A stretch of 64,000 bases of DNA. Source: an uncultured Bradyrhizobium sp. (GTDB lineage Bacteria > Pseudomonadota > Alphaproteobacteria > Rhizobiales > Xanthobacteraceae). Under the pieces are notes generated by a model. It was not told where the DNA came from. It did no database searches and saw only the letters and a program-made list of their open reading frames with translations. This document shows positions 1 through 64,000 of this stretch, piece by piece. The stretch's first letter is position 1. Each line of letters starts with the position of its first letter. Location of the stretch: contig NZ_CANSMR010000018.1 of the NCBI RefSeq assembly GCF_947648125.1, forward strand, positions 1 through 64,000, in the 5' to 3' direction. Both the position numbers and the translations under genes were made by a program.

Positions 1-54
1 CGTATCCAGGCTCTCGCTGCTCTCCGTCAGGAACTCGCGCAACAGATCGTCCAT
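1..54 (-). CDS. cheA: Chemotaxis histidine kinase CheA, N-terminal 18 codons only
   Basis: The reverse strand from position 54 reads MDDLLREFLTESSESLDT and runs off the window edge. This matches the start of alphaproteobacterial CheA, the kinase that passes phosphate from chemoreceptor arrays to CheY and CheB. Only the beginning of the first histidine-phosphotransfer domain is visible. A flagellin gene on the same strand lies about 400 bases upstream, which fits a motility region. The assignment rests on a short but characteristic N-terminus. Confidence 0.75.
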   Translation of the reverse strand, partial: MDDLLREFLTESSESLDT

Positions 55-384
55 GGATAGGTCCCCTCAAGGTGCTGCGGAACGCTCGCCTCGCATCGGT
101 AACTTGGCCGGCTTCACGGCGACGTTAATTTTGTCGTCCGTGCAACTACGGACGATGAAGCCGTTCAAGCACGACGCATCACCACATCGCGGCCGGTTTC
201 ACAGCAACAAGCCCCTACCACCCGGACGGGAAAGAGCCCGTTCCACCTGTCGTCGCAATTTGAACGAAATGCGATCGAGGGACCGTCAAGCCCAGCGAAA
301 CGCCGGCGGCCATGACATCCGCCTGCAGCAGAGCGCGATCGCCCATCGGTTGAACATGGGTTGAAACCGGCGGGATGGTTAAGC
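55..384. other. Non-coding interval between cheA start and flagellin terminator
   Basis: About 330 bases upstream of cheA. Open frames here are short, lack ribosome binding sites and show no recognisable motif. The interval presumably carries the cheA promoter, but I could not pick out a convincing one. Confidence 0.5.
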
Positions 385-423
385 GAACCCAAAAGCAAAG
401 GCGGCGGAGTTTCCTCCGCCGCC
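385..423 (-). terminator. Rho-independent terminator of the flagellin gene
   Basis: A perfect 10-bp stem (arms 400-409 and 414-423, loop TTTC) lies 30 bases past the flagellin stop. Read on the minus strand, it is followed by CTTTGCTTTTGGGTT, a T-rich tail. This is a standard intrinsic terminator for a highly expressed single gene. Confidence 0.75.
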
Positions 424-452
424 TCGATATTCGTTGTCTGTCGCGGCTACGC

Positions 453-2051
453 TTAGCGGAGCAGCTGCAGAACGCTCTGCTGCGACTGGTTGGCCAGCGC
501 CAGCGCGGACACCGCGATCGACTGGCGGGTCGACAGCGCCTGGCTGTTGGCCGCTTCCTCGTTGGTGTCGGCCAGCGTCAGGTTGGACGAGCCGGTCTGC
601 AGCACGTTGATCAGGTTCTTCGAGAAGTCCTGACGGATCTGCACGATCGACAGGTTCGAACCGAGGGTCGAAGCCTGGGTGCGCAGCAGGCCGCTCGCGC
701 TGTTGAGCGTCTTCAGCGTAGCGTTGGCCGAAGCATTGTCGATGAAGTCCGTGCCGGCGGTCAGCTTGGTCAGGTTGAGACCAGTAGCATTGAAGGTCAC
801 GCCCTGGATCTTCAGCGTCGAGGAGCCCGTCTCGTTGAAGGTCAGCTTGAGCTGATCGCCATTGAGCAGGTTGATGCCGTTGTACGAGGCGTCCTGGGCG
901 GTCGTGGTGATCTGGTCCAGGATGTTGTTGTACTGACTGACCAGGTTGGCGCGGTTCGCCAGCCCATTCGGATCCTGCACCGGGGCGCTACCCGTCAGGC
1001 CGTTGAACAGCTTGCCGGCGCCAGCCGCCGTGCCGCCGATGGTACCGAGGGTCGAGGACGCGGCATCATTGGTGGTGCTGATGGTGAGCGCTCCGCCCGC
1101 GCTGAGCGACGCCTGCAGGTTGTTCGCGGACAGCGCGTTGTTCAGGTCGTTGAGGGACTTCACCTGGCCTGCGCCGGCACCAAACGTGATGTTGGTGGCG
1201 GTGCCGTTGCCGGTCGCGCCGATCGTCAGCGTCAAGCCATCCAGCTGTGACGGCGTTGCCACGGTGCGTGCCTTGGTTCCGGCGGTAAGGCCGAAAGCGG
1301 CCAGCCCCGAGCCGGAGATGTTGAGATCCTGGTTAGTGCCGGTGCTGATCTGGAGCGCACCAGCCGCCACGGTGGAGGCGGTGGCCGTGCCGGTGATGCC
1401 GTCGATCGCCGTGAGCAGGTCGCCGACCGTCAGCGTGCTGCCCGCGCCCGTGCCGAGGGTCACGTTGCCGGATGCATCGGTCGTCGAAGTGGTCTGCGTG
1501 TTCGCGAACGTGATCGTCTTGCCGTTGACGCTGATCGTACCGGTCGGGGTCGCCGCCAAGGTATCGGAGTTGGTCGCACTGACGAGCTTGGTGGCGGCCG
1601 TGATCGGCGCAGGCGTCGTGAGATTGTTGTTGACGACCGTACCAGCGAGGGTCGCATTGTTGTAGGTGGCGGTGCCGCGGATATCGGCGGCGGTCGCGCC
1701 GGTGATCACGGCGGTCGTCACCTGCGACTTCTGGGAATAGCCGACCGCAGCCTGCAGGGCCTGGTTGGCGACCGACTTGGCGCTGTCGACGAGCTTCTGC
1801 AGCGAGGTGATGCCGGTGTTGGCAGCCTGCAGCACCTGCACGCCGTTGCCGATGCCGTCCAGCAGATTGTTGATGTCGCTGGCGCGGTTGTCGAGCGACT
1901 GCGCCGTGAAGAAGTTGGTCGGATTGTCGAGAGCGGTGTTGACCTTCTTGCCGGTGGACAAGCGGTTCTGCGTGGTGGCGAGCAGGTCGGCCGTCGACTG
2001 CAGCGAAAGCAGATTCTGACGGACCGATGACGAAAGGACGATGCCGGACAT
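453..2051 (-). CDS. fliC: Flagellin (filament subunit)
   Basis: Structural subunit of the flagellar filament, exported through the flagellar type III system. The protein has 532 residues. The conserved N-terminal helices begin MSGIVLSSSVRQNLLSLQ and include the SLDNRASDINNLLDGIGNGV region. The C-terminus is the usual coiled helix ending NQSQQSVLQLLR. Between them is a long Thr/Gly/Ala/Asn-rich variable region, the surface-exposed part. The start at 2051 was chosen over an upstream in-frame Met at 2120 because flagellins begin at this motif and an AGAAGGG site sits just upstream. A small hairpin (2137-2152) lies in the likely 5' leader. The gene is larger than minimal rhizobial flagellins and resembles the thick polar-filament type of Bradyrhizobium. 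Confidence 0.93.
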   Translation of the reverse strand: MSGIVLSSSVRQNLLSLQSTADLLATTQNRLSTGKKVNTALDNPTNFFTAQSLDNRASDINNLLDGIGNGVQVLQAANTGITSLQKLVDSAKSVANQALQAAVGYSQKSQVTTAVITGATAADIRGTATYNNATLAGTVVNNNLTTPAPITAATKLVSATNSDTLAATPTGTISVNGKTITFANTQTTSTTDASGNVTLGTGAGSTLTVGDLLTAIDGITGTATASTVAAGALQISTGTNQDLNISGSGLAAFGLTAGTKARTVATPSQLDGLTLTIGATGNGTATNITFGAGAGQVKSLNDLNNALSANNLQASLSAGGALTISTTNDAASSTLGTIGGTAAGAGKLFNGLTGSAPVQDPNGLANRANLVSQYNNILDQITTTAQDASYNGINLLNGDQLKLTFNETGSSTLKIQGVTFNATGLNLTKLTAGTDFIDNASANATLKTLNSASGLLRTQASTLGSNLSIVQIRQDFSKNLINVLQTGSSNLTLADTNEEAANSQALSTRQSIAVSALALANQSQQSVLQLLR

Positions 2052-2607
2052 ACTGGTACCCTTCTGGATGAACACGATTGACGCGACGCCGTAAATTTCG
2101 CACGGCGACCGGTGCCACACTGGTCCGTCCGCGCTACCCCTTCGTTAAGGGGCTGCTCCGTACAAATACCCAGAACAGCTTTCCCGGTAATTACGCGGTC
2201 GCCGCGCAGACGCCCGGTTCGACGGCGCCTGTTCGCCGCCGGATCAATCTCGCGACGGCGAATTTGTCCCCGCCTTTGCAGGACTTGCGCGCATGCTCGC
2301 ACTGCCGACCGCGGGCTTCGATATCCGCAATGGCAACCGCGACGACGCACGCCTGGGTACGCATGAGAGTTAATGGAAATCAATAAATGCGAGACAATGT
2401 CGCAACCGTCTCGTCCGGGAGGCGCGGCATTCGAATCGCCTCGAACGCCGCGCAGGCCGATGCGATTGCCGACCGTCTGCCCCCTAGAGGGTATAGAGTT
2501 CGCACCACAACCCTTGTGCTATTGGACAGGCAAGCTATGTTCCCACTCCACACGCCAAGAGTAGGTGATGCGAGACCGTAGTGCTCCCGCCCTCGGCAGG
2601 AGCTCCA
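2052..2607. other. Divergent intergenic region between flagellin and first Crp-type gene
   Basis: About 556 bases without a supported gene. It must hold the flagellin promoter and leader (reverse strand) and the promoter of the regulator at 2608. The only clear element is a 6-bp hairpin at 2137-2152 (CCCCTT, loop CGTT, AAGGGG), about 90 bases upstream of the flagellin start. I looked for sigma-54 and sigma-28 type promoter elements and found no convincing match. Confidence 0.4.
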
Positions 2608-3318
2608 ATGTCCGCGGTATCGCGTCCGCCCAATCGTCTGTTGCAAGCACTTCCCTCCACGGAATACGCGCAACTTCATCCCCTTCTGGAAACCGTCGAC
2701 CTGACCAAGGAAACGGTGCTCGCCGATGCCGGAGCGTCGGCGCAGCGGGTGTATTTCCCGCACAGCGGCGTGGTCTCGATGATGGTCAATCTGTCCGACG
2801 GGCAATCCGTCGAGATTGCAACCATCGGTCGTGACGGCATCGTCGGCGCATCCGCCGCCCTGCATGAGCGGCCGCTGCTCGCCGACGCGATTGTCGTGGT
2901 GCCGGGCACGGCATCGATGGTGCGGGCGGAAGATTTCCGCGAGGCCGCCAATCGCAGCGCGGAGTTCCGGACCCTGGTTGCTCTCTATGAGCAGGCGCTG
3001 ATGGCACAGACCCAGCAATCCGTCGCCTGCAACGTGTCGCATCCGGTGGAGGCGCGGCTGTCGCGCTGGCTACTGCGCGCGCGCGACCTGTGCGGCAGCG
3101 AAGCCTTGCCGCTGACCCAGGAGATGCTGGCGCAGATGATCGGTGTGCGGCGCAATGCGGTTTCGATCGTCGCGCATGGGTTTCAGCAGGCCGGTATCCT
3201 GCGCTACAGCCGCGGCCATATCGAGATCACCGACATCGAGGGCCTGCGGAAGGCGGCGTGTGAATGTTATGCGACCGTCAAGGCGCACGCCGAACAATTG
3301 ACCGGGCCGGAAGATTGA
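2608..3318 (+). CDS. Crp/Fnr-family transcriptional regulator, first of a tandem pair
   Basis: A 236-residue DNA-binding regulator. The N-terminal half is the cupin-like effector domain (HSGVVSMMVNLSDGQSVEIATIGRDGIVG). The C-terminal half is a Crp-type winged helix (LTQEMLAQMIGVRRNAVSIVAHGFQQAGIL, then YSRGHIEITD). The usual cyclic-nucleotide signature (a GE...RSA phosphate-binding loop) is not visible, and there is no Fnr-type cysteine cluster, so the signal is unknown. The ATG at 2608 is preferred over a GTG at 2581 because AGGAG lies 6-8 bases upstream. A paralogue follows at 3515 in the same orientation. Confidence 0.88.
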   Translation: MSAVSRPPNRLLQALPSTEYAQLHPLLETVDLTKETVLADAGASAQRVYFPHSGVVSMMVNLSDGQSVEIATIGRDGIVGASAALHERPLLADAIVVVPGTASMVRAEDFREAANRSAEFRTLVALYEQALMAQTQQSVACNVSHPVEARLSRWLLRARDLCGSEALPLTQEMLAQMIGVRRNAVSIVAHGFQQAGILRYSRGHIEITDIEGLRKAACECYATVKAHAEQLTGPED

Positions 3319-3514
3319 TCGACGGAGCGCACGCACGCCCAACTGATTTGCCAGGCAACACAAACGCGATCCTGTGGCGATAGCGGTTCCTAATGGAACC
3401 AAGATATGTTTCCATTGGAACCAAGACATGCCAGAATAAGTTGCAAGAAGGCCCAGCTGCACGCGTCAGCCTTGATGACCAGAGACAAACTTTGCCGGGA
3501 GGCAGGAGGTTGCT

Positions 3515-4234
3515 TTGGATACGGTCCCGCGATCGCCCAACGGATTTCTGTCTTCGCTCGCGGAGAGCGATTTTGAGCTGATCCGGCCCCATTTGCGGAC
3601 GATCGACCTCGCCGCCGATTCGGTCCTGATCGAGACCGACGAGATGCTCAAGCGGACATACATGCCGCACAAGGGGGTGATCTCGCTGGTGGTCAAGCTG
3701 GCAAGAGGCGTGTGCGTCCAGATCGCGATGGTCGGCCGCGGCAGCATCTACGGTGCGTTCGCGGGGCTTGGTGAAGCCCCCACGCTGAACAGCGCCGTGG
3801 TGCTGGTGCCGGGCGTCGCTTCGACGATCGAGGTCGAAGCCTTGCGGGCGGCCGCCGGCCAGAGCCCGACTCTGCGAGGGATGCTGATTCGGCACGGTCT
3901 CGCCGTCTATGCCCAGATCCAGCAGACCGCCGGCTGCAACGCCGCGCACACTGTGGAGTCGCGGCTGGCGCGGTGCCTGCTGCACACGCGCGATCTCTCG
4001 GGCAGCAACAAGATCGCCCTGACCCAGGAGGCGATGGCGCAGATGATCGGCGCACGGCGCAACAGCGTGTCGCTGGTCGCGCATACCCTGCAACAGGCCA
4101 ATTTCATCCACTACAGCCGCGGCCACATCGAGATCACCAATGCGGATGGACTGATCCGGACCGCGTGCGAGTGCTACGCCACGGTCAAGGCGCAGTATGC
4201 GGGGCTGCTGAGTTGTCAGCAAACCGGCGGCTAG
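3515..4234 (+). CDS. Crp/Fnr-family transcriptional regulator, second of a tandem pair
   Basis: A 239-residue paralogue of the upstream regulator with the same layout: effector domain (MPHKGVISLVVKLARGVCVQ) followed by a winged helix (LTQEAMAQMIGARRNSVSLVAHTLQQANFI, then HYSRGHIEITN). The two share most residues of the recognition-helix region, so they may bind related sites. Translation probably starts at the TTG at 3515, because GGCAGGAGG is 5 bases upstream. The TAG stop (4232-4234) lies in the edge of a dispersed repeat. The ligand is unknown; no cAMP-binding signature is evident. Confidence 0.87.
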   Translation: MDTVPRSPNGFLSSLAESDFELIRPHLRTIDLAADSVLIETDEMLKRTYMPHKGVISLVVKLARGVCVQIAMVGRGSIYGAFAGLGEAPTLNSAVVLVPGVASTIEVEALRAAAGQSPTLRGMLIRHGLAVYAQIQQTAGCNAAHTVESRLARCLLHTRDLSGSNKIALTQEAMAQMIGARRNSVSLVAHTLQQANFIHYSRGHIEITNADGLIRTACECYATVKAQYAGLLSCQQTGG

Positions 4235-4300
4235 AGCGTGCTATTCTTGACGCGCGTCTTGTTCGCGCGAACCGGTACCCGCTTCGCGCAAGAACGCTCC
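4232..4300 (-). repeat. Dispersed palindromic repeat, copy A
   Basis: This segment matches, in reverse orientation, the repeats at 13893-13995 and 50619-50722. It starts with TAGAGC, continues with a CTATTCTTG-ACGCG segment, then the core GCGAACCGGTACCCGCTTCG, and ends GAACGCTCC. The first three bases serve as the stop codon of the upstream regulator. Copy B at 4645 has an identical core. Confidence 0.7.
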
Positions 4301-4392
4301 AGCCGGCGCGCAAGCCGTACTTCTACGGCGTACGATTTTCACCGTCGGATAACGCTGCATCCGCAAAGTCGCATCGACGCACGGGGGAGCCG

Positions 4393-4641
4393 ATGTTCAC
4401 GTACGAGACGACCGACCGGAAGGAAGCCCGGCGCTTCCGCATGGCCCAGTTCAACGGCCGGCCCGCCACCGTCAGGTCCGCCGGCGCGACAGTCACGGGA
4501 CGTGTGCGCGCGATCGTCGAAAGCAAGTCCGGCGCAACGGCGGCATGGGTGGTCACGATCGTTCCGGACGAGCCGAAGACAGCCGCCTCCGCCGCGCGGC
4601 TCGCGCCGCGCCTGTGCTTCGCCGCGGAAGACGATTTCTAA
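4393..4641 (+). CDS. Small protein of unknown function (82 residues)
   Basis: The frame starts MFTYETTDRKEARRFRMAQF and ends LCFAAEDDF. It is preceded by GGGGGAG at a proper distance from the ATG at 4393. The N-terminus is charged. The middle (VTGRVRAIVESKSG...WVVTIVP) could form a small beta-rich fold, perhaps PilZ- or SH3-like, but no family was recognised. It lies between two repeat copies and faces the LuxR-type gene. It is probably real, judging by its ribosome binding site and codon usage. Confidence 0.55.
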   Translation: MFTYETTDRKEARRFRMAQFNGRPATVRSAGATVTGRVRAIVESKSGATAAWVVTIVPDEPKTAASAARLAPRLCFAAEDDF

Positions 4642-4644
4642 GAA

Positions 4645-4681
4645 CCGCGAACCGGTACCCGCTTCGCTTGAAAACGCGCTA
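4645..4681 (-). repeat. Dispersed repeat, short copy B
   Basis: A truncated copy containing the same 20-base core as copy A and the GAAAACGC end, but lacking the palindromic half. Its last bases (CTA at 4679-4681) are the stop codon of the LuxR-type gene on the reverse strand. Confidence 0.6.
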
Positions 4682-5287
4682 TGCGGAATGCAACAGGGCC
4701 TTGCGGACGAGATCTGCCGTGTTGCGCGCACCGAGTTTGCGCATGGCCTCGGCGCGATGGCTCTCGAACGTGCGCGGGCTGATGTTCATCCGCAGCGCGC
4801 CTTGCTTGTTGGAATAGCCGTCGCTGATCAGGCTGAGCACCTCACGCTCGCGCTTGGTCAGCGGCTTGCGGCCAGCCTCCGGCGTGAACATGACGTCGGG
4901 CGACCGGGCGCCCGCCGGCTTGTAGTCGAGCGGCGGCCTGAGATCGGTGGCCGGAATCGCATTCGGATAGAGATCGGAAATCTGCTTCAGCATCGCGGAC
5001 ACCCGCTCGGTCTGCTCGAGCGCGTTCTCAATCACCTGCCGCAGATAGACGCCGTTGCCGGGCGCATGCGCGAACTGCTGACTGTGCTGTTTGAGCTCGT
5101 TCATGTAGAGCAGCAGCGCCGTCACCGGCCCGTTGAACTGCCGGACGATCGCCGCCCCGGCCTCCGCGGTCACCTGCGTTCGCGGCACGGCGGCTCCCTG
5201 AAGCTCGGGCGGCTGCGCCTCGAGCGTCGCGGTTCCGCCCATCCACGTCGGAAGGCGCGCCTCGGCTCGGTTGTCATGTTGCGTCAT
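4679..5287 (-). CDS. LuxR-type regulator with a histidine-kinase-dimerisation-like N-terminus
   Basis: The 202-residue protein ends in a clear LuxR/FixJ helix-turn-helix (residues 143-200, LTKREREVLSLISDGYSNKQ, then RTFESHRAEAMRKLGA). Residues 46-105 (IVRQFNGPVTALLLYMNELK, then a second helix ENALEQTERVSAMLKQI) resemble the HisKA two-helix unit of FixL-type kinases, but the phospho-accepting His is replaced (RQFNGP instead of HELNQP). No receiver domain is present, so regulation by phosphorylation of an Asp is unlikely. The segment may mediate dimerisation or contact with a kinase. The family of the N-terminal part is inferred from pattern only. Confidence 0.8.
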   Translation of the reverse strand: MTQHDNRAEARLPTWMGGTATLEAQPPELQGAAVPRTQVTAEAGAAIVRQFNGPVTALLLYMNELKQHSQQFAHAPGNGVYLRQVIENALEQTERVSAMLKQISDLYPNAIPATDLRPPLDYKPAGARSPDVMFTPEAGRKPLTKREREVLSLISDGYSNKQGALRMNISPRTFESHRAEAMRKLGARNTADLVRKALLHSA

Positions 5288-5866
5288 AAGTATGGTTTAC
5301 CGAAGGTGAACTTGTGGCCGCGTTAACACGGGGCTCCGTAAAACTACGGGTGACGCAACTGTGACCTCGGGCCCCGACCTGCCAAGCAGGCGCAGATTAC
5401 CGCTGATTTGGCAACGAATCTCCCTTGTCTGAGTCGAATGACAGTAGTCTTACGGGATGCCTAGGCGTTTCATCCCGGTGATCCCGCAGGTGGGGTTTTA
5501 CCTTCCTGGGGGCGCTCCCGGGCGCATCCGCACCCACATCCGCCCCCTGGGCCCAGGTTGAAGTGGGCAGGATTCGCGCCGCCCTTCGGACATCAAGGGC
5601 GCCGGAGCCGAAGAAATTTCTCCAGGAAGCGTCCCGAAAGAACGAACCTGAACCACCAATACGCCATTCGCCGGGTCGTCATCGATCAACCCTCCGGGCA
5701 TCGGGATCGCATCGGCTTACCGCACGCCGGCTGACGCGCGTATGAGACGGATCACATCGGGCCAGGGCCGCGCGGGCGGGCGTCGGCTCAGGTGAATGTC
5801 AATTTACAGCCCCGGCATGCACCGCGATGATCGCCGCCTCTCGATCAACAACAAGAGGGCGCGACA
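5288..5866. other. Intergenic region with no supported gene
   Basis: About 580 bases between two divergent genes. All open frames are short and none combines a ribosome binding site with a recognisable sequence. Several GC-rich self-complementary stretches occur (for example around 5495-5560), but no clean terminator or promoter could be identified. Confidence 0.4.
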
Positions 5867-6298
5867 ATGAAGCGAGGGCGGAACCGGCGGAACGAATCCT
5901 GGGTGAGGATTGCGGCGCTGGCCGCAGCACTGCTGTTCGGCACCGGCGCGCAGGCCCAGACCACGCCGACCGGCAATGCAGCACCGACGTCAGACAACGC
6001 GATCATGATCACCATCTTCTTCAAGCATGATCAGTCACGCCCGCTCAGCGAGTTGAATGCGCAACTCGAGCGGCAGGGCTTCTACAAGGCGTTTCCGCCC
6101 GATGGTGTCGAGGTCGTGAGCTGGTACGTGATGATGGGGGTCGGCCAGGTGGTGACCCTGCGGCTGCCGGCATCGCGGCTGCGCGAGGTCAATCGCGTCA
6201 TCGAGAACAGTGCCTGGGGCGCCTACCACACCGAGTTCTATCCGACCTACGACTACAAGGCGGTCGGGATCGGCAATCACGAGAAGGCGAAGCAATAG
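5867..6298 (+). CDS. Secreted protein of unknown function (143 residues)
   Basis: The N-terminus has a basic stretch (MKRGRNRRN), a hydrophobic core (IAALAAALLFGTGAQAQ) and a likely cleavage after AQA, so it is probably exported to the periplasm. The mature part (about 110 residues) includes IMITIFFKHDQSRPLSELNAQL and a second conserved-looking block, EVVSWYVMMGVGQVVTLRLP. This alternation suggests a small alpha/beta (ferredoxin-like) fold. The ATG at 5867 follows an AAGAGGGCG site. No known family was recognised. Confidence 0.7.
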   Translation: MKRGRNRRNESWVRIAALAAALLFGTGAQAQTTPTGNAAPTSDNAIMITIFFKHDQSRPLSELNAQLERQGFYKAFPPDGVEVVSWYVMMGVGQVVTLRLPASRLREVNRVIENSAWGAYHTEFYPTYDYKAVGIGNHEKAKQ

Positions 6299-6388
6299 GT
6301 CGATCGCATGAGGACCGAACAGCATCGCGGCCGCGCGCCGCATTGCCGGTCCTGCGCGAACCGGCTCACGAATGGACTGCTCCACGGC

Positions 6389-6571
6389 CTAGGCGTGGGC
6401 CCGCGAACGCTGGCTCAGCCGCTTCGCCAATATCCGCAAATCCGCGCGGCGCCCGCTGCAAAGCAGGCGGCTGAATTCGTCGGGATCGATGGAGGCAGGC
6501 GGCAAATCGGCTGGGTTGCGTGGCACGCGGCGTAGCCAGGTCAATCGGAAGAGACGCTTGAGCATCTTCAT
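6389..6571 (-). CDS. Possible small basic protein (60 residues)
   Basis: The frame starts MKMLKRLFRLTWLRRVPRNP. It lies between two genes, does not overlap either, and its basic amphipathic N-terminus looks protein-like. No strong ribosome binding site precedes the Met at 6571 (GGGGCTAACAACC). A second Met two codons on is also possible. It may be a non-coding frame. Confidence 0.3.
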   Translation of the reverse strand: MKMLKRLFRLTWLRRVPRNPADLPPASIDPDEFSRLLCSGRRADLRILAKRLSQRSRAHA

Positions 6572-6669
6572 GGTTGTTAGCCCCGATGAGCGTCTTTGTT
6601 AAATCGCGGCAATGAAGTTTGGTTCCGCTCCTTGTGCGTCGTCCGGCGCAAAATTTGGTTCAATGCCTT

Positions 6670-7695
6670 TCAGGCGAGCAGTGCCTTGCGCTGTGGCACC
6701 CGCGCAATGGATCGGCGCACCGCGGCGTGATCCAGCGATCCGTCCTGCAGCGCCCCCATGACGGCGGCGGCGATGCCGGCCATCGCCTGCTCCTGGTCGA
6801 ACAGATTGTTGCCGATGCAGATCATGTCCATGCCGGCGGCGATCGCCTGCAGGCTGGCGGCGCTGGTGCCGAGCGCCTTCTGCAGCCCCTGCATCTGCAT
6901 GTCGTCGGTGATCAGCAGCGTCTCGGGCAGCCGGCGGCGAAGCCGGCCGACCCCCGTCGGCGACAGGGTCATCGGATGCTGCGCGTCCCACTGGCGGACA
7001 ATGGCGTGGCTGACCAGCACCGCATCGCCGAAGATATCCGGGGCCAACGCGTAGAACAGTTCTTCCTGCTCCGGCCGCAGCGCATCGGAAATGTCCATGA
7101 ACTCCAGATGTGAATCGACGTGCGCCCCGCCGATGCCCGGAAAATGCTTCAGGCAAAGACCCACGCCCGCCTGCCGCGCTGCGGCATCGACCAGACGGGC
7201 ATTGGCCGCGACCTCGCCGATCTCGGACGAATAGGACCGCTTGATCCTGCCGATGTTGGGATTGTCGGAATTGTAATCGACGTCGATGACCGGCGCGAAA
7301 TTGTAGCGGATGCCGAGCCGCCGCAACTCGCCATAGCTTGCGGCGAGGATCGCGTTCTTTTCCGCATGTGAGAGCAGATTGAAATCCTTTGCGCTCGGCA
7401 GCGGTTGAAAACCGAGGCCGTCCTTCAGCCGGCGCACCAGACCGCCCTCCTGGTCGATGAAGACCAGCGGCTGCGACGGCAGCGCCGCGATCTCGGCGCA
7501 GAGCGACTGCACTTGCGCGGGCGAGGCGATGTTATTGTCGTATTGCCGGGTCTGGCAGGAGTAATCGAACAGGATCACCCCGCCGAGCCCGAACTGCGCG
7601 GCAAATTCCCTCAGCCAAGGCGGAATGACCTTGCCGTAGAAGCCCAGGATGAAGAGTTCGCCGACGGACATGGCCGCTCGCTCTCGGATGTGCAT
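6670..7695 (-). CDS. Glycoside hydrolase family 3, beta-N-acetylhexosaminidase (NagZ) type
   Basis: A cytoplasmic GH3 enzyme of 341 residues, a size typical of single-domain NagZ, which removes N-acetylglucosamine from peptidoglycan fragments during recycling. Visible motifs are IDQEGGLVRR (80-89), the substrate-binding KHFPGIGG with nearby His193 (183-196), and LITDDMQM (261-268), whose second Asp is expected to be the nucleophile. The NagZ loop KHFPGHGDT is changed to KHFPGIGGAH, so substrate choice may differ from the family norm. A second Met at 7671 is an equally likely start. No recycling genes adjoin it. Confidence 0.82.
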   Translation of the reverse strand: MHIRERAAMSVGELFILGFYGKVIPPWLREFAAQFGLGGVILFDYSCQTRQYDNNIASPAQVQSLCAEIAALPSQPLVFIDQEGGLVRRLKDGLGFQPLPSAKDFNLLSHAEKNAILAASYGELRRLGIRYNFAPVIDVDYNSDNPNIGRIKRSYSSEIGEVAANARLVDAAARQAGVGLCLKHFPGIGGAHVDSHLEFMDISDALRPEQEELFYALAPDIFGDAVLVSHAIVRQWDAQHPMTLSPTGVGRLRRRLPETLLITDDMQMQGLQKALGTSAASLQAIAAGMDMICIGNNLFDQEQAMAGIAAAVMGALQDGSLDHAAVRRSIARVPQRKALLA

Positions 7696-7859
7696 GGAAT
7701 CAGCCCCGCGCGCTTACGGAATAGCACGCTGCGACGGCGGTAAGAATATGACGCCAGCTTGCCGCGCGACCGCGTTCCCCGTGCTCGCATCACTATGTTA
7801 AGACACGAAGGCTTGCCTCGATCACGCAGGCCACGACACAAGAGATTCCGGAAACGCCC

Positions 7860-9905
7860 ATGACAGCATCTTACGTCCCGCAAATGGCCCTTTACCGCCA
7901 ATGGCTGAAGGACACGCGCGGCCTTGAGTTCGTGGATTTCGAGGCGATGCGGCGCTGGTCGGTGACCGAAATCGACGCCTTCTGGCAGAGCGTCTGGGAT
8001 TATTTCGACCTGCGCTCGCCGACACCGCATTCGGCGGTGCTGGCCGAGCGCAAGATGCCGGGCGCGGTGTGGTTTCCCGGCGCTTCGGTGAATTATGCGC
8101 GTCAGGTCTTTCGCCATGTCGTGCCGGCGCATGCCGCCGGCTTGCCGGCCCTGATCTCGAGTGGCGAGGACGGCAAGCTGTCGGAGACGAGCTGGCCGGA
8201 GCTGCAGCGCAAATCGGCGGCGCTTGCGCTGCACCTGAAGGCCAAGGGCGTCCGCGCCGGCGACCGCGTCGCGGCATACTTGCCGAATATCCCCGAGACG
8301 ATCATCGCGTTCCTGGCGACCGCGAGCCTGGGTGCGATCTGGAGCGTCTGCGCGCCCGACATGGCGGCACCCGCGGTGATCGACCGCTTCAAGCAGATCG
8401 AGCCGAAAGTGCTGATCGCCTGCGACGCCGTGACGTATGCCGGCCGCCGCCATGACCGGCAGGCTGTGATCGAGGAGTTGCGGCGCGCGCTGCCGACGGT
8501 CGAGCACGTCATCCTGCACAGCGATGCCGCGCCGTCCGAGACACGATTGTCGTCCATCCTTGCCGGCCAGAGCGCGGAGATCGACGCCTTCGAGCCGGAA
8601 TGGCTGCCGTTCGACCATCCGCTCTGGATCGTCTATTCCTCGGGCACCACCGGATTGCCGAAGCCGATCCTGCACAGCCATGGCGGCATCATCGTCGTGG
8701 CGCTGCCGCTCTCGACGCTGCACAACGACATCGGCTGCAGCTACCACCCGAATTCGTTCGGCGAGCGTTTTCATTGGTACTCGTCGACCGGCTGGATCAT
8801 GTGGAACTGCCAGGCCAACGGCCTGCTCAACGGCACGACCTGCTGCATCTTCGACGGCAGCCCCGGCGGCACCAAGGACAAGCCGGATTGGACCACGCTG
8901 TGGCGCTTCGTCGCCGACGCCAAGGCGACCTTCTTCGGCGCGGGCGCGGCGTTCTTCGCCAATTGCACCAAGGCCGAGATCGATCTCGCCGATGTCGGCG
9001 ACCTCTCGGGCCTGCGCGCACTCGGCTCGACCGGCTCGCCGCTCTCAGCCGACACGCAAGCCTGGTTCAACGAACGCTTCGCCGCGCTTTCGAAGCGGAA
9101 TGGCAATGCCGCGCAGGCCGACATGTGGTGGGCCAATATCTCCGGCGGCACCGATTTCGCCGGCGCGTTCATCGGCGGCAATCGCGAACTGCCGCAGACG
9201 CCGGGCATCATGCAGTGCCGCCTGCTCGGCTGCGCGGTGGAGGCCTTCGACGAGCAGGGCCGCGCCGTGATCGACGAGGTCGGCGAGCTCGTCTGCGCCG
9301 AGCCGCTGCCCTCGATGCCGCTGCGCTTCTGGAACGATCCCGGCAATGCGCGCTATCTGTCGAGCTATTTCGAGACCTATCCCGACAATTTCGACGGCAC
9401 GGGCCGCGGCCCGGTCTGGCGGCACGGCGACTGGCTCAAGATCAACCCCGACGGCTCCTGCGTGATCTATGGCCGCAGCGACGCCACCATCAACCGCCAT
9501 GGCCTGCGGATGGGCACCAGCGAGCTCTATTCGGCGATCGAGGCGCTGCCGGAGGTGCTGGATTCGATGGTCGTCGACCTCGAATATCTCGGCCGCGACA
9601 GCTACATGCCGCTGTTCGTGGTGCTGCGCGAGGGCGTTGCGCTGGATGCCGCGATGAAGGCGAAGATCAACAAGGCGGTCGAGGCCGGGCTGTCGCGCCG
9701 CTTCCTGCCCAACGACATCTTCGTCGTGGCGGAAATTCCGCGCACGCTGTCCGGCAAGAAGCAGGAGCTGCCGGTCAAGAAGCTGTTGCTCGGCCACCCC
9801 GTCGAGAAGGTCATCAACCGCGATGCGATGGCCAACCCCGGCTGCCTCGACTGGTATCTCGACTTTGCCAGGAGCTATCTGAGCAGACAGGCAGGCGCGG
9901 CGTAA
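7860..9905 (+). CDS. acsA: Acetoacetyl-CoA synthetase
   Basis: Activates acetoacetate to acetoacetyl-CoA with ATP, feeding ketone bodies or stored polyhydroxybutyrate products into central metabolism. The 681-residue length and start (ALYRQWLKDTRGLEFVDFEA) match acetoacetate-CoA ligases rather than the slightly shorter acetyl-CoA synthetases. The adenylation motifs are clear: YSSGTTGLPKPI near residue 260, the GRSDATINRHGLRMG segment near residue 540, and the catalytic Lys region RTLSGKKQELPVKK near residue 630. It stands alone; the neighbouring LysR gene converges on it. Confidence 0.92.
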   Translation: MTASYVPQMALYRQWLKDTRGLEFVDFEAMRRWSVTEIDAFWQSVWDYFDLRSPTPHSAVLAERKMPGAVWFPGASVNYARQVFRHVVPAHAAGLPALISSGEDGKLSETSWPELQRKSAALALHLKAKGVRAGDRVAAYLPNIPETIIAFLATASLGAIWSVCAPDMAAPAVIDRFKQIEPKVLIACDAVTYAGRRHDRQAVIEELRRALPTVEHVILHSDAAPSETRLSSILAGQSAEIDAFEPEWLPFDHPLWIVYSSGTTGLPKPILHSHGGIIVVALPLSTLHNDIGCSYHPNSFGERFHWYSSTGWIMWNCQANGLLNGTTCCIFDGSPGGTKDKPDWTTLWRFVADAKATFFGAGAAFFANCTKAEIDLADVGDLSGLRALGSTGSPLSADTQAWFNERFAALSKRNGNAAQADMWWANISGGTDFAGAFIGGNRELPQTPGIMQCRLLGCAVEAFDEQGRAVIDEVGELVCAEPLPSMPLRFWNDPGNARYLSSYFETYPDNFDGTGRGPVWRHGDWLKINPDGSCVIYGRSDATINRHGLRMGTSELYSAIEALPEVLDSMVVDLEYLGRDSYMPLFVVLREGVALDAAMKAKINKAVEAGLSRRFLPNDIFVVAEIPRTLSGKKQELPVKKLLLGHPVEKVINRDAMANPGCLDWYLDFARSYLSRQAGAA

Positions 9906-9921
9906 GCGATCGCGCCGTCTG

Positions 9922-10845
9922 TCAGCGCGGCTCGCTGCGCCATGGCGGCGGTGAGAGGGCATCGCGCAGATGCTCGACAAAAGCCTGCGTGCGCCTGGCC
10001 CGCCCGCCGCGGCCGGGATTGAGCAGCGCAACGATATCGGCCGGCGGCAGGCGGAAGTTCGGCAAGACGCGCACCAGCCGGCCGGAGGCGAGATCGTCGG
10101 CGACATCCCACTCCGACCGGACGATCAGGCCGTGATCCGCCAGCGCCCAGGCCTTCACGACCTCGCCGTCATTGCTCGACAGCATCGGCTCGATCCTGAT
10201 GACATCAGGCTCCGACGCCGCGCGCCTTCGCGAGAACCGCCAGAGCGTCACGTCCTCTTCGTTCTCACGCAACGCGATGCATTGATGCCCGCGCAGATCC
10301 TGTGGGCTCGCCGGCATCCCGCCGCGCTTCAGATAGGCCGGCGAGGCGCAGAGAGAGCGTTCATTGGGCGCAAGGCGCAGCAAGCGAAGCGTGGAATCCT
10401 TTAACGCGCCGATATGGATCATGACGTCCCATGCGCTCGCAGCGGCACGCGCCGGCCGATCGGACAGTTCGAGCTCGACCGACACGTCGGGATGTTGGGA
10501 TCGGAAGGCCGCAACGACCGGGGCGATGTAGCGGCGTCCGAAGCCGAGCGGCGCAAGAATCTTCAGATGACCTGCGATGGTTCCGCGCCGCGCCTGCAGC
10601 GCGTCCGTCAGCTCCATCGCCTCGTCGAGCAGCGTGCCGCCGCGCAGCACCAGCAGCTCGCCCTCATCGGTCAATGTCAATCGCCGGGCCGAACGGCTGA
10701 CCAGTTGAACGCCGAGGCGCTGCTCGAGGCTCTGCAGCCGCTGCGACACCGCCGATGGTGTCACGTCGAGCGCCCGTGCCGCGGCGGCGAGCGACCGGGC
10801 CGCAGCGATGGCCAGGAAGAAGCGGATATCATCGGTCGAGAGCAT
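9922..10845 (-). CDS. LysR-family transcriptional regulator, divergent from a PLP-enzyme operon
   Basis: A 307-residue LysR protein. The N-terminal helix-turn-helix is FFLAIAAARSLAAAARALDV, then SAVSQRLQSLEQRLGVQL, followed by the periplasmic-binding-like effector domain (MIHIGALKDSTLRLLRLAPN). The start at 10845 (MLSTDDIRFFLAIA) fits family length; a Met 33 codons upstream would add an atypical tail. It is transcribed away from the operon starting at 10917, the standard arrangement for a local activator. A TTAAG-N6-CTTAA inverted repeat (10845-10860) overlaps the start codon and could be part of the operator, though this is weak. Confidence 0.87.
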   Translation of the reverse strand: MLSTDDIRFFLAIAAARSLAAAARALDVTPSAVSQRLQSLEQRLGVQLVSRSARRLTLTDEGELLVLRGGTLLDEAMELTDALQARRGTIAGHLKILAPLGFGRRYIAPVVAAFRSQHPDVSVELELSDRPARAAASAWDVMIHIGALKDSTLRLLRLAPNERSLCASPAYLKRGGMPASPQDLRGHQCIALRENEEDVTLWRFSRRRAASEPDVIRIEPMLSSNDGEVVKAWALADHGLIVRSEWDVADDLASGRLVRVLPNFRLPPADIVALLNPGRGGRARRTQAFVEHLRDALSPPPWRSEPR

Positions 10846-10916
10846 TAAGTTCAAGCTTAATCCAAGAATGACATTCGGTAAATTGTACTTAGCATGAAAA
10901 CGGCTAGTCTCGCCCG

Positions 10917-12077
10917 ATGTCATCAGCCCCCGCCTTGAACGCACCGCATCCGCTTGCCGGGATCGAGACGCCCTGCCTCGTGCTCGACGAAGACCGGATG
11001 CTGCACAACATCGCCCGCCTGAAGACGCGGCTGACGCGGCTCGGCGTGCCGCTGCGCCCGCATCTGAAGACCGCGAAATCGATTCCGGCGGCGCGTGCCG
11101 TGATGGACGGCCCAGCCGGCCCGGCGGCGGTCTCGACCCTGCAGGAGGCCGAGGTCTTTGCCGCGGCGGGCGTCAAGGACATCCTTTATGCCGTCGGCAT
11201 CGCGCCGCAGAAGCTCGATCGCGTCGCGGCGCTGCGGCGGCACGGCGTGAACCTGTCCGTGGTGCTCGACAGCTTTGAGCAGGCGGACGCCGTCGCCACG
11301 ATGGCGCGCATGACGAACGACCGCATTCCGGTGCTGATCGAGATCGACTGCGACGGCCATCGCGCCGGTGTCGGTGCGCGCGACCCGCTGCTCGTCGAGA
11401 TCGGCCGCAAGCTGCATCAAGGCGGCGCCGAGTTGCGTGGCGTCATGGCGCATGCCGGCGAATCCTATTCCTGCCGCACCGTGGCGGCGCTCGAGCATGC
11501 TGCCGAGCAGGAACGCGCTGCCGCGGTCGCCTGCGCCGAGGCATTGCGCGCGGCCGGACTGCCCTGCCCCGTGGTCAGCGTCGGCTCGACACCGACAGCG
11601 CATTTCGCGCGCCGGCTCGACGGCGTCACCGAGGTGCGCGCCGGCGTGTTCGTGATGTTCGACCTTGTCATGGCCGGGATCGGGGTCTGCGCGGTCGAGG
11701 ACATTGCGCTGTCGGTGCTCGCGACGGTGATCGGCCATCGCGCCGATCGCGGCTGGACCTTCGTCGACGCCGGCTGGATGGCGCTGTCGCGCGATCGCGG
11801 CACCGCGAAGCAACTGGTCGACCAGGGCTACGGCATCGTCTGCGACATCGATGGACGGCCCTATCCCGATTTGATCGTGACCGAGACCAATCAGGAGCAC
11901 GGCATCATCGCGCTCCGTCCCGGCGGCACGGCGCCGCAGGTGATGCTGCCGGTCGGCACCAAGCTGCGGATCCTGCCGAACCATGCCTGCGCGACCGGAG
12001 CCCAGCACGACCGCTATCATGTCGTCGCCGCCGGCTCCGGCTCGGTCAGGCAATGGGAGCGATTTCGCGGATGGTAG
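10917..12077 (+). CDS. DSD1-family PLP enzyme (D-threonine aldolase / D-serine dehydratase type)
   Basis: A fold-type III PLP enzyme of 386 residues with an alanine-racemase-like N-terminal barrel and a C-terminal metal-binding domain. Lys51 in RPHLKTAKS is the expected PLP lysine. The ILPNHACAT segment (His and Cys about residues 356-358) matches the zinc ligands of D-serine dehydratases. Such enzymes cleave or dehydrate D-3-hydroxy amino acids (D-threonine, D-serine, 3-hydroxyaspartate). It is the first gene of a three-gene operon with a HAD hydrolase and a threonine-synthase-like enzyme, facing a LysR gene. The exact substrate cannot be read from the sequence. Confidence 0.85.
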   Translation: MSSAPALNAPHPLAGIETPCLVLDEDRMLHNIARLKTRLTRLGVPLRPHLKTAKSIPAARAVMDGPAGPAAVSTLQEAEVFAAAGVKDILYAVGIAPQKLDRVAALRRHGVNLSVVLDSFEQADAVATMARMTNDRIPVLIEIDCDGHRAGVGARDPLLVEIGRKLHQGGAELRGVMAHAGESYSCRTVAALEHAAEQERAAAVACAEALRAAGLPCPVVSVGSTPTAHFARRLDGVTEVRAGVFVMFDLVMAGIGVCAVEDIALSVLATVIGHRADRGWTFVDAGWMALSRDRGTAKQLVDQGYGIVCDIDGRPYPDLIVTETNQEHGIIALRPGGTAPQVMLPVGTKLRILPNHACATGAQHDRYHVVAAGSGSVRQWERFRGW

Positions 12078-12094
12078 GAGACGGAGCGCCGCCC

Positions 12095-12751
12095 ATGACC
12101 CGAGCCTATGACGCCGTTCTGTTCGATCTGCTGACCGCGCTGCTTGACAGCTGGACACTCTGGAACAAGGTCGCGGGCTCCGACGAAGCCGGGCTGCGCT
12201 GGCGCGCCGAGTATCTCAGGAACACCTACGCCACCGGACGCTATCGTCCCTATGAGGATCTGGTGGGCGAGGCCGCGCGCAATGTCGGGCTGCCGTTCGA
12301 ACGGGCTGCCGAGCTTGGCGCACGCTATGCGGAGCTCGATCCCTGGCCGGAAGTTCGCGATGTTCTGCAAACGCTGCACGAGGCCGGCGTCGCGCTCGGC
12401 GTCGTGACCAACTGCTCGGAGCAGCTCGGCCGCATCGCCGCCGATCGGATCGGCGTTCCCTTCACCGTGTTCGTGACGGCCGAGCGCGCCGGCTATTACA
12501 AGCCGCAGCCGCAACCCTATCAGCTCGCACTCGACGAACTGCCGGTCCCGGCCAATCGATGCCTGTTCGTCGCGGGATCGGGCTATGATCTGTTCGGCAC
12601 GGCACGTGTGCATTTGCCGACGTGGTGGCATAATCGGGCCAGAATGAAGCTGCCGGAAGGGGCGCCCGCCCCGATCATGGTTCGTGACAACCTTGCGACC
12701 TTGCCGGCTTTCGTGCTCGGTCGCGACTTGTCCGGCCGGCACGCCCCTTGA
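12095..12751 (+). CDS. HAD-superfamily hydrolase (haloacid-dehalogenase-like)
   Basis: The protein of 218 residues begins MTRAYDAVLFDLLTALLDSW. The first Asp of FDLLTALLD is the HAD nucleophile, and the position two residues later is Leu rather than Asp, as in dehalogenase-type and some phosphatase-type members. VVTNCSEQ is motif II, YYKPQPQPY holds the motif III Lys, and VAGSGYDLFG is motif IV. The start at 12095 follows TAGGAGACGGAG; an earlier Met at 12053 would overlap the preceding gene. It sits between two PLP-enzyme genes and probably acts on an intermediate or by-product of that pathway. Confidence 0.82.
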   Translation: MTRAYDAVLFDLLTALLDSWTLWNKVAGSDEAGLRWRAEYLRNTYATGRYRPYEDLVGEAARNVGLPFERAAELGARYAELDPWPEVRDVLQTLHEAGVALGVVTNCSEQLGRIAADRIGVPFTVFVTAERAGYYKPQPQPYQLALDELPVPANRCLFVAGSGYDLFGTARVHLPTWWHNRARMKLPEGAPAPIMVRDNLATLPAFVLGRDLSGRHAP

Positions 12752-12764
12752 GGACTGAACTGAG

Positions 12765-13895
12765 ATGCCATCACCCAGCTACATCGACCCGCTCAACGGA
12801 AAGCTCTATCCGCTGGATGTCCCGCGCTGGTGCTCAGACGAGGGCAAGCCGCTGCTCGTCACACCGCTGCCCGGCATCTCCCGCGACGAGGTCGAGCGCG
12901 GGACGCGCTCGCTGTGGCGCTACCGCGCGGCGCTGCCGGTCGAGATCAAGCAACCGATCACGATGGGCGAAGGCTGCACGCCTGCGGTCGAGAAGGCGTG
13001 GGGCGATCTGCGGCCGCATTTCAAGCTCGAATGGTTCAATCCGACCGCGAGCTTCAAGGATCGCGGCACCACGGTGATGCTCTCCTTCCTGCGCCAGCTC
13101 GGCGTCGACGCGGTGCTGGAGGACTCTTCCGGCAATGGCGGCGCGTCGGTCTCAGCCTATGGCGCGGCGGGCGGCATGCGGGTCAGGATCCTTGCGCCGG
13201 CGACGACATCGCCGATGAAGGTGGCGCAGATGCACGCCTTCGGCGCCGAGGTGCAGCTGGTCGAAGGCCCGCGCGAGGAATCCGAGGCGGAAGCGATCCG
13301 TCAGTCGAAGCAGATCTTCTATTCCAGCCACAACTGGCAGCCGTTCTTCCTGCAAGGCACCAAGTCGCTGGCCTACGAGATCTGGGAAGACTTTGGCTTC
13401 ACCGCGCCCGACAATGTCATCATGCCGGTCGGCGCCGGCAGCAGCCTGCTCGGCTGCTATATCGGCTTCAAGGAGCTGCTCGCGGCCGGACAGATCGCAC
13501 GGCTGCCGCGCCTCTTTGCCGCGCAACCCCTCAATTGCTCGCCGGTCGATGCCAGCTTCGCCGCCGGCGTCGACACGCCGGTCGATCGCGCGGTCCGCAA
13601 GACCATCGCCGAAGGCACCGCAATCAAGCATCCGCTGCGCCTGAAGCAGATGATCACGGCGCTGAAGGAGAGCGGCGGCGGCACGGTCGCGATTCCTGAA
13701 GACGGCATCGTCGCCGCATTGAAGCGGCTGGCGCGTACCGGCCTGTTCGTCGAGCCGACCTCAGCCTCGGCCGCCGCCGCGCTCGACGTGCTGGCGGCGC
13801 GCGGCGCGATCCGGCCGGCGGAGCGCACCGTCGTCATCATCAGCGGGACCGGGATCAAGGCAGCCGGGCTGATCACGGAGCTGCTCGGCAGCTAG
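12765..13895 (+). CDS. Threonine-synthase-like PLP-dependent enzyme
   Basis: A fold-type II PLP enzyme of 376 residues. Lys98 in NPTASFKDRG is the cofactor lysine, SSGNGGASVSAYGAAGG binds the phosphate region of substrate or cofactor, and GAGSSLLG binds the PLP phosphate. The length and MGEGCTPAVE motif resemble threonine synthase and its relatives (including beta-hydroxyaspartate and threonine dehydratase-type enzymes). It lies 13 bases after the HAD gene and closes the operon. Since a biosynthetic threonine synthase is normally near hom/thrB, a catabolic role on a hydroxy or phospho-hydroxy amino acid is more likely. The TAG stop is part of repeat copy C. Confidence 0.83.
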   Translation: MPSPSYIDPLNGKLYPLDVPRWCSDEGKPLLVTPLPGISRDEVERGTRSLWRYRAALPVEIKQPITMGEGCTPAVEKAWGDLRPHFKLEWFNPTASFKDRGTTVMLSFLRQLGVDAVLEDSSGNGGASVSAYGAAGGMRVRILAPATTSPMKVAQMHAFGAEVQLVEGPREESEAEAIRQSKQIFYSSHNWQPFFLQGTKSLAYEIWEDFGFTAPDNVIMPVGAGSSLLGCYIGFKELLAAGQIARLPRLFAAQPLNCSPVDASFAAGVDTPVDRAVRKTIAEGTAIKHPLRLKQMITALKESGGGTVAIPEDGIVAALKRLARTGLFVEPTSASAAAALDVLAARGAIRPAERTVVIISGTGIKAAGLITELLGS

Positions 13896-13995
13896 AGCGT
13901 TTTCGAGCGAAGTGGGCACCGGTTCGCGTGAAGAAAACGCGTCACAACAAGAAGCTAGAGCTTCGGTTCTGATTCAATCAGAACCGAAGCTCTAG
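13893..13995 (+). repeat. Dispersed palindromic repeat, copy C, ending in a perfect 20-bp-arm palindrome
   Basis: The element starts TAGAGCGTTTTCGAGCGAAG, contains ACCGGTTCGCGTGAAG, then AAAACGCGTCA, and ends in a palindrome at 13955-13995 with arms of 20 bases (13955-13974 and 13976-13995) around a single C. It lies between two convergent genes. Its first three bases are the stop codon of the gene on the left, and its last base touches the stop codon of the gene on the right. The hairpin can act as a bidirectional terminator. Confidence 0.85.
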
Positions 13996-15024
13996 TCAGC
14001 CTACGGCCAATGCACGCACCGGCGAAGCGTGCGCCCGCCCGATATTGTCGAGGAACTGCCGCACGCTTTCCTGCCAGGTAAAGGTCAGGGCGTGGGCGCG
14101 GCATTTCTCGCGCGGCACCAGCAGCGCGCCGAGCGCCGCGCGACGCAGATCGTGATCGAGACAGCCGCAGCCTGACTTGCCGATCACGTCGAGTGGTCCC
14201 ATCACCGGAAAGGCCGCAACCGGCAGGCCGCTGGCCAGCGCCTCGAGGATCACCATCCCGAACGTGTCGGTCAGACTTGGAAACACCATGACGTCGGCGG
14301 ACGCATAGACATCGGCGAGCGCGCGGCCCGTCCGCGTGCCGAGGAAATGGACCTGCGGAAACCGGCCCTGCAAACTGCTGCGCAGCGGCCCATCCCCGAC
14401 CACGACCTTCGAGCCCGGCAGGTCGAGACCGAGAAAGGCGTCGAGATTCTTCTCGACCGCGACGCGGCCGACATAAAGGAACACCGGCGCCGGGAAGGCG
14501 AGCGGCCGCTCCGTACGCGGGCAAAACAGCTCGGCATCGACGCCGCGCGACCACGGCATCAACTTGCGGAAGCCATGTGCCTTCAGCGCCTGCTCGAGCG
14601 ACGGCGAGCCGACCATGATGCCGTCTCCGCTATTATGGAAACGGCGCAACGCCGCGTAGCTCCACCGTAGCGGGACCGGCAGCCGCGCCGCGAGATATTC
14701 CGGAAAGCGCGTATGATAGCTGGTCGTGAACGGATAGCCGCGTGTCCGGCAGACATGACGGGCGATCCAGCCGATCGGGCCTTCGGTCGCGATGTGCACC
14801 GAGTCCGGGCGCGCAGCCGCGATCGCGCGCGCGATCCGGCCGAGCGACGGTAGCGCGAGGCGGATTTCCGGATAGCCGGGCAACGGCACGGTGCGGAAAT
14901 CGGCCGGCGTGAGAAACGTAATCTCCGCGCCGAGCGACGGCGCTTCACTGGCAAGATATTCGAGCGAGCGGACCACACCATTGACCTGTGGCCGCCAGGC
15001 GTCGGTTGCCACCAGCACGCGCAT
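13996..15024 (-). CDS. GT4 glycosyltransferase, probably glycolipid-forming (Agt-like)
   Basis: A 342-residue family 4 glycosyltransferase. The N-terminus MRVLVATDAWRPQVNGVVRS is the glycine-rich acceptor-side loop region. The C-terminal half has the GT4 signature: FLYVGRVAVEKNLDAFL, then VVGDGPLR and SLTDTFGMVILEALASGLPV with the EX7E motif. The ATG at 15022-15024 shares a base with the TGA of the phosphoesterase gene, so the two are translationally coupled. In other alphaproteobacteria a GT4 next to a PlcP-type phosphoesterase makes glucosyl- or glucuronosyl-diacylglycerol from the diacylglycerol that PlcP releases. That role is inferred here from context. Confidence 0.85.
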   Translation of the reverse strand: MRVLVATDAWRPQVNGVVRSLEYLASEAPSLGAEITFLTPADFRTVPLPGYPEIRLALPSLGRIARAIAAARPDSVHIATEGPIGWIARHVCRTRGYPFTTSYHTRFPEYLAARLPVPLRWSYAALRRFHNSGDGIMVGSPSLEQALKAHGFRKLMPWSRGVDAELFCPRTERPLAFPAPVFLYVGRVAVEKNLDAFLGLDLPGSKVVVGDGPLRSSLQGRFPQVHFLGTRTGRALADVYASADVMVFPSLTDTFGMVILEALASGLPVAAFPVMGPLDVIGKSGCGCLDHDLRRAALGALLVPREKCRAHALTFTWQESVRQFLDNIGRAHASPVRALAVG

Positions 15025-16127
15025 CAGGCGGCCGCCCGCGCGAGCGGCGCAAGCTCCGCCGCATCCAGCGTCGTGCGCGCCTCCGTCCATCGGACGATTT
15101 CAAACTGCCCGCTATAGCGCTCGACCACGCCCGTGCAGGACTCCACCCAATCCCCCGTGTTGATGTAGCGGACGCCGAAATCATCGTGCATCGCCGCGTG
15201 ATGGATGTGACCGCAGATCACGCCTTGAACGTTGCTGCGCGTGGCCTCCGATGACAGCACCTCCTCGAACCGGCCGATGTGGTTGACCGCATTCTTGACC
15301 CGCAATTTCGCCCAGGACGAGAACGACCAATAGCCGAACCCAAATCGGCGCCTGATCCAGTTGAGCCAGACATTGCAGGCGAGCGCGGCCCGATAGCCGG
15401 CATCGCCGATCAGCGCGAGCCAGCGCGCGTGCCGCACCACGAGATCGAAATGATCGCCGTGAACGACGAGATAGTCGCGGCCGTCGAGGCCACGATGGAT
15501 CGCCCGATCGACGATCTCGACGCCGCCGACTGCCGTGCCGGCATAGTCACGCAGAAACTCGTCGTGATTGCCGGGAATGTAGACCAGGCGACAGCCCCGT
15601 TGCGCGAGTTCGATCAGCTCCCGCACGACCGCATTGTGCGCCGTGGGCCAGTACCAGTTCGACCGCAGGTACCAGCCGTCGACGATGTCGCCGACCAGGA
15701 ATACGGTTTCGGCATCATGGTGACGGAGGAAGTCGATCAACCGCTCGGCCTGGCATCCCCGAGTCCCGAGATGGACGTCGGAGATGAACAGGCTCCTGAC
15801 CTTGACGACATCCCGCGGCGAGACCCGCCTGCCGTCCACGCGATCGCCAGACCCATGCATGCCGCTATCCGGCCGAAACGCCACCGCCATGGCCTCGGCC
15901 AATCCCGCGAGAACCTTCGTGACATCGCGGCTGGCGCATCGCCTGAAGATCGAGCGATGCCAATAGATGCTGGCGATAAGCACCAGCAGCGCGAACTCGG
16001 CCGCGCGATATCGCCCGCCGGAAGCCGCGTGACCGAACTGATAGCTCGTGGCCAGCACCAGCAGTGTCGCGGCGGCACGCTCGAGCGTATCCGAGCTGGG
16101 CCGCAGGCGGGCCAACAGGGTTCTCAT
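15024..16127 (-). CDS. Metallophosphoesterase of the PlcP / LpxH-like family with N-terminal hydrophobic extension
   Basis: A calcineurin-type two-metal phosphoesterase. Motifs are FISDVHLGTRG (Asp117, His119), GDIVDGW, GNHDEF, VVHGDHFD and GHIHHAAM. Annotation pipelines often call this family UDP-2,3-diacylglucosamine diphosphatase, but in Sinorhizobium a member (PlcP) is a phospholipase C used in phosphate starvation. The frame is 367 residues; family members have about 270-290. The extra N-terminus (1-89) has two hydrophobic stretches (TLLVLATSYQFGHA and FALLVLIASIYW). A start at Met90 (15860) would give a normal-length protein, but the ATGA overlap with dedA at 16124-16127 favours the long form. 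Confidence 0.82.
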   Translation of the reverse strand: MRTLLARLRPSSDTLERAAATLLVLATSYQFGHAASGGRYRAAEFALLVLIASIYWHRSIFRRCASRDVTKVLAGLAEAMAVAFRPDSGMHGSGDRVDGRRVSPRDVVKVRSLFISDVHLGTRGCQAERLIDFLRHHDAETVFLVGDIVDGWYLRSNWYWPTAHNAVVRELIELAQRGCRLVYIPGNHDEFLRDYAGTAVGGVEIVDRAIHRGLDGRDYLVVHGDHFDLVVRHARWLALIGDAGYRAALACNVWLNWIRRRFGFGYWSFSSWAKLRVKNAVNHIGRFEEVLSSEATRSNVQGVICGHIHHAAMHDDFGVRYINTGDWVESCTGVVERYSGQFEIVRWTEARTTLDAAELAPLARAAA

Positions 16128-16783
16128 GCACCTTCCTCCACCGGCAAGCGTGAGGGGAGCGCGCGCGACTTCGCCAAAGGCTGCGGCGCGAGCGAGCGCT
16201 TGTAGAAGCGAAATCCGAGGAGGAGCGCGACCTCCACGGCGATCAGGATGACCACCACCCAGAAGCCGAGGCTGACCGGACCATGGCCGCTGCCGCGCAG
16301 GACATAGCCAAGAGTGAGGAACGGCATGTTCCAGATCACGGTACCGATCGCCGTTGCCATCACGAAGGCGCGCGGCTCCAGGTGCAGCACACCGGCTGGG
16401 AGAGCGAGGTAAATCCGCACGGTGGGCAGAGTCTGACCGATCAGCGTCACCCAGAAATGATTGCCGCGATAGGCGTCGGTGAGCTGTCGATAGAGCGAAG
16501 GCCGCAGCAACACGAACTTGCCAAAGCGCGCCACCAGCCCTTCGATGCGCCGCGAGCCGAGCGCGCGCCCGAGCCCGTACCAGCCGATGGCACCGACGAC
16601 AGACCCGACGCTGGTCGCGAGGATGGTCATCGCGAGCATCGTGCCGTCGGAGACCGTCAAGCCGAGCAGCATCAGCAGCACATAGGACGGCAGCAGCGGA
16701 ATGAACTTCTCGGCGACGGCGAGGCAGCCAACGCCCACCAGGCCGAAGTGCAGAAACATCGCGATCGTGCTCGACGTGTCCAT
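16124..16783 (-). CDS. DedA-family membrane protein
   Basis: A 219-residue polytopic inner-membrane protein of the DedA family, some members of which flip or transport lipids (undecaprenyl phosphate, phosphatidylethanolamine). Hydrophobic segments include FGLVGVGCLAVAEKFIPLLP, AMTILATSVGSVVGAIGWYG and VVVILIAVEVALLLGF. Conserved family features are the PLLPSYVLL re-entrant region and the charged cytosolic loop with GRALGSRRIEGL followed by FGQTLP-like GQTLPTVRIYLALPAG. The start at 16783 follows family length. It overlaps the next gene by ATGA and follows the methyltransferase by 10 bases, so all four genes are likely co-transcribed. Confidence 0.85.
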   Translation of the reverse strand: MDTSSTIAMFLHFGLVGVGCLAVAEKFIPLLPSYVLLMLLGLTVSDGTMLAMTILATSVGSVVGAIGWYGLGRALGSRRIEGLVARFGKFVLLRPSLYRQLTDAYRGNHFWVTLIGQTLPTVRIYLALPAGVLHLEPRAFVMATAIGTVIWNMPFLTLGYVLRGSGHGPVSLGFWVVVILIAVEVALLLGFRFYKRSLAPQPLAKSRALPSRLPVEEGA

Positions 16784-16793
16784 GGCGCCTCGA

Positions 16794-17372
16794 TCAAGCG
16801 TGGGAGTGGCGGCGGCTGATCCGGTACACGGACGCCGGCGGCAGGTTGAAGAACGTCTGCCCGATGCAGCTCGCCTGCAGATCGAGGCGATCCAGGATCG
16901 CGTCTGCGACGGGACAACGCGGGCCATAGGTGATCTGGTAGAACGCCCCGCCGGCGCGGAGATAGCCGAAGGCGCCGTGGAGGATGGTTATGACTTTCTC
17001 CGGCGGCATCATGAGGAGTCCGAGGCCGCTCACGATCGCACCGACCGGCGCCCCGTCGAACAGCCTCTCTCTCCGCAGCCAGGCCGCGTCCATCCAGAGC
17101 ACCCGCGCGCCAGGGAAGCGCCGCTGCAGCAGCGGGATGAACTCGGAGCCATACTCCACCAGCGTCAGATCCTGCTGCCTCACGCCACGCTTCAGCAAAG
17201 CGCGGGTGAAGACGCCCGTGCCGGGGCCGAGCTCGAGCACGGGGCCGGTATCCGCGGTGATCTCCTGCGCCATGAGCGACGAGATCGCTGGCCCCGACGG
17301 CGCGACCGCCGCGACACGCAACGGATTACGCACCCAGGCGCGGACGAACGGCAGGATGTCAGCGGCCGACAT
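16794..17372 (-). CDS. Phospholipid N-methyltransferase-like SAM-dependent enzyme
   Basis: A 192-residue class I methyltransferase. The SAM-binding motif I is VLELGPGTGVFTRALL (45-60). The N-terminus (FVRAWVRNPLRVAAVAPSGP) matches the membrane-associated start of the PmtA-type phosphatidylethanolamine N-methyltransferases, which make phosphatidylcholine precursors. The GPRCPVADA segment near the end is also typical of the group. It is the promoter-proximal gene of a four-gene operon with DedA, phosphoesterase and glycosyltransferase, consistent with membrane-lipid modification. rRNA adenine dimethylases share motif I but are longer. Confidence 0.8.
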   Translation of the reverse strand: MSAADILPFVRAWVRNPLRVAAVAPSGPAISSLMAQEITADTGPVLELGPGTGVFTRALLKRGVRQQDLTLVEYGSEFIPLLQRRFPGARVLWMDAAWLRRERLFDGAPVGAIVSGLGLLMMPPEKVITILHGAFGYLRAGGAFYQITYGPRCPVADAILDRLDLQASCIGQTFFNLPPASVYRISRRHSHA

Positions 17373-17699
17373 GCTGGAGCTCCCGTACGATGAGCGCGTT
17401 GCCGGTCTTCCACCGGGGATTCGATAACAAGGTCATTCGCGTGTCTTTCGCATTGCGGGTACCCACCATCATGTGTGGTAGGCTCCCGTCGGTTGAGCAG
17501 TGCCGGTCGGTGTTGGGACGATTCGATCACCCCGATGCACGTCTCTGTCTCATGCGAAGCTTGCGCGAGCCTGTCGTGAATCTTCGCGCGCGCGATTTTT
17601 CACGCCGCGACGTATTCAGGTTGAGCAAGCCGCAAGGTTGCCGCAATGAAGCGGACATAAAACCGGCAAATCGAACGACGAACCGAGGCAGACAACGAA
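17373..17699. other. Divergent intergenic region between lipid operon and two-component genes
   Basis: About 327 bases holding promoters in both directions. The one structured element is the 11-bp direct repeat at 17432-17453 (listed separately). A T/C-rich segment follows, and AAATCGAACGACG... lies just before the response-regulator start at 17700. No small gene was supported. Confidence 0.4.
17432..17453 (-). promoter_or_regulatory. Candidate regulator site: tandem 11-bp direct repeat (possible Pho box)
   Basis: GTCATTCGCGT (17432-17442) is followed directly by GTCTTTCGCAT (17443-17453), identical at 9 of 11 positions. PhoB binds tandem 11-bp repeats with a TGTCAT-type core. The site is 60-80 bases upstream of the first gene of the lipid operon and about 250 bases upstream of the response regulator. 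The match to the alphaproteobacterial consensus is partial, so the neighbouring OmpR-type regulator is an equally plausible binder. Confidence 0.3.
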
Positions 17700-18374
17700 A
17701 TGCGGGTGCTGTTGGTGGAGGACCAGCCGGACATGGTCGCGGCGCTGCGTGCGGCACTCGCGCGCCACGACATGCTGGTCGATCACGCGCCGGATCTTCT
17801 GGAGGCCGAGGCGATTGCCGCAGCGGGAAGTTACGACGCGATCGTGCTCGACCGCCAATTGCCTGACGGCGACGGGCTGTCGCTGATTCCGAAATTGCGC
17901 GCGAGCGGCAACACCGTTCCGGTACTGGTGCTGACCGCCCGCGGCGAGCTTGCGGACCGGATCTCGGGTCTCGACAGCGGAGCCGACGATTATCTCGGCA
18001 AGCCGTTTGCATTCGAGGAGCTGCTGGCACGGTTGCGGGCGCTGCTGCGCCGCCCCGCCAACGTGCAGCAGCATGCCGCGCGGATCGGCCGCCTGTCGTT
18101 CGACTTCACCCATCGCGAGGCTAGCGTCGACGGACGTCCCCTCGAGATGCCGCGCCGCGAACGGCTGGTGCTCGAGACGCTGCTGCATCGGATGGGACGC
18201 ATGGTGCAGCGCTCCGCGCTGATGGAGGCGGTTTACGGCCTCGACGACGAGGTGCAGCCCAATGCGCTGGACACCCATGTGTCGCGCTTGCGCCGCAGGC
18301 TCACCGAGGCCGACGCCGGCGTCACCATCAACGGCGTTCGCGGCCTCGGCTATGTGCTGCGGGAGACACCGTGA
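17700..18374 (+). CDS. OmpR-family response regulator
   Basis: A 224-residue regulator. The receiver domain has acidic residues in LLVEDQPD, phospho-acceptor Asp51 in IVLDRQLPDGDG, Thr in VLTARGE and Lys in LGKPFAF. The C-terminal winged helix ends TINGVRGLGYVLRE, the usual OmpR/PhoB wing. Its stop overlaps the GTG start of the sensor kinase (GTGA at 18371-18374). It is transcribed away from the lipid operon, so it may regulate that operon. Overall length and linker match the QseB/TctD group. Confidence 0.92.
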   Translation: MRVLLVEDQPDMVAALRAALARHDMLVDHAPDLLEAEAIAAAGSYDAIVLDRQLPDGDGLSLIPKLRASGNTVPVLVLTARGELADRISGLDSGADDYLGKPFAFEELLARLRALLRRPANVQQHAARIGRLSFDFTHREASVDGRPLEMPRRERLVLETLLHRMGRMVQRSALMEAVYGLDDEVQPNALDTHVSRLRRRLTEADAGVTINGVRGLGYVLRETP

Positions 18375-19747
18375 GCGTGCTGCGACCGCGATCCCTCACC
18401 TGGCGCCTGGTAGGGCGCCTCGCGGGCCTGCAGGCCGTCGCGCTGACCCTCCTGATCCTGCTGATCGGAGCCGCCGTCATCGGGCTGCTGCGGGCGGGAC
18501 TGCTGATCGGCGAGTACGAAGGCAGCACGCTCGATACGCTGCGCGACGCCGTCACCCGCGATGAAGCGGGCGGACTGACGCTGCGCCAGACGCCGGAGCT
18601 GGCCGCCCTGCGCGCCGAGCACGCCGACCTCTGGTTCATCATCCGCGACGCCGAGGGACACCAGCTGGCCGAAGGCGCCGTGCCCGCGCAATTCGCGCCG
18701 ATCGCATCAAGCCTCGATCACGTGAGCGAGGCGCGGCTCAAATGGAATCCAGCGGAAGCCGCGCGGCCCGCGGGTCTCGTCAAATGGGTCGACACTTCTG
18801 CCGGCCGGATCCAGATCCTGACCGGCACATACGGCCAGCTCTCGATGTGGCGTGCGCTGGAGAGCACACCGCTGCTGTTCCTCAACATGATCCTGCCGAT
18901 CGTCGTGCTGATGACGCTGGCGACGCTGGTCGCAACCCCGTTCGTGGTGCGCCGGGCCATGAAGGGCCTCGCACAGGTCGCAGCGCAGGCCGGACGCATC
19001 GACATCGACCAGCGCGGCGCGCAGTTGCCGCTCGACGAGGTCCCGATCGAGATCACCCCGCTGGTCAAGGCCATCAATGCCGCGCTCGACCGCCTCGACA
19101 AGGGTTACGAGCGCCATCGCCGCTTCCTCGCCGATGCCGCGCACGAGCTGCGCACGCCGATCGCAATTCTCTCGACACGGGTCGCTTCGCTGGAGGCCGG
19201 ACCGGAGAAGACCCATCTGCTCGAGGACGCCACCCGCCTCAGCGTGATGGCGGGCCAGCTGCTGGACCTGCAACGGCTCGATCAGCGCGCCGACACGTTC
19301 GGCCCCGTCAATCTCGTCGGCATCGCGCGGCAGGTCGTCCTCGACCTTGCGCCGCTCGCGTTCGCGGCCGGATATGAAATGTCGTTCGAGCACGACGACG
19401 AGACGATCGTGGTGACCGGCGACCAGACCGCGCTCGAACGGGCCCTCACCAATCTCGTGCAGAACGCCGTCGACCACGGGCAGCGGCGCGGCACGATCCT
19501 GGTTCGGGTGACGACAGCCGGCCAGATCGAGGTCAGCGACGACGGCGACGGCATTCCGCCCGACGAGCGCGAGCAGATCCTGGAGCCGTTCCGCCGGCTG
19601 CATCCGGGCGGGCGCGGCGCCGGCCTCGGCCTCGATCTGGTGCAGAGCATCATGCGTCTGCACGGCGGCCGGATCGAGGTCGATCAGGCGCCGTCCGGCG
19701 GCGCCTGCATGCGGATGGTGTTCCCGAAGGTTCAACCGGCGTGCTGA
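18371..19747 (+). CDS. Sensor histidine kinase, partner of the upstream response regulator
   Basis: A 458-residue membrane kinase. It has a first transmembrane helix (ALTLLILLIGAAVIGLLRAG), a periplasmic sensor segment of about 120 residues, a second helix (LFLNMILPIVVLMTLATLVA), a HAMP-like linker, the phospho-accepting His in ADAAHELRTPIAIL (about residue 258), the N box (NLVQNAVDHG) and G boxes (DDGDGIPPDE and GRGAGLGLDLVQSI). It starts at GTG 18371, overlapping the regulator stop. The sensor region has no recognised domain, so the signal is unknown. QseC-type kinases have this layout. Confidence 0.9.
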   Translation: MSVLRPRSLTWRLVGRLAGLQAVALTLLILLIGAAVIGLLRAGLLIGEYEGSTLDTLRDAVTRDEAGGLTLRQTPELAALRAEHADLWFIIRDAEGHQLAEGAVPAQFAPIASSLDHVSEARLKWNPAEAARPAGLVKWVDTSAGRIQILTGTYGQLSMWRALESTPLLFLNMILPIVVLMTLATLVATPFVVRRAMKGLAQVAAQAGRIDIDQRGAQLPLDEVPIEITPLVKAINAALDRLDKGYERHRRFLADAAHELRTPIAILSTRVASLEAGPEKTHLLEDATRLSVMAGQLLDLQRLDQRADTFGPVNLVGIARQVVLDLAPLAFAAGYEMSFEHDDETIVVTGDQTALERALTNLVQNAVDHGQRRGTILVRVTTAGQIEVSDDGDGIPPDEREQILEPFRRLHPGGRGAGLGLDLVQSIMRLHGGRIEVDQAPSGGACMRMVFPKVQPAC

Positions 19748-19780
19748 TCGAACGGAGGTGGCCGCGGCACGCCGCGAAAC

Positions 19781-19880
19781 AAGAGCCCGCTCCGATGGAA
19801 GCGGAACGGCGCTCTCTTCTCTTGCTTTGGCGCGTTTTGTTTACGCGAACCTGTGTCCAGATCGTTCGAAAACGTCCTAG
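19781..19880 (-). repeat. Dispersed palindromic repeat, diverged copy D
   Basis: A reverse-oriented, more diverged copy. It has an imperfect hairpin (GAGC...GCGGAACGGCGCTC, about 19783-19815), a CTCTTGCTTTGGCGCGTTTT segment, then TTTACGCGAACCTG and TCGTTCGAAAACGTCCTAG. The CTA near its end (19877-19879) is the stop codon of the serine hydrolase gene. It separates the sensor kinase and the hydrolase, which converge. Confidence 0.6.
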
Positions 19881-21070
19881 CCCGCCTTGCGCAGCTTCAG
19901 GGCTTCGTAGAACGCGGTCTCGAAATTGATGTATCCGATGAAGGATGTCGGATCACCAAACGGCAGGATCTGCGTCGCCCAGAATCCGCCGAAGCCGTTC
20001 TGACGATCGATCCAGTAGAACAGGTTGGCGAGGCCGGCCCAGCCGAGCGCGCCGGCGGGGCGGCCGGTCGGAGCCTGCTCGTCATTGATCATGAAGCTGA
20101 GCGCCCATGATTTCGACTGGCCGGGGAAGAATTCGGCGTCGTTGGCGAGCGAGGTGATCACGCCGGTAATCGCGGTGACCTTGTTGTTGCCGAGATGGTT
20201 CTTCTCCGCCATCCGCACGGTTTCGGCCTTCAGGACCCGGCCATGCTCGCCGGCGCCGTCGTTCAACCACATCCGGATAAAGCGCATATAGTCGCCAATG
20301 GTGCCGTAGAGCCCGTGGCCGCCCATATGGATCTCCGGATTGGCCGGCAGTTCGAAATCCATCGGCGTGAGCGAGCCGTCGGCGTTGCGGGCGTGAATGC
20401 CGGCGAGCCGGCGGCGCATCGCGTCGGTGAGCTCAAATGCCGTGTCCTGGATTCCGAGCGGCTCGAAGATCCGCGTCTTGAAGACCTCGCCGAGCCGGCG
20501 ACCGGCGATCGCCTCGACGATCTGGCCGCACCAATCCATGTTGGTGCCGTACTCCCATCGCTCACCGGGATCGAACAGCAGCGGCGTCATCAACGAAGCC
20601 TTGGACGCCGTGATCACGCTGGGTTGCCCCTTCTCCTGTGCGAGGCGATTATAGGTGTGATTGATGAAGTCGTAGCCGAGGCCTGCGCTGTGGACCATCA
20701 GCATGCGTGTGGTGATGTCGCGCTTCGGCGCACGCAGCCGCGGTTCGCCGTTGTCGTCAAAACCCTCGATAACCCTGAGCTTGCCGAGGTCGGGTGCATA
20801 GGTCTTGGCCGGCGCATCGAGATCGAGCTTGCCCTCCTCGACGAGTTGCAGGACCGCCGTCCCGGTGATCGCCTTGGTGGTCGAGAAGATGGCGAACACA
20901 CTGTCGGACGTCATGTCCGCAGCCTGGTCGAGGCGGCGCTTGCCGGCAGCGCCTTCGTAGATGTTGCGATGGCGGTCGGTCACCATGGCAACGACGCCGG
21001 GAACGCGCGGGTTGGATGTCACGACGCCGTCGAGAATCGCATCTGCTGCCGCACCAAAATTCATGCTCAT
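19877..21070 (-). CDS. Serine hydrolase of the class C beta-lactamase / family VIII esterase type
   Basis: A 397-residue protein with the SxxK motif STTK (63-66) and a likely catalytic Tyr174 in [10 protein letters not shown], the pair used by penicillin-binding-protein-like esterases. There is no signal peptide, which argues for a cytoplasmic esterase rather than a beta-lactamase. It starts at 21070 after GGGAGGACGAC. It follows a Baeyer-Villiger monooxygenase in the same orientation (91-base gap). These enzymes convert ketones to esters, so ester hydrolysis here would complete ketone cleavage. The stop codon falls in repeat copy D. Confidence 0.82.
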
Positions 21071-21161
21071 TGTCGTCCTCCCATATTCTATCTTGTGATG
21101 TGATCAATCGTGGGCGACGCCGGGGTCCGCGAAGACCGCAGCGCCGGATCGCGATCAGGCG

Positions 21162-22802
21162 CTACTGCATGGCAAAGCCCTGATAGCCGCTCGCGGCGAC
21201 CTCGTCGCATTTCTGGCGGTAGGTACCGACGCCGCCGCAATAGGACAGCACCCGGCGCGGCTTGCCCTCGACATTCGAGCCGAGGTACCAGGAGTTGGTC
21301 TTGGCGATTAGCGTTGCGTTGGCGGTCTCGTCGTGATGCGCCACCCACTGATCCTCGGCGTCCCTGGTCGGCTCGATGATGTTGAGGTTTTTGCCGCGCA
21401 GATACTTGATGCAATCGGCGATCCACTCGACCTGCTGCTGCAGGCAGGTGGTCATGTTGCAGAGCGCGGCCGAGGGCGCGAGCGGCACCGCGGTCGTGAA
21501 CAGGTTCGGATAGCCATGGACCTGCAAGCCCATCGTGGTGCGGATGTCCCTGCCCCAATCATCCTTCAGCGATCGCCCGTCGCGACCGCGGATGTCGATG
21601 CGCGTCAACGCCCCCGTTCCGGCGTCGAAGCCGGTGGCCAGAATGATGACGTCGAACGCGTGCACCGTGCCGTCGGCGGTCTGGATGCCTTCGGACGTGA
21701 TGCGGGCGATCGGATTGTTCTTGACGCCGACGATCTCGACATTGGGCCGGTGGAAGGCCTCGAGGAAATTGCTTTCCAGCGGCACCCGGTGCGTGCCGAA
21801 GCCGTAATCGGTCGGAATCAGCTGTTCGCACAGCTTGGGGTCCTTGATCCGCTCGCGCATCTTTTCGCGCACGAATTCGGTGATCTCGGCATTGATGGCT
21901 TCGTCGAAGAACAGTTCGGCAAAGGACGAAACCCACAATTTGAGCGATCCGTCATTCCAGCAATCCTCGATCACCTGACGGCGCTGCTGCGGCGTCAGGT
22001 CGGCCCAGGCATGCTCGAAGTCGAACTCGAATCCGGTGAACGTCTTCGGCAGCCGCTCGGTGAGGAACTTGAACTTCGACTTGTAGGCCGCGGCATCCGC
22101 CGCATCCCATTTCGGGTTCTTCATCGGGATGATGTATTGCGGGGTGCGGATGAACACCTTGAGATGACCGACCTCACCGGCGATCGACTGGATCACCTGG
22201 ATTCCGGTCGCGCCGTTGCCGACCACGCCGACGCGCTTTCCCGCGAGCTCGATCGGTCCTTTGGGCCAGCGCGCGGTGTGGAACAGCTCGCCCTTGAACG
22301 TCTCCTGTCCCGGGAAGGACACGTGTGGCGCTGAGAGCATGCCGCAGCAGGTGACCAGGAACTGGGTGTCGATCACTTCGCCCTTGTCCGTCGCCACCAG
22401 CCAGCGTTGTGTCGCCTCGTTGAAGTGCGCGCTCTTGACCGTGGTGCCGAACTGGATGTCCTTCCTGAGATCGAGGCGGTCGGCGACGTAGTTCAGCCAG
22501 CGCTCGATCTCCGGCTGGCCCGGGAACCGCTCGCTCCAGCTCCAGCCTTTGTAGAGTTCCTCGGAGAACAGGTACTGATAGGTGTGGCCTTCGGAATCGA
22601 AGCGCGCGCCGGGATAACGGTTCCAGTACCAGGTGCCGCCGACGCTTGACCCGGCATCGATCGCCTTCACGCTCAGTCCCTGTTCGCGCAGGCGGAACAG
22701 TTGGTAAAGACCGGCGACGCCGGCGCCGACGACGACAGCGTCGAGCTTGGTCGTTGCACGTGCACCATTGCTTCCATTCGACCTTGTGACGGTCTCGGTC
22801 AT
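21162..22802 (-). CDS. Type I Baeyer-Villiger monooxygenase (FAD/NADPH)
   Basis: Inserts oxygen next to a ketone to give an ester or lactone. The 546-residue protein shows the FAD Rossmann motif GAGVAG (26-31), the extended fingerprint GGTWYWNRYPGARFD, the Baeyer-Villiger fingerprint FxGxxxHxxxWP as FKGELFHTARWP (169-180), and the NADPH motif GVVGNGATG (192-200). A strong site, AGGAGGAAACG, precedes the ATG at 22802, so an earlier Met at 22838 is unlikely. It is the first gene of an operon with the serine hydrolase, and divergent from an AraC regulator. The ketone substrate is unknown; length matches cyclohexanone/steroid-type enzymes. Confidence 0.93.
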   Translation of the reverse strand: MTETVTRSNGSNGARATTKLDAVVVGAGVAGLYQLFRLREQGLSVKAIDAGSSVGGTWYWNRYPGARFDSEGHTYQYLFSEELYKGWSWSERFPGQPEIERWLNYVADRLDLRKDIQFGTTVKSAHFNEATQRWLVATDKGEVIDTQFLVTCCGMLSAPHVSFPGQETFKGELFHTARWPKGPIELAGKRVGVVGNGATGIQVIQSIAGEVGHLKVFIRTPQYIIPMKNPKWDAADAAAYKSKFKFLTERLPKTFTGFEFDFEHAWADLTPQQRRQVIEDCWNDGSLKLWVSSFAELFFDEAINAEITEFVREKMRERIKDPKLCEQLIPTDYGFGTHRVPLESNFLEAFHRPNVEIVGVKNNPIARITSEGIQTADGTVHAFDVIILATGFDAGTGALTRIDIRGRDGRSLKDDWGRDIRTTMGLQVHGYPNLFTTAVPLAPSAALCNMTTCLQQQVEWIADCIKYLRGKNLNIIEPTRDAEDQWVAHHDETANATLIAKTNSWYLGSNVEGKPRRVLSYCGGVGTYRQKCDEVAASGYQGFAMQ

Positions 22803-23099
22803 CGTTTCCTCCTGTTGTCTTGCTTCGCACGCGCTCATACCCGCCGTGTCGCCGGGCGATGGTGCGTTGCGTCAATTAGGTCTCGGCCGCTGTCGCCGGG
22901 ACGCAGAGGAGGCTACGGGTCGTGCGACCGAGCGGCTTGGATGAAACCGACAATCTCTGGAACGCCGCCGTTCAATCGAACCACCGGCCATTGGTCGGCT
23001 TGGCAACCGGCGAAAGCGGCCTATTCTGCGCTCAGCCGTCCGGCCAAGAAGAAAGAAGCGGTCAACCGCGCCACGGATTCCACGGAGGAGGCTCGCGCG

Positions 23100-24002
23100 A
23101 TGGGCCAATTGATCACGGTCGAGGAGCTGCCGCGCTATGCGCCCGGTGAGCTGAAGCTGGACAGCGCCTCAGTCGGGAGGAGCGACTTCCGGCTGCGGAT
23201 TTTCCGCTATGAACCATCGGATATCTGGGTTCCCCCGTCGGAAAACTTCCTGCTCGTGCTTTATCGCGACGGCGTGACGTCGATGAACCGTCGCGTCACC
23301 GGCGCGTGGAAGCAGGATCACGTCGGTCGCGGCGTCACGTCGCTATTGACCCGCGCCGAGCCATCAAGCTGGCACTGGAAGAACGACATCGAGGTCACCC
23401 ATTTCTATATCGCCCCTGCCCTCATGATGAAGACCGCCAGCGATGCCTTCGACCGCGACGCCGAGGCGATCGAGCTTCACGACCTGCTCAAGGCCGAAGA
23501 TCCGATGCTGACCTGGATCAACGACCAGATGGTTCAGGAGGTTGCGGCAGGCGGTCCGGGCGGACGCCTCTGCTATGACGCGCTGGCGCTGCAGGCGAGC
23601 GTGCACATCCTGCGGAAATATGCGGCGATCGAGTTCAAGATGCCATGTGCGCAAGGACGCTTTCGTCCGGCGCATGCCCGGCTGATCGAGGACTATATCG
23701 AGCAGAACATCTCCCGGAACATCACGCTGGAGGAGCTGGCGAACATCTGCAATTGCACGCCGATCCAGTTCGCCCGCAAATTCCGTGTGCATTACGGCAC
23801 GCGGCCGCATGCCTATGTCCTGCGGCGCAAGGTGGAGCACGCGTGCCAGCATCTGCGCAAGGACCGCATCGCGCTGAAGGAGATCGCGCTGCTGAGCGGC
23901 TTTGCCGATCAAAGCCACCTCAATCGCGTCTTCCGCCAGCACATGAACGTCACGCCGGCGGAATATCGCCGGCAAGTCTGCGAACATTCCGCACAGGCGT
24001 GA
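23100..24002 (+). CDS. AraC-family regulator divergent from the monooxygenase operon
   Basis: A 300-residue regulator with a variable N-terminal sensing domain and a C-terminal double helix-turn-helix: ITLEELANICNCTPIQFARK, then LKEIALLSGFADQSHLNRVF and RQHMNVTPAEYRRQ. The ATG at 23100 follows GGAGGAGGCTCGCGCG. A longer frame opens upstream but has no ribosome binding site. The position suggests it activates the monooxygenase-hydrolase operon in response to the ketone or its precursor. Confidence 0.88.
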   Translation: MGQLITVEELPRYAPGELKLDSASVGRSDFRLRIFRYEPSDIWVPPSENFLLVLYRDGVTSMNRRVTGAWKQDHVGRGVTSLLTRAEPSSWHWKNDIEVTHFYIAPALMMKTASDAFDRDAEAIELHDLLKAEDPMLTWINDQMVQEVAAGGPGGRLCYDALALQASVHILRKYAAIEFKMPCAQGRFRPAHARLIEDYIEQNISRNITLEELANICNCTPIQFARKFRVHYGTRPHAYVLRRKVEHACQHLRKDRIALKEIALLSGFADQSHLNRVFRQHMNVTPAEYRRQVCEHSAQA

Positions 24003-24019
24003 GACGGCTCGCGGCCGGC

Positions 24020-25054
24020 TCACACCGCCGGCGGGTTGAGCCGGGCGAAGCCGTCCTGGATTCGGTAGGGATAGTACGGATAGGCCGGCATCACCGCGCT
24101 TGCCTTGTCGAGACGCGCAATCTGGTCCGCCGAGAGCGACCATCCGACGGCGCCGAGATTGTCTCGAAGCTGCGCTTCATCGCGCGCGCCGATGATCACG
24201 GACGAGACACTCGGCCGCGCCAGCAGCCAGGCGATCGCGACCTGCGGCACGCTGCGGCCGGTCTCGGCAGCCACGGAGTCCAGCGCATCGACGATCGCAT
24301 AAAGCTTCTCGTCATCGACCGCCGGCCCGAATTGCGCGGTCTCATGCAAACGGCTGGTCTTGGGCAGTGGCTGCCCGCGCCTGATCTTGCCGGTGAGCCG
24401 GCCCCAGCCGAGCGGGCTCCAGACCAGCGCGCCGACGTCCTGATCGAGCGCGAGCGGCATCAGCTCGGACTCATAGTCGCGGCCGACCAGCGAATAATAG
24501 ACCTGGTGCGCCACATAGCGCGGCCAGCCGTGCCGCTCGGCGATGCCGAGCGATTTCATCAGGTGCCAGCCGGAGAAATTCGAGGCGCCGACATAGCGCA
24601 GCTTGCCGGCGCGGACGAGCGCATCGAGCGTCGACAGCACCTCGTCGATCGGCGTGAAGGCATCGAAGGCGTGAAGCTGCAGGAGGTCGATATAGTCGGT
24701 GTTGAGCCGCTTCAGCGCGGCGTCGACCGAAGCGACGAGGCGGTATCGCGACGTGCCGGCATCGAGCGGACCGTCGCCCATCGGCAGGCCGGTCTTGGTC
24801 GAGATCAAGACCTTGTCGCGGCGCCCCTTGATCGCGGCACCAAGGATCTCCTCTGATGCACCGTTCGAATAGACGTCGGCGGTGTCGAACAAATTGACGC
24901 CGACATCGAGGCAGATGTCGATCAGCCGTCGCGCCTCGCTGGCGTCGCTGCGGCCCCAGGCCGAGAACAGGGGTCCTTGGCCGCCGAAGGTGCCGGTGCC
25001 GAAGCTGAGCACGGGGACCTTCAGGCCGGACGCACCGAGATTGCGATATTCCAT
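24020..25054 (-). CDS. Aldo/keto reductase
   Basis: NAD(P)H-dependent reductase of carbonyl compounds with a TIM-barrel fold, 344 residues. It starts MEYRNLGASGLKVPVLSFGT. Catalytic elements are FDTADVYSNGASEEILGAAI (Asp and Tyr), ISTKTG (Lys) and LLQLHAFD (His). Two Met codons are possible (25060 and 25054). AAGGAG is only one base from the first but seven from the second, so 25054 is preferred. It converges with the AraC gene and is followed upstream by the MFS gene in the same orientation (22-base gap), suggesting co-expression. Confidence 0.9.
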   Translation of the reverse strand: MEYRNLGASGLKVPVLSFGTGTFGGQGPLFSAWGRSDASEARRLIDICLDVGVNLFDTADVYSNGASEEILGAAIKGRRDKVLISTKTGLPMGDGPLDAGTSRYRLVASVDAALKRLNTDYIDLLQLHAFDAFTPIDEVLSTLDALVRAGKLRYVGASNFSGWHLMKSLGIAERHGWPRYVAHQVYYSLVGRDYESELMPLALDQDVGALVWSPLGWGRLTGKIRRGQPLPKTSRLHETAQFGPAVDDEKLYAIVDALDSVAAETGRSVPQVAIAWLLARPSVSSVIIGARDEAQLRDNLGAVGWSLSADQIARLDKASAVMPAYPYYPYRIQDGFARLNPPAV

Positions 25055-25076
25055 GGTCATACTCCTTTGATCCGGT

Positions 25077-26258
25077 TCATTCGGCCGGGCACTGCGTGGC
25101 GAGGACGACTGGCCGGTCGAGGCGCAGGCTCCACAGCGCGAGCAGCAGTCCGACCGCGGTGATGAGCGCGGCGACCAGCGGCAGCGCGCCGAGGCCGAGG
25201 CCACGATCGATGGTGACGCCGCCGGCCCAGGCGCCAAGCGCGTTGCCGAGATTGAAGGCTGCGATGTTCAGACTGGAAGCCAGCGTCCGCCCTTCCACAC
25301 CGGCGGCTTCGAGCACGCGAAGCTGCAACGGCGCGACCGTTGCAAACGCGGCGATCCCGAGCACGAACAACAGCGCGACTGCCAATGCCTTGATCGAGAT
25401 CACCGCCGCCAACGCGACGAGGACGGCAGCGAGACCACCGAGCGACACCAGCAACGCACGCGCAACTCCCTTGTCGGCGAGCCGCCCGCCCGCGACATTG
25501 CCGATCGCAAGGCCGGCGCCGAACACCAAAAGGATCGGCGACACCGCGGCGTCGGAAAATCCGGTGAGCCGGGTCAGGATCGGCTGCACATAGGTGAAGA
25601 CCGCGAACAGCCCGCCGAAGCCGAACACCGTCATCGCAAGCCCGAGCAGGACCTGCGGGCGGCCGAGCACGGCGAGCTCCTCGCGCAGCGACGCCGGCTT
25701 GTCGTTGGCGCCGACATGACCGGGGACCAGCACGGCCAGCACGGCGAACGCGATCACGCCGATCACCGCCACCGCCCAGAACGCGGCGCGCCAGCCGAGC
25801 ATCAGGCCGAACCATGCGCCGAAGGGTACGCCGAGCAAGGTTGCAACCGTCAGACCGATGAACATCGTGGCAATCGCCGACGCGCGCTTGTCTTCAGGCA
25901 CGAGACTTGTCGCGACCACCGAGCCGACGCCGAAGAAGGTGCCGTGCGCCAGCGACGTCAGGATGCGTGCCGCCATCAAGAGCTCGTAGTTCGGCGCCAG
26001 CGCGCAGGCCGCGTTGCCGAGCGTGAAGATCGCCATCAGCGCCAGCAGCACCGCCTTGCGCGGCATCCGCCGCGTAGCCAGCGTCAGGATCGGCGCGCCG
26101 ACGAACACGCCGAGCGCGTAGCCGGAGATCAAAAGACCCGCCGCGGATACCGATACCTGCATGTCGGCGGCGACCTGCAGCAACAGCCCCATGATGAGGA
26201 ATTCGGTGGTGCCGATGCCAAAGGCACCGGCGGTCAAGGCAAGGACTGCAGCAGGCAT
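25077..26258 (-). CDS. MFS exporter of the DHA1 (AraJ/YdhP-like) family
   Basis: A 393-residue 12-helix major facilitator protein. The N-terminal segment ALTAGAFGIGTTEFLIMGLL is characteristic of the AraJ/YdhP efflux group. The loop 2-3 motif appears as TLATRRMPRKAVL, and motif C-like VGSVVATSLVPEDKRASAIA follows. The start at 26258 has a GGAG site. It lies just upstream of the aldo/keto reductase and divergent from a LysR gene that probably controls both. It likely exports small drugs, sugars or metabolites. Confidence 0.88.
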   Translation of the reverse strand: MPAAVLALTAGAFGIGTTEFLIMGLLLQVAADMQVSVSAAGLLISGYALGVFVGAPILTLATRRMPRKAVLLALMAIFTLGNAACALAPNYELLMAARILTSLAHGTFFGVGSVVATSLVPEDKRASAIATMFIGLTVATLLGVPFGAWFGLMLGWRAAFWAVAVIGVIAFAVLAVLVPGHVGANDKPASLREELAVLGRPQVLLGLAMTVFGFGGLFAVFTYVQPILTRLTGFSDAAVSPILLVFGAGLAIGNVAGGRLADKGVARALLVSLGGLAAVLVALAAVISIKALAVALLFVLGIAAFATVAPLQLRVLEAAGVEGRTLASSLNIAAFNLGNALGAWAGGVTIDRGLGLGALPLVAALITAVGLLLALWSLRLDRPVVLATQCPAE

Positions 26259-26358
26259 GTGTCGCTCCGGAGGTGAGGATTCCGCAATGCGAGATAGCGG
26301 TCCGGACGCGGAAGGATTAGAATGGCCGCAATCCAATCATTTGTGACGTGAATTCAAG

Positions 26359-27315
26359 ATGTCTCGAACAGACACCAACCGCTCCGGCGAGATGGACGTA
26401 TTCGTCCGCGTCGTCGATCTCGGCGGCTTCACGGCTGCGGCGAACAGCCTGCGGCAGACTCCATCCGGCGTCAGCAAGCTGGTCTCGCGGCTCGAGACGC
26501 GGCTCGGCACGCGGCTGGTCAACCGCACCACGCGTAAGCTGCAACTGACTGAGGAAGGCCAGGCCTTCTATCAGCGCGCCCAGCGCATCCTCGCCGATAT
26601 CGACGAGGCCGAACGCGAGGCCGCCTCCTGCGTGCCGCGCGGCCATCTCACCGTGAACAGCAACATCCCATTCGGCATGCTGCATGTGATGCCGCTGCTG
26701 CCGCGCTTCATGCGCGAGCATCCCGACATCACGCTCGACATCGTGCTGACCGACACGCTGGTCGATCTGATGCAGGCGCGCGCCGACGTCGCGATCCGGG
26801 TCGGCCCGCTCGGCGCCTCGCGGCTGATCGCGCGCAAACTCGGCACCAGCCGCATGGTGGTGGTTGCCGCACCGTCCTATCTCGCGCGCTTCGGCACGCC
26901 GAAAACCCCGGCGGACCTCGCCGCCCATCGCGGCATCGGCTGGACCTTTCCGCGCAGCATCCGCGGCTGGCCGTTCCGCCGCGCTGAAAAAATCGAAGAG
27001 GCGCTGCCGCCACCGGTCGCCCGCGTCAGCGACGGCGAAGCCGCGCGCCAGCTCACGCTCGGCGGCATCGGTCTGGGGCGGCTGGCGCTGTTCCACATCG
27101 GTCCCGACATCGAGGCCGGGCGCCTGGTGCCGGTGCTGCAAAACCTCAATCCGGGCGATCGCGAAGACATCCACGCGGTCTATGTCGGCCACGCCGGCCC
27201 ACTGCCGGCGCGGGTCCGCGCCTTCATCGATTTTCTCGCGCAGCACATCCGGATCGGCGATCCGGCGTTGCGGCGTAGCGCGGATGGAAAATGGAAAGTC
27301 GTGGGTGACAAGTGA
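26359..27315 (+). CDS. LysR-family regulator divergent from the MFS-reductase pair
   Basis: A 318-residue LysR protein of the DsdC/AaeR-like CrgA group. Its helix-turn-helix is FVRVVDLGGFTAAANSLRQT, then SGVSKLVSRLETRLGTRLVN. The effector domain carries LIARKLGTSRMVVVAAPSYL and the typical late segment IHAVYVGHAGPLPARVRAFI. The 100-base gap to the divergent exporter gene should contain the shared operator. A SRPBCC-domain gene follows 7 bases after its stop and may be co-transcribed. Confidence 0.9.
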   Translation: MSRTDTNRSGEMDVFVRVVDLGGFTAAANSLRQTPSGVSKLVSRLETRLGTRLVNRTTRKLQLTEEGQAFYQRAQRILADIDEAEREAASCVPRGHLTVNSNIPFGMLHVMPLLPRFMREHPDITLDIVLTDTLVDLMQARADVAIRVGPLGASRLIARKLGTSRMVVVAAPSYLARFGTPKTPADLAAHRGIGWTFPRSIRGWPFRRAEKIEEALPPPVARVSDGEAARQLTLGGIGLGRLALFHIGPDIEAGRLVPVLQNLNPGDREDIHAVYVGHAGPLPARVRAFIDFLAQHIRIGDPALRRSADGKWKVVGDK

Positions 27316-27322
27316 GCATTCG

Positions 27323-27811
27323 ATGACGGATGAATCCCTGCACTTGCAGACTGTCACCGAGTCGATCCGCATCGCCGCGGAGCCAAGGCATGTCTGGGAC
27401 GCGATCATCGACCCCAAAGCGGGCGAGATATGGCGCAACGCGCATTTCAACACCGATTGGCAGATCGGCGCACCGATTGAGATCGAGGCGGAGATCGGCG
27501 CGAAGCGCTATAGGGACAAGGGCCGCGTCCTCCACGTCGAGCCGCGACTACGCCTCGCATATTCCTATTGGTCGCAGGTCTCGGGCCTGCCGGATATTCC
27601 GCAATCCTATGCGACGATCACGATGACGCTCGCGGCTGACTGCGGCGAGGGGTTGCTGACCGTCACCCAGCAGGTGCCGCCGTCGCCAATTCGGCGCGGG
27701 GACGGTTGGGAAATCGGCACCGACTCCGGCGCGAAGCATGTCGCGTTCTACTGGCGCATGGCGCTGCCGCGCCTGAAGCAGGCAGTCGAGCAAGGACGCG
27801 CCGCGCAATAG
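27323..27811 (+). CDS. SRPBCC (START-like, AHSA1-type) domain protein
   Basis: A 162-residue single-domain protein with the AHSA1/polyketide-cyclase fold pattern: VTESIRIAAEPRHVWDAIID at the start, a beta-rich middle (RVLHVEPRLRLAYSYWSQVS) and a long C-terminal helix (AFYWRMALPRLKQAVEQGRA). Such proteins bind small hydrophobic ligands. It starts at 27323, directly after the LysR stop, so it may form an operon with it. No catalytic role can be inferred. Confidence 0.8.
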   Translation: MTDESLHLQTVTESIRIAAEPRHVWDAIIDPKAGEIWRNAHFNTDWQIGAPIEIEAEIGAKRYRDKGRVLHVEPRLRLAYSYWSQVSGLPDIPQSYATITMTLAADCGEGLLTVTQQVPPSPIRRGDGWEIGTDSGAKHVAFYWRMALPRLKQAVEQGRAAQ

Positions 27812-27829
27812 CGCGGTCTCGAAAATGCT

Positions 27830-28579
27830 CTAGGTCCGCTTCAGCAAGAAGAGCTGCGTGACATAAGGAAACACCACCTCGTCGGCCTCACCGAGGCCGG
27901 CCTCACGCAGGATGGCGTTGGTCCTGTCGCGAATAACCGCCTTCTCCGCATCGGGAAGATTAGCGACATAGCTGGTCGACACGACGCGCTCATAGACACC
28001 CTGGCGCGCCATCCGATGCGGATGCTCCTGCACGATTTCCTTCTCGAGCAAGAAGCGAGGGTCCTGCAAGATCCAGCGCCAGCGCCCGGAGCGCTGCCGG
28101 GGCGTGTCTCCCGCGTATTTCTCAATCATCACCGACAACGCGTCGACCCACGGCGCGCGGTCATCCCTGTTGTTCCAGACCAGCGCCAGCGTACCGCCGG
28201 GACGCAGCAGGCGCGCAATCTCGGCGACCGACGGCTCGTTGTCGAACCAGTGGAACGCCTGCGCGCAGGTCACGAGATCGACGCTGCCGGTTTCGAGGCC
28301 GATCGCATCCGCGCGGGTGTTGATGACCTCGATCCCTGCTTCATTCGCAAGTTTCGCCGACATTTCGGCGACGGGCTCGACAGCGACCAGACGCGCCGTC
28401 CCGGACAAATGCGGGAGCAGCAGGCGAGTGAACTTGCCGGTTCCGGCTCCGAGATCGACGACGCAGCGCGCGTCCCTCAGCGGCAACGCTGCGACGATCT
28501 CCGCCGGATAGCTGGGTCGGCCCGCCTCATAGGCTGCGACCGCGACGCGATAGTTCCTAGCCGTAGGGTTCAGTGTCAT
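27830..28579 (-). CDS. Class I SAM-dependent methyltransferase (UbiE/TAM-like)
   Basis: A 249-residue methyltransferase. The SAM motif is VVDLGAGTGKFTRLLL (40-55), with the acidic ribose-binding LVAVEPVAEM, then VDLVTCAQAFHWF and LLRPGGTLALVWNN. The AQAFHWFD motif is typical of small-molecule methyltransferases related to trans-aconitate methyltransferase and yeast-type Crg1. The start MTLNPTARNYRVAVAAYEAG lies behind a GAGAAGCAAC site. Its TAG stop (27830-27832) falls in a GAAAATGCTCTAG remnant of the dispersed repeat. Substrate unknown. Confidence 0.85.
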   Translation of the reverse strand: MTLNPTARNYRVAVAAYEAGRPSYPAEIVAALPLRDARCVVDLGAGTGKFTRLLLPHLSGTARLVAVEPVAEMSAKLANEAGIEVINTRADAIGLETGSVDLVTCAQAFHWFDNEPSVAEIARLLRPGGTLALVWNNRDDRAPWVDALSVMIEKYAGDTPRQRSGRWRWILQDPRFLLEKEIVQEHPHRMARQGVYERVVSTSYVANLPDAEKAVIRDRTNAILREAGLGEADEVVFPYVTQLFLLKRT

Positions 28580-28926
28580 TGTTGCTTCTCCTGCGAGCCG
28601 GGCATCTGTGGCGAGATCTACGGAACGGTATAGAGCAACGCCTGCACAGAATTGAAAGAGCGCGTCGATTCAAACTTCGCTGAGCACCCGTCACCTTGCG
28701 TCAGCGCCACGCGCCTGGCGTTGCTCCTTGTTGAACAAAGTGCGCGCAGTTTGAATGACCTTGCTTCGGCAAGAACCAATAGCGCAACTTTGCATGCTCG
28801 TGTTGTATCAACGTCGCAGTTCCCGGTTGCAAGTTGCAGTTGATTGAACCACAGTTCCTGAAAGCGGACGCGGTCTGTTGCGCTTGCGCAGGACAAGCCC
28901 GGTGCCTCTTCCGCACTGGTGCAGCC
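28580..28926. other. Divergent intergenic region upstream of glucose dehydrogenase
   Basis: About 347 bases with promoters in both directions. The base composition is distinctly more AT-rich than the flanking genes, especially around 28700-28850, as expected for a promoter region. No small gene or clear hairpin was found. The open frame upstream of 28927 that is in phase with gcd lacks a ribosome binding site. Confidence 0.4.
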
Positions 28927-31302
28927 ATGCAGCGATCCAGGACCGTCTTTGTCACGGGTATCATCTACGCCTTGATTGGTCTGGTCCTCGCGGGCGGCGG
29001 CATCTGGCTCGCCGCATTGGGCGGATCCATCTTCTACATCCTCATCGGCGTCGGCATTCTCGCCACGGCTGCGCTGTTGCTGGCGCAGCGCCGTTCCGCG
29101 CTCTGGCTGTTTGCGATCGTGCTGGTCGGCACGCTGGCATGGGCCGTCTACGAGGTGAAGTTTGATTGGTGGCCGCTCGCGGCGCGCGGCGACATCATCT
29201 TCCCGATGGCGCTCTGGCTGCTGACGCCGGTGATGGTTCGCGGGCTGCTGCGAAACGAGCCGGTGTCCTACGCGCGCGCGACGGCGCCGCTCTGGGTCGG
29301 CGTCGTGGCGGCAGCAGTCGTCCTCGTGGCCGGGCTGCTGTCGAGCTATCACGACATCAACGGCACGATCGCCGAGTCTGGCTCCGCCGTGCAGCAAAGC
29401 GAGGCCGATCCGCAACCGGATGGCGATTGGCGCGCCTATGGACGCACGCAATTCGGACAGCGCTATTCGCCGCTGAAGCAGATCACGCCGGACAATGTCG
29501 GCAACCTCAAGGTCGCCTGGACCTTCCGCACCGGCGACGTGCCGACGCCGGAGGATTCCGGCGAGACCACCTTCGAGGTCACCCCGATCAAGGTACGCGA
29601 CACGCTCTATCTCTGCTCGCAGCACCAGGTGCTGTTCGCGCTCGACGCCAAGACTGGCACCGAGCGCTGGCGATACGACCCCAAGCTTGTGCACAACAAG
29701 ACGTTCCAGCACATGACCTGTCGCGGGGTCTCCTATCACGAGACCGCGGCTGGTGCCGTCGACAGCAGCGGCAGTCCGGCGCCCGTCGAATGCCCGCGCA
29801 GGATTTTTCTGCCCGTCAACGACGGCCGCATGATCGCGCTCGATGCCGACAGCGGCAAGCTCTGCGATGGCTTTGCCGATCACGGCATCCTCGACCTGCA
29901 GCAGGGGATGGGTATCAAGACCGCCGGCTTCTTCGAGCCAACGTCACCGCCGGTCGTCAGCGAGAGGATCCTGGTTGTTGCCGCCGCGGTGATCGACAAT
30001 TACGCGGTCGAGGTGCCGTCGGGCGTGATCCGCGGCTTCGATGTCTACACCGGCAAGCTGGTCTGGGCCTGGGACTCCGCCGCGGCCGACGAGAACGCAC
30101 TGCCGTCGCCGACGCGCCATTACACCAACGGCTCACCGAACTCCTGGATCACGGCCTCGTTCGATCCGAAATTGAATCTCGTCTACATCCCGACCGGCAA
30201 CAACGGACCCGACATCTGGGGCGGCAATCGCGATGCGCTGGTCGAGCGCTATTCCAGCTCGATCGTCGCGCTTGATGTCGACACCGGCAAGCGCGTCTGG
30301 TCGTACCAGACCGTGCATCACGATCTCTGGGACATGGACGTTCCCTCGCAACCGAGCCTGGTCGATGTGACGACGGCCAAGGGCGTCGTTCCCGCGATCA
30401 TCCAGCCGACCAAGGTGGGCAACATCTTCGTGCTCGACCGCAGGACCGGCGAATTGATCGTGCCGGCGCCAGAACGTGCGGTGCCGCAGGGCCCCGCGCC
30501 CGGCGACCGCTCCGCACCGACCCAGCCGTTTTCCGAACTGACGTTCCGACCGGAGGCCAAGCTGACTGGCGCCGATATGTGGGGCGGCACGATCTTCGAC
30601 CAGCTGCTGTGCCGGATCATGTTCCACCGGCTGCGCTATGAGGGCACGTTCACGCCGCCGTCGTTGCAGGGCACGCTGGTCTTCCCGGGCAATCTCGGCA
30701 TGTTCGAATGGGGCGGCATCGCGATCGATCCTGTCAGGCAGATCGCGATCGCCAATCCGATGTCGCTGCCGTTCGCGTCACGGCTGATTCCGCGCGGCCC
30801 GCAAAATCCTCCGGCACCGACGGCCGAGAAGCCGGTTGGCAGCGAGGTCGGGGTGCAGCCGATGTACGGCACGCCGTTCGGGGTGGATATCTCGAGCTTC
30901 CTCTCGCCGCTCTCCGTGCCCTGCTACCGGCCGCCATGGGGCTCGATGGCCGCGATCGATCTGAAGACGATGAAGATCGTCTGGCAGCATCCGAACGGCA
31001 CGATCCGTGACACCACGCCGCTGCCGCTTCCGTTCAAAATGGGTGTGCCGATGCTCGGCGGGCCGATCACCACCGCCGGCGGCGTCGCGTTCTACACCGG
31101 GACCTATGAGTACACGATCCGCGCCTACGACGTGCGCGACGGCAAGGTGCTCTGGGAAGATCGCCTGCCCGCCGGCGCGCAATCGACGCCGATGAGCTAC
31201 GAGGCCGGCGGCAAGCAATACGTCGTCACCGCGGCCGGCGGCCACGGCTCATTCGGCACCAAGCGCGGCGATTACGTCATCGCCTACGCGTTGAAGGATT
31301 GA
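28927..31302 (+). CDS. gcd: Membrane-bound PQQ-dependent glucose dehydrogenase
   Basis: Oxidises glucose to gluconolactone in the periplasm and passes electrons to ubiquinone. The 791-residue length matches E. coli Gcd (about 796). The N-terminal 150 residues contain five membrane helices (for example GIIYALIGLVLAGGGIWLAA). The rest is the eight-bladed quinoprotein propeller, beginning DWRAYGRTQFGQRYSPLKQI and including NHYTNGSPNSWIT-like and VWSYQTVHHDLWDMDVPSQP motifs. No pqq biosynthesis genes lie nearby. An OprB porin gene follows 16 bases downstream, a common pairing. The start at 28927 was set by family alignment; no strong ribosome binding site precedes it. Confidence 0.93.
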   Translation: MQRSRTVFVTGIIYALIGLVLAGGGIWLAALGGSIFYILIGVGILATAALLLAQRRSALWLFAIVLVGTLAWAVYEVKFDWWPLAARGDIIFPMALWLLTPVMVRGLLRNEPVSYARATAPLWVGVVAAAVVLVAGLLSSYHDINGTIAESGSAVQQSEADPQPDGDWRAYGRTQFGQRYSPLKQITPDNVGNLKVAWTFRTGDVPTPEDSGETTFEVTPIKVRDTLYLCSQHQVLFALDAKTGTERWRYDPKLVHNKTFQHMTCRGVSYHETAAGAVDSSGSPAPVECPRRIFLPVNDGRMIALDADSGKLCDGFADHGILDLQQGMGIKTAGFFEPTSPPVVSERILVVAAAVIDNYAVEVPSGVIRGFDVYTGKLVWAWDSAAADENALPSPTRHYTNGSPNSWITASFDPKLNLVYIPTGNNGPDIWGGNRDALVERYSSSIVALDVDTGKRVWSYQTVHHDLWDMDVPSQPSLVDVTTAKGVVPAIIQPTKVGNIFVLDRRTGELIVPAPERAVPQGPAPGDRSAPTQPFSELTFRPEAKLTGADMWGGTIFDQLLCRIMFHRLRYEGTFTPPSLQGTLVFPGNLGMFEWGGIAIDPVRQIAIANPMSLPFASRLIPRGPQNPPAPTAEKPVGSEVGVQPMYGTPFGVDISSFLSPLSVPCYRPPWGSMAAIDLKTMKIVWQHPNGTIRDTTPLPLPFKMGVPMLGGPITTAGGVAFYTGTYEYTIRAYDVRDGKVLWEDRLPAGAQSTPMSYEAGGKQYVVTAAGGHGSFGTKRGDYVIAYALKD

Positions 31303-31318
31303 ACCCGGGAGCGTCGTC

Positions 31319-32683
31319 ATGGCTGCGTCATCCGACGACCGAACAAAGCATCCGACGGCGTTCTGTCTCTGGCTGGGTCTGGCGGCGATGTTGGTCTGCG
31401 CAGGCGGTGAGGTCGCACATGCTGCCGACCTGACGGTTGCCGGCGCTACGCCCAATGCGGCGCCAGCGCCAGTTCCCTGGCTGCTCGGCGATTGGGACGG
31501 CGCACGAACCCGACTGTTGAATGCCGGCATCGATTTTCAGTTCGGCTACACCAGCGAGCTCGCCGGCAATGCAACGGGCGGTCAGCGGCAGCAGGTCGCC
31601 TACACCGATCAATGGACCTTCGGTACCACGTTCGATCTTGCGAAGCTGGGCGTCGTGCCCGGCGGCACGATCCAGGTCACATGGACCGACCGCAACGGCA
31701 GCAATCTGAGCGATGACGCGCGCCTCGGCACGCTGCAGCAGGTGCAGGAGCTGTTCGGACGCGGCCAGACGCTGCGGCTCACGCAATTCTGGTACGACCA
31801 GAAGTTCATCGACGGTCTGGTCGACTGGAAGATCGGACGCATCACCTTCGGCGAGGACTTCGCATCGTTCGCGTGCGACTTCCAGAACCTGACCTTCTGC
31901 GGCGCGCAGCCCGGCAACCTCGTCGGCAACTACATCTACAACTGGCCCGTCAGCCAATGGGCAACGAGACTGAAGTTCAACCTGCCGGGCTTCGGCTATT
32001 TTCAGTTCGGCGTCTATGACGCCAATCCCAATTACCTGAAGGTGTCGCAGTCGGCGCTTCCGGTATTGTATTCGGGATCCACCGGCCTGCTCATCCCGGC
32101 CGAAATCGCGTGGCTGCCGAAGTTCGGCAATCTGCAGGGCAGCTACAAGTTCGGCGGCTGGTACGACACCTCGACCGCCCCCGATGTGGTCACCGACATC
32201 AACGGCAACCCGGCCGTCCTCAGCGGGCAACCGCTGCTACAGAGCCGCGGACGTTACGGCGCCTATGTCAGCTTCGTTCAGCAGGTGATCCGGCCATCGC
32301 AAGCCAGTTCTGCGGGCATGCTCAGCCTGTTCTTCAATGCGACGATGGCCGACCGCCGGACGGCCACCACCGATTATCAAATCGCGGGCGGCCTGACCTA
32401 TACCGGACCCTTCCAGTTGCGACCCGAGGACGATATCGGATTTGCGGTCGGCACCACGCATGTCAACAGCCGCATCGCCTGGTCGGAAGAGCTGCAGAAC
32501 CTGGCCGGCCTCGGTCCTGTCGCGGTCCAGGGCAATGAGTACGTCATGGAACTCTACTACACCTACCGGCCGCTCGCCGGCCTGCAGGTGCGACCGAACA
32601 TCCAGTACGTGATCGACCCCGGCGGCACCAGCAGGAACGCAAACGCGTTGGTGTTCGGCCTGAAGACGGTCGCGAATTTCTGA
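31319..32683 (+). CDS. oprB: OprB-type carbohydrate-selective porin
   Basis: An outer-membrane beta-barrel for sugar uptake, 454 residues. The signal peptide is LWLGLAAMLVCAGG followed by AHAAD. The mature part begins WLLGDWDGARTRLLNAGIDF, the defining OprB start, and has alternating strands through to the C-terminal FGLKTVANF ending in Phe, as expected for outer-membrane insertion. It follows gcd by 16 bases and likely supplies glucose to that periplasmic enzyme. Confidence 0.92.
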   Translation: MAASSDDRTKHPTAFCLWLGLAAMLVCAGGEVAHAADLTVAGATPNAAPAPVPWLLGDWDGARTRLLNAGIDFQFGYTSELAGNATGGQRQQVAYTDQWTFGTTFDLAKLGVVPGGTIQVTWTDRNGSNLSDDARLGTLQQVQELFGRGQTLRLTQFWYDQKFIDGLVDWKIGRITFGEDFASFACDFQNLTFCGAQPGNLVGNYIYNWPVSQWATRLKFNLPGFGYFQFGVYDANPNYLKVSQSALPVLYSGSTGLLIPAEIAWLPKFGNLQGSYKFGGWYDTSTAPDVVTDINGNPAVLSGQPLLQSRGRYGAYVSFVQQVIRPSQASSAGMLSLFFNATMADRRTATTDYQIAGGLTYTGPFQLRPEDDIGFAVGTTHVNSRIAWSEELQNLAGLGPVAVQGNEYVMELYYTYRPLAGLQVRPNIQYVIDPGGTSRNANALVFGLKTVANF

Positions 32684-32804
32684 CGCCACGCATGACACCC
32701 GTGTCACTCCGCGGATCGTGAACTTTGCGACGTCCGGAAGGGTTGGCAAATCCGGCCAAAGCCGCTAAAGCTCCGCCCCCTTTCACAGACAATCCGAGCA
32801 TGAC

Positions 32805-34124
32805 ATGACGAGCGCCCCGCCCGCCGTCTCGATTGGCGTCGATTTTGGCACCAGCAACACCGTGGTCGCGCTGTCCGATGCTGACGGCCGCGTCGAGGCG
32901 ATCCGCTTCGACCATGGCGGCCGCACGCATAGCGTCTATGTCTCCGCGCTGTGCTTCTGGGAGGACCGGCCGGGCGCCGGCCTGCATCCGCGCGCCGAGG
33001 GCGGCCCGTGGGCGATCGAGCAGTTCCTCGAAGGGCGCACGATCCATCGCTTCATCCAGTCGTTCAAGACCTTTGCGGCCAGCTCGGCGTTCAACACCAC
33101 CCAGATCTTCCGGCAGCGCTACAAGTTCGAGGATCTGCTCGCGGCGTTCCTGCGCACGCTGACGCGCCATGCCGGCGAAGGCTTCGACCTCGGAGCGCCG
33201 ACCATCATGGTCGGCCGCCCGGTCAAGTTTGCCGGCGGCAATCCCAATGACGAGCTCGCCATGCAGCGCTACCGCGCCGCATTCGAGCGGCTCGGCGCCG
33301 GTCATGCGCGCTATGTCTACGAGCCGGTCGGCGCGGCGTTCTCCTTCGCGCGCAGCCTCGATCACGATGCGACCGTGCTGGTCGCCGATTTCGGCGGCGG
33401 CACGAGCGACTTCTCCGTGATGCGCTTCTCGCGCAAGGGCGGCGTGCTGCGCGCCGAGCCGCTGGGACATTCCGGCATCGGTATCGCCGGCGACACCTTC
33501 GACTATCGCATAGTCGACCACATCGTCTCGCCACGGCTCGGCAAGGGTACCAACTACCGCTCGTTCGACAAGGTGCTGCCGATCCCCAATCACTATTATT
33601 CGAGCCTCGCGCGCTGGCATCAGCTCGCCATGATGAGAGGCAATGGCGACTTGCGCGAGTTGCAACAACTCGCGCGCACCGCGATCGATCCGGCGCCGCT
33701 GCACGACTTCATCACCATCGTCGACCACGATCTCGGCTTCGCGCTGTACCGCGCCGTATCCGACACCAAGGTCGCGCTGTCGAGCCGCGACCGTGTCGAG
33801 TTCCGCTTCGCCCGGCAAGGCATCGATATCGGCGCGACCGTGACGCGCGACGATTTCGAATCCTGGATCGCCGACGACATCGAACGGCTCGGTGCGACGG
33901 TGGACGAGGCGCTGGCCAAATCCGGCATCACCGCGCGCGACGTGGAGAAGGTGTTCCTGACCGGCGGCACCTCGTTCGTGCCGGCCGTGCAGCGGCTGTT
34001 CGCCGAGCGCTTCGGCGAAGCGCGGCTGACCTCGGCGGACCAGTTCGAATCGATCGCCTACGGCCTCGCCTTGATCGGCCACACGCCGGATCCCGACCGC
34101 TGGACCTTCGCCGAAGCGGCGTGA
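32805..34124 (+). CDS. Hsp70-family ATPase without substrate-binding domain (YegD-like)
   Basis: A 439-residue actin/Hsp70-fold ATPase. Phosphate-binding motifs are SIGVDFGTSNTVVALS, VADFGGGTSDFSVM and FLTGGTSFVPAVQ; EPVGAAFSFARSL and GHSGIGIAGDTFD are also characteristic of the YegD subgroup. The protein ends after the nucleotide-binding domain, so the usual peptide-binding domain and lid are absent. It has no DnaJ or GrpE neighbour. Function is unknown; members are treated as chaperone-like proteins. The ATG at 32805 is the only suitable start. Confidence 0.88.
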   Translation: MTSAPPAVSIGVDFGTSNTVVALSDADGRVEAIRFDHGGRTHSVYVSALCFWEDRPGAGLHPRAEGGPWAIEQFLEGRTIHRFIQSFKTFAASSAFNTTQIFRQRYKFEDLLAAFLRTLTRHAGEGFDLGAPTIMVGRPVKFAGGNPNDELAMQRYRAAFERLGAGHARYVYEPVGAAFSFARSLDHDATVLVADFGGGTSDFSVMRFSRKGGVLRAEPLGHSGIGIAGDTFDYRIVDHIVSPRLGKGTNYRSFDKVLPIPNHYYSSLARWHQLAMMRGNGDLRELQQLARTAIDPAPLHDFITIVDHDLGFALYRAVSDTKVALSSRDRVEFRFARQGIDIGATVTRDDFESWIADDIERLGATVDEALAKSGITARDVEKVFLTGGTSFVPAVQRLFAERFGEARLTSADQFESIAYGLALIGHTPDPDRWTFAEAA

Positions 34125-34204
34125 CGGTTCGCGTCGCGCCTTGATCCCGGCCCAATACGCGGCTACATCAGTTCAATCATCAATTCGAGAGGATGCAGAC
34201 AGCC

Positions 34205-34309
34205 ATGGATTTCATCCGGACCGCAACGCCCATCAGCCTTGCCCGCCGGGATATCCATTGCCATGCCTGCATCGATCACGCTCTCCCATCTGACCCTGTC
34301 CGCGCCTGA
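34205..34309 (+). CDS. Possible leader peptide (34 residues) overlapping the ABC-F start
   Basis: The frame begins MDFIRTATPISLARRDIHCH and ends with TGA at 34307-34309, after the ABC-F start codon at 34263 has passed in another frame. A GAGAGGA site lies about 11 bases upstream of its ATG. Genes for antibiotic-resistance ABC-F proteins are often controlled by ribosome stalling on such short frames. Here that is only a possibility, since no stalling motif is recognised. Confidence 0.25.
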   Translation: MDFIRTATPISLARRDIHCHACIDHALPSDPVRA

Positions 34310-35852
34310 CGGCCGGGTTCTCCTTTCCAATATCGACCTCAATTTCGGACCCGAACGAACCGGCCTTGTCGGCAGGAACGGCGTCGGCAAGACGACGCTG
34401 CTCGGCCTGATCGCAGGCCCACACGCGCCGCAATCCGGCACGGTCTCGGTTCAGGGACGCGTCGCGATGCTGCATCAGTCCGTTCAGGTCAAGCCGGACG
34501 AAGGCGTCGTCGACCTGTTCGGCGCGCGGCGCGCGCTGGCTGCGTTGCGCCGCGCCGAACAGGGCCTTGCCAACGCTGAAGAGCTTGCGGATATCGACTG
34601 GACGCTCGACACGCGCATCGCGTCCGCGCTCGCGCGTGTCGGACTGAGCGATGTGCTCGACGCGCCGCTGGCGACGCTGTCCGGCGGACAGGCCACCAGG
34701 GCGCGGCTCGCCGCGCTGAGCTTCGCGCAACCGGACTTTCTGCTGCTGGACGAACCGACCAACAATCTCGACCGCGCGGGACGCCAGGCGGTGATCGACC
34801 TGCTCACCGGCTGGCGGCATGGCGCCATCATCGTCAGCCATGACCGCGAACTGCTGGAGACCATGGATGCGATCGTCGAACTGACCTCGCTGGAGGTCCG
34901 ACGTTATGGCGGCAATTGGAGCCAGTACCGTGCCCGCAAGGCGATCGAGCTGTCGGCAGCACGCCACGATCTGGCCGATGCCGAGAAGCGCGTCGCCGAG
35001 ATCGACCGCAAGGCACGGGAAACATCCGAACGGCAAGCCCGCAAGGACGGCGCCGGCGCGAGGAAGCGCGCCAAGGGCGATCTGCCGCGCATCGCCGCCG
35101 GGCTGCGCAAGGATCGCAGCGAGGACACCGGCGGCGAGAACGCCCGCCTCGCCGAGCGGCGGCGGACGCAAGCGCTCGAATTGGCCACCGCGGCACGCCA
35201 GCGCATCGAGGTGCTGCAACCGTTCTCGGTGCAACTGCCGTCGACGCATCTGCCCGCGAGCCGGATGGTGCTGCGGATCGAAGCCGCCGATGCGGGCTAC
35301 TTCGCGGACGCGCCGATCCTGCGTGACCTCACCTTCTCCATGTCGGGTCCGGAGCGCGTCGCGATCACAGGCCCCAACGGTGCCGGCAAGACGACGCTGC
35401 TCAAGCTTATCAGCGGCGATCTGACCGCGGTGCGCGGCAGCGTCGAGGTGATGACCCGCTTTGCGATGTTCGATCAGGCGGTCAGCCTGCTCGATGCGTC
35501 AGTCTCCATCCTGGACAATTTCCGTCGCATCAATCCGGATGCCGGCGAGAATGCCTGCCGAGCCGCATTGGCGCGTTTCATGTTTCGCGCCGATGCTGCC
35601 CTGCAGATCGTCGGGAGCCTCAGCGGCGGCCAATTGCTTCGGGCCGGCCTCGCCTGCGTGCTGGGCGGCGTGATGCCACCGCCGCTCCTGATCCTCGACG
35701 AGCCGACCAATCACCTCGACATCGAATCCATGGAAGCGGTCGAGGCCGGACTACGCGCTTATGACGGCGCGCTGCTGGTGGTGAGCCACGATGAGACCTT
35801 CCTCGAGGCGATCGCGATCACCCGCAGGTTGGATCTCGCTGAGTGGAAGTGA
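34263..35852 (+). CDS. ABC-F family ATP-binding protein (tandem ABC domains, no membrane part)
   Basis: A ribosome-acting ABC-F ATPase of 529 residues. Domain 1 has Walker A GRNGVGKTTLL (37-), signature LSGGQATRARLA and Walker B LLLDEPTNNLD. A charged helical linker (LADAEKRVAEIDRKARETSE) follows. Domain 2 has GPNGAGKTTLLKL (about 370), SLSGGQLLRAGLA and LILDEPTNHLD. ABC-F proteins bind the ribosomal E site and relieve stalling or drug block. ATG at 34263 is preferred; TTG at 34239 is also in frame. Its 3' end is partly duplicated at 36383-36444. Confidence 0.92.
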   Translation: MPASITLSHLTLSAPDGRVLLSNIDLNFGPERTGLVGRNGVGKTTLLGLIAGPHAPQSGTVSVQGRVAMLHQSVQVKPDEGVVDLFGARRALAALRRAEQGLANAEELADIDWTLDTRIASALARVGLSDVLDAPLATLSGGQATRARLAALSFAQPDFLLLDEPTNNLDRAGRQAVIDLLTGWRHGAIIVSHDRELLETMDAIVELTSLEVRRYGGNWSQYRARKAIELSAARHDLADAEKRVAEIDRKARETSERQARKDGAGARKRAKGDLPRIAAGLRKDRSEDTGGENARLAERRRTQALELATAARQRIEVLQPFSVQLPSTHLPASRMVLRIEAADAGYFADAPILRDLTFSMSGPERVAITGPNGAGKTTLLKLISGDLTAVRGSVEVMTRFAMFDQAVSLLDASVSILDNFRRINPDAGENACRAALARFMFRADAALQIVGSLSGGQLLRAGLACVLGGVMPPPLLILDEPTNHLDIESMEAVEAGLRAYDGALLVVSHDETFLEAIAITRRLDLAEWK

Positions 35853-35905
35853 ACAGCCGAGCACGCATCGCCTTGGGGCAGGTTGTAGGCGCGGTGCTCG
35901 GCTGT
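35853..35905. terminator. Inverted repeat directly after the ABC-F stop
   Basis: Perfect 12-base arms (ACAGCCGAGCAC at 35853-35864 and its complement at 35894-35905) enclose a 29-base loop and begin at the base after the stop codon. There is no T tract, so it may be a weak terminator or an mRNA 3'-protecting hairpin. Confidence 0.4.
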
Positions 35906-35988
35906 CAGGCCGCGCGGCGGTGCGGCCATTCCGCCGGCTTTCGCTCACCCCCATGAGCGAGGCCGTCGGAGCTGAATCTCGCCTGTTG

Positions 35989-36099
35989 CTAAATCCGCGC
36001 CGTCGAATGGAGCGCGTTTCTCCAGAGGGCAAATGCGACGAAGCCTGCCAGCAACAAAAAGCCGCCGCCGACCGCGATCAAGAAATGCGCGAACGTCAT
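35989..36099 (-). CDS. Small single-helix membrane protein (36 residues)
   Basis: The reverse strand encodes a peptide beginning MTFAHFLIAVGGGFLLLAGF and ending TARI. About 22 consecutive residues are hydrophobic (FLIAVGGGFLLLAGFVAFALW), followed by a basic tail, which would place the C-terminus in the cytoplasm. It is terminated by TAG at 35989. A GGGA lies about 9 bases upstream of the ATG. It is too short for standard gene finding, and its function is unknown. Confidence 0.5.
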   Translation of the reverse strand: MTFAHFLIAVGGGFLLLAGFVAFALWRNALHSTARI

Positions 36100-36707
36100 C
36101 TTGGAACATCCCAATTGAGAAGCTTCATGCGGCGCGAGATGCACCGCAATCTGGCAATCAAATGCACTTCAAAAATTGATTTGCCCCGCCGGCCGCCGCC
36201 GGACAGCCCGAAAGGTGGCTGGCACTGCGCTCTGCCCACCCTTCGATTCCAGGGAGGTCGTCAAGCCACTCGGCTGTTGCCTCCCATCGTGCGGTTCGTC
36301 ACACCGCTCAACTGTCACGAGGATAATCGATAAAACTTTATCGACAATCGAAACGGAAAATTAAGGTTACCGACGCGCGGCCGGTGGTGAGCCACGATGA
36401 GACCTTTCGCGAGGCGATCGCGATCACCCGCAGGTTCGAGCTCGGTGCCAATACGCGGTGACAATAGATGGGGTTGTCGGGGTCATCCTTTGGCAAGGGT
36501 CGATCGCGCCCGGCGCGCCGCGGCTCCCACCAAAATATCGAAAACAACCCCATGCAAAGTAGCCAGAGGCCACCGCTTCAGCCTGCGGAGGCCGTTCGAT
36601 CCGGCGTCCAGGATATCAATCGCGCAGCGGCCCTTCTGGTGCCTGTCGAGAACCTGGAACAGAACTGGGATAGGCTGATGGATGCGGAAGCGCTGATCAA
36701 GGGAGGT
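36100..36707. other. Intergenic region with a duplicated ABC-F fragment and no confident gene
   Basis: About 600 bases. It holds the 62-bp copy of the ABC-F 3' end (36383-36444) and an AT-rich stretch at 36320-36370. A plus-strand frame from 36552 (MQSSQRPPLQPAEAVRSG...) has a protein-like first part but runs into the antisense of the LysR gene, so it may be a gene remnant. Nothing else is supported. Confidence 0.4.
36383..36444 (+). pseudogene. 62-bp duplicated fragment of the ABC-F gene 3' end
   Basis: Bases 36383-36444 match 35777-35838 inside the ABC-F gene at 58 of 62 positions (the sequence coding VVSHDETFLEAIAITRRLDL). It is in the same orientation, 606 bases downstream. The fragment cannot encode a working protein by itself. 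It marks a local duplication followed by loss of most of the copy. Confidence 0.75.
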
Positions 36708-37685
36708 TCACGCCTTCGCCAGGGCCACCCGCGGCAGAGAGCTGGATTTCGTCGCCGTGTCGGCATGGAGCACCGTGAGTTCGCCAGGATCGAAGTCGGC
36801 GAAGGCCTCTCGCACAAAGCGCAAGAATGCCGCCACGCGCGGAATGCCGATGCTGCCGCGACGGTATAGCAGGTGGATGCCGAAGCTCGGCGGGCAAGAC
36901 CATCCCGGCAGTAGTCGCATGAGACGGCCCGACGTCAGGAAGGCCGGATCGAAGCAGGCCATGTAGATGATGCCAACGCCAGCACAGGCCGCGACGATCA
37001 AGCCTTCGCGATCCGGTGTGACGAACGAAGGACGCACCCGTATCGTCTCGAGCCTCCCCTTGCGCTCGAATTTCCAATGGTCGAAGGGACCAGTCGACCA
37101 AGCTGGACGAAACAGCAGGCAGCGATGGTTGACGAGATCGGCAGGGTGCACCGGCGCACCAAAACGACGTACGTAGTCCGGCGAGGCATACGCTGCCGGC
37201 TTGCCTTGACCTAGCCGTTGCGCCACGAGCCGCGACGGAGGAGGTTCGCCGACGTACAGCAGAACGTCGAGGTTCTCAGACTGCATGTCGCGAGGGTCCT
37301 GCGTCAGACGCGTTTCGACGAGCAACTCGGGGTGCCGATCATTCAGACTGGCCAGCCTCGGCATCAGGACATAGCGGCTGAGCGGCGCCTGCACGCCCAC
37401 TCGCACGATACCGCTGACCCGCCCATGCCTGTTCGTGAAGCCATCGGTTAGTTCGGCAATGCGCGCAACGATGTCCACGGCCCGGCGATAGACGTCGGCC
37501 CCTTCCTGAGTGAGCTTGAGCTGGCGCGTCGTCCGGTTGAATAAAGGGACCTTGAGCTCGCGCTCCAGTTCAGCAATGCCGCGGCTGACCGCCGACGGCG
37601 TCAAGTCCATGATCCGCGCCGCCGCAGCGAAGCTGCCGCTGTCGGCCGCGCTGATCAGCATTTCAAGGCGATGACCGCGATTCAA
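36708..37685 (-). CDS. LysR-family transcriptional regulator
   Basis: A 325-residue LysR protein. The helix-turn-helix is LISAADSGSFAAAARIMDLT, then SAVSRGIAELERELKVPLFN. The effector domain includes VAQRLGQGKPAAYASPDYVR and the late segment RRGSIGIPRVAAFLRFVREA. No ATG gives a family-length protein. A TTG at 37685 (then NRGHRLEML) has GGGGGA seven bases upstream and is the likely start. The cupin gene at 37818 is divergent and may be its target. Confidence 0.87.
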   Translation of the reverse strand: MNRGHRLEMLISAADSGSFAAAARIMDLTPSAVSRGIAELERELKVPLFNRTTRQLKLTQEGADVYRRAVDIVARIAELTDGFTNRHGRVSGIVRVGVQAPLSRYVLMPRLASLNDRHPELLVETRLTQDPRDMQSENLDVLLYVGEPPPSRLVAQRLGQGKPAAYASPDYVRRFGAPVHPADLVNHRCLLFRPAWSTGPFDHWKFERKGRLETIRVRPSFVTPDREGLIVAACAGVGIIYMACFDPAFLTSGRLMRLLPGWSCPPSFGIHLLYRRGSIGIPRVAAFLRFVREAFADFDPGELTVLHADTATKSSSLPRVALAKA

Positions 37686-37817
37686 GACGAAATCCCCCGT
37701 GCCGGGCGCTATTCCTATTCGTGATATTAACTCACGACTGAAATTCGGCCAAGCTGCTCGACGCGGCCGGCCTCCGTGCCTACGCTGCGTCCAGAATTTG
37801 CTTGTCGGGGAAGCGTG

Positions 37818-38270
37818 ATGAGGAAGCCTGCGTTTGCTGCGATCGCCGCATTGGTCGGCACGATGGTGACGTCGGCCAGCTTTGCTCAGACCACTGCAAT
37901 GTGTGCGGGCCTGGCCGGCGCAGCGTCTTGGGCGGAAGACCGCGAAGCGGTGACGGCTGCACCAAAGAATCACAGGGTGATCTACGAAACGGCAGACCTG
38001 CGCGTGCTGGAGGTGACTGTTCTTCCGGGCGAGCGCGAAGCCTCGCATCATCATCGCTGGCCCAGCGTGATGGTGGTGGATTCGCGTCCTCCCTACGTCA
38101 ACTACGACAAGGATGGCAAGGTATTCCAGTCGGTCGTGCAGGGGCAGCAATCAGTCGAACTCCCGCTGATGGTCCGGCTGCCGGCTCAAGCCGAGCACGC
38201 GATCGAGAACACCGGCAACAAGCCCTTTCACGCCATCCGCATCGAATACAAGCGGCTTTGCGAGCAGTGA
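37818..38270 (+). CDS. Secreted small cupin-like protein
   Basis: A 150-residue protein with a signal peptide (MRKPAFAAIAALVGTMVTSA, cleavage near ASFAQ). The mature part is cupin-like: LEVTVLPGEREASHHHRWPS supplies the clustered His ligands of motif 1, and HAIENTGNKPFHAIRIEYKR resembles motif 2. Such proteins bind a metal ion; enzymatic activity is unknown. It is divergent from the LysR gene. The start at 37818 follows GGGGAAGCG. Confidence 0.75.
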   Translation: MRKPAFAAIAALVGTMVTSASFAQTTAMCAGLAGAASWAEDREAVTAAPKNHRVIYETADLRVLEVTVLPGEREASHHHRWPSVMVVDSRPPYVNYDKDGKVFQSVVQGQQSVELPLMVRLPAQAEHAIENTGNKPFHAIRIEYKRLCEQ

Positions 38271-38453
38271 TGCGTGCCTGGCTCTCGCGGACTTATTCTG
38301 CGGGTGTAGGGCTCGTAACCGCTTGAGGCTGCCTCGAAGCGTCGGGCGAAAAGTATTCCGGCCGTCTGCTATCGAGAGCAGGGGCCGGCGGCGTCACCAT
38401 AGCAACCGCATTTCCACGCTGATTGTGCCAGGATCCGCTGCGAGAGACCTCAC

Positions 38454-38750
38454 ATGACCGAAGCCAGAGCAAATTCTCACCCCTGCCCGCGCAAAGTGTC
38501 GCGTACCGTGCTCGGATACGTGCTGTTCGCCACAGCGTTCCTCGCTGTTGGCTTGTACATACTTTTCATTTCCGGCCCCGCGATGCATGCAGCGGCGAGA
38601 GAGCGCCTCGCGCAGACCATCGCGGAGGAGGATCGCAGCTTCTGCGAGCAATTCGGTGCACGGTCCGGATCAGCCGGGTTCGCGCGTGCCGCCGAGAACT
38701 GGCAATGGTTCGGCAACGTCAGGCCGAGCGCGACAACGCCGCAGCTCTAG
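38454..38750 (+). CDS. Small membrane-anchored protein of unknown function (98 residues)
   Basis: One hydrophobic helix (VLGYVLFATAFLAVGLYILF, about residues 19-38) follows a basic N-terminus; the remaining 55 residues are polar and would lie outside the cytoplasm. It has a GAGAG site upstream of the ATG at 38454. No family recognised. It sits between two secreted-protein genes in the same orientation. Confidence 0.55.
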   Translation: MTEARANSHPCPRKVSRTVLGYVLFATAFLAVGLYILFISGPAMHAAARERLAQTIAEEDRSFCEQFGARSGSAGFARAAENWQWFGNVRPSATTPQL

Positions 38751-38802
38751 GTCTTTAAGGGTTCATCTCAAAATCAGGGCCGATCGGACACGGGAGAGGG
38801 AT

Positions 38803-39780
38803 GTGATCAAGCAATCTGCGATAGCGCTTGCTTTTCTTGTGGCAATTGTCGGGTCGGCCGCGGCCCAAGTGGCGCGCCTGGAGGTCTACCCCATTGCGTC
38901 GGTAACGCTCGCTGATTCCGAATTCCTGGCGGGGCGCAGCAACGGCCAATCGGTGACGATTGCGGGCGAGCTGCGGATCCCGAAGGCTGGCGCTGACAGG
39001 TTGCCCGCCGTTATTCTGCTCCATGGCGCGGGAGGTATGGGCGGCGTGGGAGGCTCGATCGACGAGTGGTCGAGAGCCCTCAACCAACTCGGTATCGCGA
39101 CATTTGCCATCGACAGCTTTTCGGCACGGGGAATCGTTTCAACCGTAGCCGATCAGGCGCGGCTTGGTCGTCTGAACATGGTTGCCGATGCCTATCGGGC
39201 CCTCGACCTGTTGGCCAAGCATCCGCGAATCGACCCGAATCGCATAGCGGTGATGGGCTTCTCCAGGGGTGGACAATCGGCATTGTACTCGGCCATGAAC
39301 CGACTGTATGGGACGCTGGGTCCGGCCAACAACCTGCGCTTCGCGGCGCACATCGCCTTCTATCCCGATTGCACGACGACGTACCGGGGTGACACCGACG
39401 TCAGCGACAAGCCTATCCGCATCCTCCATGGCAGCTCGGACAACTACAATCCCGTGGCACCCTGCCGCGCCTATGTTGAGCGACTGACCGGCGCGCACAA
39501 GGACGTCAAGCTGATCGAGTTTCCCGACGCCTATCACGTCTTCGACGCCCCGTCTCTCCGGACCCCGCTGACGTTGAAGGGAGCCGCGACGACGCGGCGT
39601 TGCCAACTTGTAGAAGCGGACGATCATCAGATCCTCAACCACGAGACGCAGAAACCCTTTAGCTACGCCGATGCCTGCGTCGAAAGGGATCCGACGCTCG
39701 CCTACAACGAAGCTGCGAGCAATCAGGCTCACCTATTCGTTCGAGATTTCCTGTCGGAGGTTTTCCAGCTTCAGCCGTAG
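38803..39780 (+). CDS. Secreted dienelactone-hydrolase-like alpha/beta hydrolase
   Basis: A 325-residue protein starting with a signal peptide (IKQSAIALAFLVAIVGSAAA). The alpha/beta hydrolase fold shows HGAGG (oxyanion loop), nucleophile Ser in MGFSRGGQSA, LHGSSDNYNP (acid region) and the catalytic His in DAYHVFD. It resembles dienelactone hydrolases but is periplasmic. GTG at 38803 is chosen as start because GGGAGAGGG precedes it; an ATG two bases earlier is out of frame. Substrate unknown. Confidence 0.82.
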   Translation: MIKQSAIALAFLVAIVGSAAAQVARLEVYPIASVTLADSEFLAGRSNGQSVTIAGELRIPKAGADRLPAVILLHGAGGMGGVGGSIDEWSRALNQLGIATFAIDSFSARGIVSTVADQARLGRLNMVADAYRALDLLAKHPRIDPNRIAVMGFSRGGQSALYSAMNRLYGTLGPANNLRFAAHIAFYPDCTTTYRGDTDVSDKPIRILHGSSDNYNPVAPCRAYVERLTGAHKDVKLIEFPDAYHVFDAPSLRTPLTLKGAATTRRCQLVEADDHQILNHETQKPFSYADACVERDPTLAYNEAASNQAHLFVRDFLSEVFQLQP

Positions 39781-40293
39781 GAGCCCGCCGAAAGGCAATC
39801 GCCGCAATCCGATCTGCTTCAGCCCGAATCTTTACCGCGCTCGCGATCGGGTTGAGCGGTCCTTCAACGGGATCAAACAGTACCGTCGGGTGGCGACACG
39901 CTACGACAGGTTCGCCGCCAACTACCTTGCCTTCGTTCAACTTGCGTCAGTCGGGCTATGGCTGCGTCTTAGCTTGCCTGTCGCTGCCCCCTGGCCCTCC
40001 CCCTCTAACCCAGCCCAGGTACTTCTCCGCTGCAGACGGGACTTTGCAGGGGGCCGGCGACCAGCGCAGCGCGGCCTAGCTCGCCGCAATCCCAGGCCTG
40101 CGAAAACTGATTCCAAGGAATCAGCCTGGCAAAAGCCGGGCATATTTTTGAAGGATTCGCGCGTCCGCGAACAGTTCAATGACGGCAAGTTGACCGGGCC
40201 ACGCGACCCACGGGGTCTCCACCGCGGTTCTCCACCGTCCGAATCCGGTGGCCCGAGCAACGCCCGGTCTATTGGGTTTTTCGCACGCCGCGA
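39781..40293. other. Gene-poor interval after the hydrolase
   Basis: About 510 bases between convergent genes with no supported gene. Short frames are uneven in codon use and lack ribosome binding sites. The interval contains a candidate terminator (40124-40150) and an 18-base inverted repeat at 40107-40124 (CTGATTCC-AA-GGAATCAG). Confidence 0.4.
40124..40150 (+). terminator. Candidate rho-independent terminator
   Basis: GCCTGGC (40124-40130), loop AAAA, then GCCGGGC (40135-40141) form a seven-pair stem with one T-G wobble, followed by CATATTTTTG. It is 340 bases beyond the hydrolase stop, so it may end that transcript or act on a shorter one. Confidence 0.4.
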
Positions 40294-41742
40294 TCACGTG
40301 GCGGAGAGGGAGTCAGTCAATCCCTGTTGAGGTCCCTCCTTTGCTCGGCCCTGCCAGATCGCGACCGCACCTGCGAGCAAGACAGCGGCCGATATCACGA
40401 GCGAGGCATGCGCGCCTGCCATGAACGCGTTGTTCGCTGCGACCAGCGAGCCGAACAGGGCAACGCCAAGCACGCTGCCGGTCTGCCGCGTCGCGTTCAA
40501 TACACCGGCGGCGATGCCGGATCGCGATTTCTCGACACTGCCGAGCAACGTCGAGGTCAAGGACGGCACGAGCAGGCCGAGGCCCCCGCCGAGCACCATC
40601 AGCTGAGCGCAGATCGCCCCGTAGCTCGTGCCTGAGGCCATCGGCAGCAGCGCAACGCAGCCCGCGGCAGTGATCACACAAGCGAGCGCAATGGTTTGCG
40701 GCGCACCGAGGCGCTCGCTGACCGACGCGGCGATCAGGTTGGCGGGGAGCACCATGGCCATCATGGGTACGAAGGCGAGGCCCGTTGCGAACGGCGACCA
40801 GCCATTGACGTTCTGGAAGTAGAGACTGAGCACGAAGATCAGGCCGTAGAAGGCGATGTTGAAGAGGAGCCCGACCAGAGCGGTCAGCGCGAACATGCGA
40901 TGGCGGAACAGCGACAGCGGCAGCATCGGTTGTGGCGCGCGCGCCTCGCGCCATACGAACAGGAGTCCGATCACGGCCGCCCCCGAGAAGCCCATGATGA
41001 CGAACGGATGGCTCCAGCCGAGCGCACCGCCTTCGATCAGGGCGCCGGCCAGCGTGCCGAGGGTTGCAATCGCCGCGATCTGTCCCGGCAGATCGATCTC
41101 GCGCTGCGCGAGCCGCGGCGTCTCCTCGGCATAACGCCAGGCGAGCCAGAGGCCGGCGGCGCCGATCGGCAGGTTGACAAGAAAGATCGCGCGCCAGCCG
41201 ACCAGCGCGATCAACGCACCGCCGACGAATGGCCCCGAAGTCAGTGCGACGCTCGCACCTGCAGCCCAGAAGCCGACCGCGCGGCCGCGCGCCTTCGGAT
41301 CGGTATAGGCGTGATTGAGCAGCGTCAGCGAGTTCGGCACCAGGATCGCCGCCGCCAGGCCCTGCACGGAGCGAGCAGCGATCAGGAACATCGCCGACGG
41401 AGCCAATGCGCAGGCGAGCGAAGCCAACGTGAAGATTGCAAAGCCCCCGATGAATACTCGCTTGGCGCCAACGCGATCACCGAGCGCACCAGCGGTCAAA
41501 ATGAAGGCAGCGAATGCAATGGTATAGGCGGTCACCACCCATTGCAGCTCGGCTACGCTGCCGCCGAGCGAGGTGCTGATGCTGCTCAGCGCGGTATTGA
41601 CGATGGTGATGTCCAACTGCACCACGCCGAGGCCGAGGCTCGTGGCGGCAAGCGCCAGCGCCGCCGCGAGAGGCGAACGGGATGACGTGTTGTCGGAGCC
41701 GGCTTGTTCCGGCTGCCTTGTGTTGAGCGAAGTTGTTTGCAT
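40294..41742 (-). CDS. MFS multidrug exporter, DHA2 (EmrB/QacA-like) family
   Basis: A 482-residue protein with about 14 membrane helices. The start region LGLGVVQLDITIVNTALSSI carries the DHA2 motif (LDxTIVNVALP variant). TAGALGDRVGAKRVFIGGFA is motif A, and GFWAAGASVALTSGPFVGGA is motif C of proton-driven antiporters. It is divergent from an ArsR-type regulator gene; together they look like a repressor-exporter pair that responds to a toxic compound. Confidence 0.9.
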   Translation of the reverse strand: MQTTSLNTRQPEQAGSDNTSSRSPLAAALALAATSLGLGVVQLDITIVNTALSSISTSLGGSVAELQWVVTAYTIAFAAFILTAGALGDRVGAKRVFIGGFAIFTLASLACALAPSAMFLIAARSVQGLAAAILVPNSLTLLNHAYTDPKARGRAVGFWAAGASVALTSGPFVGGALIALVGWRAIFLVNLPIGAAGLWLAWRYAEETPRLAQREIDLPGQIAAIATLGTLAGALIEGGALGWSHPFVIMGFSGAAVIGLLFVWREARAPQPMLPLSLFRHRMFALTALVGLLFNIAFYGLIFVLSLYFQNVNGWSPFATGLAFVPMMAMVLPANLIAASVSERLGAPQTIALACVITAAGCVALLPMASGTSYGAICAQLMVLGGGLGLLVPSLTSTLLGSVEKSRSGIAAGVLNATRQTGSVLGVALFGSLVAANNAFMAGAHASLVISAAVLLAGAVAIWQGRAKEGPQQGLTDSLSAT

Positions 41743-41793
41743 TGATCACACTCGGTTGTCCGTGAGATTTTGATGGCTCAGACCAGCCCGTTT

Positions 41794-41820
41794 TTCGATT
41801 GTCATTCGAAGCCAATCGAA
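41794..41820. promoter_or_regulatory. Candidate operator between exporter and ArsR-type regulator
   Basis: TTCGATTG (41794-41801) and CAATCGAA (41813-41820) form a perfect inverted repeat with an 11-base spacer, 52-78 bases upstream of the exporter start. ArsR-type repressors bind imperfect dyads of this scale. The other end of the intergenic region (toward 41994) shows nothing similar. Confidence 0.35.
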
Positions 41821-41993
41821 TACTTGGAGCCGCGAGACGATCTTTCGTCCCGTCGCGGCGATGCCTTTCGCTTGGGCTCAGTGGCGTCCAGACAACCTAT
41901 GTCTCGCGACTGCATCGGTCTTGCAGAAACACTACGGTCTTGGCCGAAGTATTCGTGCTTGGCGCTGCGTCCTCATCGGCGTAGGAGAAAGAC

Positions 41994-42749
41994 ATGGACA
42001 CGGGACCCAAAATCGCCCAGGTCGCGGCACTCATCGGCGATCCGGCGCGCGCCAACATGCTCAGTGCGCTGATGGATGGTCGAACATTGACCGCCTCGGA
42101 GCTTGCCTATGTGTCTGGCGTGGCACCGCAGACAGCGAGCGGCCATCTTGCGAAACTCAGCGACGCCGGATTGCTTGCGCTCGCAAGGCAGGGCCGACGG
42201 CGATATTTTCGCTTGGCCTCTCCGCACGTCGCGCGCGTGCTGGAAGGTCTCATGGTGGTGGCGCAGGACGGCCCCGCCCGGCAGCGCAATCTCTGGCGCG
42301 GCGGAGAGACGCTCCGACACGCGCGGACGTGCTATGACCACATGGCCGGCCGCATCGCCGTCGCAATCGCCGACCGGCTGGTCCAACAGTCGTTCATTCT
42401 GCTCGACGAGGATGGCGGACAACTGACCGATGCTGGTCGGTCATTCTTCGATGAGTTCGGCGTTGATCTTCGCCTCGCCTCCAAGCGCCGAGTGTTCTGT
42501 CGCCCCTGTCTCGACTGGAGCGAGCGCCGGCCGCATCTGGCCGGGGCGCTCGGCGCTGCCATCCTTCACCACGCTCTCGAGCACGATTGGGTTGAGCATG
42601 TCCGGGATAGCCGCGCGCTCGTCGTGACGCCTGCTGGTGTTAGTGGACTTGCCACGACGTTCGGCATCGAGGGCGCCCTCTCGAGGGACGGCAGCGAAGG
42701 GCAGGTTGCATCACTGTCCAGAGGCCGGGTAGCGGTTTTCTCGGGTTGA
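41994..42749 (+). CDS. ArsR-type winged-helix regulator
   Basis: A 251-residue regulator, longer than typical ArsR (about 100). The winged helix is IGDPARANMLSALMDGRTLT, then ASELAYVSGVAPQTASGHLA and ARQGRRRYFRLA. The C-terminal half includes CRPCLDWSERRPHLAGALGA, a Cys-containing block seen in a family of one- or two-domain ArsR-like regulators, so metal or thiol sensing is possible but unproven. It is divergent from the DHA2 exporter. Confidence 0.87.
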   Translation: MDTGPKIAQVAALIGDPARANMLSALMDGRTLTASELAYVSGVAPQTASGHLAKLSDAGLLALARQGRRRYFRLASPHVARVLEGLMVVAQDGPARQRNLWRGGETLRHARTCYDHMAGRIAVAIADRLVQQSFILLDEDGGQLTDAGRSFFDEFGVDLRLASKRRVFCRPCLDWSERRPHLAGALGAAILHHALEHDWVEHVRDSRALVVTPAGVSGLATTFGIEGALSRDGSEGQVASLSRGRVAVFSG

Positions 42750-43004
42750 GTCAGCGCCCCCGGACGGACGTAGCAGTGCGATCAGTCGCTTCGACCGCAA
42801 GTACTGTCCATATTTGACCTCAAAAATTGCGGGATTAGCCTTGCCGGCGTGCGCCCGGACCGCCGTCGGCAGGCGTGACCGCGTCTGTCCATCGCGCGCG
42901 CATTGCGGTGAAAAGCACGGTCGATCGGCGAACTCATCTGCTCACAAGCAAATAAAGGCACCCGCGAAATCGATCGGAGACACCCTTCGCCCTGGTTGAA
43001 AGGG

Positions 43005-43094
43005 TGGCGGAGAGGGGGGGATTCGAACCCCCGATAGGCTTGCACCTATGCCGCATTTCGAGTGCGGTACAATCAACCACTCTGCCACCTCTCC
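43005..43094 (-). tRNA. tRNA-Ser (anticodon CGA)
   Basis: A 90-base gene on the reverse strand. The 5' end is GGAGAGGTGGCAGAGTGG, the class II signature of serine tRNA with a long variable arm. The anticodon CGA is at 43058-43060, in the loop CTCGAAA. The T arm has GGTTCGAATCC, and CCA is genome-encoded (43005-43007). The acceptor stem pairs GGAGAGG with CCTCTCC. Confidence 0.95.
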
Positions 43095-43306
43095 AGCGGC
43101 CCAGGTGATTTGCACCACCCGCGGTCGGGCGTGTTCTAGGCGAGGATGGCGGGACAGACAAGGCGCTGCAATAATATTTCCGTCGCCGCCGCCTCGCCCC
43201 GGCGAGGCACCGGGGTGGCGCAAGAAAGTGCGCGGAAACAAAGCGCTAGCGGGACGGTTCTGGTCCGATCGGGGCGCGGGCGAAGCAAAAGCAGCAGGAG
43301 CGGCCC

Positions 43307-44170
43307 ATGGAGCATGTGACGATTCGAGCCAATGGCGCGGCGTTCCACGTCGCGCGGACCGGGAGCGGCAGGCCGCTGCTGCTGTTGCACGGCTGGCCGG
43401 AGTTCTGGCTGACCTGGAAGCCTGTGATGGCGCGCCTCGCCGACCGCTACACCCTGATCGCGCCCGATCTGCGCGGCTTCGGCGATAGCGACAAGCCGCA
43501 AGGCTCATTCGGCCCCGATCAGCATACCGACGACATGCTGGCGCTGCTGGACGCACTTGGTATCGGCAAGGCCGGCGTGGTCGGCCACGACGTCGGCGGC
43601 GCCGTGATGCAGCCGCTCGCCCGCAAGGCGCCCGAACGCATCGCCGGGCTGTTCTTCTTCGATTTCGTCTATCCCGGCATCGGGGCGCGGATGGCCGCGC
43701 CGGACCGGCTGAACCACATCTGGTACCAGTCGTTCCACCAGATGGAGATGGCGCCCGCGCTGGTCGGCGCTAACAGAGAGACCTGTCGCACCTATATCGG
43801 CCATTTCCTGCACAACTGGACGCATCGCAAGGCCGCGTTCGACGATGTGATCGAGGACTTCGCCGACAACTTCTTCAAGCCCGGCAACCTCGCCGGCGGC
43901 TTCGCGCATTATCGCGCGTCCCATGCGGGGCGCGTGAAGATGATGCAGGGCGAGGCGCCCGCGCTGCCGCCGATCGCGGTACCGACCTGCATCCGCTGGG
44001 CCGAGCACGACCCGCTGTTTCCCTATGCCTGGACCGACCGGCTGGGCGAGACCTTCTCCAATCTGGACCTGAAGATGTTCCCCGGTGTCGGGCATTTCCC
44101 GCATCGCGAGGATCCCGATCGCGCGGCCGCCGAGATCGCCGGCTTCTTCGGGCGGATCAATTGGAGGTAG
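43307..44170 (+). CDS. Alpha/beta hydrolase, epoxide-hydrolase-like
   Basis: A 287-residue cytoplasmic hydrolase. HGWPEFW (28-34) is the oxyanion HGxP motif of epoxide hydrolases and related dehalogenases, Asp95 in VGHDVGGAV is the expected nucleophile, WAEHDPLFP holds the acid and VGHFPHRED the His. The fluoroacetate-dehalogenase signature (Asp-Arg-x-x-Arg after the nucleophile) is not present, so dehalogenation of fluoroacetate is unlikely. The cap domain includes HFLHNWTHRK. The gene stands alone; its ATG at 43307 follows AGGAGCGGCC. Confidence 0.85.
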   Translation: MEHVTIRANGAAFHVARTGSGRPLLLLHGWPEFWLTWKPVMARLADRYTLIAPDLRGFGDSDKPQGSFGPDQHTDDMLALLDALGIGKAGVVGHDVGGAVMQPLARKAPERIAGLFFFDFVYPGIGARMAAPDRLNHIWYQSFHQMEMAPALVGANRETCRTYIGHFLHNWTHRKAAFDDVIEDFADNFFKPGNLAGGFAHYRASHAGRVKMMQGEAPALPPIAVPTCIRWAEHDPLFPYAWTDRLGETFSNLDLKMFPGVGHFPHREDPDRAAAEIAGFFGRINWR

Positions 44171-44381
44171 AAAGTGGTGGGACCGCCAGGACGCGACAAA
44201 AACTGGCGGTCCCGCGCCGCTTTTCAGTATTGCTGGCCGGGAAGTGCGGCTTCGCCGGTCGGCGGGAGCGACACGGCCCACGGTAGCGGCCAGCGCCTAA
44301 ACGGCAACGCGAACCCGATCTTAACCTAACCGATCAACCTTACCGTGCGATCGGCTGCGCCCAAGAATCTCAAGCATCGTC

Positions 44382-45539
44382 TCAGGCATCGGCCTTCTTT
44401 GCTTTTTTGGCCTTTTTCTCGTTCTTTGCGTCCTCGTCGTCCTTGTCCTTTTTTTCCGCCTTCTTGTCGTCCTTGCCGTTGTCCTTCTTGCGATTGGTGT
44501 AGCGGGCATTGCCGAGCCCGGTTCCGATCGTCAGCACGCCCCAGCGCGCGACATCCTGCATGAACGGCACCTCGGCCAGTCCCTGCGCCACGCCGTCATT
44601 GTGCATCACGATCGCGGTGTCATGATCGCCGATCTGCGGGATCGCCTCGACCAGGCTCGCCGGCAAGTTGAATTTGCTGCTCTCCCAATTGCCCGGCAAA
44701 TTCTGTGCGCCCTTCTCGATCGAGCCGTCCTCGTTGATGACGCCGGGACAGGAGATGCCGATGAACGGCGCGAGCTTGAGGTTCTCCTTCTCGGCGGCGG
44801 CGATCAGATCCTTCAGCATCTTCACCAGCCGCTTCACCGCGCCTTCGCGCGTCGGCTCGTCATCGGCGTGGCGCCACAACTCCGATTTCCAGACCGCCGC
44901 CTTGGAGAGATCGGGCGCCTTCTTCCAGCGCGTCTCGACGACGCCGCAGCGGATATTGGTGCCGCCGATATCGACGGCGAGCACGCCGTCATGGGCCTCG
45001 AAAATCCACGACGGCGCCAGATGCAGCGTGCCGATCAGCCCGGCATCATCGGGATGAAAGCGGATCGGCACCATGTCGACCTTGAAATCATCCGACTTCA
45101 GGATGATGTCGGTTCGCGCGATGGCGAGTTCGCCGAGCCTGGAGTCGCGGAAGCCGCCGCCGACCACGATGCGCTCGGTCTTGGCCCAGGCCTTGGCGCC
45201 GAGGAAGCGCCGCGTCACATAGGCGAGCTCCTGGGCAAACTCCTCGATCGCACTGTGCACGACCGCGGAGGCCTCGGTGTCGTCGCCGACCAGCAACTCA
45301 TCGAGCTTCTTCTTGCTGATCTTGTCCGACGGCTCGTCGCCGAACGGATCCTCGTCCGACTTGCGCAGCGGCTTGCGCCAGCGATCGAGGATCTTGCGGA
45401 ATGCGCCCTTGGAGGCGCGATCGCCGAGAAAACCCTCGTCGTCCTTCAGCTCGATATTGAAGCTGTCGATGTCGACGGATGGCAGCCGCGCGGCACCGTG
45501 GTGCGCGATGCCTGTGGTCAATCCAGTGTCGTCGGCCAT
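44382..45539 (-). CDS. ROK-family protein with circularly permuted motif order and Lys-rich tail
   Basis: A 385-residue protein in which the ROK sugar-kinase motifs appear out of order. Residues 123-172 (IVVGGGF, later DDAGLIGTLHLA) are the elements that normally end a ROK protein. The ROK start follows: AVDIGGTNIRCGVVE (188-202), GISCPGV (261-267), HNDGVAQGLAE with candidate catalytic Asp315, and TIGTGLGNARY (337-347). After residue 350 comes a low-complexity tail rich in Lys and Asp. The CxCG zinc motif of classic ROK repressors and kinases is absent. The start Met at 45539 is the only one compatible. Sugar or regulator function is undetermined. Confidence 0.8.
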   Translation of the reverse strand: MADDTGLTTGIAHHGAARLPSVDIDSFNIELKDDEGFLGDRASKGAFRKILDRWRKPLRKSDEDPFGDEPSDKISKKKLDELLVGDDTEASAVVHSAIEEFAQELAYVTRRFLGAKAWAKTERIVVGGGFRDSRLGELAIARTDIILKSDDFKVDMVPIRFHPDDAGLIGTLHLAPSWIFEAHDGVLAVDIGGTNIRCGVVETRWKKAPDLSKAAVWKSELWRHADDEPTREGAVKRLVKMLKDLIAAAEKENLKLAPFIGISCPGVINEDGSIEKGAQNLPGNWESSKFNLPASLVEAIPQIGDHDTAIVMHNDGVAQGLAEVPFMQDVARWGVLTIGTGLGNARYTNRKKDNGKDDKKAEKKDKDDEDAKNEKKAKKAKKADA

Positions 45540-45644
45540 TCGCCCTGCCCGCTTGAGGTTCCCAGCACTAACGACGGGGAACTCAAATGGTTGCGTCCCG
45601 CGCTCTGCCGCTCGGCCTGCGCGGGACGCCGTTTCGCAAAGGTC

Positions 45645-46448
45645 TCAGGCGGCCTTCACCCCGTAACGCGCCGCGGGCGTGCTGCGCGACAGGTTCGGCA
45701 TCAGCTTCTGGCGGGCCACCTCATAGGCCTGCCAATCCGCGGCATCCGGCAGCGACGGCACGGTGAAGACCTCGCCCTGGTCGAGGCCGGCCAGCGCAGC
45801 GTTCACCATGTCCTCCGCCTTCATCACGATCTCGCCGGGCAGATGCTCGACCGGCGTACCGGCGATGTCCCAGAACTCGGTGGCCGTGGCCCCCGGCAGC
45901 ACGGCCTGAACGCGAATGTTCTTGTCCTTCAGCTCGTGCTGCAGCGAGTGGGTCAGCGCGAGCACGAAGGCCTTGCTGCCGCCGTAGACGCCGTTGAGCA
46001 GTTCCGGCTGAACGCCGACGACCGAGGCGATATTGATGATGGTGCCGCCGCCGCGCGCGACGAATCCCGGCACCGCCGCATAGGTCAGCCGCATCAGCGC
46101 GTCGACATTGAGCGCGATCATGTCGCTCATCTTGTCGACATCGGATGCGAGCAGCGGCGCTGTGGCACCGACGCCGGCGTTGTTCACGAGCACGCTGATG
46201 CCTTCGTTGCTGCGCAGAATGGATTCGATCCGTGCGACATCGCCGCGCTTGGCTAGGTCGGCGGCGACGATCTCGATCGATCGGCCTGTCTCCGTCGAGA
46301 GACGCTTGGCGAGCCCATCGAGGCGCTCACGGTTGCGTGCAACGAGGATCAGATCGTAGCCACGCCGTGCGAGCCGGTCCGCATAGATGGCACCGATTCC
46401 GGACGACGCACCGGTAACGAGCGCCGTGCCTTTGGCTGACTTGGTCAT
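45645..46448 (-). CDS. Short-chain dehydrogenase/reductase
   Basis: An NAD(P)-dependent SDR of 267 residues. It shows TGASSGIGAIYADRLARRGY (cofactor motif TGxxxGxG), LVNNAGVG, the catalytic Ser in NIASVVG, and YGGSK (catalytic Tyr and Lys). The DltE-like layout is common among rhizobial SDRs. The ATG at 46448 follows CAGGAGACC. It is divergent from a GlxA-type regulator, probably its controller. Substrate unknown. Confidence 0.9.
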   Translation of the reverse strand: MTKSAKGTALVTGASSGIGAIYADRLARRGYDLILVARNRERLDGLAKRLSTETGRSIEIVAADLAKRGDVARIESILRSNEGISVLVNNAGVGATAPLLASDVDKMSDMIALNVDALMRLTYAAVPGFVARGGGTIINIASVVGVQPELLNGVYGGSKAFVLALTHSLQHELKDKNIRVQAVLPGATATEFWDIAGTPVEHLPGEIVMKAEDMVNAALAGLDQGEVFTVPSLPDAADWQAYEVARQKLMPNLSRSTPAARYGVKAA

Positions 46449-46572
46449 GTTGGTCTCCTGTTTGACCTGAACGGCCGGACTTGGCCGTTGCTCAGGTTCT
46501 ACAGGCCCCCTTGAATGTCTCAAATGTCATATATACACCTTTTTAGGACACAGATTGCCGCTGGAGGGTCCC

Positions 46573-47523
46573 ATGCAGGAGATCGGCTTCGTCGTCTTCC
46601 CGGAGTTCCAGGTGATGGGCTTCACCGCCATCACCGCCTTCGAGGTCGCCAATTTGATCGCAGGCGCGCCCTTCTATGAGGTCACGCTGCTGTCGGAGAA
46701 CGGCGGCCCGGTGCGGTCCTCCGCCGGCTTCAATGTCGAAACCGAAGCCTTTGGCGAGCGCAGCTTCGACACGGTGTTCATCGGCGCCGGTCACGAGCTT
46801 CATCCGGCATCGGCGAAGCTGATCGACTATATGCGACGCGCCATGACGACATCGCAGCGCATCGCTGCGCCCTGTATCGGCGCCTTCTCACTGGCTGAAG
46901 CCGGCCTGCTCGACGGCCGGCGCGTCTCTACGCACTGGCAATTCGCCCCGGAATTGCAGGCGCGATTTCCCGGACTCAAGGTCGAGCAGGACCGCATCTA
47001 CATCGTCGACGGGCCGATCTGGACCTCGGCCGGCATGACCGCCACGATCGATCTGGCGCTGGCGATGATCGAGCATGATTTGGGCGTCGAGGTCGCCCGT
47101 TCGGTGGCCCGCAAGCTTGTCGTCTATCATCGCCGCACCGGCGGACAGTCGCAGTTTTCAGCTCTCCTTGAGCTCGACCCGAAATCCGACCGCATCCAGA
47201 ACGCCCTCCACTACGCCAAGGCGCATCTGCGCAACGAGCTCTCGGTCGAGGAATTGGCAGAGGTGGCACGGCTCAGTCCGCGCCAGTTCAGCCGCGCCTT
47301 CCGCGCCGAGACCGGCCAGTCGCCCGCCAAGGCGATCGAGCAGCTCCGGGTCGAGGCTGCCAGAGAATTGATCGGCGATGGCCGCCATTCGATGGACGAA
47401 ATTGCTGGTGAGACCGGCTTTGCCGATCGCGAACGGATGCGGCGGGCATTCTTGCGGGTGCTGGGTCAGCCGCCCCAGACCATCCGCCGGCACGCGCGGG
47501 CTGCGGCCAAGATTGCGGCCTGA
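46573..47523 (+). CDS. GlxA-type transcriptional regulator (DJ-1/PfpI domain plus AraC helix-turn-helix)
   Basis: A 316-residue regulator. Residues 1-165 form the amidotransferase-like domain (IGFVVFPEFQVMGFTAITAF; AAPCIGAFSLAEAGLLDGRR with the Cys of the nucleophile elbow). Residues about 210-310 are the AraC domain (LSVEELAEVARLSPRQFSRA, then SMDEIAGETGFADRERMRRA). The start at 46573 follows GGAGGGTCCC; TTG at 46555 is also in frame. It is divergent from the SDR gene and separated from it by 124 bases. Confidence 0.9.
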   Translation: MQEIGFVVFPEFQVMGFTAITAFEVANLIAGAPFYEVTLLSENGGPVRSSAGFNVETEAFGERSFDTVFIGAGHELHPASAKLIDYMRRAMTTSQRIAAPCIGAFSLAEAGLLDGRRVSTHWQFAPELQARFPGLKVEQDRIYIVDGPIWTSAGMTATIDLALAMIEHDLGVEVARSVARKLVVYHRRTGGQSQFSALLELDPKSDRIQNALHYAKAHLRNELSVEELAEVARLSPRQFSRAFRAETGQSPAKAIEQLRVEAARELIGDGRHSMDEIAGETGFADRERMRRAFLRVLGQPPQTIRRHARAAAKIAA

Positions 47524-47589
47524 GCGTCCAATGCGGGCCAAAATCACGCCAAACCCTTCATTTTTGGCCGGTTTTTGCCCTGCTTTACC

Positions 47590-47617
47590 TTGACTCCCTG
47601 CGGTTTGCGGCTATAAG
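47590..47617 (+). promoter_or_regulatory. Sigma-70-type promoter of rplU-rpmA
   Basis: TTGACT (47590-47595) and TATAAG (47612-47617) are separated by 16 bases and lie 160-190 bases upstream of rplU. This is the closest match to the housekeeping consensus in the window. It leaves a leader of about 150 bases, which may carry ribosomal-protein feedback control. Confidence 0.6.
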
Positions 47618-47779
47618 TCCGCCCATCCGGCGCGGGGATTTCTCGCGCCGATCGTTTTTGTGCGATCCAGTTTGGGAATTCATTCCCTTCGCGCGAAACA
47701 CATAACCCATAGCGACTGAACAAAAAGCCGACCCGGGCTAACCGTCCGAGGCCGGAACCGAACACGAAGGAATCAAACG

Positions 47780-48247
47780 ATGTTCGCAGTCATCAAAACC
47801 GGCGGCCGGCAGTACCGTGTCGTTCCGAATGATGTACTCGAGATTGGCAAGATCGCCGGCGATGTCGGCACGATCGTGCAGCTAGGCGAAGTTCTGGTGC
47901 TCGGCGGTGACACGCCGGTGCTGGGAACGCCCACCGTGGCAGGCGCCACCGTTGCGGCCGAAGTGCTGCAGCACAAGCGCGGCGCCAAGGTGATCGCGTT
48001 CAAGAAGCGTCGCCGCAAGAATTCACGCCGCAAGCGCGGCTATCGCGACGAGCTCACGGTGCTTCGCATCACCGAGATCCTCGCCGATAACGCCAAGCCG
48101 ACCGTCGGCCCGCGGCCGAAGAAGGAAAAGGTCGCAGCGCCCGCTGATGGCGAGGACGCAGCACCGAAGGCGGCCAAGAAGAAGGCGCCCACAAAGGCGC
48201 CGGCCGCGAAAAAGGCTCCGGCCAAGAAGGCCGCGACCAAGGCTTAA
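47780..48247 (+). CDS. rplU: Ribosomal protein bL21 with Lys/Ala-rich C-terminal extension
   Basis: A 50S subunit protein that binds 23S rRNA. Residues 1-103 are the standard L21 fold (FAVIKTGGRQYRVVPNDVLE, then KRRRKNSRRKRGYRDELTVL). Residues about 104-155 are an added low-complexity tail dominated by Lys, Ala and Pro, absent in E. coli (103 residues) but common in Bradyrhizobium relatives. The ATG follows GAAGGAATCAAACG. It forms an operon with rpmA. Confidence 0.96.
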   Translation: MFAVIKTGGRQYRVVPNDVLEIGKIAGDVGTIVQLGEVLVLGGDTPVLGTPTVAGATVAAEVLQHKRGAKVIAFKKRRRKNSRRKRGYRDELTVLRITEILADNAKPTVGPRPKKEKVAAPADGEDAAPKAAKKKAPTKAPAAKKAPAKKAATKA

Positions 48248-48349
48248 GAAGAAGTGATCGTCGCGCATTCAGATTTGAAGCGTGACAAAACGTGAAATGA
48301 TTCCGTCAAGGAATTGATCTAGAGATCAAAGCGAAGTCGGAGACGAGCT

Positions 48350-48619
48350 ATGGCTCATAAAAAAGCAGGCGGTTCATCGCGCAACGGACGTGATTCCAAG
48401 GGCAAGCGCCTTGGCATCAAGGCGTTCGGTGGCGAGCGCGTGATCCCCGGAAACATCATCGCGCGTCAGCGCGGCACCACCTGGCATCCTGGCCTTAATG
48501 TCGGCATGGGCACCGATCATACTCTCTTCGCCAAGGTCGAGGGTCATGTCGAGTTCCGTGCCAAAGCCAATGGCCGCACATTCATCTCGGTTATTCCGAT
48601 GGCAGAAGCGGCCGAGTAG
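48350..48619 (+). CDS. rpmA: Ribosomal protein bL27
   Basis: An 89-residue 50S protein whose N-terminal tail reaches the peptidyl-transferase centre. The start [20 protein letters not shown] is the classic L27 N-terminus without the cleavable extension found in Firmicutes. GGAGACGAGCT precedes the ATG. It follows rplU by about 100 bases and is followed by a clear terminator at 48680. Confidence 0.97.
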
Positions 48620-48679
48620 ACGGTGGACACACATGAGTCCGCCGGGTCCTGTTGAACCGGCGGAGTCGCAAAGGGCTCC

Positions 48680-48712
48680 AAGGGGAGGCGGGATAACCGG
48701 CCTCCCCTTTTT
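48680..48712 (+). terminator. Rho-independent terminator after rpmA
   Basis: AAGGGGAGGC (48680-48689) and GCCTCCCCTT (48700-48709) form a perfect 10-bp stem with a 10-base loop, followed by TTT and GTT. It lies 60 bases after the rpmA stop. Confidence 0.8.
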
Positions 48713-48788
48713 GTTGCGCGCGATCCGGTTCGACCGCGCGCAACGTTCCAAGCGTTGCGTACCGATTGTCGCATCACAGGAGCTCGAC

Positions 48789-49385
48789 ATGTTGCAGGAC
48801 ATCCCGACGCCGACCTTGCGCGAGGCAAGAGCTTGCGTCCTCGAGACCGAACGGCTGACATTGCGCAAGCCGACGCTCGCGGACGTAAAAGCAATTGCAC
48901 GCCTCGCCAATGACCGCCGTATCGCGGAGAACACCCGCCGCCTGCCGCATCCCTATACCCAGGACGACGCCATCGACTTCGTGCGCACGCTCGGCGCCGG
49001 CGGACGCGAAACCGTCTTCCTGATCGAGAACAATCACACGCCGATCGGCATGGTCGGCATCGACTGGCGCGAGGAGACCGCGGCCGAACTCGGCTACTGG
49101 CTCGGCGTCGACCATTGGGGCCAGGGCTTCGGCACCGAGGCCGCGCGCGCGGTGATCGACTACTTCTTCGAGGAATTCGATCTCGACCAGCTGATCGCGG
49201 GCGCCCGCGTCGTCAACCCGTCGTCGCGCAACATCCTCGAGAAGTGCGGCTTCCAGTGGAGCGGCGTCGAGCTGCACCGCTTCGAGGCGCTGGGCTCATC
49301 GAGCCCGGTGGACGCCTTCCGGCTGTCGCGCGGCGTCTGGGCCTCGCTGAAGAGCTGGAACAACTCGACCCGGCGACGGAGCTGA
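48789..49385 (+). CDS. GNAT-family N-acetyltransferase (RimJ/RimL-like)
   Basis: A 198-residue acetyl-CoA-dependent transferase. ETERLTLRKPTLADVKAIAR is the usual N-terminus, ELGYWLGVDHWGQGFGTEAA is motif A with the acetyl-CoA loop (QGFGTEA), and NPSSRNILEKCGFQWSGVEL is motif B. Members of this group acetylate ribosomal-protein N-termini or small amines. It sits between rpmA and obgE, a position conserved in Bradyrhizobium relatives. CAGGAGCTCGAC precedes the ATG. Confidence 0.9.
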   Translation: MLQDIPTPTLREARACVLETERLTLRKPTLADVKAIARLANDRRIAENTRRLPHPYTQDDAIDFVRTLGAGGRETVFLIENNHTPIGMVGIDWREETAAELGYWLGVDHWGQGFGTEAARAVIDYFFEEFDLDQLIAGARVVNPSSRNILEKCGFQWSGVELHRFEALGSSSPVDAFRLSRGVWASLKSWNNSTRRRS

Positions 49386-49399
49386 GCCTTCTGGTCTTC

Positions 49400-49570
49400 A
49401 CCCTCCCCTGGAGGGGGAGGGTCGGATCACATTGAGCGCAGCGAAATGTGAGACGGGGTGGGGTGATCTCTCAACTCGGGCAGCGTCCGAGTGGAGGGAC
49501 CGTCACCCCACCCCGCTGCGCATTCCGCTCCGCTGCATGCCCAGCGACCCTCCCCCTCCAGGGGAGGGTA
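49400..49570. repeat. Nested inverted-repeat intergenic element
   Basis: A 171-bp element between convergent genes. Outer arms of 23 bases (49400-49422 and about 49547-49569) are perfect inverted copies and each is nearly palindromic itself (ACCCTCCCCTGGAGGGGGAG...). An inner pair (CGGGGTGGGGTGA at 49454-49466 and its complement at 49503-49515) is also perfect. Elements like this recur in Bradyrhizobium genomes; here it lies 15 bases after one stop and 5 before the other. Confidence 0.85.
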
Positions 49571-49574
49571 AGAA

Positions 49575-50489
49575 TCACGCCGGCGGATTCAGTGACGGCT
49601 GCTCACGCCCAAGCTGCTGCTCGCGCACGAAGATGTAGAGACCGGCCGCGATGATGATCGCGGCGCCGATGATCGTGGCCCAGGACGGCACGTCGCCGAA
49701 CACCACGAAGCCGAAGATCACCGCCCAGACGATCATCGAATACTGGTACGGCACCACCACGCTCGCCGGCGCGAGTTTCAGCGAGCGGTTCACGCACAGC
49801 AGCGCCGCGACCGAGATGATGCCGGCGGTAAAGAACAGCACGAAGCTGCCGGCTGATGGCGTCACCCAGCCGAACGGCGAGAGCACGAGGCCGAGGATGA
49901 AAGTGCCGCCGAATTGCGATGTCGCCAGCACGATATCGGGCGTCGCACGCAGCGAGCGCGTGATCAGCATCAGCACCGCAAACGACAGGCTGCCACCGAG
50001 CGCGATCATCGCCGGCCAGCTGATGGTCTGCGCCGATGGCCGCAGCGCAATCAGCACTCCGCAAAAGCCGACCAGGATCGCGGTCCAGCGCCGCCAGCCG
50101 ACATGCTCGCCGAGCACGAGGCCCGACATCGCGGTGACGAAGATCGGCCCGGCCAGATAGTAGGTGATGACGTCGGCGAGCGGCAGATAGACGGTCGCCA
50201 GGAAGAACGCCGCGACCTCCAGTGTCGACAGTGTGACGCGCAGCAATTGCAGCCATGGACGCTCCAGATGCAGGAAATCCGCACGCCGCTTCCACACGAT
50301 CGGCAGCAGCACGAGCAGTGCCGCGCAAGCGCGCAGCCACAGCAATTGCCCGACCGAATAGGTGGCGACGATGAATTTGCCCATCGCGTCGCCGAACGAG
50401 AACATGAAGATCGACAGCAGCATCAACCCGATGCCGGCGAGCCGTGCCGATCGATCGTCGTAGGAGGACAGTTTTGCGAACAGGCTCAT
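49575..50489 (-). CDS. EamA/DMT-family transporter
   Basis: A 304-residue inner-membrane protein with two EamA repeats and about 10 helices. Repeat 1 is LAGIGLMLLSIFMFSFGDAM; repeat 2 includes ALGGSLSFAVLMLITRSLRA. YYLAGPIFVTAMSGLVLGE and YQYSMIVWAVIFGFVVFGD are the family's repeated helix-4/5-type segments. These proteins export metabolites or amino acids. The start at 50489 is chosen by family length; the upstream in-frame extension lacks a ribosome binding site. Confidence 0.88.
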   Translation of the reverse strand: MSLFAKLSSYDDRSARLAGIGLMLLSIFMFSFGDAMGKFIVATYSVGQLLWLRACAALLVLLPIVWKRRADFLHLERPWLQLLRVTLSTLEVAAFFLATVYLPLADVITYYLAGPIFVTAMSGLVLGEHVGWRRWTAILVGFCGVLIALRPSAQTISWPAMIALGGSLSFAVLMLITRSLRATPDIVLATSQFGGTFILGLVLSPFGWVTPSAGSFVLFFTAGIISVAALLCVNRSLKLAPASVVVPYQYSMIVWAVIFGFVVFGDVPSWATIIGAAIIIAAGLYIFVREQQLGREQPSLNPPA

Positions 50490-50618
50490 TGTTCTCTTGT
50501 TGTCGCCGCCTCTGGGTCGGGCCGGTCCTGTCGCCGTTTTACCGACGTCGTTGCGCAGGACAACCCCGGACGCGGCAGATCGAACCAATTGTCGCAGTGC
50601 GGCGCCTGCGCTACCGGT

Positions 50619-50722
50619 AGAGCGTTTTCGAGCGAAGTGGATACCGGTTCGCGTGAAGAAAACGCGTCAAAACAAGAATCTAGAGCCCCGTTCCGATTCA
50701 ATCGGAACGGGATAGGCTCTAG
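50619..50722 (+). repeat. Dispersed palindromic repeat, copy E
   Basis: The element is near-identical to copy C over its first 60 bases (TAGAGCGTTTTCGAGCGAAG, then ACCGGTTCGCGTGAAGAAAA and CGCGTCA), then has a different palindrome (50680-50722, arms CTAGAGCC...CCGTTCCGATT with a small bulge). The palindrome stems of C and E differ in sequence, but their CTAGAGC ends and central GATTCAATC are the same, so compensatory change is evident. It lies between the EamA and MaoC promoters. Confidence 0.85.
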
Positions 50723-50757
50723 GGCAGCCATTCAAGAAGCAGAACAGGAAACGCCGC

Positions 50758-51237
50758 ATGAGCGAATTCGACCCCACCCGGCATCGCATGGTCCCCGCGC
50801 AGCGGTGGTTCGAGGATTTCGTGCTCGGCGAGCGCTTCGTGATTCCGAGCCGGACCCAGACCTCGGCCGTGTTCGCGGCCTTCCAGACCGCCAGCGGCGA
50901 CACCCATCCGATCCATTACGATGTCGAATATTGCCGCACGCGCGGCATGCCGGACCTGCTCGCGCATGGCTTCCAGACCCTGGTGCACACCGCCCCCGGC
51001 GCCGGGCTGTTTCCCTATGTCGTGGAGGAATCGCTGGTCGGCTTCCTGGAACAGTCGAGCAAGTTCCTGAAGCCGGTCTATGCCGGCGATACCATCTACC
51101 CCGCGCTGGAGGTGATCGAGCTGTCGCCGGGTAAGACCACCGGCGTCGTGACGCTGCGCTCGACCGTGCACAACCAGCGCCGCGAGCTGGTGTTGGAGGG
51201 GATGCAGAAATTCCTGGTGCGGCGGCGGCCGACCTAA
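50758..51237 (+). CDS. MaoC-like hot-dog-fold dehydratase
   Basis: A 159-residue hot-dog protein. The hydratase motif is FQTASGDTHPIHYDVEYCRT, with Asp and His of the DxxxxH catalytic pair, followed by LAHGFQTLVH. Members hydrate enoyl-CoA thioesters or act in PHA and fatty-acid metabolism. The ATG at 50758 follows a GAACAGGAAACG site. It is followed after 100 bases by obgE. Confidence 0.88.
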   Translation: MSEFDPTRHRMVPAQRWFEDFVLGERFVIPSRTQTSAVFAAFQTASGDTHPIHYDVEYCRTRGMPDLLAHGFQTLVHTAPGAGLFPYVVEESLVGFLEQSSKFLKPVYAGDTIYPALEVIELSPGKTTGVVTLRSTVHNQRRELVLEGMQKFLVRRRPT

Positions 51238-51326
51238 CGCTCGAGGCCGTAAAAAGGCCCGAAAATTAAGGCTTTTCGCCGAAGTCGGCGCGCTTGCGGG
51301 TTGCCGCAGGGACCGGCCTGCCCTAA

Positions 51327-52388
<1,062 letters not shown>

Positions 52389-52456
52389 GCGGCACTTCGA
52401 CTTCTCAAGCCACATCGTGGCGCCTCTCGCTTCCACCTTCCTGCCAGACCGAACCC

Positions 52457-53599
52457 ATGAAACGCCCCGCGCTCAAGAACTTTCGCCGCATCGTCGTCAA
52501 GGTCGGCTCGTCGCTATTGGTCGACTCGCAGGCCGGCGAAGTCCGCGCATCCTGGCTCGCGGCGCTGGTCGACGACATCGCAAAGCTCCACAAGCGCGGC
52601 TGCGAGGTCATGGTGGTGTCGTCGGGCTCGATCGCGCTCGGCCGCAGCCGCCTGAAGCTGCCGCGCGGCCCGCTGAAGCTCGAAGAAAGCCAGGCTGCCG
52701 CCGCGGTCGGCCAGATCGCGCTGGCGCGAACCTGGTCGGAGGTGCTCGGCCATCACGGCATCGGCGCCGGGCAGATCCTGGTGACGTTGCAGGACACCGA
52801 AGAGCGCCGTCGCTATCTCAATGCGCGCTCGACCATCGCAAAACTGCTGGAATGGGGCGCGGTGCCCGTGATCAACGAGAACGACACGGTCGCCACCACC
52901 GAGATCCGCTACGGCGACAATGATCGCCTCGCCGCCCGCGTCGCCACCATGGCGAGCGCGGACCTGTTGATCCTGCTGTCGGATATCGACGGCCTCTACA
53001 CCGCGCCGCCCGCGGTCGATCCCGATGCCAAGCTGATCCCGGTGGTCGAAAGCATCACCTCGGAGATCGAGGGGATGGCGGGCTCGGCCGGCTCCGAACT
53101 GTCGCGCGGCGGCATGACCACCAAGATCGAGGCCGCCAAGATCGCGACCACCGCCGGCACCCACATGCTGATCGCCTCCGGCAAGATCGAGCACCCGTTG
53201 CAGGCGATCGCCGACGGCGGCCGCTGCACCTGGTTCCTGACCCCGGCCAATCCCGTCACCGCACGCAAGCGCTGGATCGCGGGCTCGCTCGAGCCGAAGG
53301 GCACGCTGACCATCGATGCCGGTGCGGTGGCGGCGCTGCGTGCCGGCAAGAGCCTGCTGCCGGCCGGCGTGATCCGGGTCGACGGCCAGTTCGCCCGTGG
53401 CGACGCCGTGGTGGTGCGCGGCCCCGACACCCATGAGATCGGCCGCGGCCTGGTCGCCTACGACGCCGAGAATGCCGAGAAGATCAAGGGCCGCTCCTCG
53501 CCGGACGTGATGGCCATTCTGGGCATCAGCGGCCGCTCGGAGATGATCCACCGCGACGATCTCGTGATCGGTCCGGCCGGGGCGATCCCGGCCAAGTAG
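52457..53599 (+). CDS. proB: Glutamate 5-kinase
   Basis: Catalyses the first step of proline synthesis, phosphorylating glutamate. The 380-residue protein has an amino-acid-kinase domain ([12 protein letters not shown] at the start, [25 protein letters not shown]) and a C-terminal PUA domain (from about residue 285, [20 protein letters not shown]). The start at 52457 ([19 protein letters not shown]) fits the family; an in-frame start inside obgE is unlikely. It is followed by proA in the same orientation. Confidence 0.97.
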
Positions 53600-53722
53600 G
53601 GCATTGGATAGGCCATTGGCCGACAGGCCGGGCCTGCCGACCATCTGCCATGCCGGTTCCGCGCCTCGCCACCCCTCAATTGCCATGCTAGAACATGGCC
53701 TTAATCCAAAGCCGGGACTTCC

Positions 53723-55015
53723 ATGAGCGCCCCCCTGAAGGCGATCGACGGCAACGCCGATCTCTCCGCCCTGATGACCGACCTCGCCGCCAAGGCGCGC
53801 GCAGCCGCGCGCGTGCTGGCGCTGGCGCCGCCGGAGCAGAAGAACCGGGCGCTCGCCGCAATCGAACGCGCGATCCGCGCCAACGCGCCGGCCATTCTCG
53901 CCGCCAATGCCGAGGATGTCGCGGAGGCGCGCGCGGGTGGCATGACCGCTGCCTTCGTCGACCGCCTGACACTGACGCAGCCGCGCGTCGCCGGCATGGC
54001 CGATGGCGTGGCGACCGTGCGCGAGATTGTTGATCCGGTCGGCGCCGTCACCGAACGCTGGCAGCGTCCGAACGGCATGACCATCGAGCGCGTCCGCGTG
54101 CCGCTCGGCGTGATCGGCGTGATCTTCGAAAGCCGCCCCAACGTCGCCGCCGACGCCGGCGTGCTGTGTCTGAAATCCGGCAACGCCGTGATCCTGCGCG
54201 GCGGCTCCGACAGCTTCCGTTCCTGCCGCGCGATCCATGATTGTCTGGTGCAGGGCCTGCGTGAAGCCGGCCTGCCTGAGGCCGCGATCACCTTGGTGCC
54301 GACCCGTGACCGCGCGGCCGTCGGCCTGATGCTGACGGGATTGAACGGCGGCATCGACGTGATCGTGCCGCGCGGCGGCAAGAGCCTGGTCGCACGCGTC
54401 GAGGCGGAGGCACGCGTTCCGGTGTTCGCGCACCTCGAGGGCGTCAACCACATCTATGTCGACGCCAGCGCCAGGCTCGATATGGCCAAGGCGGTCGTGC
54501 TGAACGCCAAGATGCGCCGGCCCGGTGTCTGCGGCGCCGTCGAGACCCTGCTGATCGATCGCAACGCTGCAGCGACGAAGCTGAAACCGCTGGTCGAGTT
54601 GTTGATCGATGCCGGCTGCGAGGTGCGCGGCGACGACATCGTGCAAGGCGCCGATGCCAGGGTGAAGCCCGCGTCCGACGAGGACTGGAACACCGAATAT
54701 GAGGACGCGATCATCTCGGCGAGGATCGTCGACAGTCTCGATGAAGCGATTGCGCATATTCAAAATCACGGCTCGCATCACACCGATGCGATCGTGACGG
54801 AGAATGCCGCTGCCGCGCAGAGATTTCTCAACGAAGTCGATTCGGCGATCGTGCTGCACAACGCCTCGACCCAGTTCGCCGACGGCGGCGAGTTCGGCTT
54901 CGGCGCCGAGATCGGAATTGCCACCGGCAAATTCCACGCTCGCGGGCCGGTCGGCGCCGAGCAGCTGACGAGCTTCAAGTACCGCGTCCACGGCACCGGG
55001 CAGACCCGGCCGTGA
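53723..55015 (+). CDS. proA: Gamma-glutamyl phosphate reductase
   Basis: NADPH-dependent reduction of glutamyl-5-phosphate to the semialdehyde, the second step of proline synthesis. The 430-residue aldehyde-dehydrogenase-fold protein has [20 protein letters not shown] (cofactor side), [20 protein letters not shown], and the catalytic Cys in [13 protein letters not shown]. The C-terminal [20 protein letters not shown] is also typical. It is downstream of proB; nadD starts within 50 bases of its stop. Confidence 0.97.
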
Positions 55016-55060
55016 TCATTGTCGCACGCGCACGGTAGACCCTTGCAACAAGCTTCCATC

Positions 55061-55684
55061 GTGCCGTTATCCGCAGCCCAGGCGCTTCCGTTCTATACCA
55101 ACGGCATGCGCATCGGGCTGCTCGGCGGCTCGTTCAATCCACCGCACGCCGCGCATCGCGCCATCAGCCAGTTCGCGCTCAAGCGCCTGCAGCTCGACCG
55201 CGTGTGGTGGCTGCTGACGCCGGGCAATCCGCTGAAGAACCATGACGGCCTGCATGCGCTCAACGAGCGCGCCGCGGCTGCGCGTCGCGTTGCCGACGAT
55301 CCGCGCATCGACATCAGCTGTCTCGAAGCTGTCATCGGTGTCCGCTACACTGTCGACACGATCATCCACTTGCGCCGCCGTGTCTCCGGCGTGCACTTCG
55401 TCTGGATCATGGGCGCTGACAATCTCGCGCAATTTCATCGCTGGAAAGATTGGCGGCGCATCGCGTCCGATGTGCCGATTGCCGTGATCGACCGTCCGCC
55501 CCAGAGTTTCCGCGCCCTTGCCGCACCGGCGGCGCAGGCGCTCATGCGCTATCGCTTGCCCGAAAATCAGGCGACACGGCTGGCCGATCAGCGGGCGCCG
55601 GCCTGGGTGTTCCTGACAGGAATGAAATCCAATCTGTCTTCGACCGGACTGCGGAACCCGGACGGGAGCTGGAGAACGGCGTGA
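55061..55684 (+). CDS. nadD: Nicotinate-nucleotide adenylyltransferase
   Basis: Joins nicotinate mononucleotide to ATP in NAD synthesis. The core begins [20 protein letters not shown], where the T/HxGH motif is HAAH, and ends with the adenylyltransferase motif LSSTGLRN. The start is uncertain: GTG at 55061, ATG at 55106 and TTG at 55019 are in frame, none with a clear ribosome binding site. 55061 is a compromise based on typical lengths (about 200 residues). The gene follows proA and precedes rsfS, as in many alphaproteobacteria. Confidence 0.9.
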
Positions 55685-55789
55685 GGCGCAAAAGGGTTAC
55701 TGGAATATTGAAACCATTAACCCCACATGCGTAGAATGGTGCGTGGGGCCGAGGATTCGGCACCCGCGATACAGTGAAAGGAATGGTCC

Positions 55790-56239
55790 CTGGCCACATC
55801 TGTATTGTCAAAGTCTGTTTTACCCAAGGTTCCAAAGACTGCGCGTAAAACATCGACGAAAACCGCGGCCTTGCAGGCGCAACCGGACGCGGACAAACCG
55901 GATGCCAACAAGACGCTGAGCCTGATCCTCTCCCGCCTCGACGACATGAAAGCGGAAGAGACGGTCACCATCGACCTTCGGGGCAAATCCGCATATTCCG
56001 ACTACATGATCGTCACCACCGGCCGGGTTAACCGGCACGTTGGCGCGATCGCGGAAAATGTGACGAAGAGCCTCAAGGAAAACGGGGTCAAGAACATCCA
56101 TGTCGAGGGCTTGCCCAATTGCGACTGGGTGCTGATCGATTCCGGCGAGGTGATCGTGCACGTGTTCAGGCCTGAGGTGCGCGAGTTCTACAACCTCGAG
56201 CGGTTGTGGACTCAGAACCCGGCGGTCGCGGCGGTCTAA
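55790..56239 (+). CDS. rsfS: Ribosome silencing factor RsfS, probable CTG start
   Basis: Binds uL14 on the 50S subunit and blocks subunit joining in starvation. The conserved core is LSLILSRLDDMKAEETVTID, then YSDYMIVTTGRVNRHVGAIA and NCDWVLIDSGEVIVHVF. The frame has no ATG or GTG start. CTG at 55790 is seven bases from AAAGGAA and gives an N-terminus ATSVLSKSVLPKV; TTG at 55805 is the next option but is 20 bases from any ribosome site. The residue-1 to 40 tail is basic and variable. It follows nadD and precedes rlmH. Confidence 0.88.
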   Translation: MATSVLSKSVLPKVPKTARKTSTKTAALQAQPDADKPDANKTLSLILSRLDDMKAEETVTIDLRGKSAYSDYMIVTTGRVNRHVGAIAENVTKSLKENGVKNIHVEGLPNCDWVLIDSGEVIVHVFRPEVREFYNLERLWTQNPAVAAV

Positions 56240-56289
56240 GGCGTATCGAAGCCGATGCGAATCGGCTGCAGCGCATATAGCTTGCGCTG

Positions 56290-56772
56290 ATGCGCCTTGT
56301 CGTCATCTGCATCGGCCGCCTGAAACAGGGCCCTGAACGGGAGCTCGCCGAGCGTTACCGCGAGCGCTTCGAAGATATCGGCCGCAAGCTCGGCTTCCGC
56401 GGCCTCGACATCCATGAGATTGCGGAAAGCCGCGCGCGCGACACGGGAGCGCGCATCACTGAAGAGGCCGCGGCGATCGCGGCGCTACTGCCTGAAAAGC
56501 ACATGCTGGTCGCGCTCGACGAACGCGGCAAGAGCATCGACAGCGCAAGCTTTGCGCAGCAGCTTGGCCGCTGGCGCGACGAAGGGGCGGCACATACTGT
56601 CTTCGTGATCGGCGGTGCCGACGGACTTTCGCCTGAATTGCAGCGCAAGGCTTCGTTGCGTATTGCATTCGGCTCCGCGACCTGGCCGCATCAAATGGTC
56701 CGCGTCATGCTTCTGGAACAGATTTATCGGGCCGCGACCATTTTGGCCGGCCACCCCTATCATCGCGCCTGA
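56290..56772 (+). CDS. rlmH: 23S rRNA pseudouridine-1915 N3-methyltransferase RlmH
   Basis: A SPOUT-class methyltransferase of 160 residues acting on 23S rRNA. The start MRLVVICIGRLKQGPERELA and the knot region FVIGGADGLSPELQRKASLR, then HQMVRVMLLEQIYRAATILA, are nearly invariant in the family. The rsfS-rlmH pairing is universal in related genomes. Confidence 0.97.
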   Translation: MRLVVICIGRLKQGPERELAERYRERFEDIGRKLGFRGLDIHEIAESRARDTGARITEEAAAIAALLPEKHMLVALDERGKSIDSASFAQQLGRWRDEGAAHTVFVIGGADGLSPELQRKASLRIAFGSATWPHQMVRVMLLEQIYRAATILAGHPYHRA

Positions 56773-56812
56773 GGCGCGGTGACGGACAGTCGAAAGCGCT
56801 GAACGCACGCGA

Positions 56813-58213
56813 ATGCAGCACAAGCGGGACACAGCTTCGGATTCGCATCACGGCACCGCGCGCCGCCGCTGGTTGCCGGCGTCCCTGCCCCTGTCGATCG
56901 TCATGTTCGCCGCCGCTCCGCTGGCACTAGTACATGCGCAAGCGACACCACCCGCACAACAGCCCGCCCCGCCGGCACAGCAGGCCGCGACCGCGGAGAC
57001 ATCGCCCGACGCCATCAAGCAGCGCGAGCAGGAGCTCGAGGCCGCGCGCGAGCAGCAGCGCAAGGCCACCGAGTTGCAGGAGAAGCTGAAGGCCGACATC
57101 GCCACGATCGGCCAGGACCGCAGCAAGCTCAATCAGCAGCTGATCGACATTGCCGGCCAGGTGCGCAGCGTCGAGACGCGGATCGCCGACGCCGAGGCGC
57201 GCCTGCAGCCGCTCGACGGCCGCGAGCGCGACATCCGCAGCTCGCTCGATTCACGCCGCTCCGAGGTGATCGAGGTGCTGGCCGCTTTGCAGCGCGCCGG
57301 GCGGCGCACGCCGCCGGCGCTTCTGGTGCGGCCGGAGGACGCGCTGCAATCGCTGCGCACCGCGATGCTGCTCGGCGCGGTGGTGCCGGAATTGCGCGTC
57401 CGCGCCGAAAAGCTAGCAGCCGATCTCGGCGAACTGGTCGCGTTGCGCAAGACCATCTCGACCGAGCGCGATGCGCAGGCAGCCGACCGCGACAAGCTGA
57501 AAGAAGACCAGACCCGCCTGGCCGCACTGGTCGACGAACGGCAGCGGCAGCAAAGCGCGGCCGAAAAGGACATGGAGGCCGAAGGCGCCCGCGCCATCGC
57601 GCTGTCGAAGCAGGCCGCCGATTTGCAGAGCCTGATCGCCAAGATGGAGCAGGACCTCAAGAGCGCGGCCAAGGCCGCCGCCACGGCCAGCCTCCAGGGG
57701 GCCCCGGCGACCGTTAACGGCAAGCCGAATCTGGGAGCTCTCAACGACCCGGCCCGCATGAGCCCGGCGGTCGCCTTCGCCTCCGCCAAAGGCCTGTTTT
57801 CCTATCCGGTGAATGGCACCAAGATTCGCGAATTTGGCGGTTCCGACGGCGCGGGCGGCGTACAAAAAGGCATTTCTTTGGCCGCCAAACCGGGTGCGCA
57901 GGTCACAACCCCGTGTGACGGCTGGGTTGTTTACGCTGGTCCTTTCCGCAGCTATGGACAACTCTTGATCCTCAATGCCGGGGGCGGGTATCATGTCCTG
58001 ATCGCCGGGATGGAGCGTATTTCGGTAAACATCGGCCAGTTTGTGCTAACGGGGGAGCCGGTTGCGACCATGGGGTCGACGTCCCAGGTTGCATCCATTC
58101 TCGCGACCAATGCGAGCCAGCCAGTGCTCTATGTCGAGTTCCGGAAAGACGGCACTCCAATCGATCCAGGTCCATGGTGGACCGCAAATGAAGGCGAAAA
58201 GGTTCGCGGATGA
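56813..58213 (+). CDS. Murein hydrolase activator EnvC-like (degenerate LytM domain)
   Basis: A periplasmic protein of 466 residues that in E. coli activates amidases at the division site. After an N-terminal signal/anchor (LPLSIVMFAAAPLALVHA) comes a long coiled coil (about 50-270, Glu/Gln/Arg/Lys-rich), then a LytM domain (340-460). The zinc ligands of active M23 peptidases are absent (KGISL for HxGxD; LYVEFR for LHFEIR), as in EnvC itself. It overlaps ctpA by four bases (ATGA) and is followed by the YibQ-like gene, an arrangement shared with E. coli envC-yibQ. Confidence 0.9.
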   Translation: MQHKRDTASDSHHGTARRRWLPASLPLSIVMFAAAPLALVHAQATPPAQQPAPPAQQAATAETSPDAIKQREQELEAAREQQRKATELQEKLKADIATIGQDRSKLNQQLIDIAGQVRSVETRIADAEARLQPLDGRERDIRSSLDSRRSEVIEVLAALQRAGRRTPPALLVRPEDALQSLRTAMLLGAVVPELRVRAEKLAADLGELVALRKTISTERDAQAADRDKLKEDQTRLAALVDERQRQQSAAEKDMEAEGARAIALSKQAADLQSLIAKMEQDLKSAAKAAATASLQGAPATVNGKPNLGALNDPARMSPAVAFASAKGLFSYPVNGTKIREFGGSDGAGGVQKGISLAAKPGAQVTTPCDGWVVYAGPFRSYGQLLILNAGGGYHVLIAGMERISVNIGQFVLTGEPVATMGSTSQVASILATNASQPVLYVEFRKDGTPIDPGPWWTANEGEKVRG

Positions 58214-59580
58214 TGCGCAAGACTTCGGTAATTCTCCTTAGCGCCGCCACCGGCGCGGCCCTGACGCTTTTCGTCACGCAGCCCCGCGCTGTGCTGATGG
58301 GATCGAGCGCGCGCGCCGCGACGTCGGACACCTACCGCCAGCTCAATTTGTTCGGCGACGTGTTCGAGCGAGTGCGCAGCGACTACGTCGAGAAGCCGGA
58401 TGACAGCAAGCTCGTCGAGTCCGCCATTTCGGGCATGCTGTCCGGCCTCGACCCGCACTCGAGCTACATGGATGCCAAGAGCTTCCGCGACATGCAGGTG
58501 CAGACCCGCGGCGAGTTCGGCGGCCTCGGCATCGAGGTCACGATGGAAGACGGCCTGATCAAGGTGGTCTCGCCGATCGACGACACCCCGGCCTCGAAGG
58601 CCGGCATCATGGCCAACGACATCATCACCAACCTCGACGACGAGGCCGTGCAGGGCCTGACGCTGAACCAGGCCGTCGAGAAGATGCGTGGTCCGGTCAA
58701 CACCAAGATCAAGCTCAAGATCATCCGCAAGGGCCAGGACAATCCGATCGACGTCACACTGGTGCGCGACAACATCCGCGTCCGTTCGGTGCGTGCGCGC
58801 GTCGAGGCCGACGACATCGCCTACATCCGCATCACCACCTTCAACGAGCAGACCACCGAAGGCCTGAAGAAAGAGGTTGCCAATCTGCAGGGCCAGATCG
58901 GCGACAAGCTGAAGGGCTACATCATCGACCTCCGAAACAACCCCGGCGGCCTGCTCGAAGAAGCCGTCACCGTGTCCGACGCCTTCCTGGAGCGCGGCGA
59001 GATCGTCTCGACCCGCGGACGCAATGCCGAGGAAACCCAGCGCCGCGCTGCTCACCCCGGCGACCTGACCAAGGGCAAGCCGGTCATCGTGCTGATCAAT
59101 GGCGGCTCGGCGTCGGCCTCCGAAATCGTCGCCGGCGCGCTGCAGGACCACAAGCGTGCGACGCTGGTCGGCACGCGCTCGTTCGGCAAGGGTTCGGTGC
59201 AGACCATCATCCCGCTCGGCTCGGGCAACGGCGCGCTGCGCCTGACCACCGCGCGCTACTACACGCCGTCGGGCAAGTCGATCCAGGCCAAGGGCATCGT
59301 GCCCGACATCGAGGTGCTGCAGGACGTGCCGGACGAGTTGAAGGCGCGTACCGACACCAAGGGCGAGGCCTCGCTGCGCGGCCATCTGAAGAACGACGGC
59401 GACGAGAAGACCGGCTCGCAGTCCTACGTCCCGCCGGACGCCAAGGACGACAAGGCGCTGAAGATGGCGGATGACCTGCTGCACGGCATCAAGTCGACCT
59501 CGAGCGCAACGCCGGCACCAGCCGCAGCCCCAGGCGACAAGGCCGCTGTCGACAAGCCCGGCAACAAGGCCGCGAACTGA
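58210..59580 (+). CDS. ctpA: Carboxy-terminal processing protease CtpA (S41)
   Basis: A periplasmic serine protease of 456 residues. It has an N-terminal membrane anchor (VILLSAATGAALTLFVTQPR), a PDZ domain (GEFGGLGIEVTMEDGLIKVV) and the S41 catalytic domain: DLRNNPGGLLEEAV, then NGGSASASEIVAGALQDHKR with the Ser and GTRSFGKGSVQT with the Lys. A C-terminal Ala/Pro/Lys-rich tail follows. It starts at 58210 by ATGA overlap with the upstream gene, so both are made together; a terminator follows at 59603. Confidence 0.95.
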   Translation: MMRKTSVILLSAATGAALTLFVTQPRAVLMGSSARAATSDTYRQLNLFGDVFERVRSDYVEKPDDSKLVESAISGMLSGLDPHSSYMDAKSFRDMQVQTRGEFGGLGIEVTMEDGLIKVVSPIDDTPASKAGIMANDIITNLDDEAVQGLTLNQAVEKMRGPVNTKIKLKIIRKGQDNPIDVTLVRDNIRVRSVRARVEADDIAYIRITTFNEQTTEGLKKEVANLQGQIGDKLKGYIIDLRNNPGGLLEEAVTVSDAFLERGEIVSTRGRNAEETQRRAAHPGDLTKGKPVIVLINGGSASASEIVAGALQDHKRATLVGTRSFGKGSVQTIIPLGSGNGALRLTTARYYTPSGKSIQAKGIVPDIEVLQDVPDELKARTDTKGEASLRGHLKNDGDEKTGSQSYVPPDAKDDKALKMADDLLHGIKSTSSATPAPAAAPGDKAAVDKPGNKAAN

Positions 59581-59602
59581 TCCCATCCAATCGTTTAGGC
59601 GA

Positions 59603-59632
59603 AAAGGGCGGCCCTCGGGCCGCCCTTTCTGC
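59603..59632 (+). terminator. Rho-independent terminator after ctpA
   Basis: AAAGGGCGGCCC (59603-59614), loop TC, and GGGCCGCCCTTT (59617-59628) form a perfect 12-bp stem followed by CTGCTTTC. It is 23 bases after the ctpA stop. Confidence 0.85.
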
Positions 59633-59730
59633 TTTCGCCATCCACCGCCAGCCGTGCTTTGACGGGGAGGCCGGCGCGCGGGAATGCACCGCATCGTGCT
59701 ATCGTTCGCGCTGTTGATTCGGGGAGGGTC

Positions 59731-60957
59731 ATGGCAGAAGCGGCCGACGAACTGAGCACGCCGCTTGGGCAGAGCACCGTGGGCAGGACGCGCCGTTTCC
59801 GGCTGCCGTTCACGGCGATGCAGGCGCTCGCCGTGCTGCTGGGCCTCGTGCTCGTCGGTTTCGCCGGCGTCGCTCTGTTCAACGACAATCCGCTCGGCGG
59901 CGAGCCGATTGCCCGCATCACGCTCCGCAATCCCCCGCCCGCAGCCGCCGACGATAAGCACGCCGCGTCCGGGCAGGCGGCCGAACCGGCGGTCAAATCC
60001 GCCGCCAAGGCGCCGGCCGCAGCCAGCGACGCCAAGAACGACGCCAAGACTGTCACCATCATCGACGGCTCCAGCGGCAAGCGCCAGGACGTCGTGATCG
60101 GCGCCGGCGATCCAGCCGAAAAGACGATGGATGCCGACGCGCCGCCGCTCGCGATGACCGGGATCGACCCGCGCCTGCTGGAAAAGTCGCGCTACGGCAT
60201 GATCCCGGTGGTCGCCGACGGCCTGAAGCCGTTCACGGTCTATGCGGCCGAAGCCGACCGCGCCAAGGCGGCCCGGATGCCCGTGGTCGCCATCGTGGTC
60301 TCAGGCCTCGGCGTCGGCGCCGCCAAGACCACTGACGCCATCATGAAGCTGCCGCCGGCCGTGACGCTGGCCTTCACGCCGTATGGCGCCGACCCTGGCA
60401 AGCTCGCGGAACGCGCGAGGGCGCAGCGCCACGAGATCCTGCTGCAGATCCCGATGGAGCCGTTCGACTATCCCGACAACGATCCGGGCCCGCAGACCCT
60501 GCTGACCACATTGAGCAGCGAGCAGAACCTCGACCGTCTCTATTGGCACCTCAGCCGCCTGCAGGGCTATGCCGGGATCGCCAATTTCATGGGAGCCCGG
60601 TTCGTCGCGACCGATCCTGTGATGCAGCCCATCGTGCGCGAAGCGGCCAAGCGCGGCCTGAGCTTTTTCGACGACGGTTCCACCCCGCGCAGCGTCGCGC
60701 AGAGCCTCTCGGCCGGCCAATCGTTGCCGTTCGCCAAGGCCGATTTCGCCATCGACGTGGTGCCGACATCGGCGGAAATCGACCGCGCGCTGGTCAAGCT
60801 GGAAACGATCGCCAAGGAACGCGGCACGGCCGTGGGCGTCGCCTCGGCGCTGCCGGTCTCGATCGAGCGGCTCGGCGCCTGGCTCAAGACACTGGACTCC
60901 AAGGGCATCATGCTTGTGCCATTGACAACGGCGATGCTGAAATCAAAATCGGGCTAG
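59731..60957 (+). CDS. Divergent polysaccharide deacetylase family protein (YibQ-like)
   Basis: A 408-residue protein with an N-terminal membrane anchor (ALAVLLGLVLVGFAGVALFN), a low-complexity Ala/Lys/Asp linker to about residue 100, and a deacetylase-like domain: VVAIVVSGLGVGAAKTTDAI, then AFTPYGADP, EILLQIPMEPFDYPDNDPGP, NFMGARFVATDPVM and FFDDGSTPRS. The first motif normally reads IDDLG; here it is VSGLG, so a metal ligand Asp may be missing. The family's biochemical role is uncertain. Conserved linkage to envC-ctpA points to the cell envelope. GGGGAGGGTC precedes the ATG. Confidence 0.88.
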   Translation: MAEAADELSTPLGQSTVGRTRRFRLPFTAMQALAVLLGLVLVGFAGVALFNDNPLGGEPIARITLRNPPPAAADDKHAASGQAAEPAVKSAAKAPAAASDAKNDAKTVTIIDGSSGKRQDVVIGAGDPAEKTMDADAPPLAMTGIDPRLLEKSRYGMIPVVADGLKPFTVYAAEADRAKAARMPVVAIVVSGLGVGAAKTTDAIMKLPPAVTLAFTPYGADPGKLAERARAQRHEILLQIPMEPFDYPDNDPGPQTLLTTLSSEQNLDRLYWHLSRLQGYAGIANFMGARFVATDPVMQPIVREAAKRGLSFFDDGSTPRSVAQSLSAGQSLPFAKADFAIDVVPTSAEIDRALVKLETIAKERGTAVGVASALPVSIERLGAWLKTLDSKGIMLVPLTTAMLKSKSG

Positions 60958-61040
60958 AAGATCAATCTGTTGGTGCAACCTAAGATCTTGCCGGGGGGCC
61001 GGGTCGGGTGGCGCCAGGAACTGTGCGAGGTAGCGGCAGC

Positions 61041-61544
61041 ATGGCACGTTATGAGGACCTGCCCTATCGAACCTGCGTCGGCATCATGCTGCTCAATACG
61101 GCCGGGCTAGTCTTCATCGGACGCCGCGCCGGCGGCATCGAGCATGTCGATGACGCGCATGTCTGGCAGATGCCGCAAGGCGGCGTCGATCCCGGCGAGG
61201 ATACGTTCCAGGCCGCGCGGCGCGAGCTCTATGAAGAGACCAGCGTCAAGTCGGTGGAGAAGCTCGGCGAGGTCTCGGAGTGGCTGATCTATGATATCCC
61301 GCGCACCGTCGCCGGCCGCGCCTGGAAGGGCCGCTATCGCGGCCAGCGGCAGAAGTGGTTCGCGCTGCGCTTCACCGGCGACGAGAACGAGATCAACGTC
61401 GCCCACCCCGGCGGCGGCCACAAGGCCGAGTTCGTCACCTGGCGCTGGGAGCCGATGAAGAATCTGCCGGAGCTGATTGTGCCGTTCAAGCGTCCGGTCT
61501 ATGAGCGCGTCGTGAAGGAATTCGCCGGTCTGGCGGCCAAGTAA
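61041..61544 (+). CDS. rppH: RNA pyrophosphohydrolase (Nudix), first of a tandem pair
   Basis: Removes pyrophosphate from the 5' end of mRNA to start decay. The 167-residue protein starts [20 protein letters not shown]. The Nudix box reads [20 protein letters not shown] then TSV: all catalytic Glu are present, but the invariant Gly after EET is Ser. HVWQMPQGG and [12 protein letters not shown] are characteristic of RppH. The ATG at 61041 follows a GAGGTAGCGGCAGC site. A second, more canonical paralogue starts 45 bases after its stop. Confidence 0.9.
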
Positions 61545-61589
61545 TTGGCCGGATGATCGGCCAGATCAACGCGCGGCGCACCGGTCGAG

Positions 61590-62090
61590 ATGTCATCAGA
61601 TAAGCCCTATCGCCCCAATGTGGGCATCGCGCTGTTCAACGGCGACGGACGCGTGCTGATCGGCCACCGGATCAAGGACGACGGTCCGGAGATCGTGCTG
61701 CCCGGCCTCGAATGGCAGATGCCGCAAGGCGGCATCGACGACGGCGAGGACCCGCGCCAGGCCGTGATGCGCGAATTGTGGGAAGAAACTGGAGCGGTCA
61801 ACGCCGACTATCTCGGCGAGACCGACTGGATGACCTACGAATTCCCGGCCTATGACGGGCCGGCATCGCATCGGCTGGCCAAATTCCGCGGCCAGCGACA
61901 GAAATGGTTCGCGCTGCGCTTTACCGGACGCGACGAGCAGATCGATCCATTGACGCCGCGCAACGGCCAGCCCGCCGAGTTCGACAAATGGCGCTGGGAG
62001 CGTCTCGATCGCGTCGCCGATCTGGTGGTGCCGTTCCGCCGCGAGGTTTATCGCGCGGTCGCGATCCGGTTCGCGGAATTCGTCGGCTGA
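61590..62090 (+). CDS. rppH: RNA pyrophosphohydrolase (Nudix), second of a tandem pair
   Basis: A 166-residue protein with a fully canonical Nudix box (GGIDDGEDPRQAVMRELWEE, then TGAV) and the RppH motifs [27 protein letters not shown] and PAEFDKWRWERLDRV. It shares the RppH layout with the preceding gene and probably arose by tandem duplication; this copy, with the intact Nudix box, is likelier to be the main enzyme. Its last 43 bases overlap the 3' end of a convergent AraC gene. Confidence 0.92.
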   Translation: MSSDKPYRPNVGIALFNGDGRVLIGHRIKDDGPEIVLPGLEWQMPQGGIDDGEDPRQAVMRELWEETGAVNADYLGETDWMTYEFPAYDGPASHRLAKFRGQRQKWFALRFTGRDEQIDPLTPRNGQPAEFDKWRWERLDRVADLVVPFRREVYRAVAIRFAEFVG

Positions 62091-63043
62091 TCGTGCGGCG
62101 GAAGGCGCCGCGCATCACCCGGCGTCATGCCGTAGGTCGCGCGGAACACGCGATAGAAGGTCGCGATACTGTCGAAGCCGCACGAGAACGCGATCTCGTC
62201 GATGCCGCGTTCCTTCATCAAGGAGAGAAGCCGCCTCGCTTCCTTCAACCTCGTCGCCGTCAGCGTTCGCGCGAACGACAGGCCGGTCGGCTCGAACAGC
62301 GCGTGCAATTGCCGGAGTGAAATGCCGAGCTCGGTGGCGACCGCGGCCGGCGTGAGCGAGGCGCGATGCAGATCGCGCAGCAGGATTTCTCGTGCGGCAT
62401 GGAGGTAGCCCGCATGCAGCGCGGCACGGATCTCATCCTGGCGCGGCCGCAAGCGTCCGCGCGCAAGCAGCGCCAGGCGCACCATATGCGTGACCTCGCC
62501 GGCGAACCGCCCGGCTTGCGGCGGATCGCGCGTCATGGAGCGGAACATGGCGCCGACAAGCCGGGTCAGGCTCGCATCACGCGCCAGCGCGACCAGCGGC
62601 ACGTCCTCGATCCGCGCACCGAGCACGAGCTCGTCGGTGACGGGAATCTTGAGGCTGAAGAAGCGAAAGCCGTCGGTCCGATCGGGCGTCGACGCAAACG
62701 GAAGATTGGAATGGCCGAACACCATATCTCCGTTGCCTACCCATTGGATGCGATCGCGACCGATATTCATGTGGCCGGGGCCGCGCACCTGCCAGCCGAG
62801 ATGCAGGCTGTTGCTCGGAACACGTCCGATGTCGGATGACGTCCGGCTGACGCGGTAGGACGACGCCGACATTTCCGCCAGCACGGCGCCGCCGACCGGC
62901 GTCGCGGAAAAACGTCCGTGGAAATCGGGCCGTCTGTCGCGATCGAGCTCGATAGTAACCCCGAACAGGTTTTTGCCGCGTACGTCGCACCAGTGCTCAA
63001 AGCGGTCCTGCGGGCGAAGAGCATCGGTGGAGAAAGTCAGCAC
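62048..63043 (-). CDS. AraC-family regulator (AraC-binding-2 type N-terminus)
   Basis: A regulator of about 331 residues. The N-terminal domain starts TFSTDALRPQDRFEHWCDVR, as in AraC_binding_2 proteins. The C-terminal double helix-turn-helix is LTPAAVATELGISLRQLHAL, then IDEIAFSCGFDSIATFYRVF and TYGMTPGDARRL. Start is uncertain: GTG at 63043 and TTG at 63094 are in frame, no ATG is suitable. It converges with and overlaps the second Nudix gene. Confidence 0.82.
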   Translation of the reverse strand: MLTFSTDALRPQDRFEHWCDVRGKNLFGVTIELDRDRRPDFHGRFSATPVGGAVLAEMSASSYRVSRTSSDIGRVPSNSLHLGWQVRGPGHMNIGRDRIQWVGNGDMVFGHSNLPFASTPDRTDGFRFFSLKIPVTDELVLGARIEDVPLVALARDASLTRLVGAMFRSMTRDPPQAGRFAGEVTHMVRLALLARGRLRPRQDEIRAALHAGYLHAAREILLRDLHRASLTPAAVATELGISLRQLHALFEPTGLSFARTLTATRLKEARRLLSLMKERGIDEIAFSCGFDSIATFYRVFRATYGMTPGDARRLPPHDQPTNSANRIATAR

Positions 63044-63499
63044 AGTTTCTTGTCCGTGACGTCGGGGGATGAAATCGCGATGCAATCGAGTCAATTCGTC
63101 ATCGCGCCGCAGCTTGTCATGTGTGCCCGATGCCTGCTGTTAGCTGCTTCACATGTTCCGGGTTGCCGCCTGGTTCGGACCGACCGTGGACCGATCGCAT
63201 TGGCAATGGCTGTCGCGATCGGCGCAGACATCGCGTGGAGCGGACCATGCCACATGAACATCAGCCGCAAACATCGCTGCGATCTTGCGCTTCATGAGGA
63301 CCAGCCCCGGAACCCAAATATGCCGGGCAGAATGCCGCCAGACGCTTCCGGGCGCAACAAGCATTCAACGCCCGCCGCGGTACGGCGAGCGTTGAATGCT
63401 TCAAGTCTTGGCAGACGATGACTGGAAAAGTGTGAGCGATTTCACGAGGGAGCCGGCTCACTCGACGCTAGGGCGCGATCGCTGGTCAGCAATCGCGCC
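63044..63499. other. Intergenic region between AraC-type gene and atpC, with inverted repeat
   Basis: About 455 bases without a supported gene; the AraC-type gene's promoter should lie here. A perfect 13-bp inverted repeat (AAGCATTCAACGC at 63359-63371, complement at 63389-63401) with a 17-base loop lies about 100 bases beyond the atpC stop and may help terminate the atp operon transcript, though no T tract follows. Confidence 0.45.
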
Positions 63500-63907
63500 T
63501 CAGTGCATAGCCGTCGTGTTGAGCTCGTGCTGGATGCTCTTGAAGTGGTCAAGCCGCTCGATCGCGTGATCGAGCTCGGAGCCTTCCTTCTCGGCGAGCT
63601 TCTCTTCCATCTCCTTGATGGTCTCGGCGAACTTCGCACGATCGAGCTCGGCAATCGTGGTCGCGACGTCGGCGAGCACGGTGAGGCCCTTGTCCGACAC
63701 CTCGGCGAGGCCGCCGAGCACGATCACCTTCTCGCGCTTGCCTGTGGTCGTGATCGTCAGGATGCCCGGGCGAACCGTGGCGACGACCGGAGCATGTCCC
63801 GCGAGTACACCGAAATCACCCTCCACACCGGGGACGTCAACCTGATCGACCTCACCGGAGAAGGCGAGCTTTTCGGGAGAGACGAGATCGAAGTGGAAGG
63901 TGGCCAT
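63500..63907 (-). CDS. atpC: ATP synthase epsilon subunit
   Basis: Part of the F1 central stalk; couples rotation to catalysis and inhibits ATP hydrolysis. The 135-residue protein has the N-terminal beta barrel ([39 protein letters not shown]) and the C-terminal helices ([20 protein letters not shown]). The start at 63907 follows GGAAAGACC; an in-frame Met at 63958 is in the intergenic repeat. It is the last gene of the atp operon, whose atpD would lie beyond the window. Confidence 0.96.
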
Positions 63908-63919
63908 GGTCTTTCCGTT

Positions 63920-63960
63920 CTTTGCGCTGTCACCCGCGGGCTCGACCCGCGGGTCCATCA
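63920..63960. repeat. Short palindromic element upstream of atpC
   Basis: Two self-complementary CCCGCGGG blocks separated by CTCGA form a strong hairpin (about 63932-63954), flanked by GTGAC and GATGG. Such units (GATGGACCCGCGGGT...) are scattered intergenically in Bradyrhizobium relatives. Here it separates atpC from the preceding gene and could modulate the relative output of the two. Confidence 0.55.
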
Positions 63961-64000
63961 GTCAAAACACTTCTCGTTCGATGGATCGCCGGATCAAGTC

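Follow-up and report, generated by a model that had tools for sequence, protein, structure and literature searches.

A ROK-family protein of a Bradyrhizobium sp. with the two halves of the kinase in swapped order

The window analyzed here, a 64,000-nucleotide stretch of DNA from an uncultured Bradyrhizobium sp. (contig NZ_CANSMR010000018.1), contains on its minus strand a complete ORF (45539 to 44382; 385 codons plus stop) for a ROK-like protein of a conserved family. A sequence-only reading had proposed that this protein is circularly permuted with respect to ordinary ROK kinases, that it lacks the CxCG zinc site and that it ends in a Lys/Asp tail of roughly 35 residues. This raises the questions of whether the order of the ROK elements is indeed swapped, how such a gene could have originated, and what its product might do. 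A motif check confirmed the residue numbering on which the proposal was built (IVVGGG at 124-129, DDAGLIGTLHLA at 164-175 and DIGGTNIR from residue 190). Judged by names read from the sequence, the gene is flanked by an alpha/beta-hydrolase-like ORF (43307-44170, plus strand) and an SDR-like ORF (45645-46523, minus strand), and ORFs for ribosomal proteins L21 (47780-48247) and L27 (48350-48619) are nearby. The upstream SDR gene was considered as a fixed operon partner and rejected, since only 15 of 80 Bradyrhizobium loci have a relative of it close by.

The native protein matched the Pfam ROK family (PF00480) with 32.5 bits, above the curated cut-off of 22.9, with residues 187-355 aligning to profile positions 2-147. 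This score, together with the presence of the DxGGT, ND, GTG and GGG motifs, places the protein in the ROK family. In the native order this was the single strong stretch, a second one appearing at a lax threshold; after swapping the halves, one continuous stretch was obtained that covered profile positions 2-291 of 294 with 36.8 bits. Separate searches with the two halves, proposed as a check in the earlier reading, gave a divided answer: the DIGGT half alone matched the Pfam ROK profile (26.2 bits), but the GGG half alone remained without a Pfam ROK match even at E 10, and its scores in single-sequence HMM comparisons were weak (best E, 0.0081).

Family profiles were also compared. Scores obtained with hhalign in global and in local mode are not mutually comparable, and the global-mode values were as follows. 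Against 38 full-length ROKs, family columns 1-182 aligned to ROK columns 148-304 (score 32.1) and columns 179-352 to 1-148 (29.8); the DIGGT half taken separately aligned over 1-169 to 4-148 (32.9). When the ROK profile was doubled, columns 1-352 aligned to 148-452 as a single piece with a score of 58.4. In local mode the whole family profile scored 82.4 against the doubled profile, versus a mean of 27.9 and a maximum of 46.0 when its first half was shuffled. The first half by itself scored 51.6 against the full-length ROKs, versus a mean of 14.8 and a maximum of 22.1 for 100 column shuffles and 17.9 for the reversed half; 20 other shuffles of this half reached at most 32.4. Compared with these same ROKs, the DIGGT half reached a local score of 27.6 (shuffled maximum, 21.8), in an alignment that was out of register.

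Predicted structures gave the same arrangement. Residues 182-350 of the AlphaFold model match the initial part of ROK kinases, spanning ~150 residues, and a model of residues 1-183 alone matches the ROK C-terminal lobe, so that the assignment of the first half to this lobe is backed by both fold and profile. There is no second ROK C-lobe beyond residue 345, the chain stopping at residue 385. The single-chain model of the full protein is confident, and model blocks in the tail have pLDDT values of 54-71. For the whole model, the top ROK matches in Foldseek extend over 167-179 columns, and the VIA ROK matches span its DIGGT half only, a partial coverage that is expected of sequential aligners. 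Together, the swapped-halves Pfam match, the doubled-profile alignment and the AlphaFold models support the proposed circular permutation, and we conclude with very high confidence that the order of the ROK elements is swapped in the window protein. A search of the open-licence literature, to which subscription journals did not belong, returned no report of a permuted ROK protein.

These comparisons allow the features to be placed along the minus strand. The GGG half (residues 1-176, 45012-45539) corresponds, by profile comparison and model, to the C-terminal part of ordinary ROKs. It contains a new N-terminal segment (residues 14-40, 45420-45500) that a low-confidence alignment puts at the ExGH/zinc position of ordinary ROKs, and it includes IVVGGG (45153-45170), supported by motif count and conservation, and DDAGLIGTLHLA (45015-45050), which in profile alignments is the end of the ordinary ROK chain. 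The old C- and N-termini are probably bridged by a linker of ~11 residues, PSWIFEAHDGV (residues 176-186, 44982-45014), as suggested by the doubled-profile alignment. The DIGGT half (residues 187-350, 44490-44981), equivalent to approximately the first 150 residues of ordinary ROKs according to Pfam and structure, carries the phosphate-binding motif DIGGTN (residues 190-195, 44955-44972), followed by CPG (264-266, 44742-44750), QNLPGNW (279-285, 44685-44705), HND (313-315, 44595-44603) and GTGLGNA (339-345, 44505-44525), soon after which the chain ends in most members. The new C-terminus lies just after the GTG hairpin, and the new N-terminus where ordinary ROKs enter the ExGH/zinc segment.

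The arrangement is not confined to the window. In species-representative genomes 368 stretches encode relatives, and 77 of the best 80 of these are named Bradyrhizobium. A search of sampled genomes with an alignment of 13 members (E <= 0.001) gave matches in 27 of 199 genomes from the order, 12 of 289 from the class and 23 of 398 from the phylum, these samples overlapping one another. The best match per matching genome spans most of the query, except in G609 (E 9.2e-4, query 182-248). Outside the class, the phylum sample contained six matching genomes: four at E <1e-117, one at 5.2e-107 and the weak G609. Among 72,556 plasmid records 207 matched, 204 of them covering 80% or more of the query; 111 of the matching records are from Rhizobium and 79 from Sinorhizobium. 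No match was found among 50,697 phage records at E 1e-5, and identity as a phage gene was rejected on this ground. The annotated matches listed carry the names 'ROK family protein' or 'hypothetical protein'.

Some individual copies deserve mention. The Bradyrhizobium genomes G171 and G194 have an additional second copy, chromosomal or on a contig. Short fragments in G171 (G171:C151:167219-167341, query 1-41) and G476 (G476:C38:1983-2213, query 283-359) accompany a full copy and are perhaps remnants of duplications. The copy on plasmid p195_2 of Bradyrhizobium sp. 195 lies beside ferritin-like, SDR, PRC-barrel and Hsp20 genes and has an exact EcfG-type box in its upstream region. A Bradyrhizobium-like copy with 80% identity occurs in JAUEPE010000043.1, labelled 'Frankia sp. 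RB7'; this organism label may be wrong.

A set of 54 diverse members with 46-84% identity to the window protein, 51 of which match Pfam ROK at E <= 1, revealed invariant residues in both halves: G127-G129 and D164 in the first, and D190, G192, G193, N195, C264-G266, N280, W285, H313-D315 and G339-A345 in the second. Motifs were counted in 139 proteins, 135 of them distinct, with some genomes represented twice and without correction for kinship. DxGGxN, ND and GGG are present in 139/139, DxGG[TS] in 136/139 and GTG in 138/139. The motifs follow the order GGG, DxGGxN, GTG in 138 of the 139; the one deviating protein, L115, is truncated at the end of its contig and lacks GTG, and was excluded from tail and residue counts. 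The canonical order, with DIGGT first and GGG and GLIGA last, is not that of this family, which we therefore class as a permuted variant rather than as ordinary ROKs.

ROKs typically contain ExGH and zinc motifs, which in ordinary ROKs hold the sugar. ExGH was found in none of the 139 permuted proteins, versus 41 of 43 full-length and one of nine short ROKs; CxCGxxGC was likewise found in 0/139, versus 38/43 and 0/9, in agreement with the claim that the window protein has no zinc motif. Conversely, the Asn of DxGGxN (N195) is present in all 139 permuted proteins versus one of 43 full-length ROKs. In a global alignment that is uncertain in this region, the ExGH Glu and His align to two variable positions, 13 and 16, occupied mainly by Ala. 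Residues kept near the new N-terminus, counted in 43 non-Bradyrhizobium proteins plus the window protein, are H14 (43/44), P20 (42/44), G39 (44/44) and D40 (43/44).

The Lys/Asp-rich tail (residues 351-385, 44385-44489) is exactly 35 residues long, as anticipated, and variable. The length after GTGLGNA has a median of 32 in 95 Bradyrhizobium-type proteins, which include both the window protein and its own-genome copy, versus 11 in 43 others. Tail lengths and the model show that the tail is an addition, mainly a Bradyrhizobium feature, and separate from the permutation. In Pfam the tail also resembled ATP-synthase-E, below the cut-off (20.2 versus 22 bits), and this was taken as low-complexity noise.

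How did the swapped order arise? That two partial ROK genes were joined through misassembly, frameshift or misannotation has practically no probability. Nothing was found in its favor, apart from the fact that Pfam recognizes just one strong stretch in the native order. It is contradicted by an uninterrupted order across many separate assemblies (138 of the 139 proteins), by motifs that stay invariant both before and after the junction and by the confident single-chain model; we rejected it because the order is conserved. The half-wise scores are compatible both with a single ancient gene that was permuted and with two ROK halves that were fused. In the second case the gene would be a chimera, in which the C-terminal half comes from a full-length ROK and the N-terminal half from a short, polyphosphate-glucokinase-like one, formed for example by deletion between neighboring ROK genes; order and fold would be unchanged and only the origin would differ. 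The two halves do resemble different subgroups of ROKs: with local alignment, the DIGGT half scored 102.4 against nine short ROKs (shuffled maximum, 19.5) versus 27.6 against full-length ones, and short ROKs occupy places 1-4 in its HMM ranking, whereas the GGG half showed the reverse, with 51.6 against full-length ROKs versus 22.1 against short ones (shuffled maximum, 21.1). In addition, in one genome (L216) a short ROK and the permuted gene share a gene row. However, the weak score of the GGG half against short ROKs may be due to their reduced C-terminal part, which leaves this half little to match, and the comparison is based on nine short ROKs and on ROK sampling within Pseudomonadota. We regard the chimera as a serious possibility, though somewhat less likely than not. 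The window's own genome encodes a short, non-permuted ROK of 249 residues without the zinc motif (G000:C2:336369-337115, minus strand); it is polyphosphate-glucokinase-like, and its subgroup is the one that the DIGGT half of the permuted proteins most resembles.

Regulatory sequences and neighboring genes were examined for indications of function. The consensus for EcfG-type promoters is GGAAC-N15-18-CGTT. An exact box within 150 nt upstream was present in 17 of 44 non-Bradyrhizobium loci versus 11 of 718 control ORFs; it is missing from the other 27 of these loci and was present in one of 94 Bradyrhizobium-type loci. The one-mismatch form G[CA]AAC-N15-17-CGTT was found in 75 of 93 Bradyrhizobium-type loci versus 57 of 915 control ORFs. 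The 75 include the window, where GCAAC-N16-CGTT (45570-45594, minus strand), with one mismatch to GGAAC, is located at -55 from the start codon. A conserved upstream element, GAAACCAAYGGGTTCCC-N-CCGTTGTCC, is located ~55-65 nt before the start codon (window 45540-45600, and at the same place in Bradyrhizobium loci) and is wider than the EcfG-like match. These promoter data hint that the gene may belong to the alphaproteobacterial general stress/osmoprotectant response. Trehalose synthesis by OtsA/OtsB is reported to be under EcfG control in B. diazoefficiens, where mutants are impaired in symbiosis (PMC8092242), and otsB is reported to be induced by (p)ppGpp in R. etli (PMC3188799, whose text does not mention 'ROK').

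Among 53 neighborhoods other than the 80 Bradyrhizobium loci above (40 genomic and 13 plasmid stretches), an OtsB gene adjoins the permuted gene in 14 and does not in 39. The 14 are four Rhizobium plasmids and one genome sharing their arrangement, two Shinella plasmids, and four plus three genomes of two families; otsB is divergent from the permuted gene in 11 and co-directional in three. The four plus three genomes also have OtsA and a GH15-type gene nearby, three neighborhoods have a PfkB-type kinase and one a short ROK. Of these assignments only OtsB exceeded its NCBIfam cut-off (124.5 versus 68.05), the others staying below (GH15, 269.4/820; PfkB, 117.3/299.65; short ROK, 107/250; OtsA, 502.8/564.85), and the GH15 label is one we presume. 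An NAGGN osmoprotectant M42 peptidase or relative is a neighbor in three stretches, two of S. meliloti and one of S. medicae. At the genome level, OtsB was found in 25 of the 27 sampled genomes of the order that carry the gene versus 72 of the 172 that lack it (Fisher p 3e-7, with no correction for kinship or genome size). In the window no otsB lies beside the permuted gene; the otsB of this genome is on another contig (G000:C23).

Two gene rows stand out. In L216, L237 and L245, co-directional genes for GH15-type, OtsA, PfkB-type and OtsB proteins lie, in this order, within ~6 kb upstream of the permuted ROK gene and together with it look like a trehalose cassette; in L216 only, a short ROK lies between OtsA and the PfkB-type kinase. 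In L236, L242 and relatives, an upstream, divergent gene encodes an OtsA with ~250 extra N-terminal residues and apparent membrane segments, in which the synthase match begins at residue 257.

On balance we lean towards reading the protein as a permuted, stress-linked ROK-type kinase of trehalose/osmoprotectant metabolism. Its chain would run through the remainder of the C-lobe and the final helix (residues 1-176), the ~11-residue linker and the DIGGT lobe up to the GTG hairpin (187-350), and the folded product would be a two-lobed kinase of actin-like fold reached by a different chain path. ATP would be held by DxGGxN, GTG and GGG, and D315 would act as base in phosphate transfer to a sugar, a role that we presume from ROK kinases. 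That the protein is an active kinase is probable on its motifs; that it is a sugar kinase within a trehalose or osmoprotectant module has, in our estimate, an even chance. The substrate would most likely be a sugar of trehalose/osmoprotectant turnover such as glucose; for example, glucose freed by the GH15-type enzyme could be converted into glucose-6-phosphate for OtsA.

With ExGH lost, the protein may act on a different substrate or serve as a sensor. A protein that binds ATP or sugar without phosphorylating, and that regulates OtsA/OtsB or another stress protein, would account for the lack of ExGH and zinc motifs in all 139 proteins, and some ROKs are regulators, those of the Mlc/NagC type being among the structural matches. 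We nevertheless consider this doubtful, because DxGGxN, ND and GGG are retained throughout and GTG in all but one protein, and because no DNA-binding family is among the Pfam/NCBIfam matches. On the latter ground a DNA-binding ROK repressor was rejected. A NagC-type profile of eight sequences, with the N-terminal 70 residues removed, was not matched by the first half (11.3; shuffled maximum, 18.5) and not clearly by the second (21.5; shuffled maximum, 25.0). Less probable still is a more elaborate version of the kinase reading. In it, relocation of the termini would have removed the ROK sugar/zinc segment and created another substrate site, involving H14 and D40, close to the new N-terminus; the product, a stress-induced kinase fused from halves of two different ROKs, would act on a new trehalose/osmoprotectant substrate.

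The permuted kinase reading bears on several matters. The family is a natural permutation of a two-lobed actin-fold sugar kinase that has been kept across alphaproteobacterial lineages and a few other Pseudomonadota, and it offers a ready test of how far the actin-fold ATPase core tolerates new termini beside the substrate site. Colinear profile searches detect mainly one half of such permuted ROKs. The gene also occurs in many root-associated bacteria, in some of them beside trehalose-synthesis genes. Its neighborhood suggests a previously unconsidered role in trehalose/osmoprotectant metabolism that can be put to the test; according to PMC8092242, symbiosis of B. diazoefficiens is normal only when this metabolism is intact.

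Of the known systems, the EcfG-controlled trehalose-6-phosphate pathway of B. diazoefficiens (PMC8092242) is the likely setting, in view of the otsB adjacency in 14/53 neighborhoods and the EcfG-type boxes; however, the term 'ROK' does not occur in the text of that paper, and the window copy is not beside otsB. The short polyphosphate-glucose phosphotransferase-like ROKs (NF045942; relative, 1woq) are closest to the DIGGT half and likewise lack the zinc motif (0/9), but they are not permuted and have a short C-terminal part, and the window protein scores 27 bits against the NF045942 cut-off of 250. With the ROK kinases of PF00480, such as the human GNE N-acetylmannosamine kinase domain (2yhy) and the S. 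griseus glucokinase (3vgk), the family has both lobes in common, as seen in the DxGGT, GxPG, ND, GTG and GGG motifs and in structural matches to both halves; it differs from them in its swapped order, in lacking ExGH and CxCGxxGC, and in having N195.
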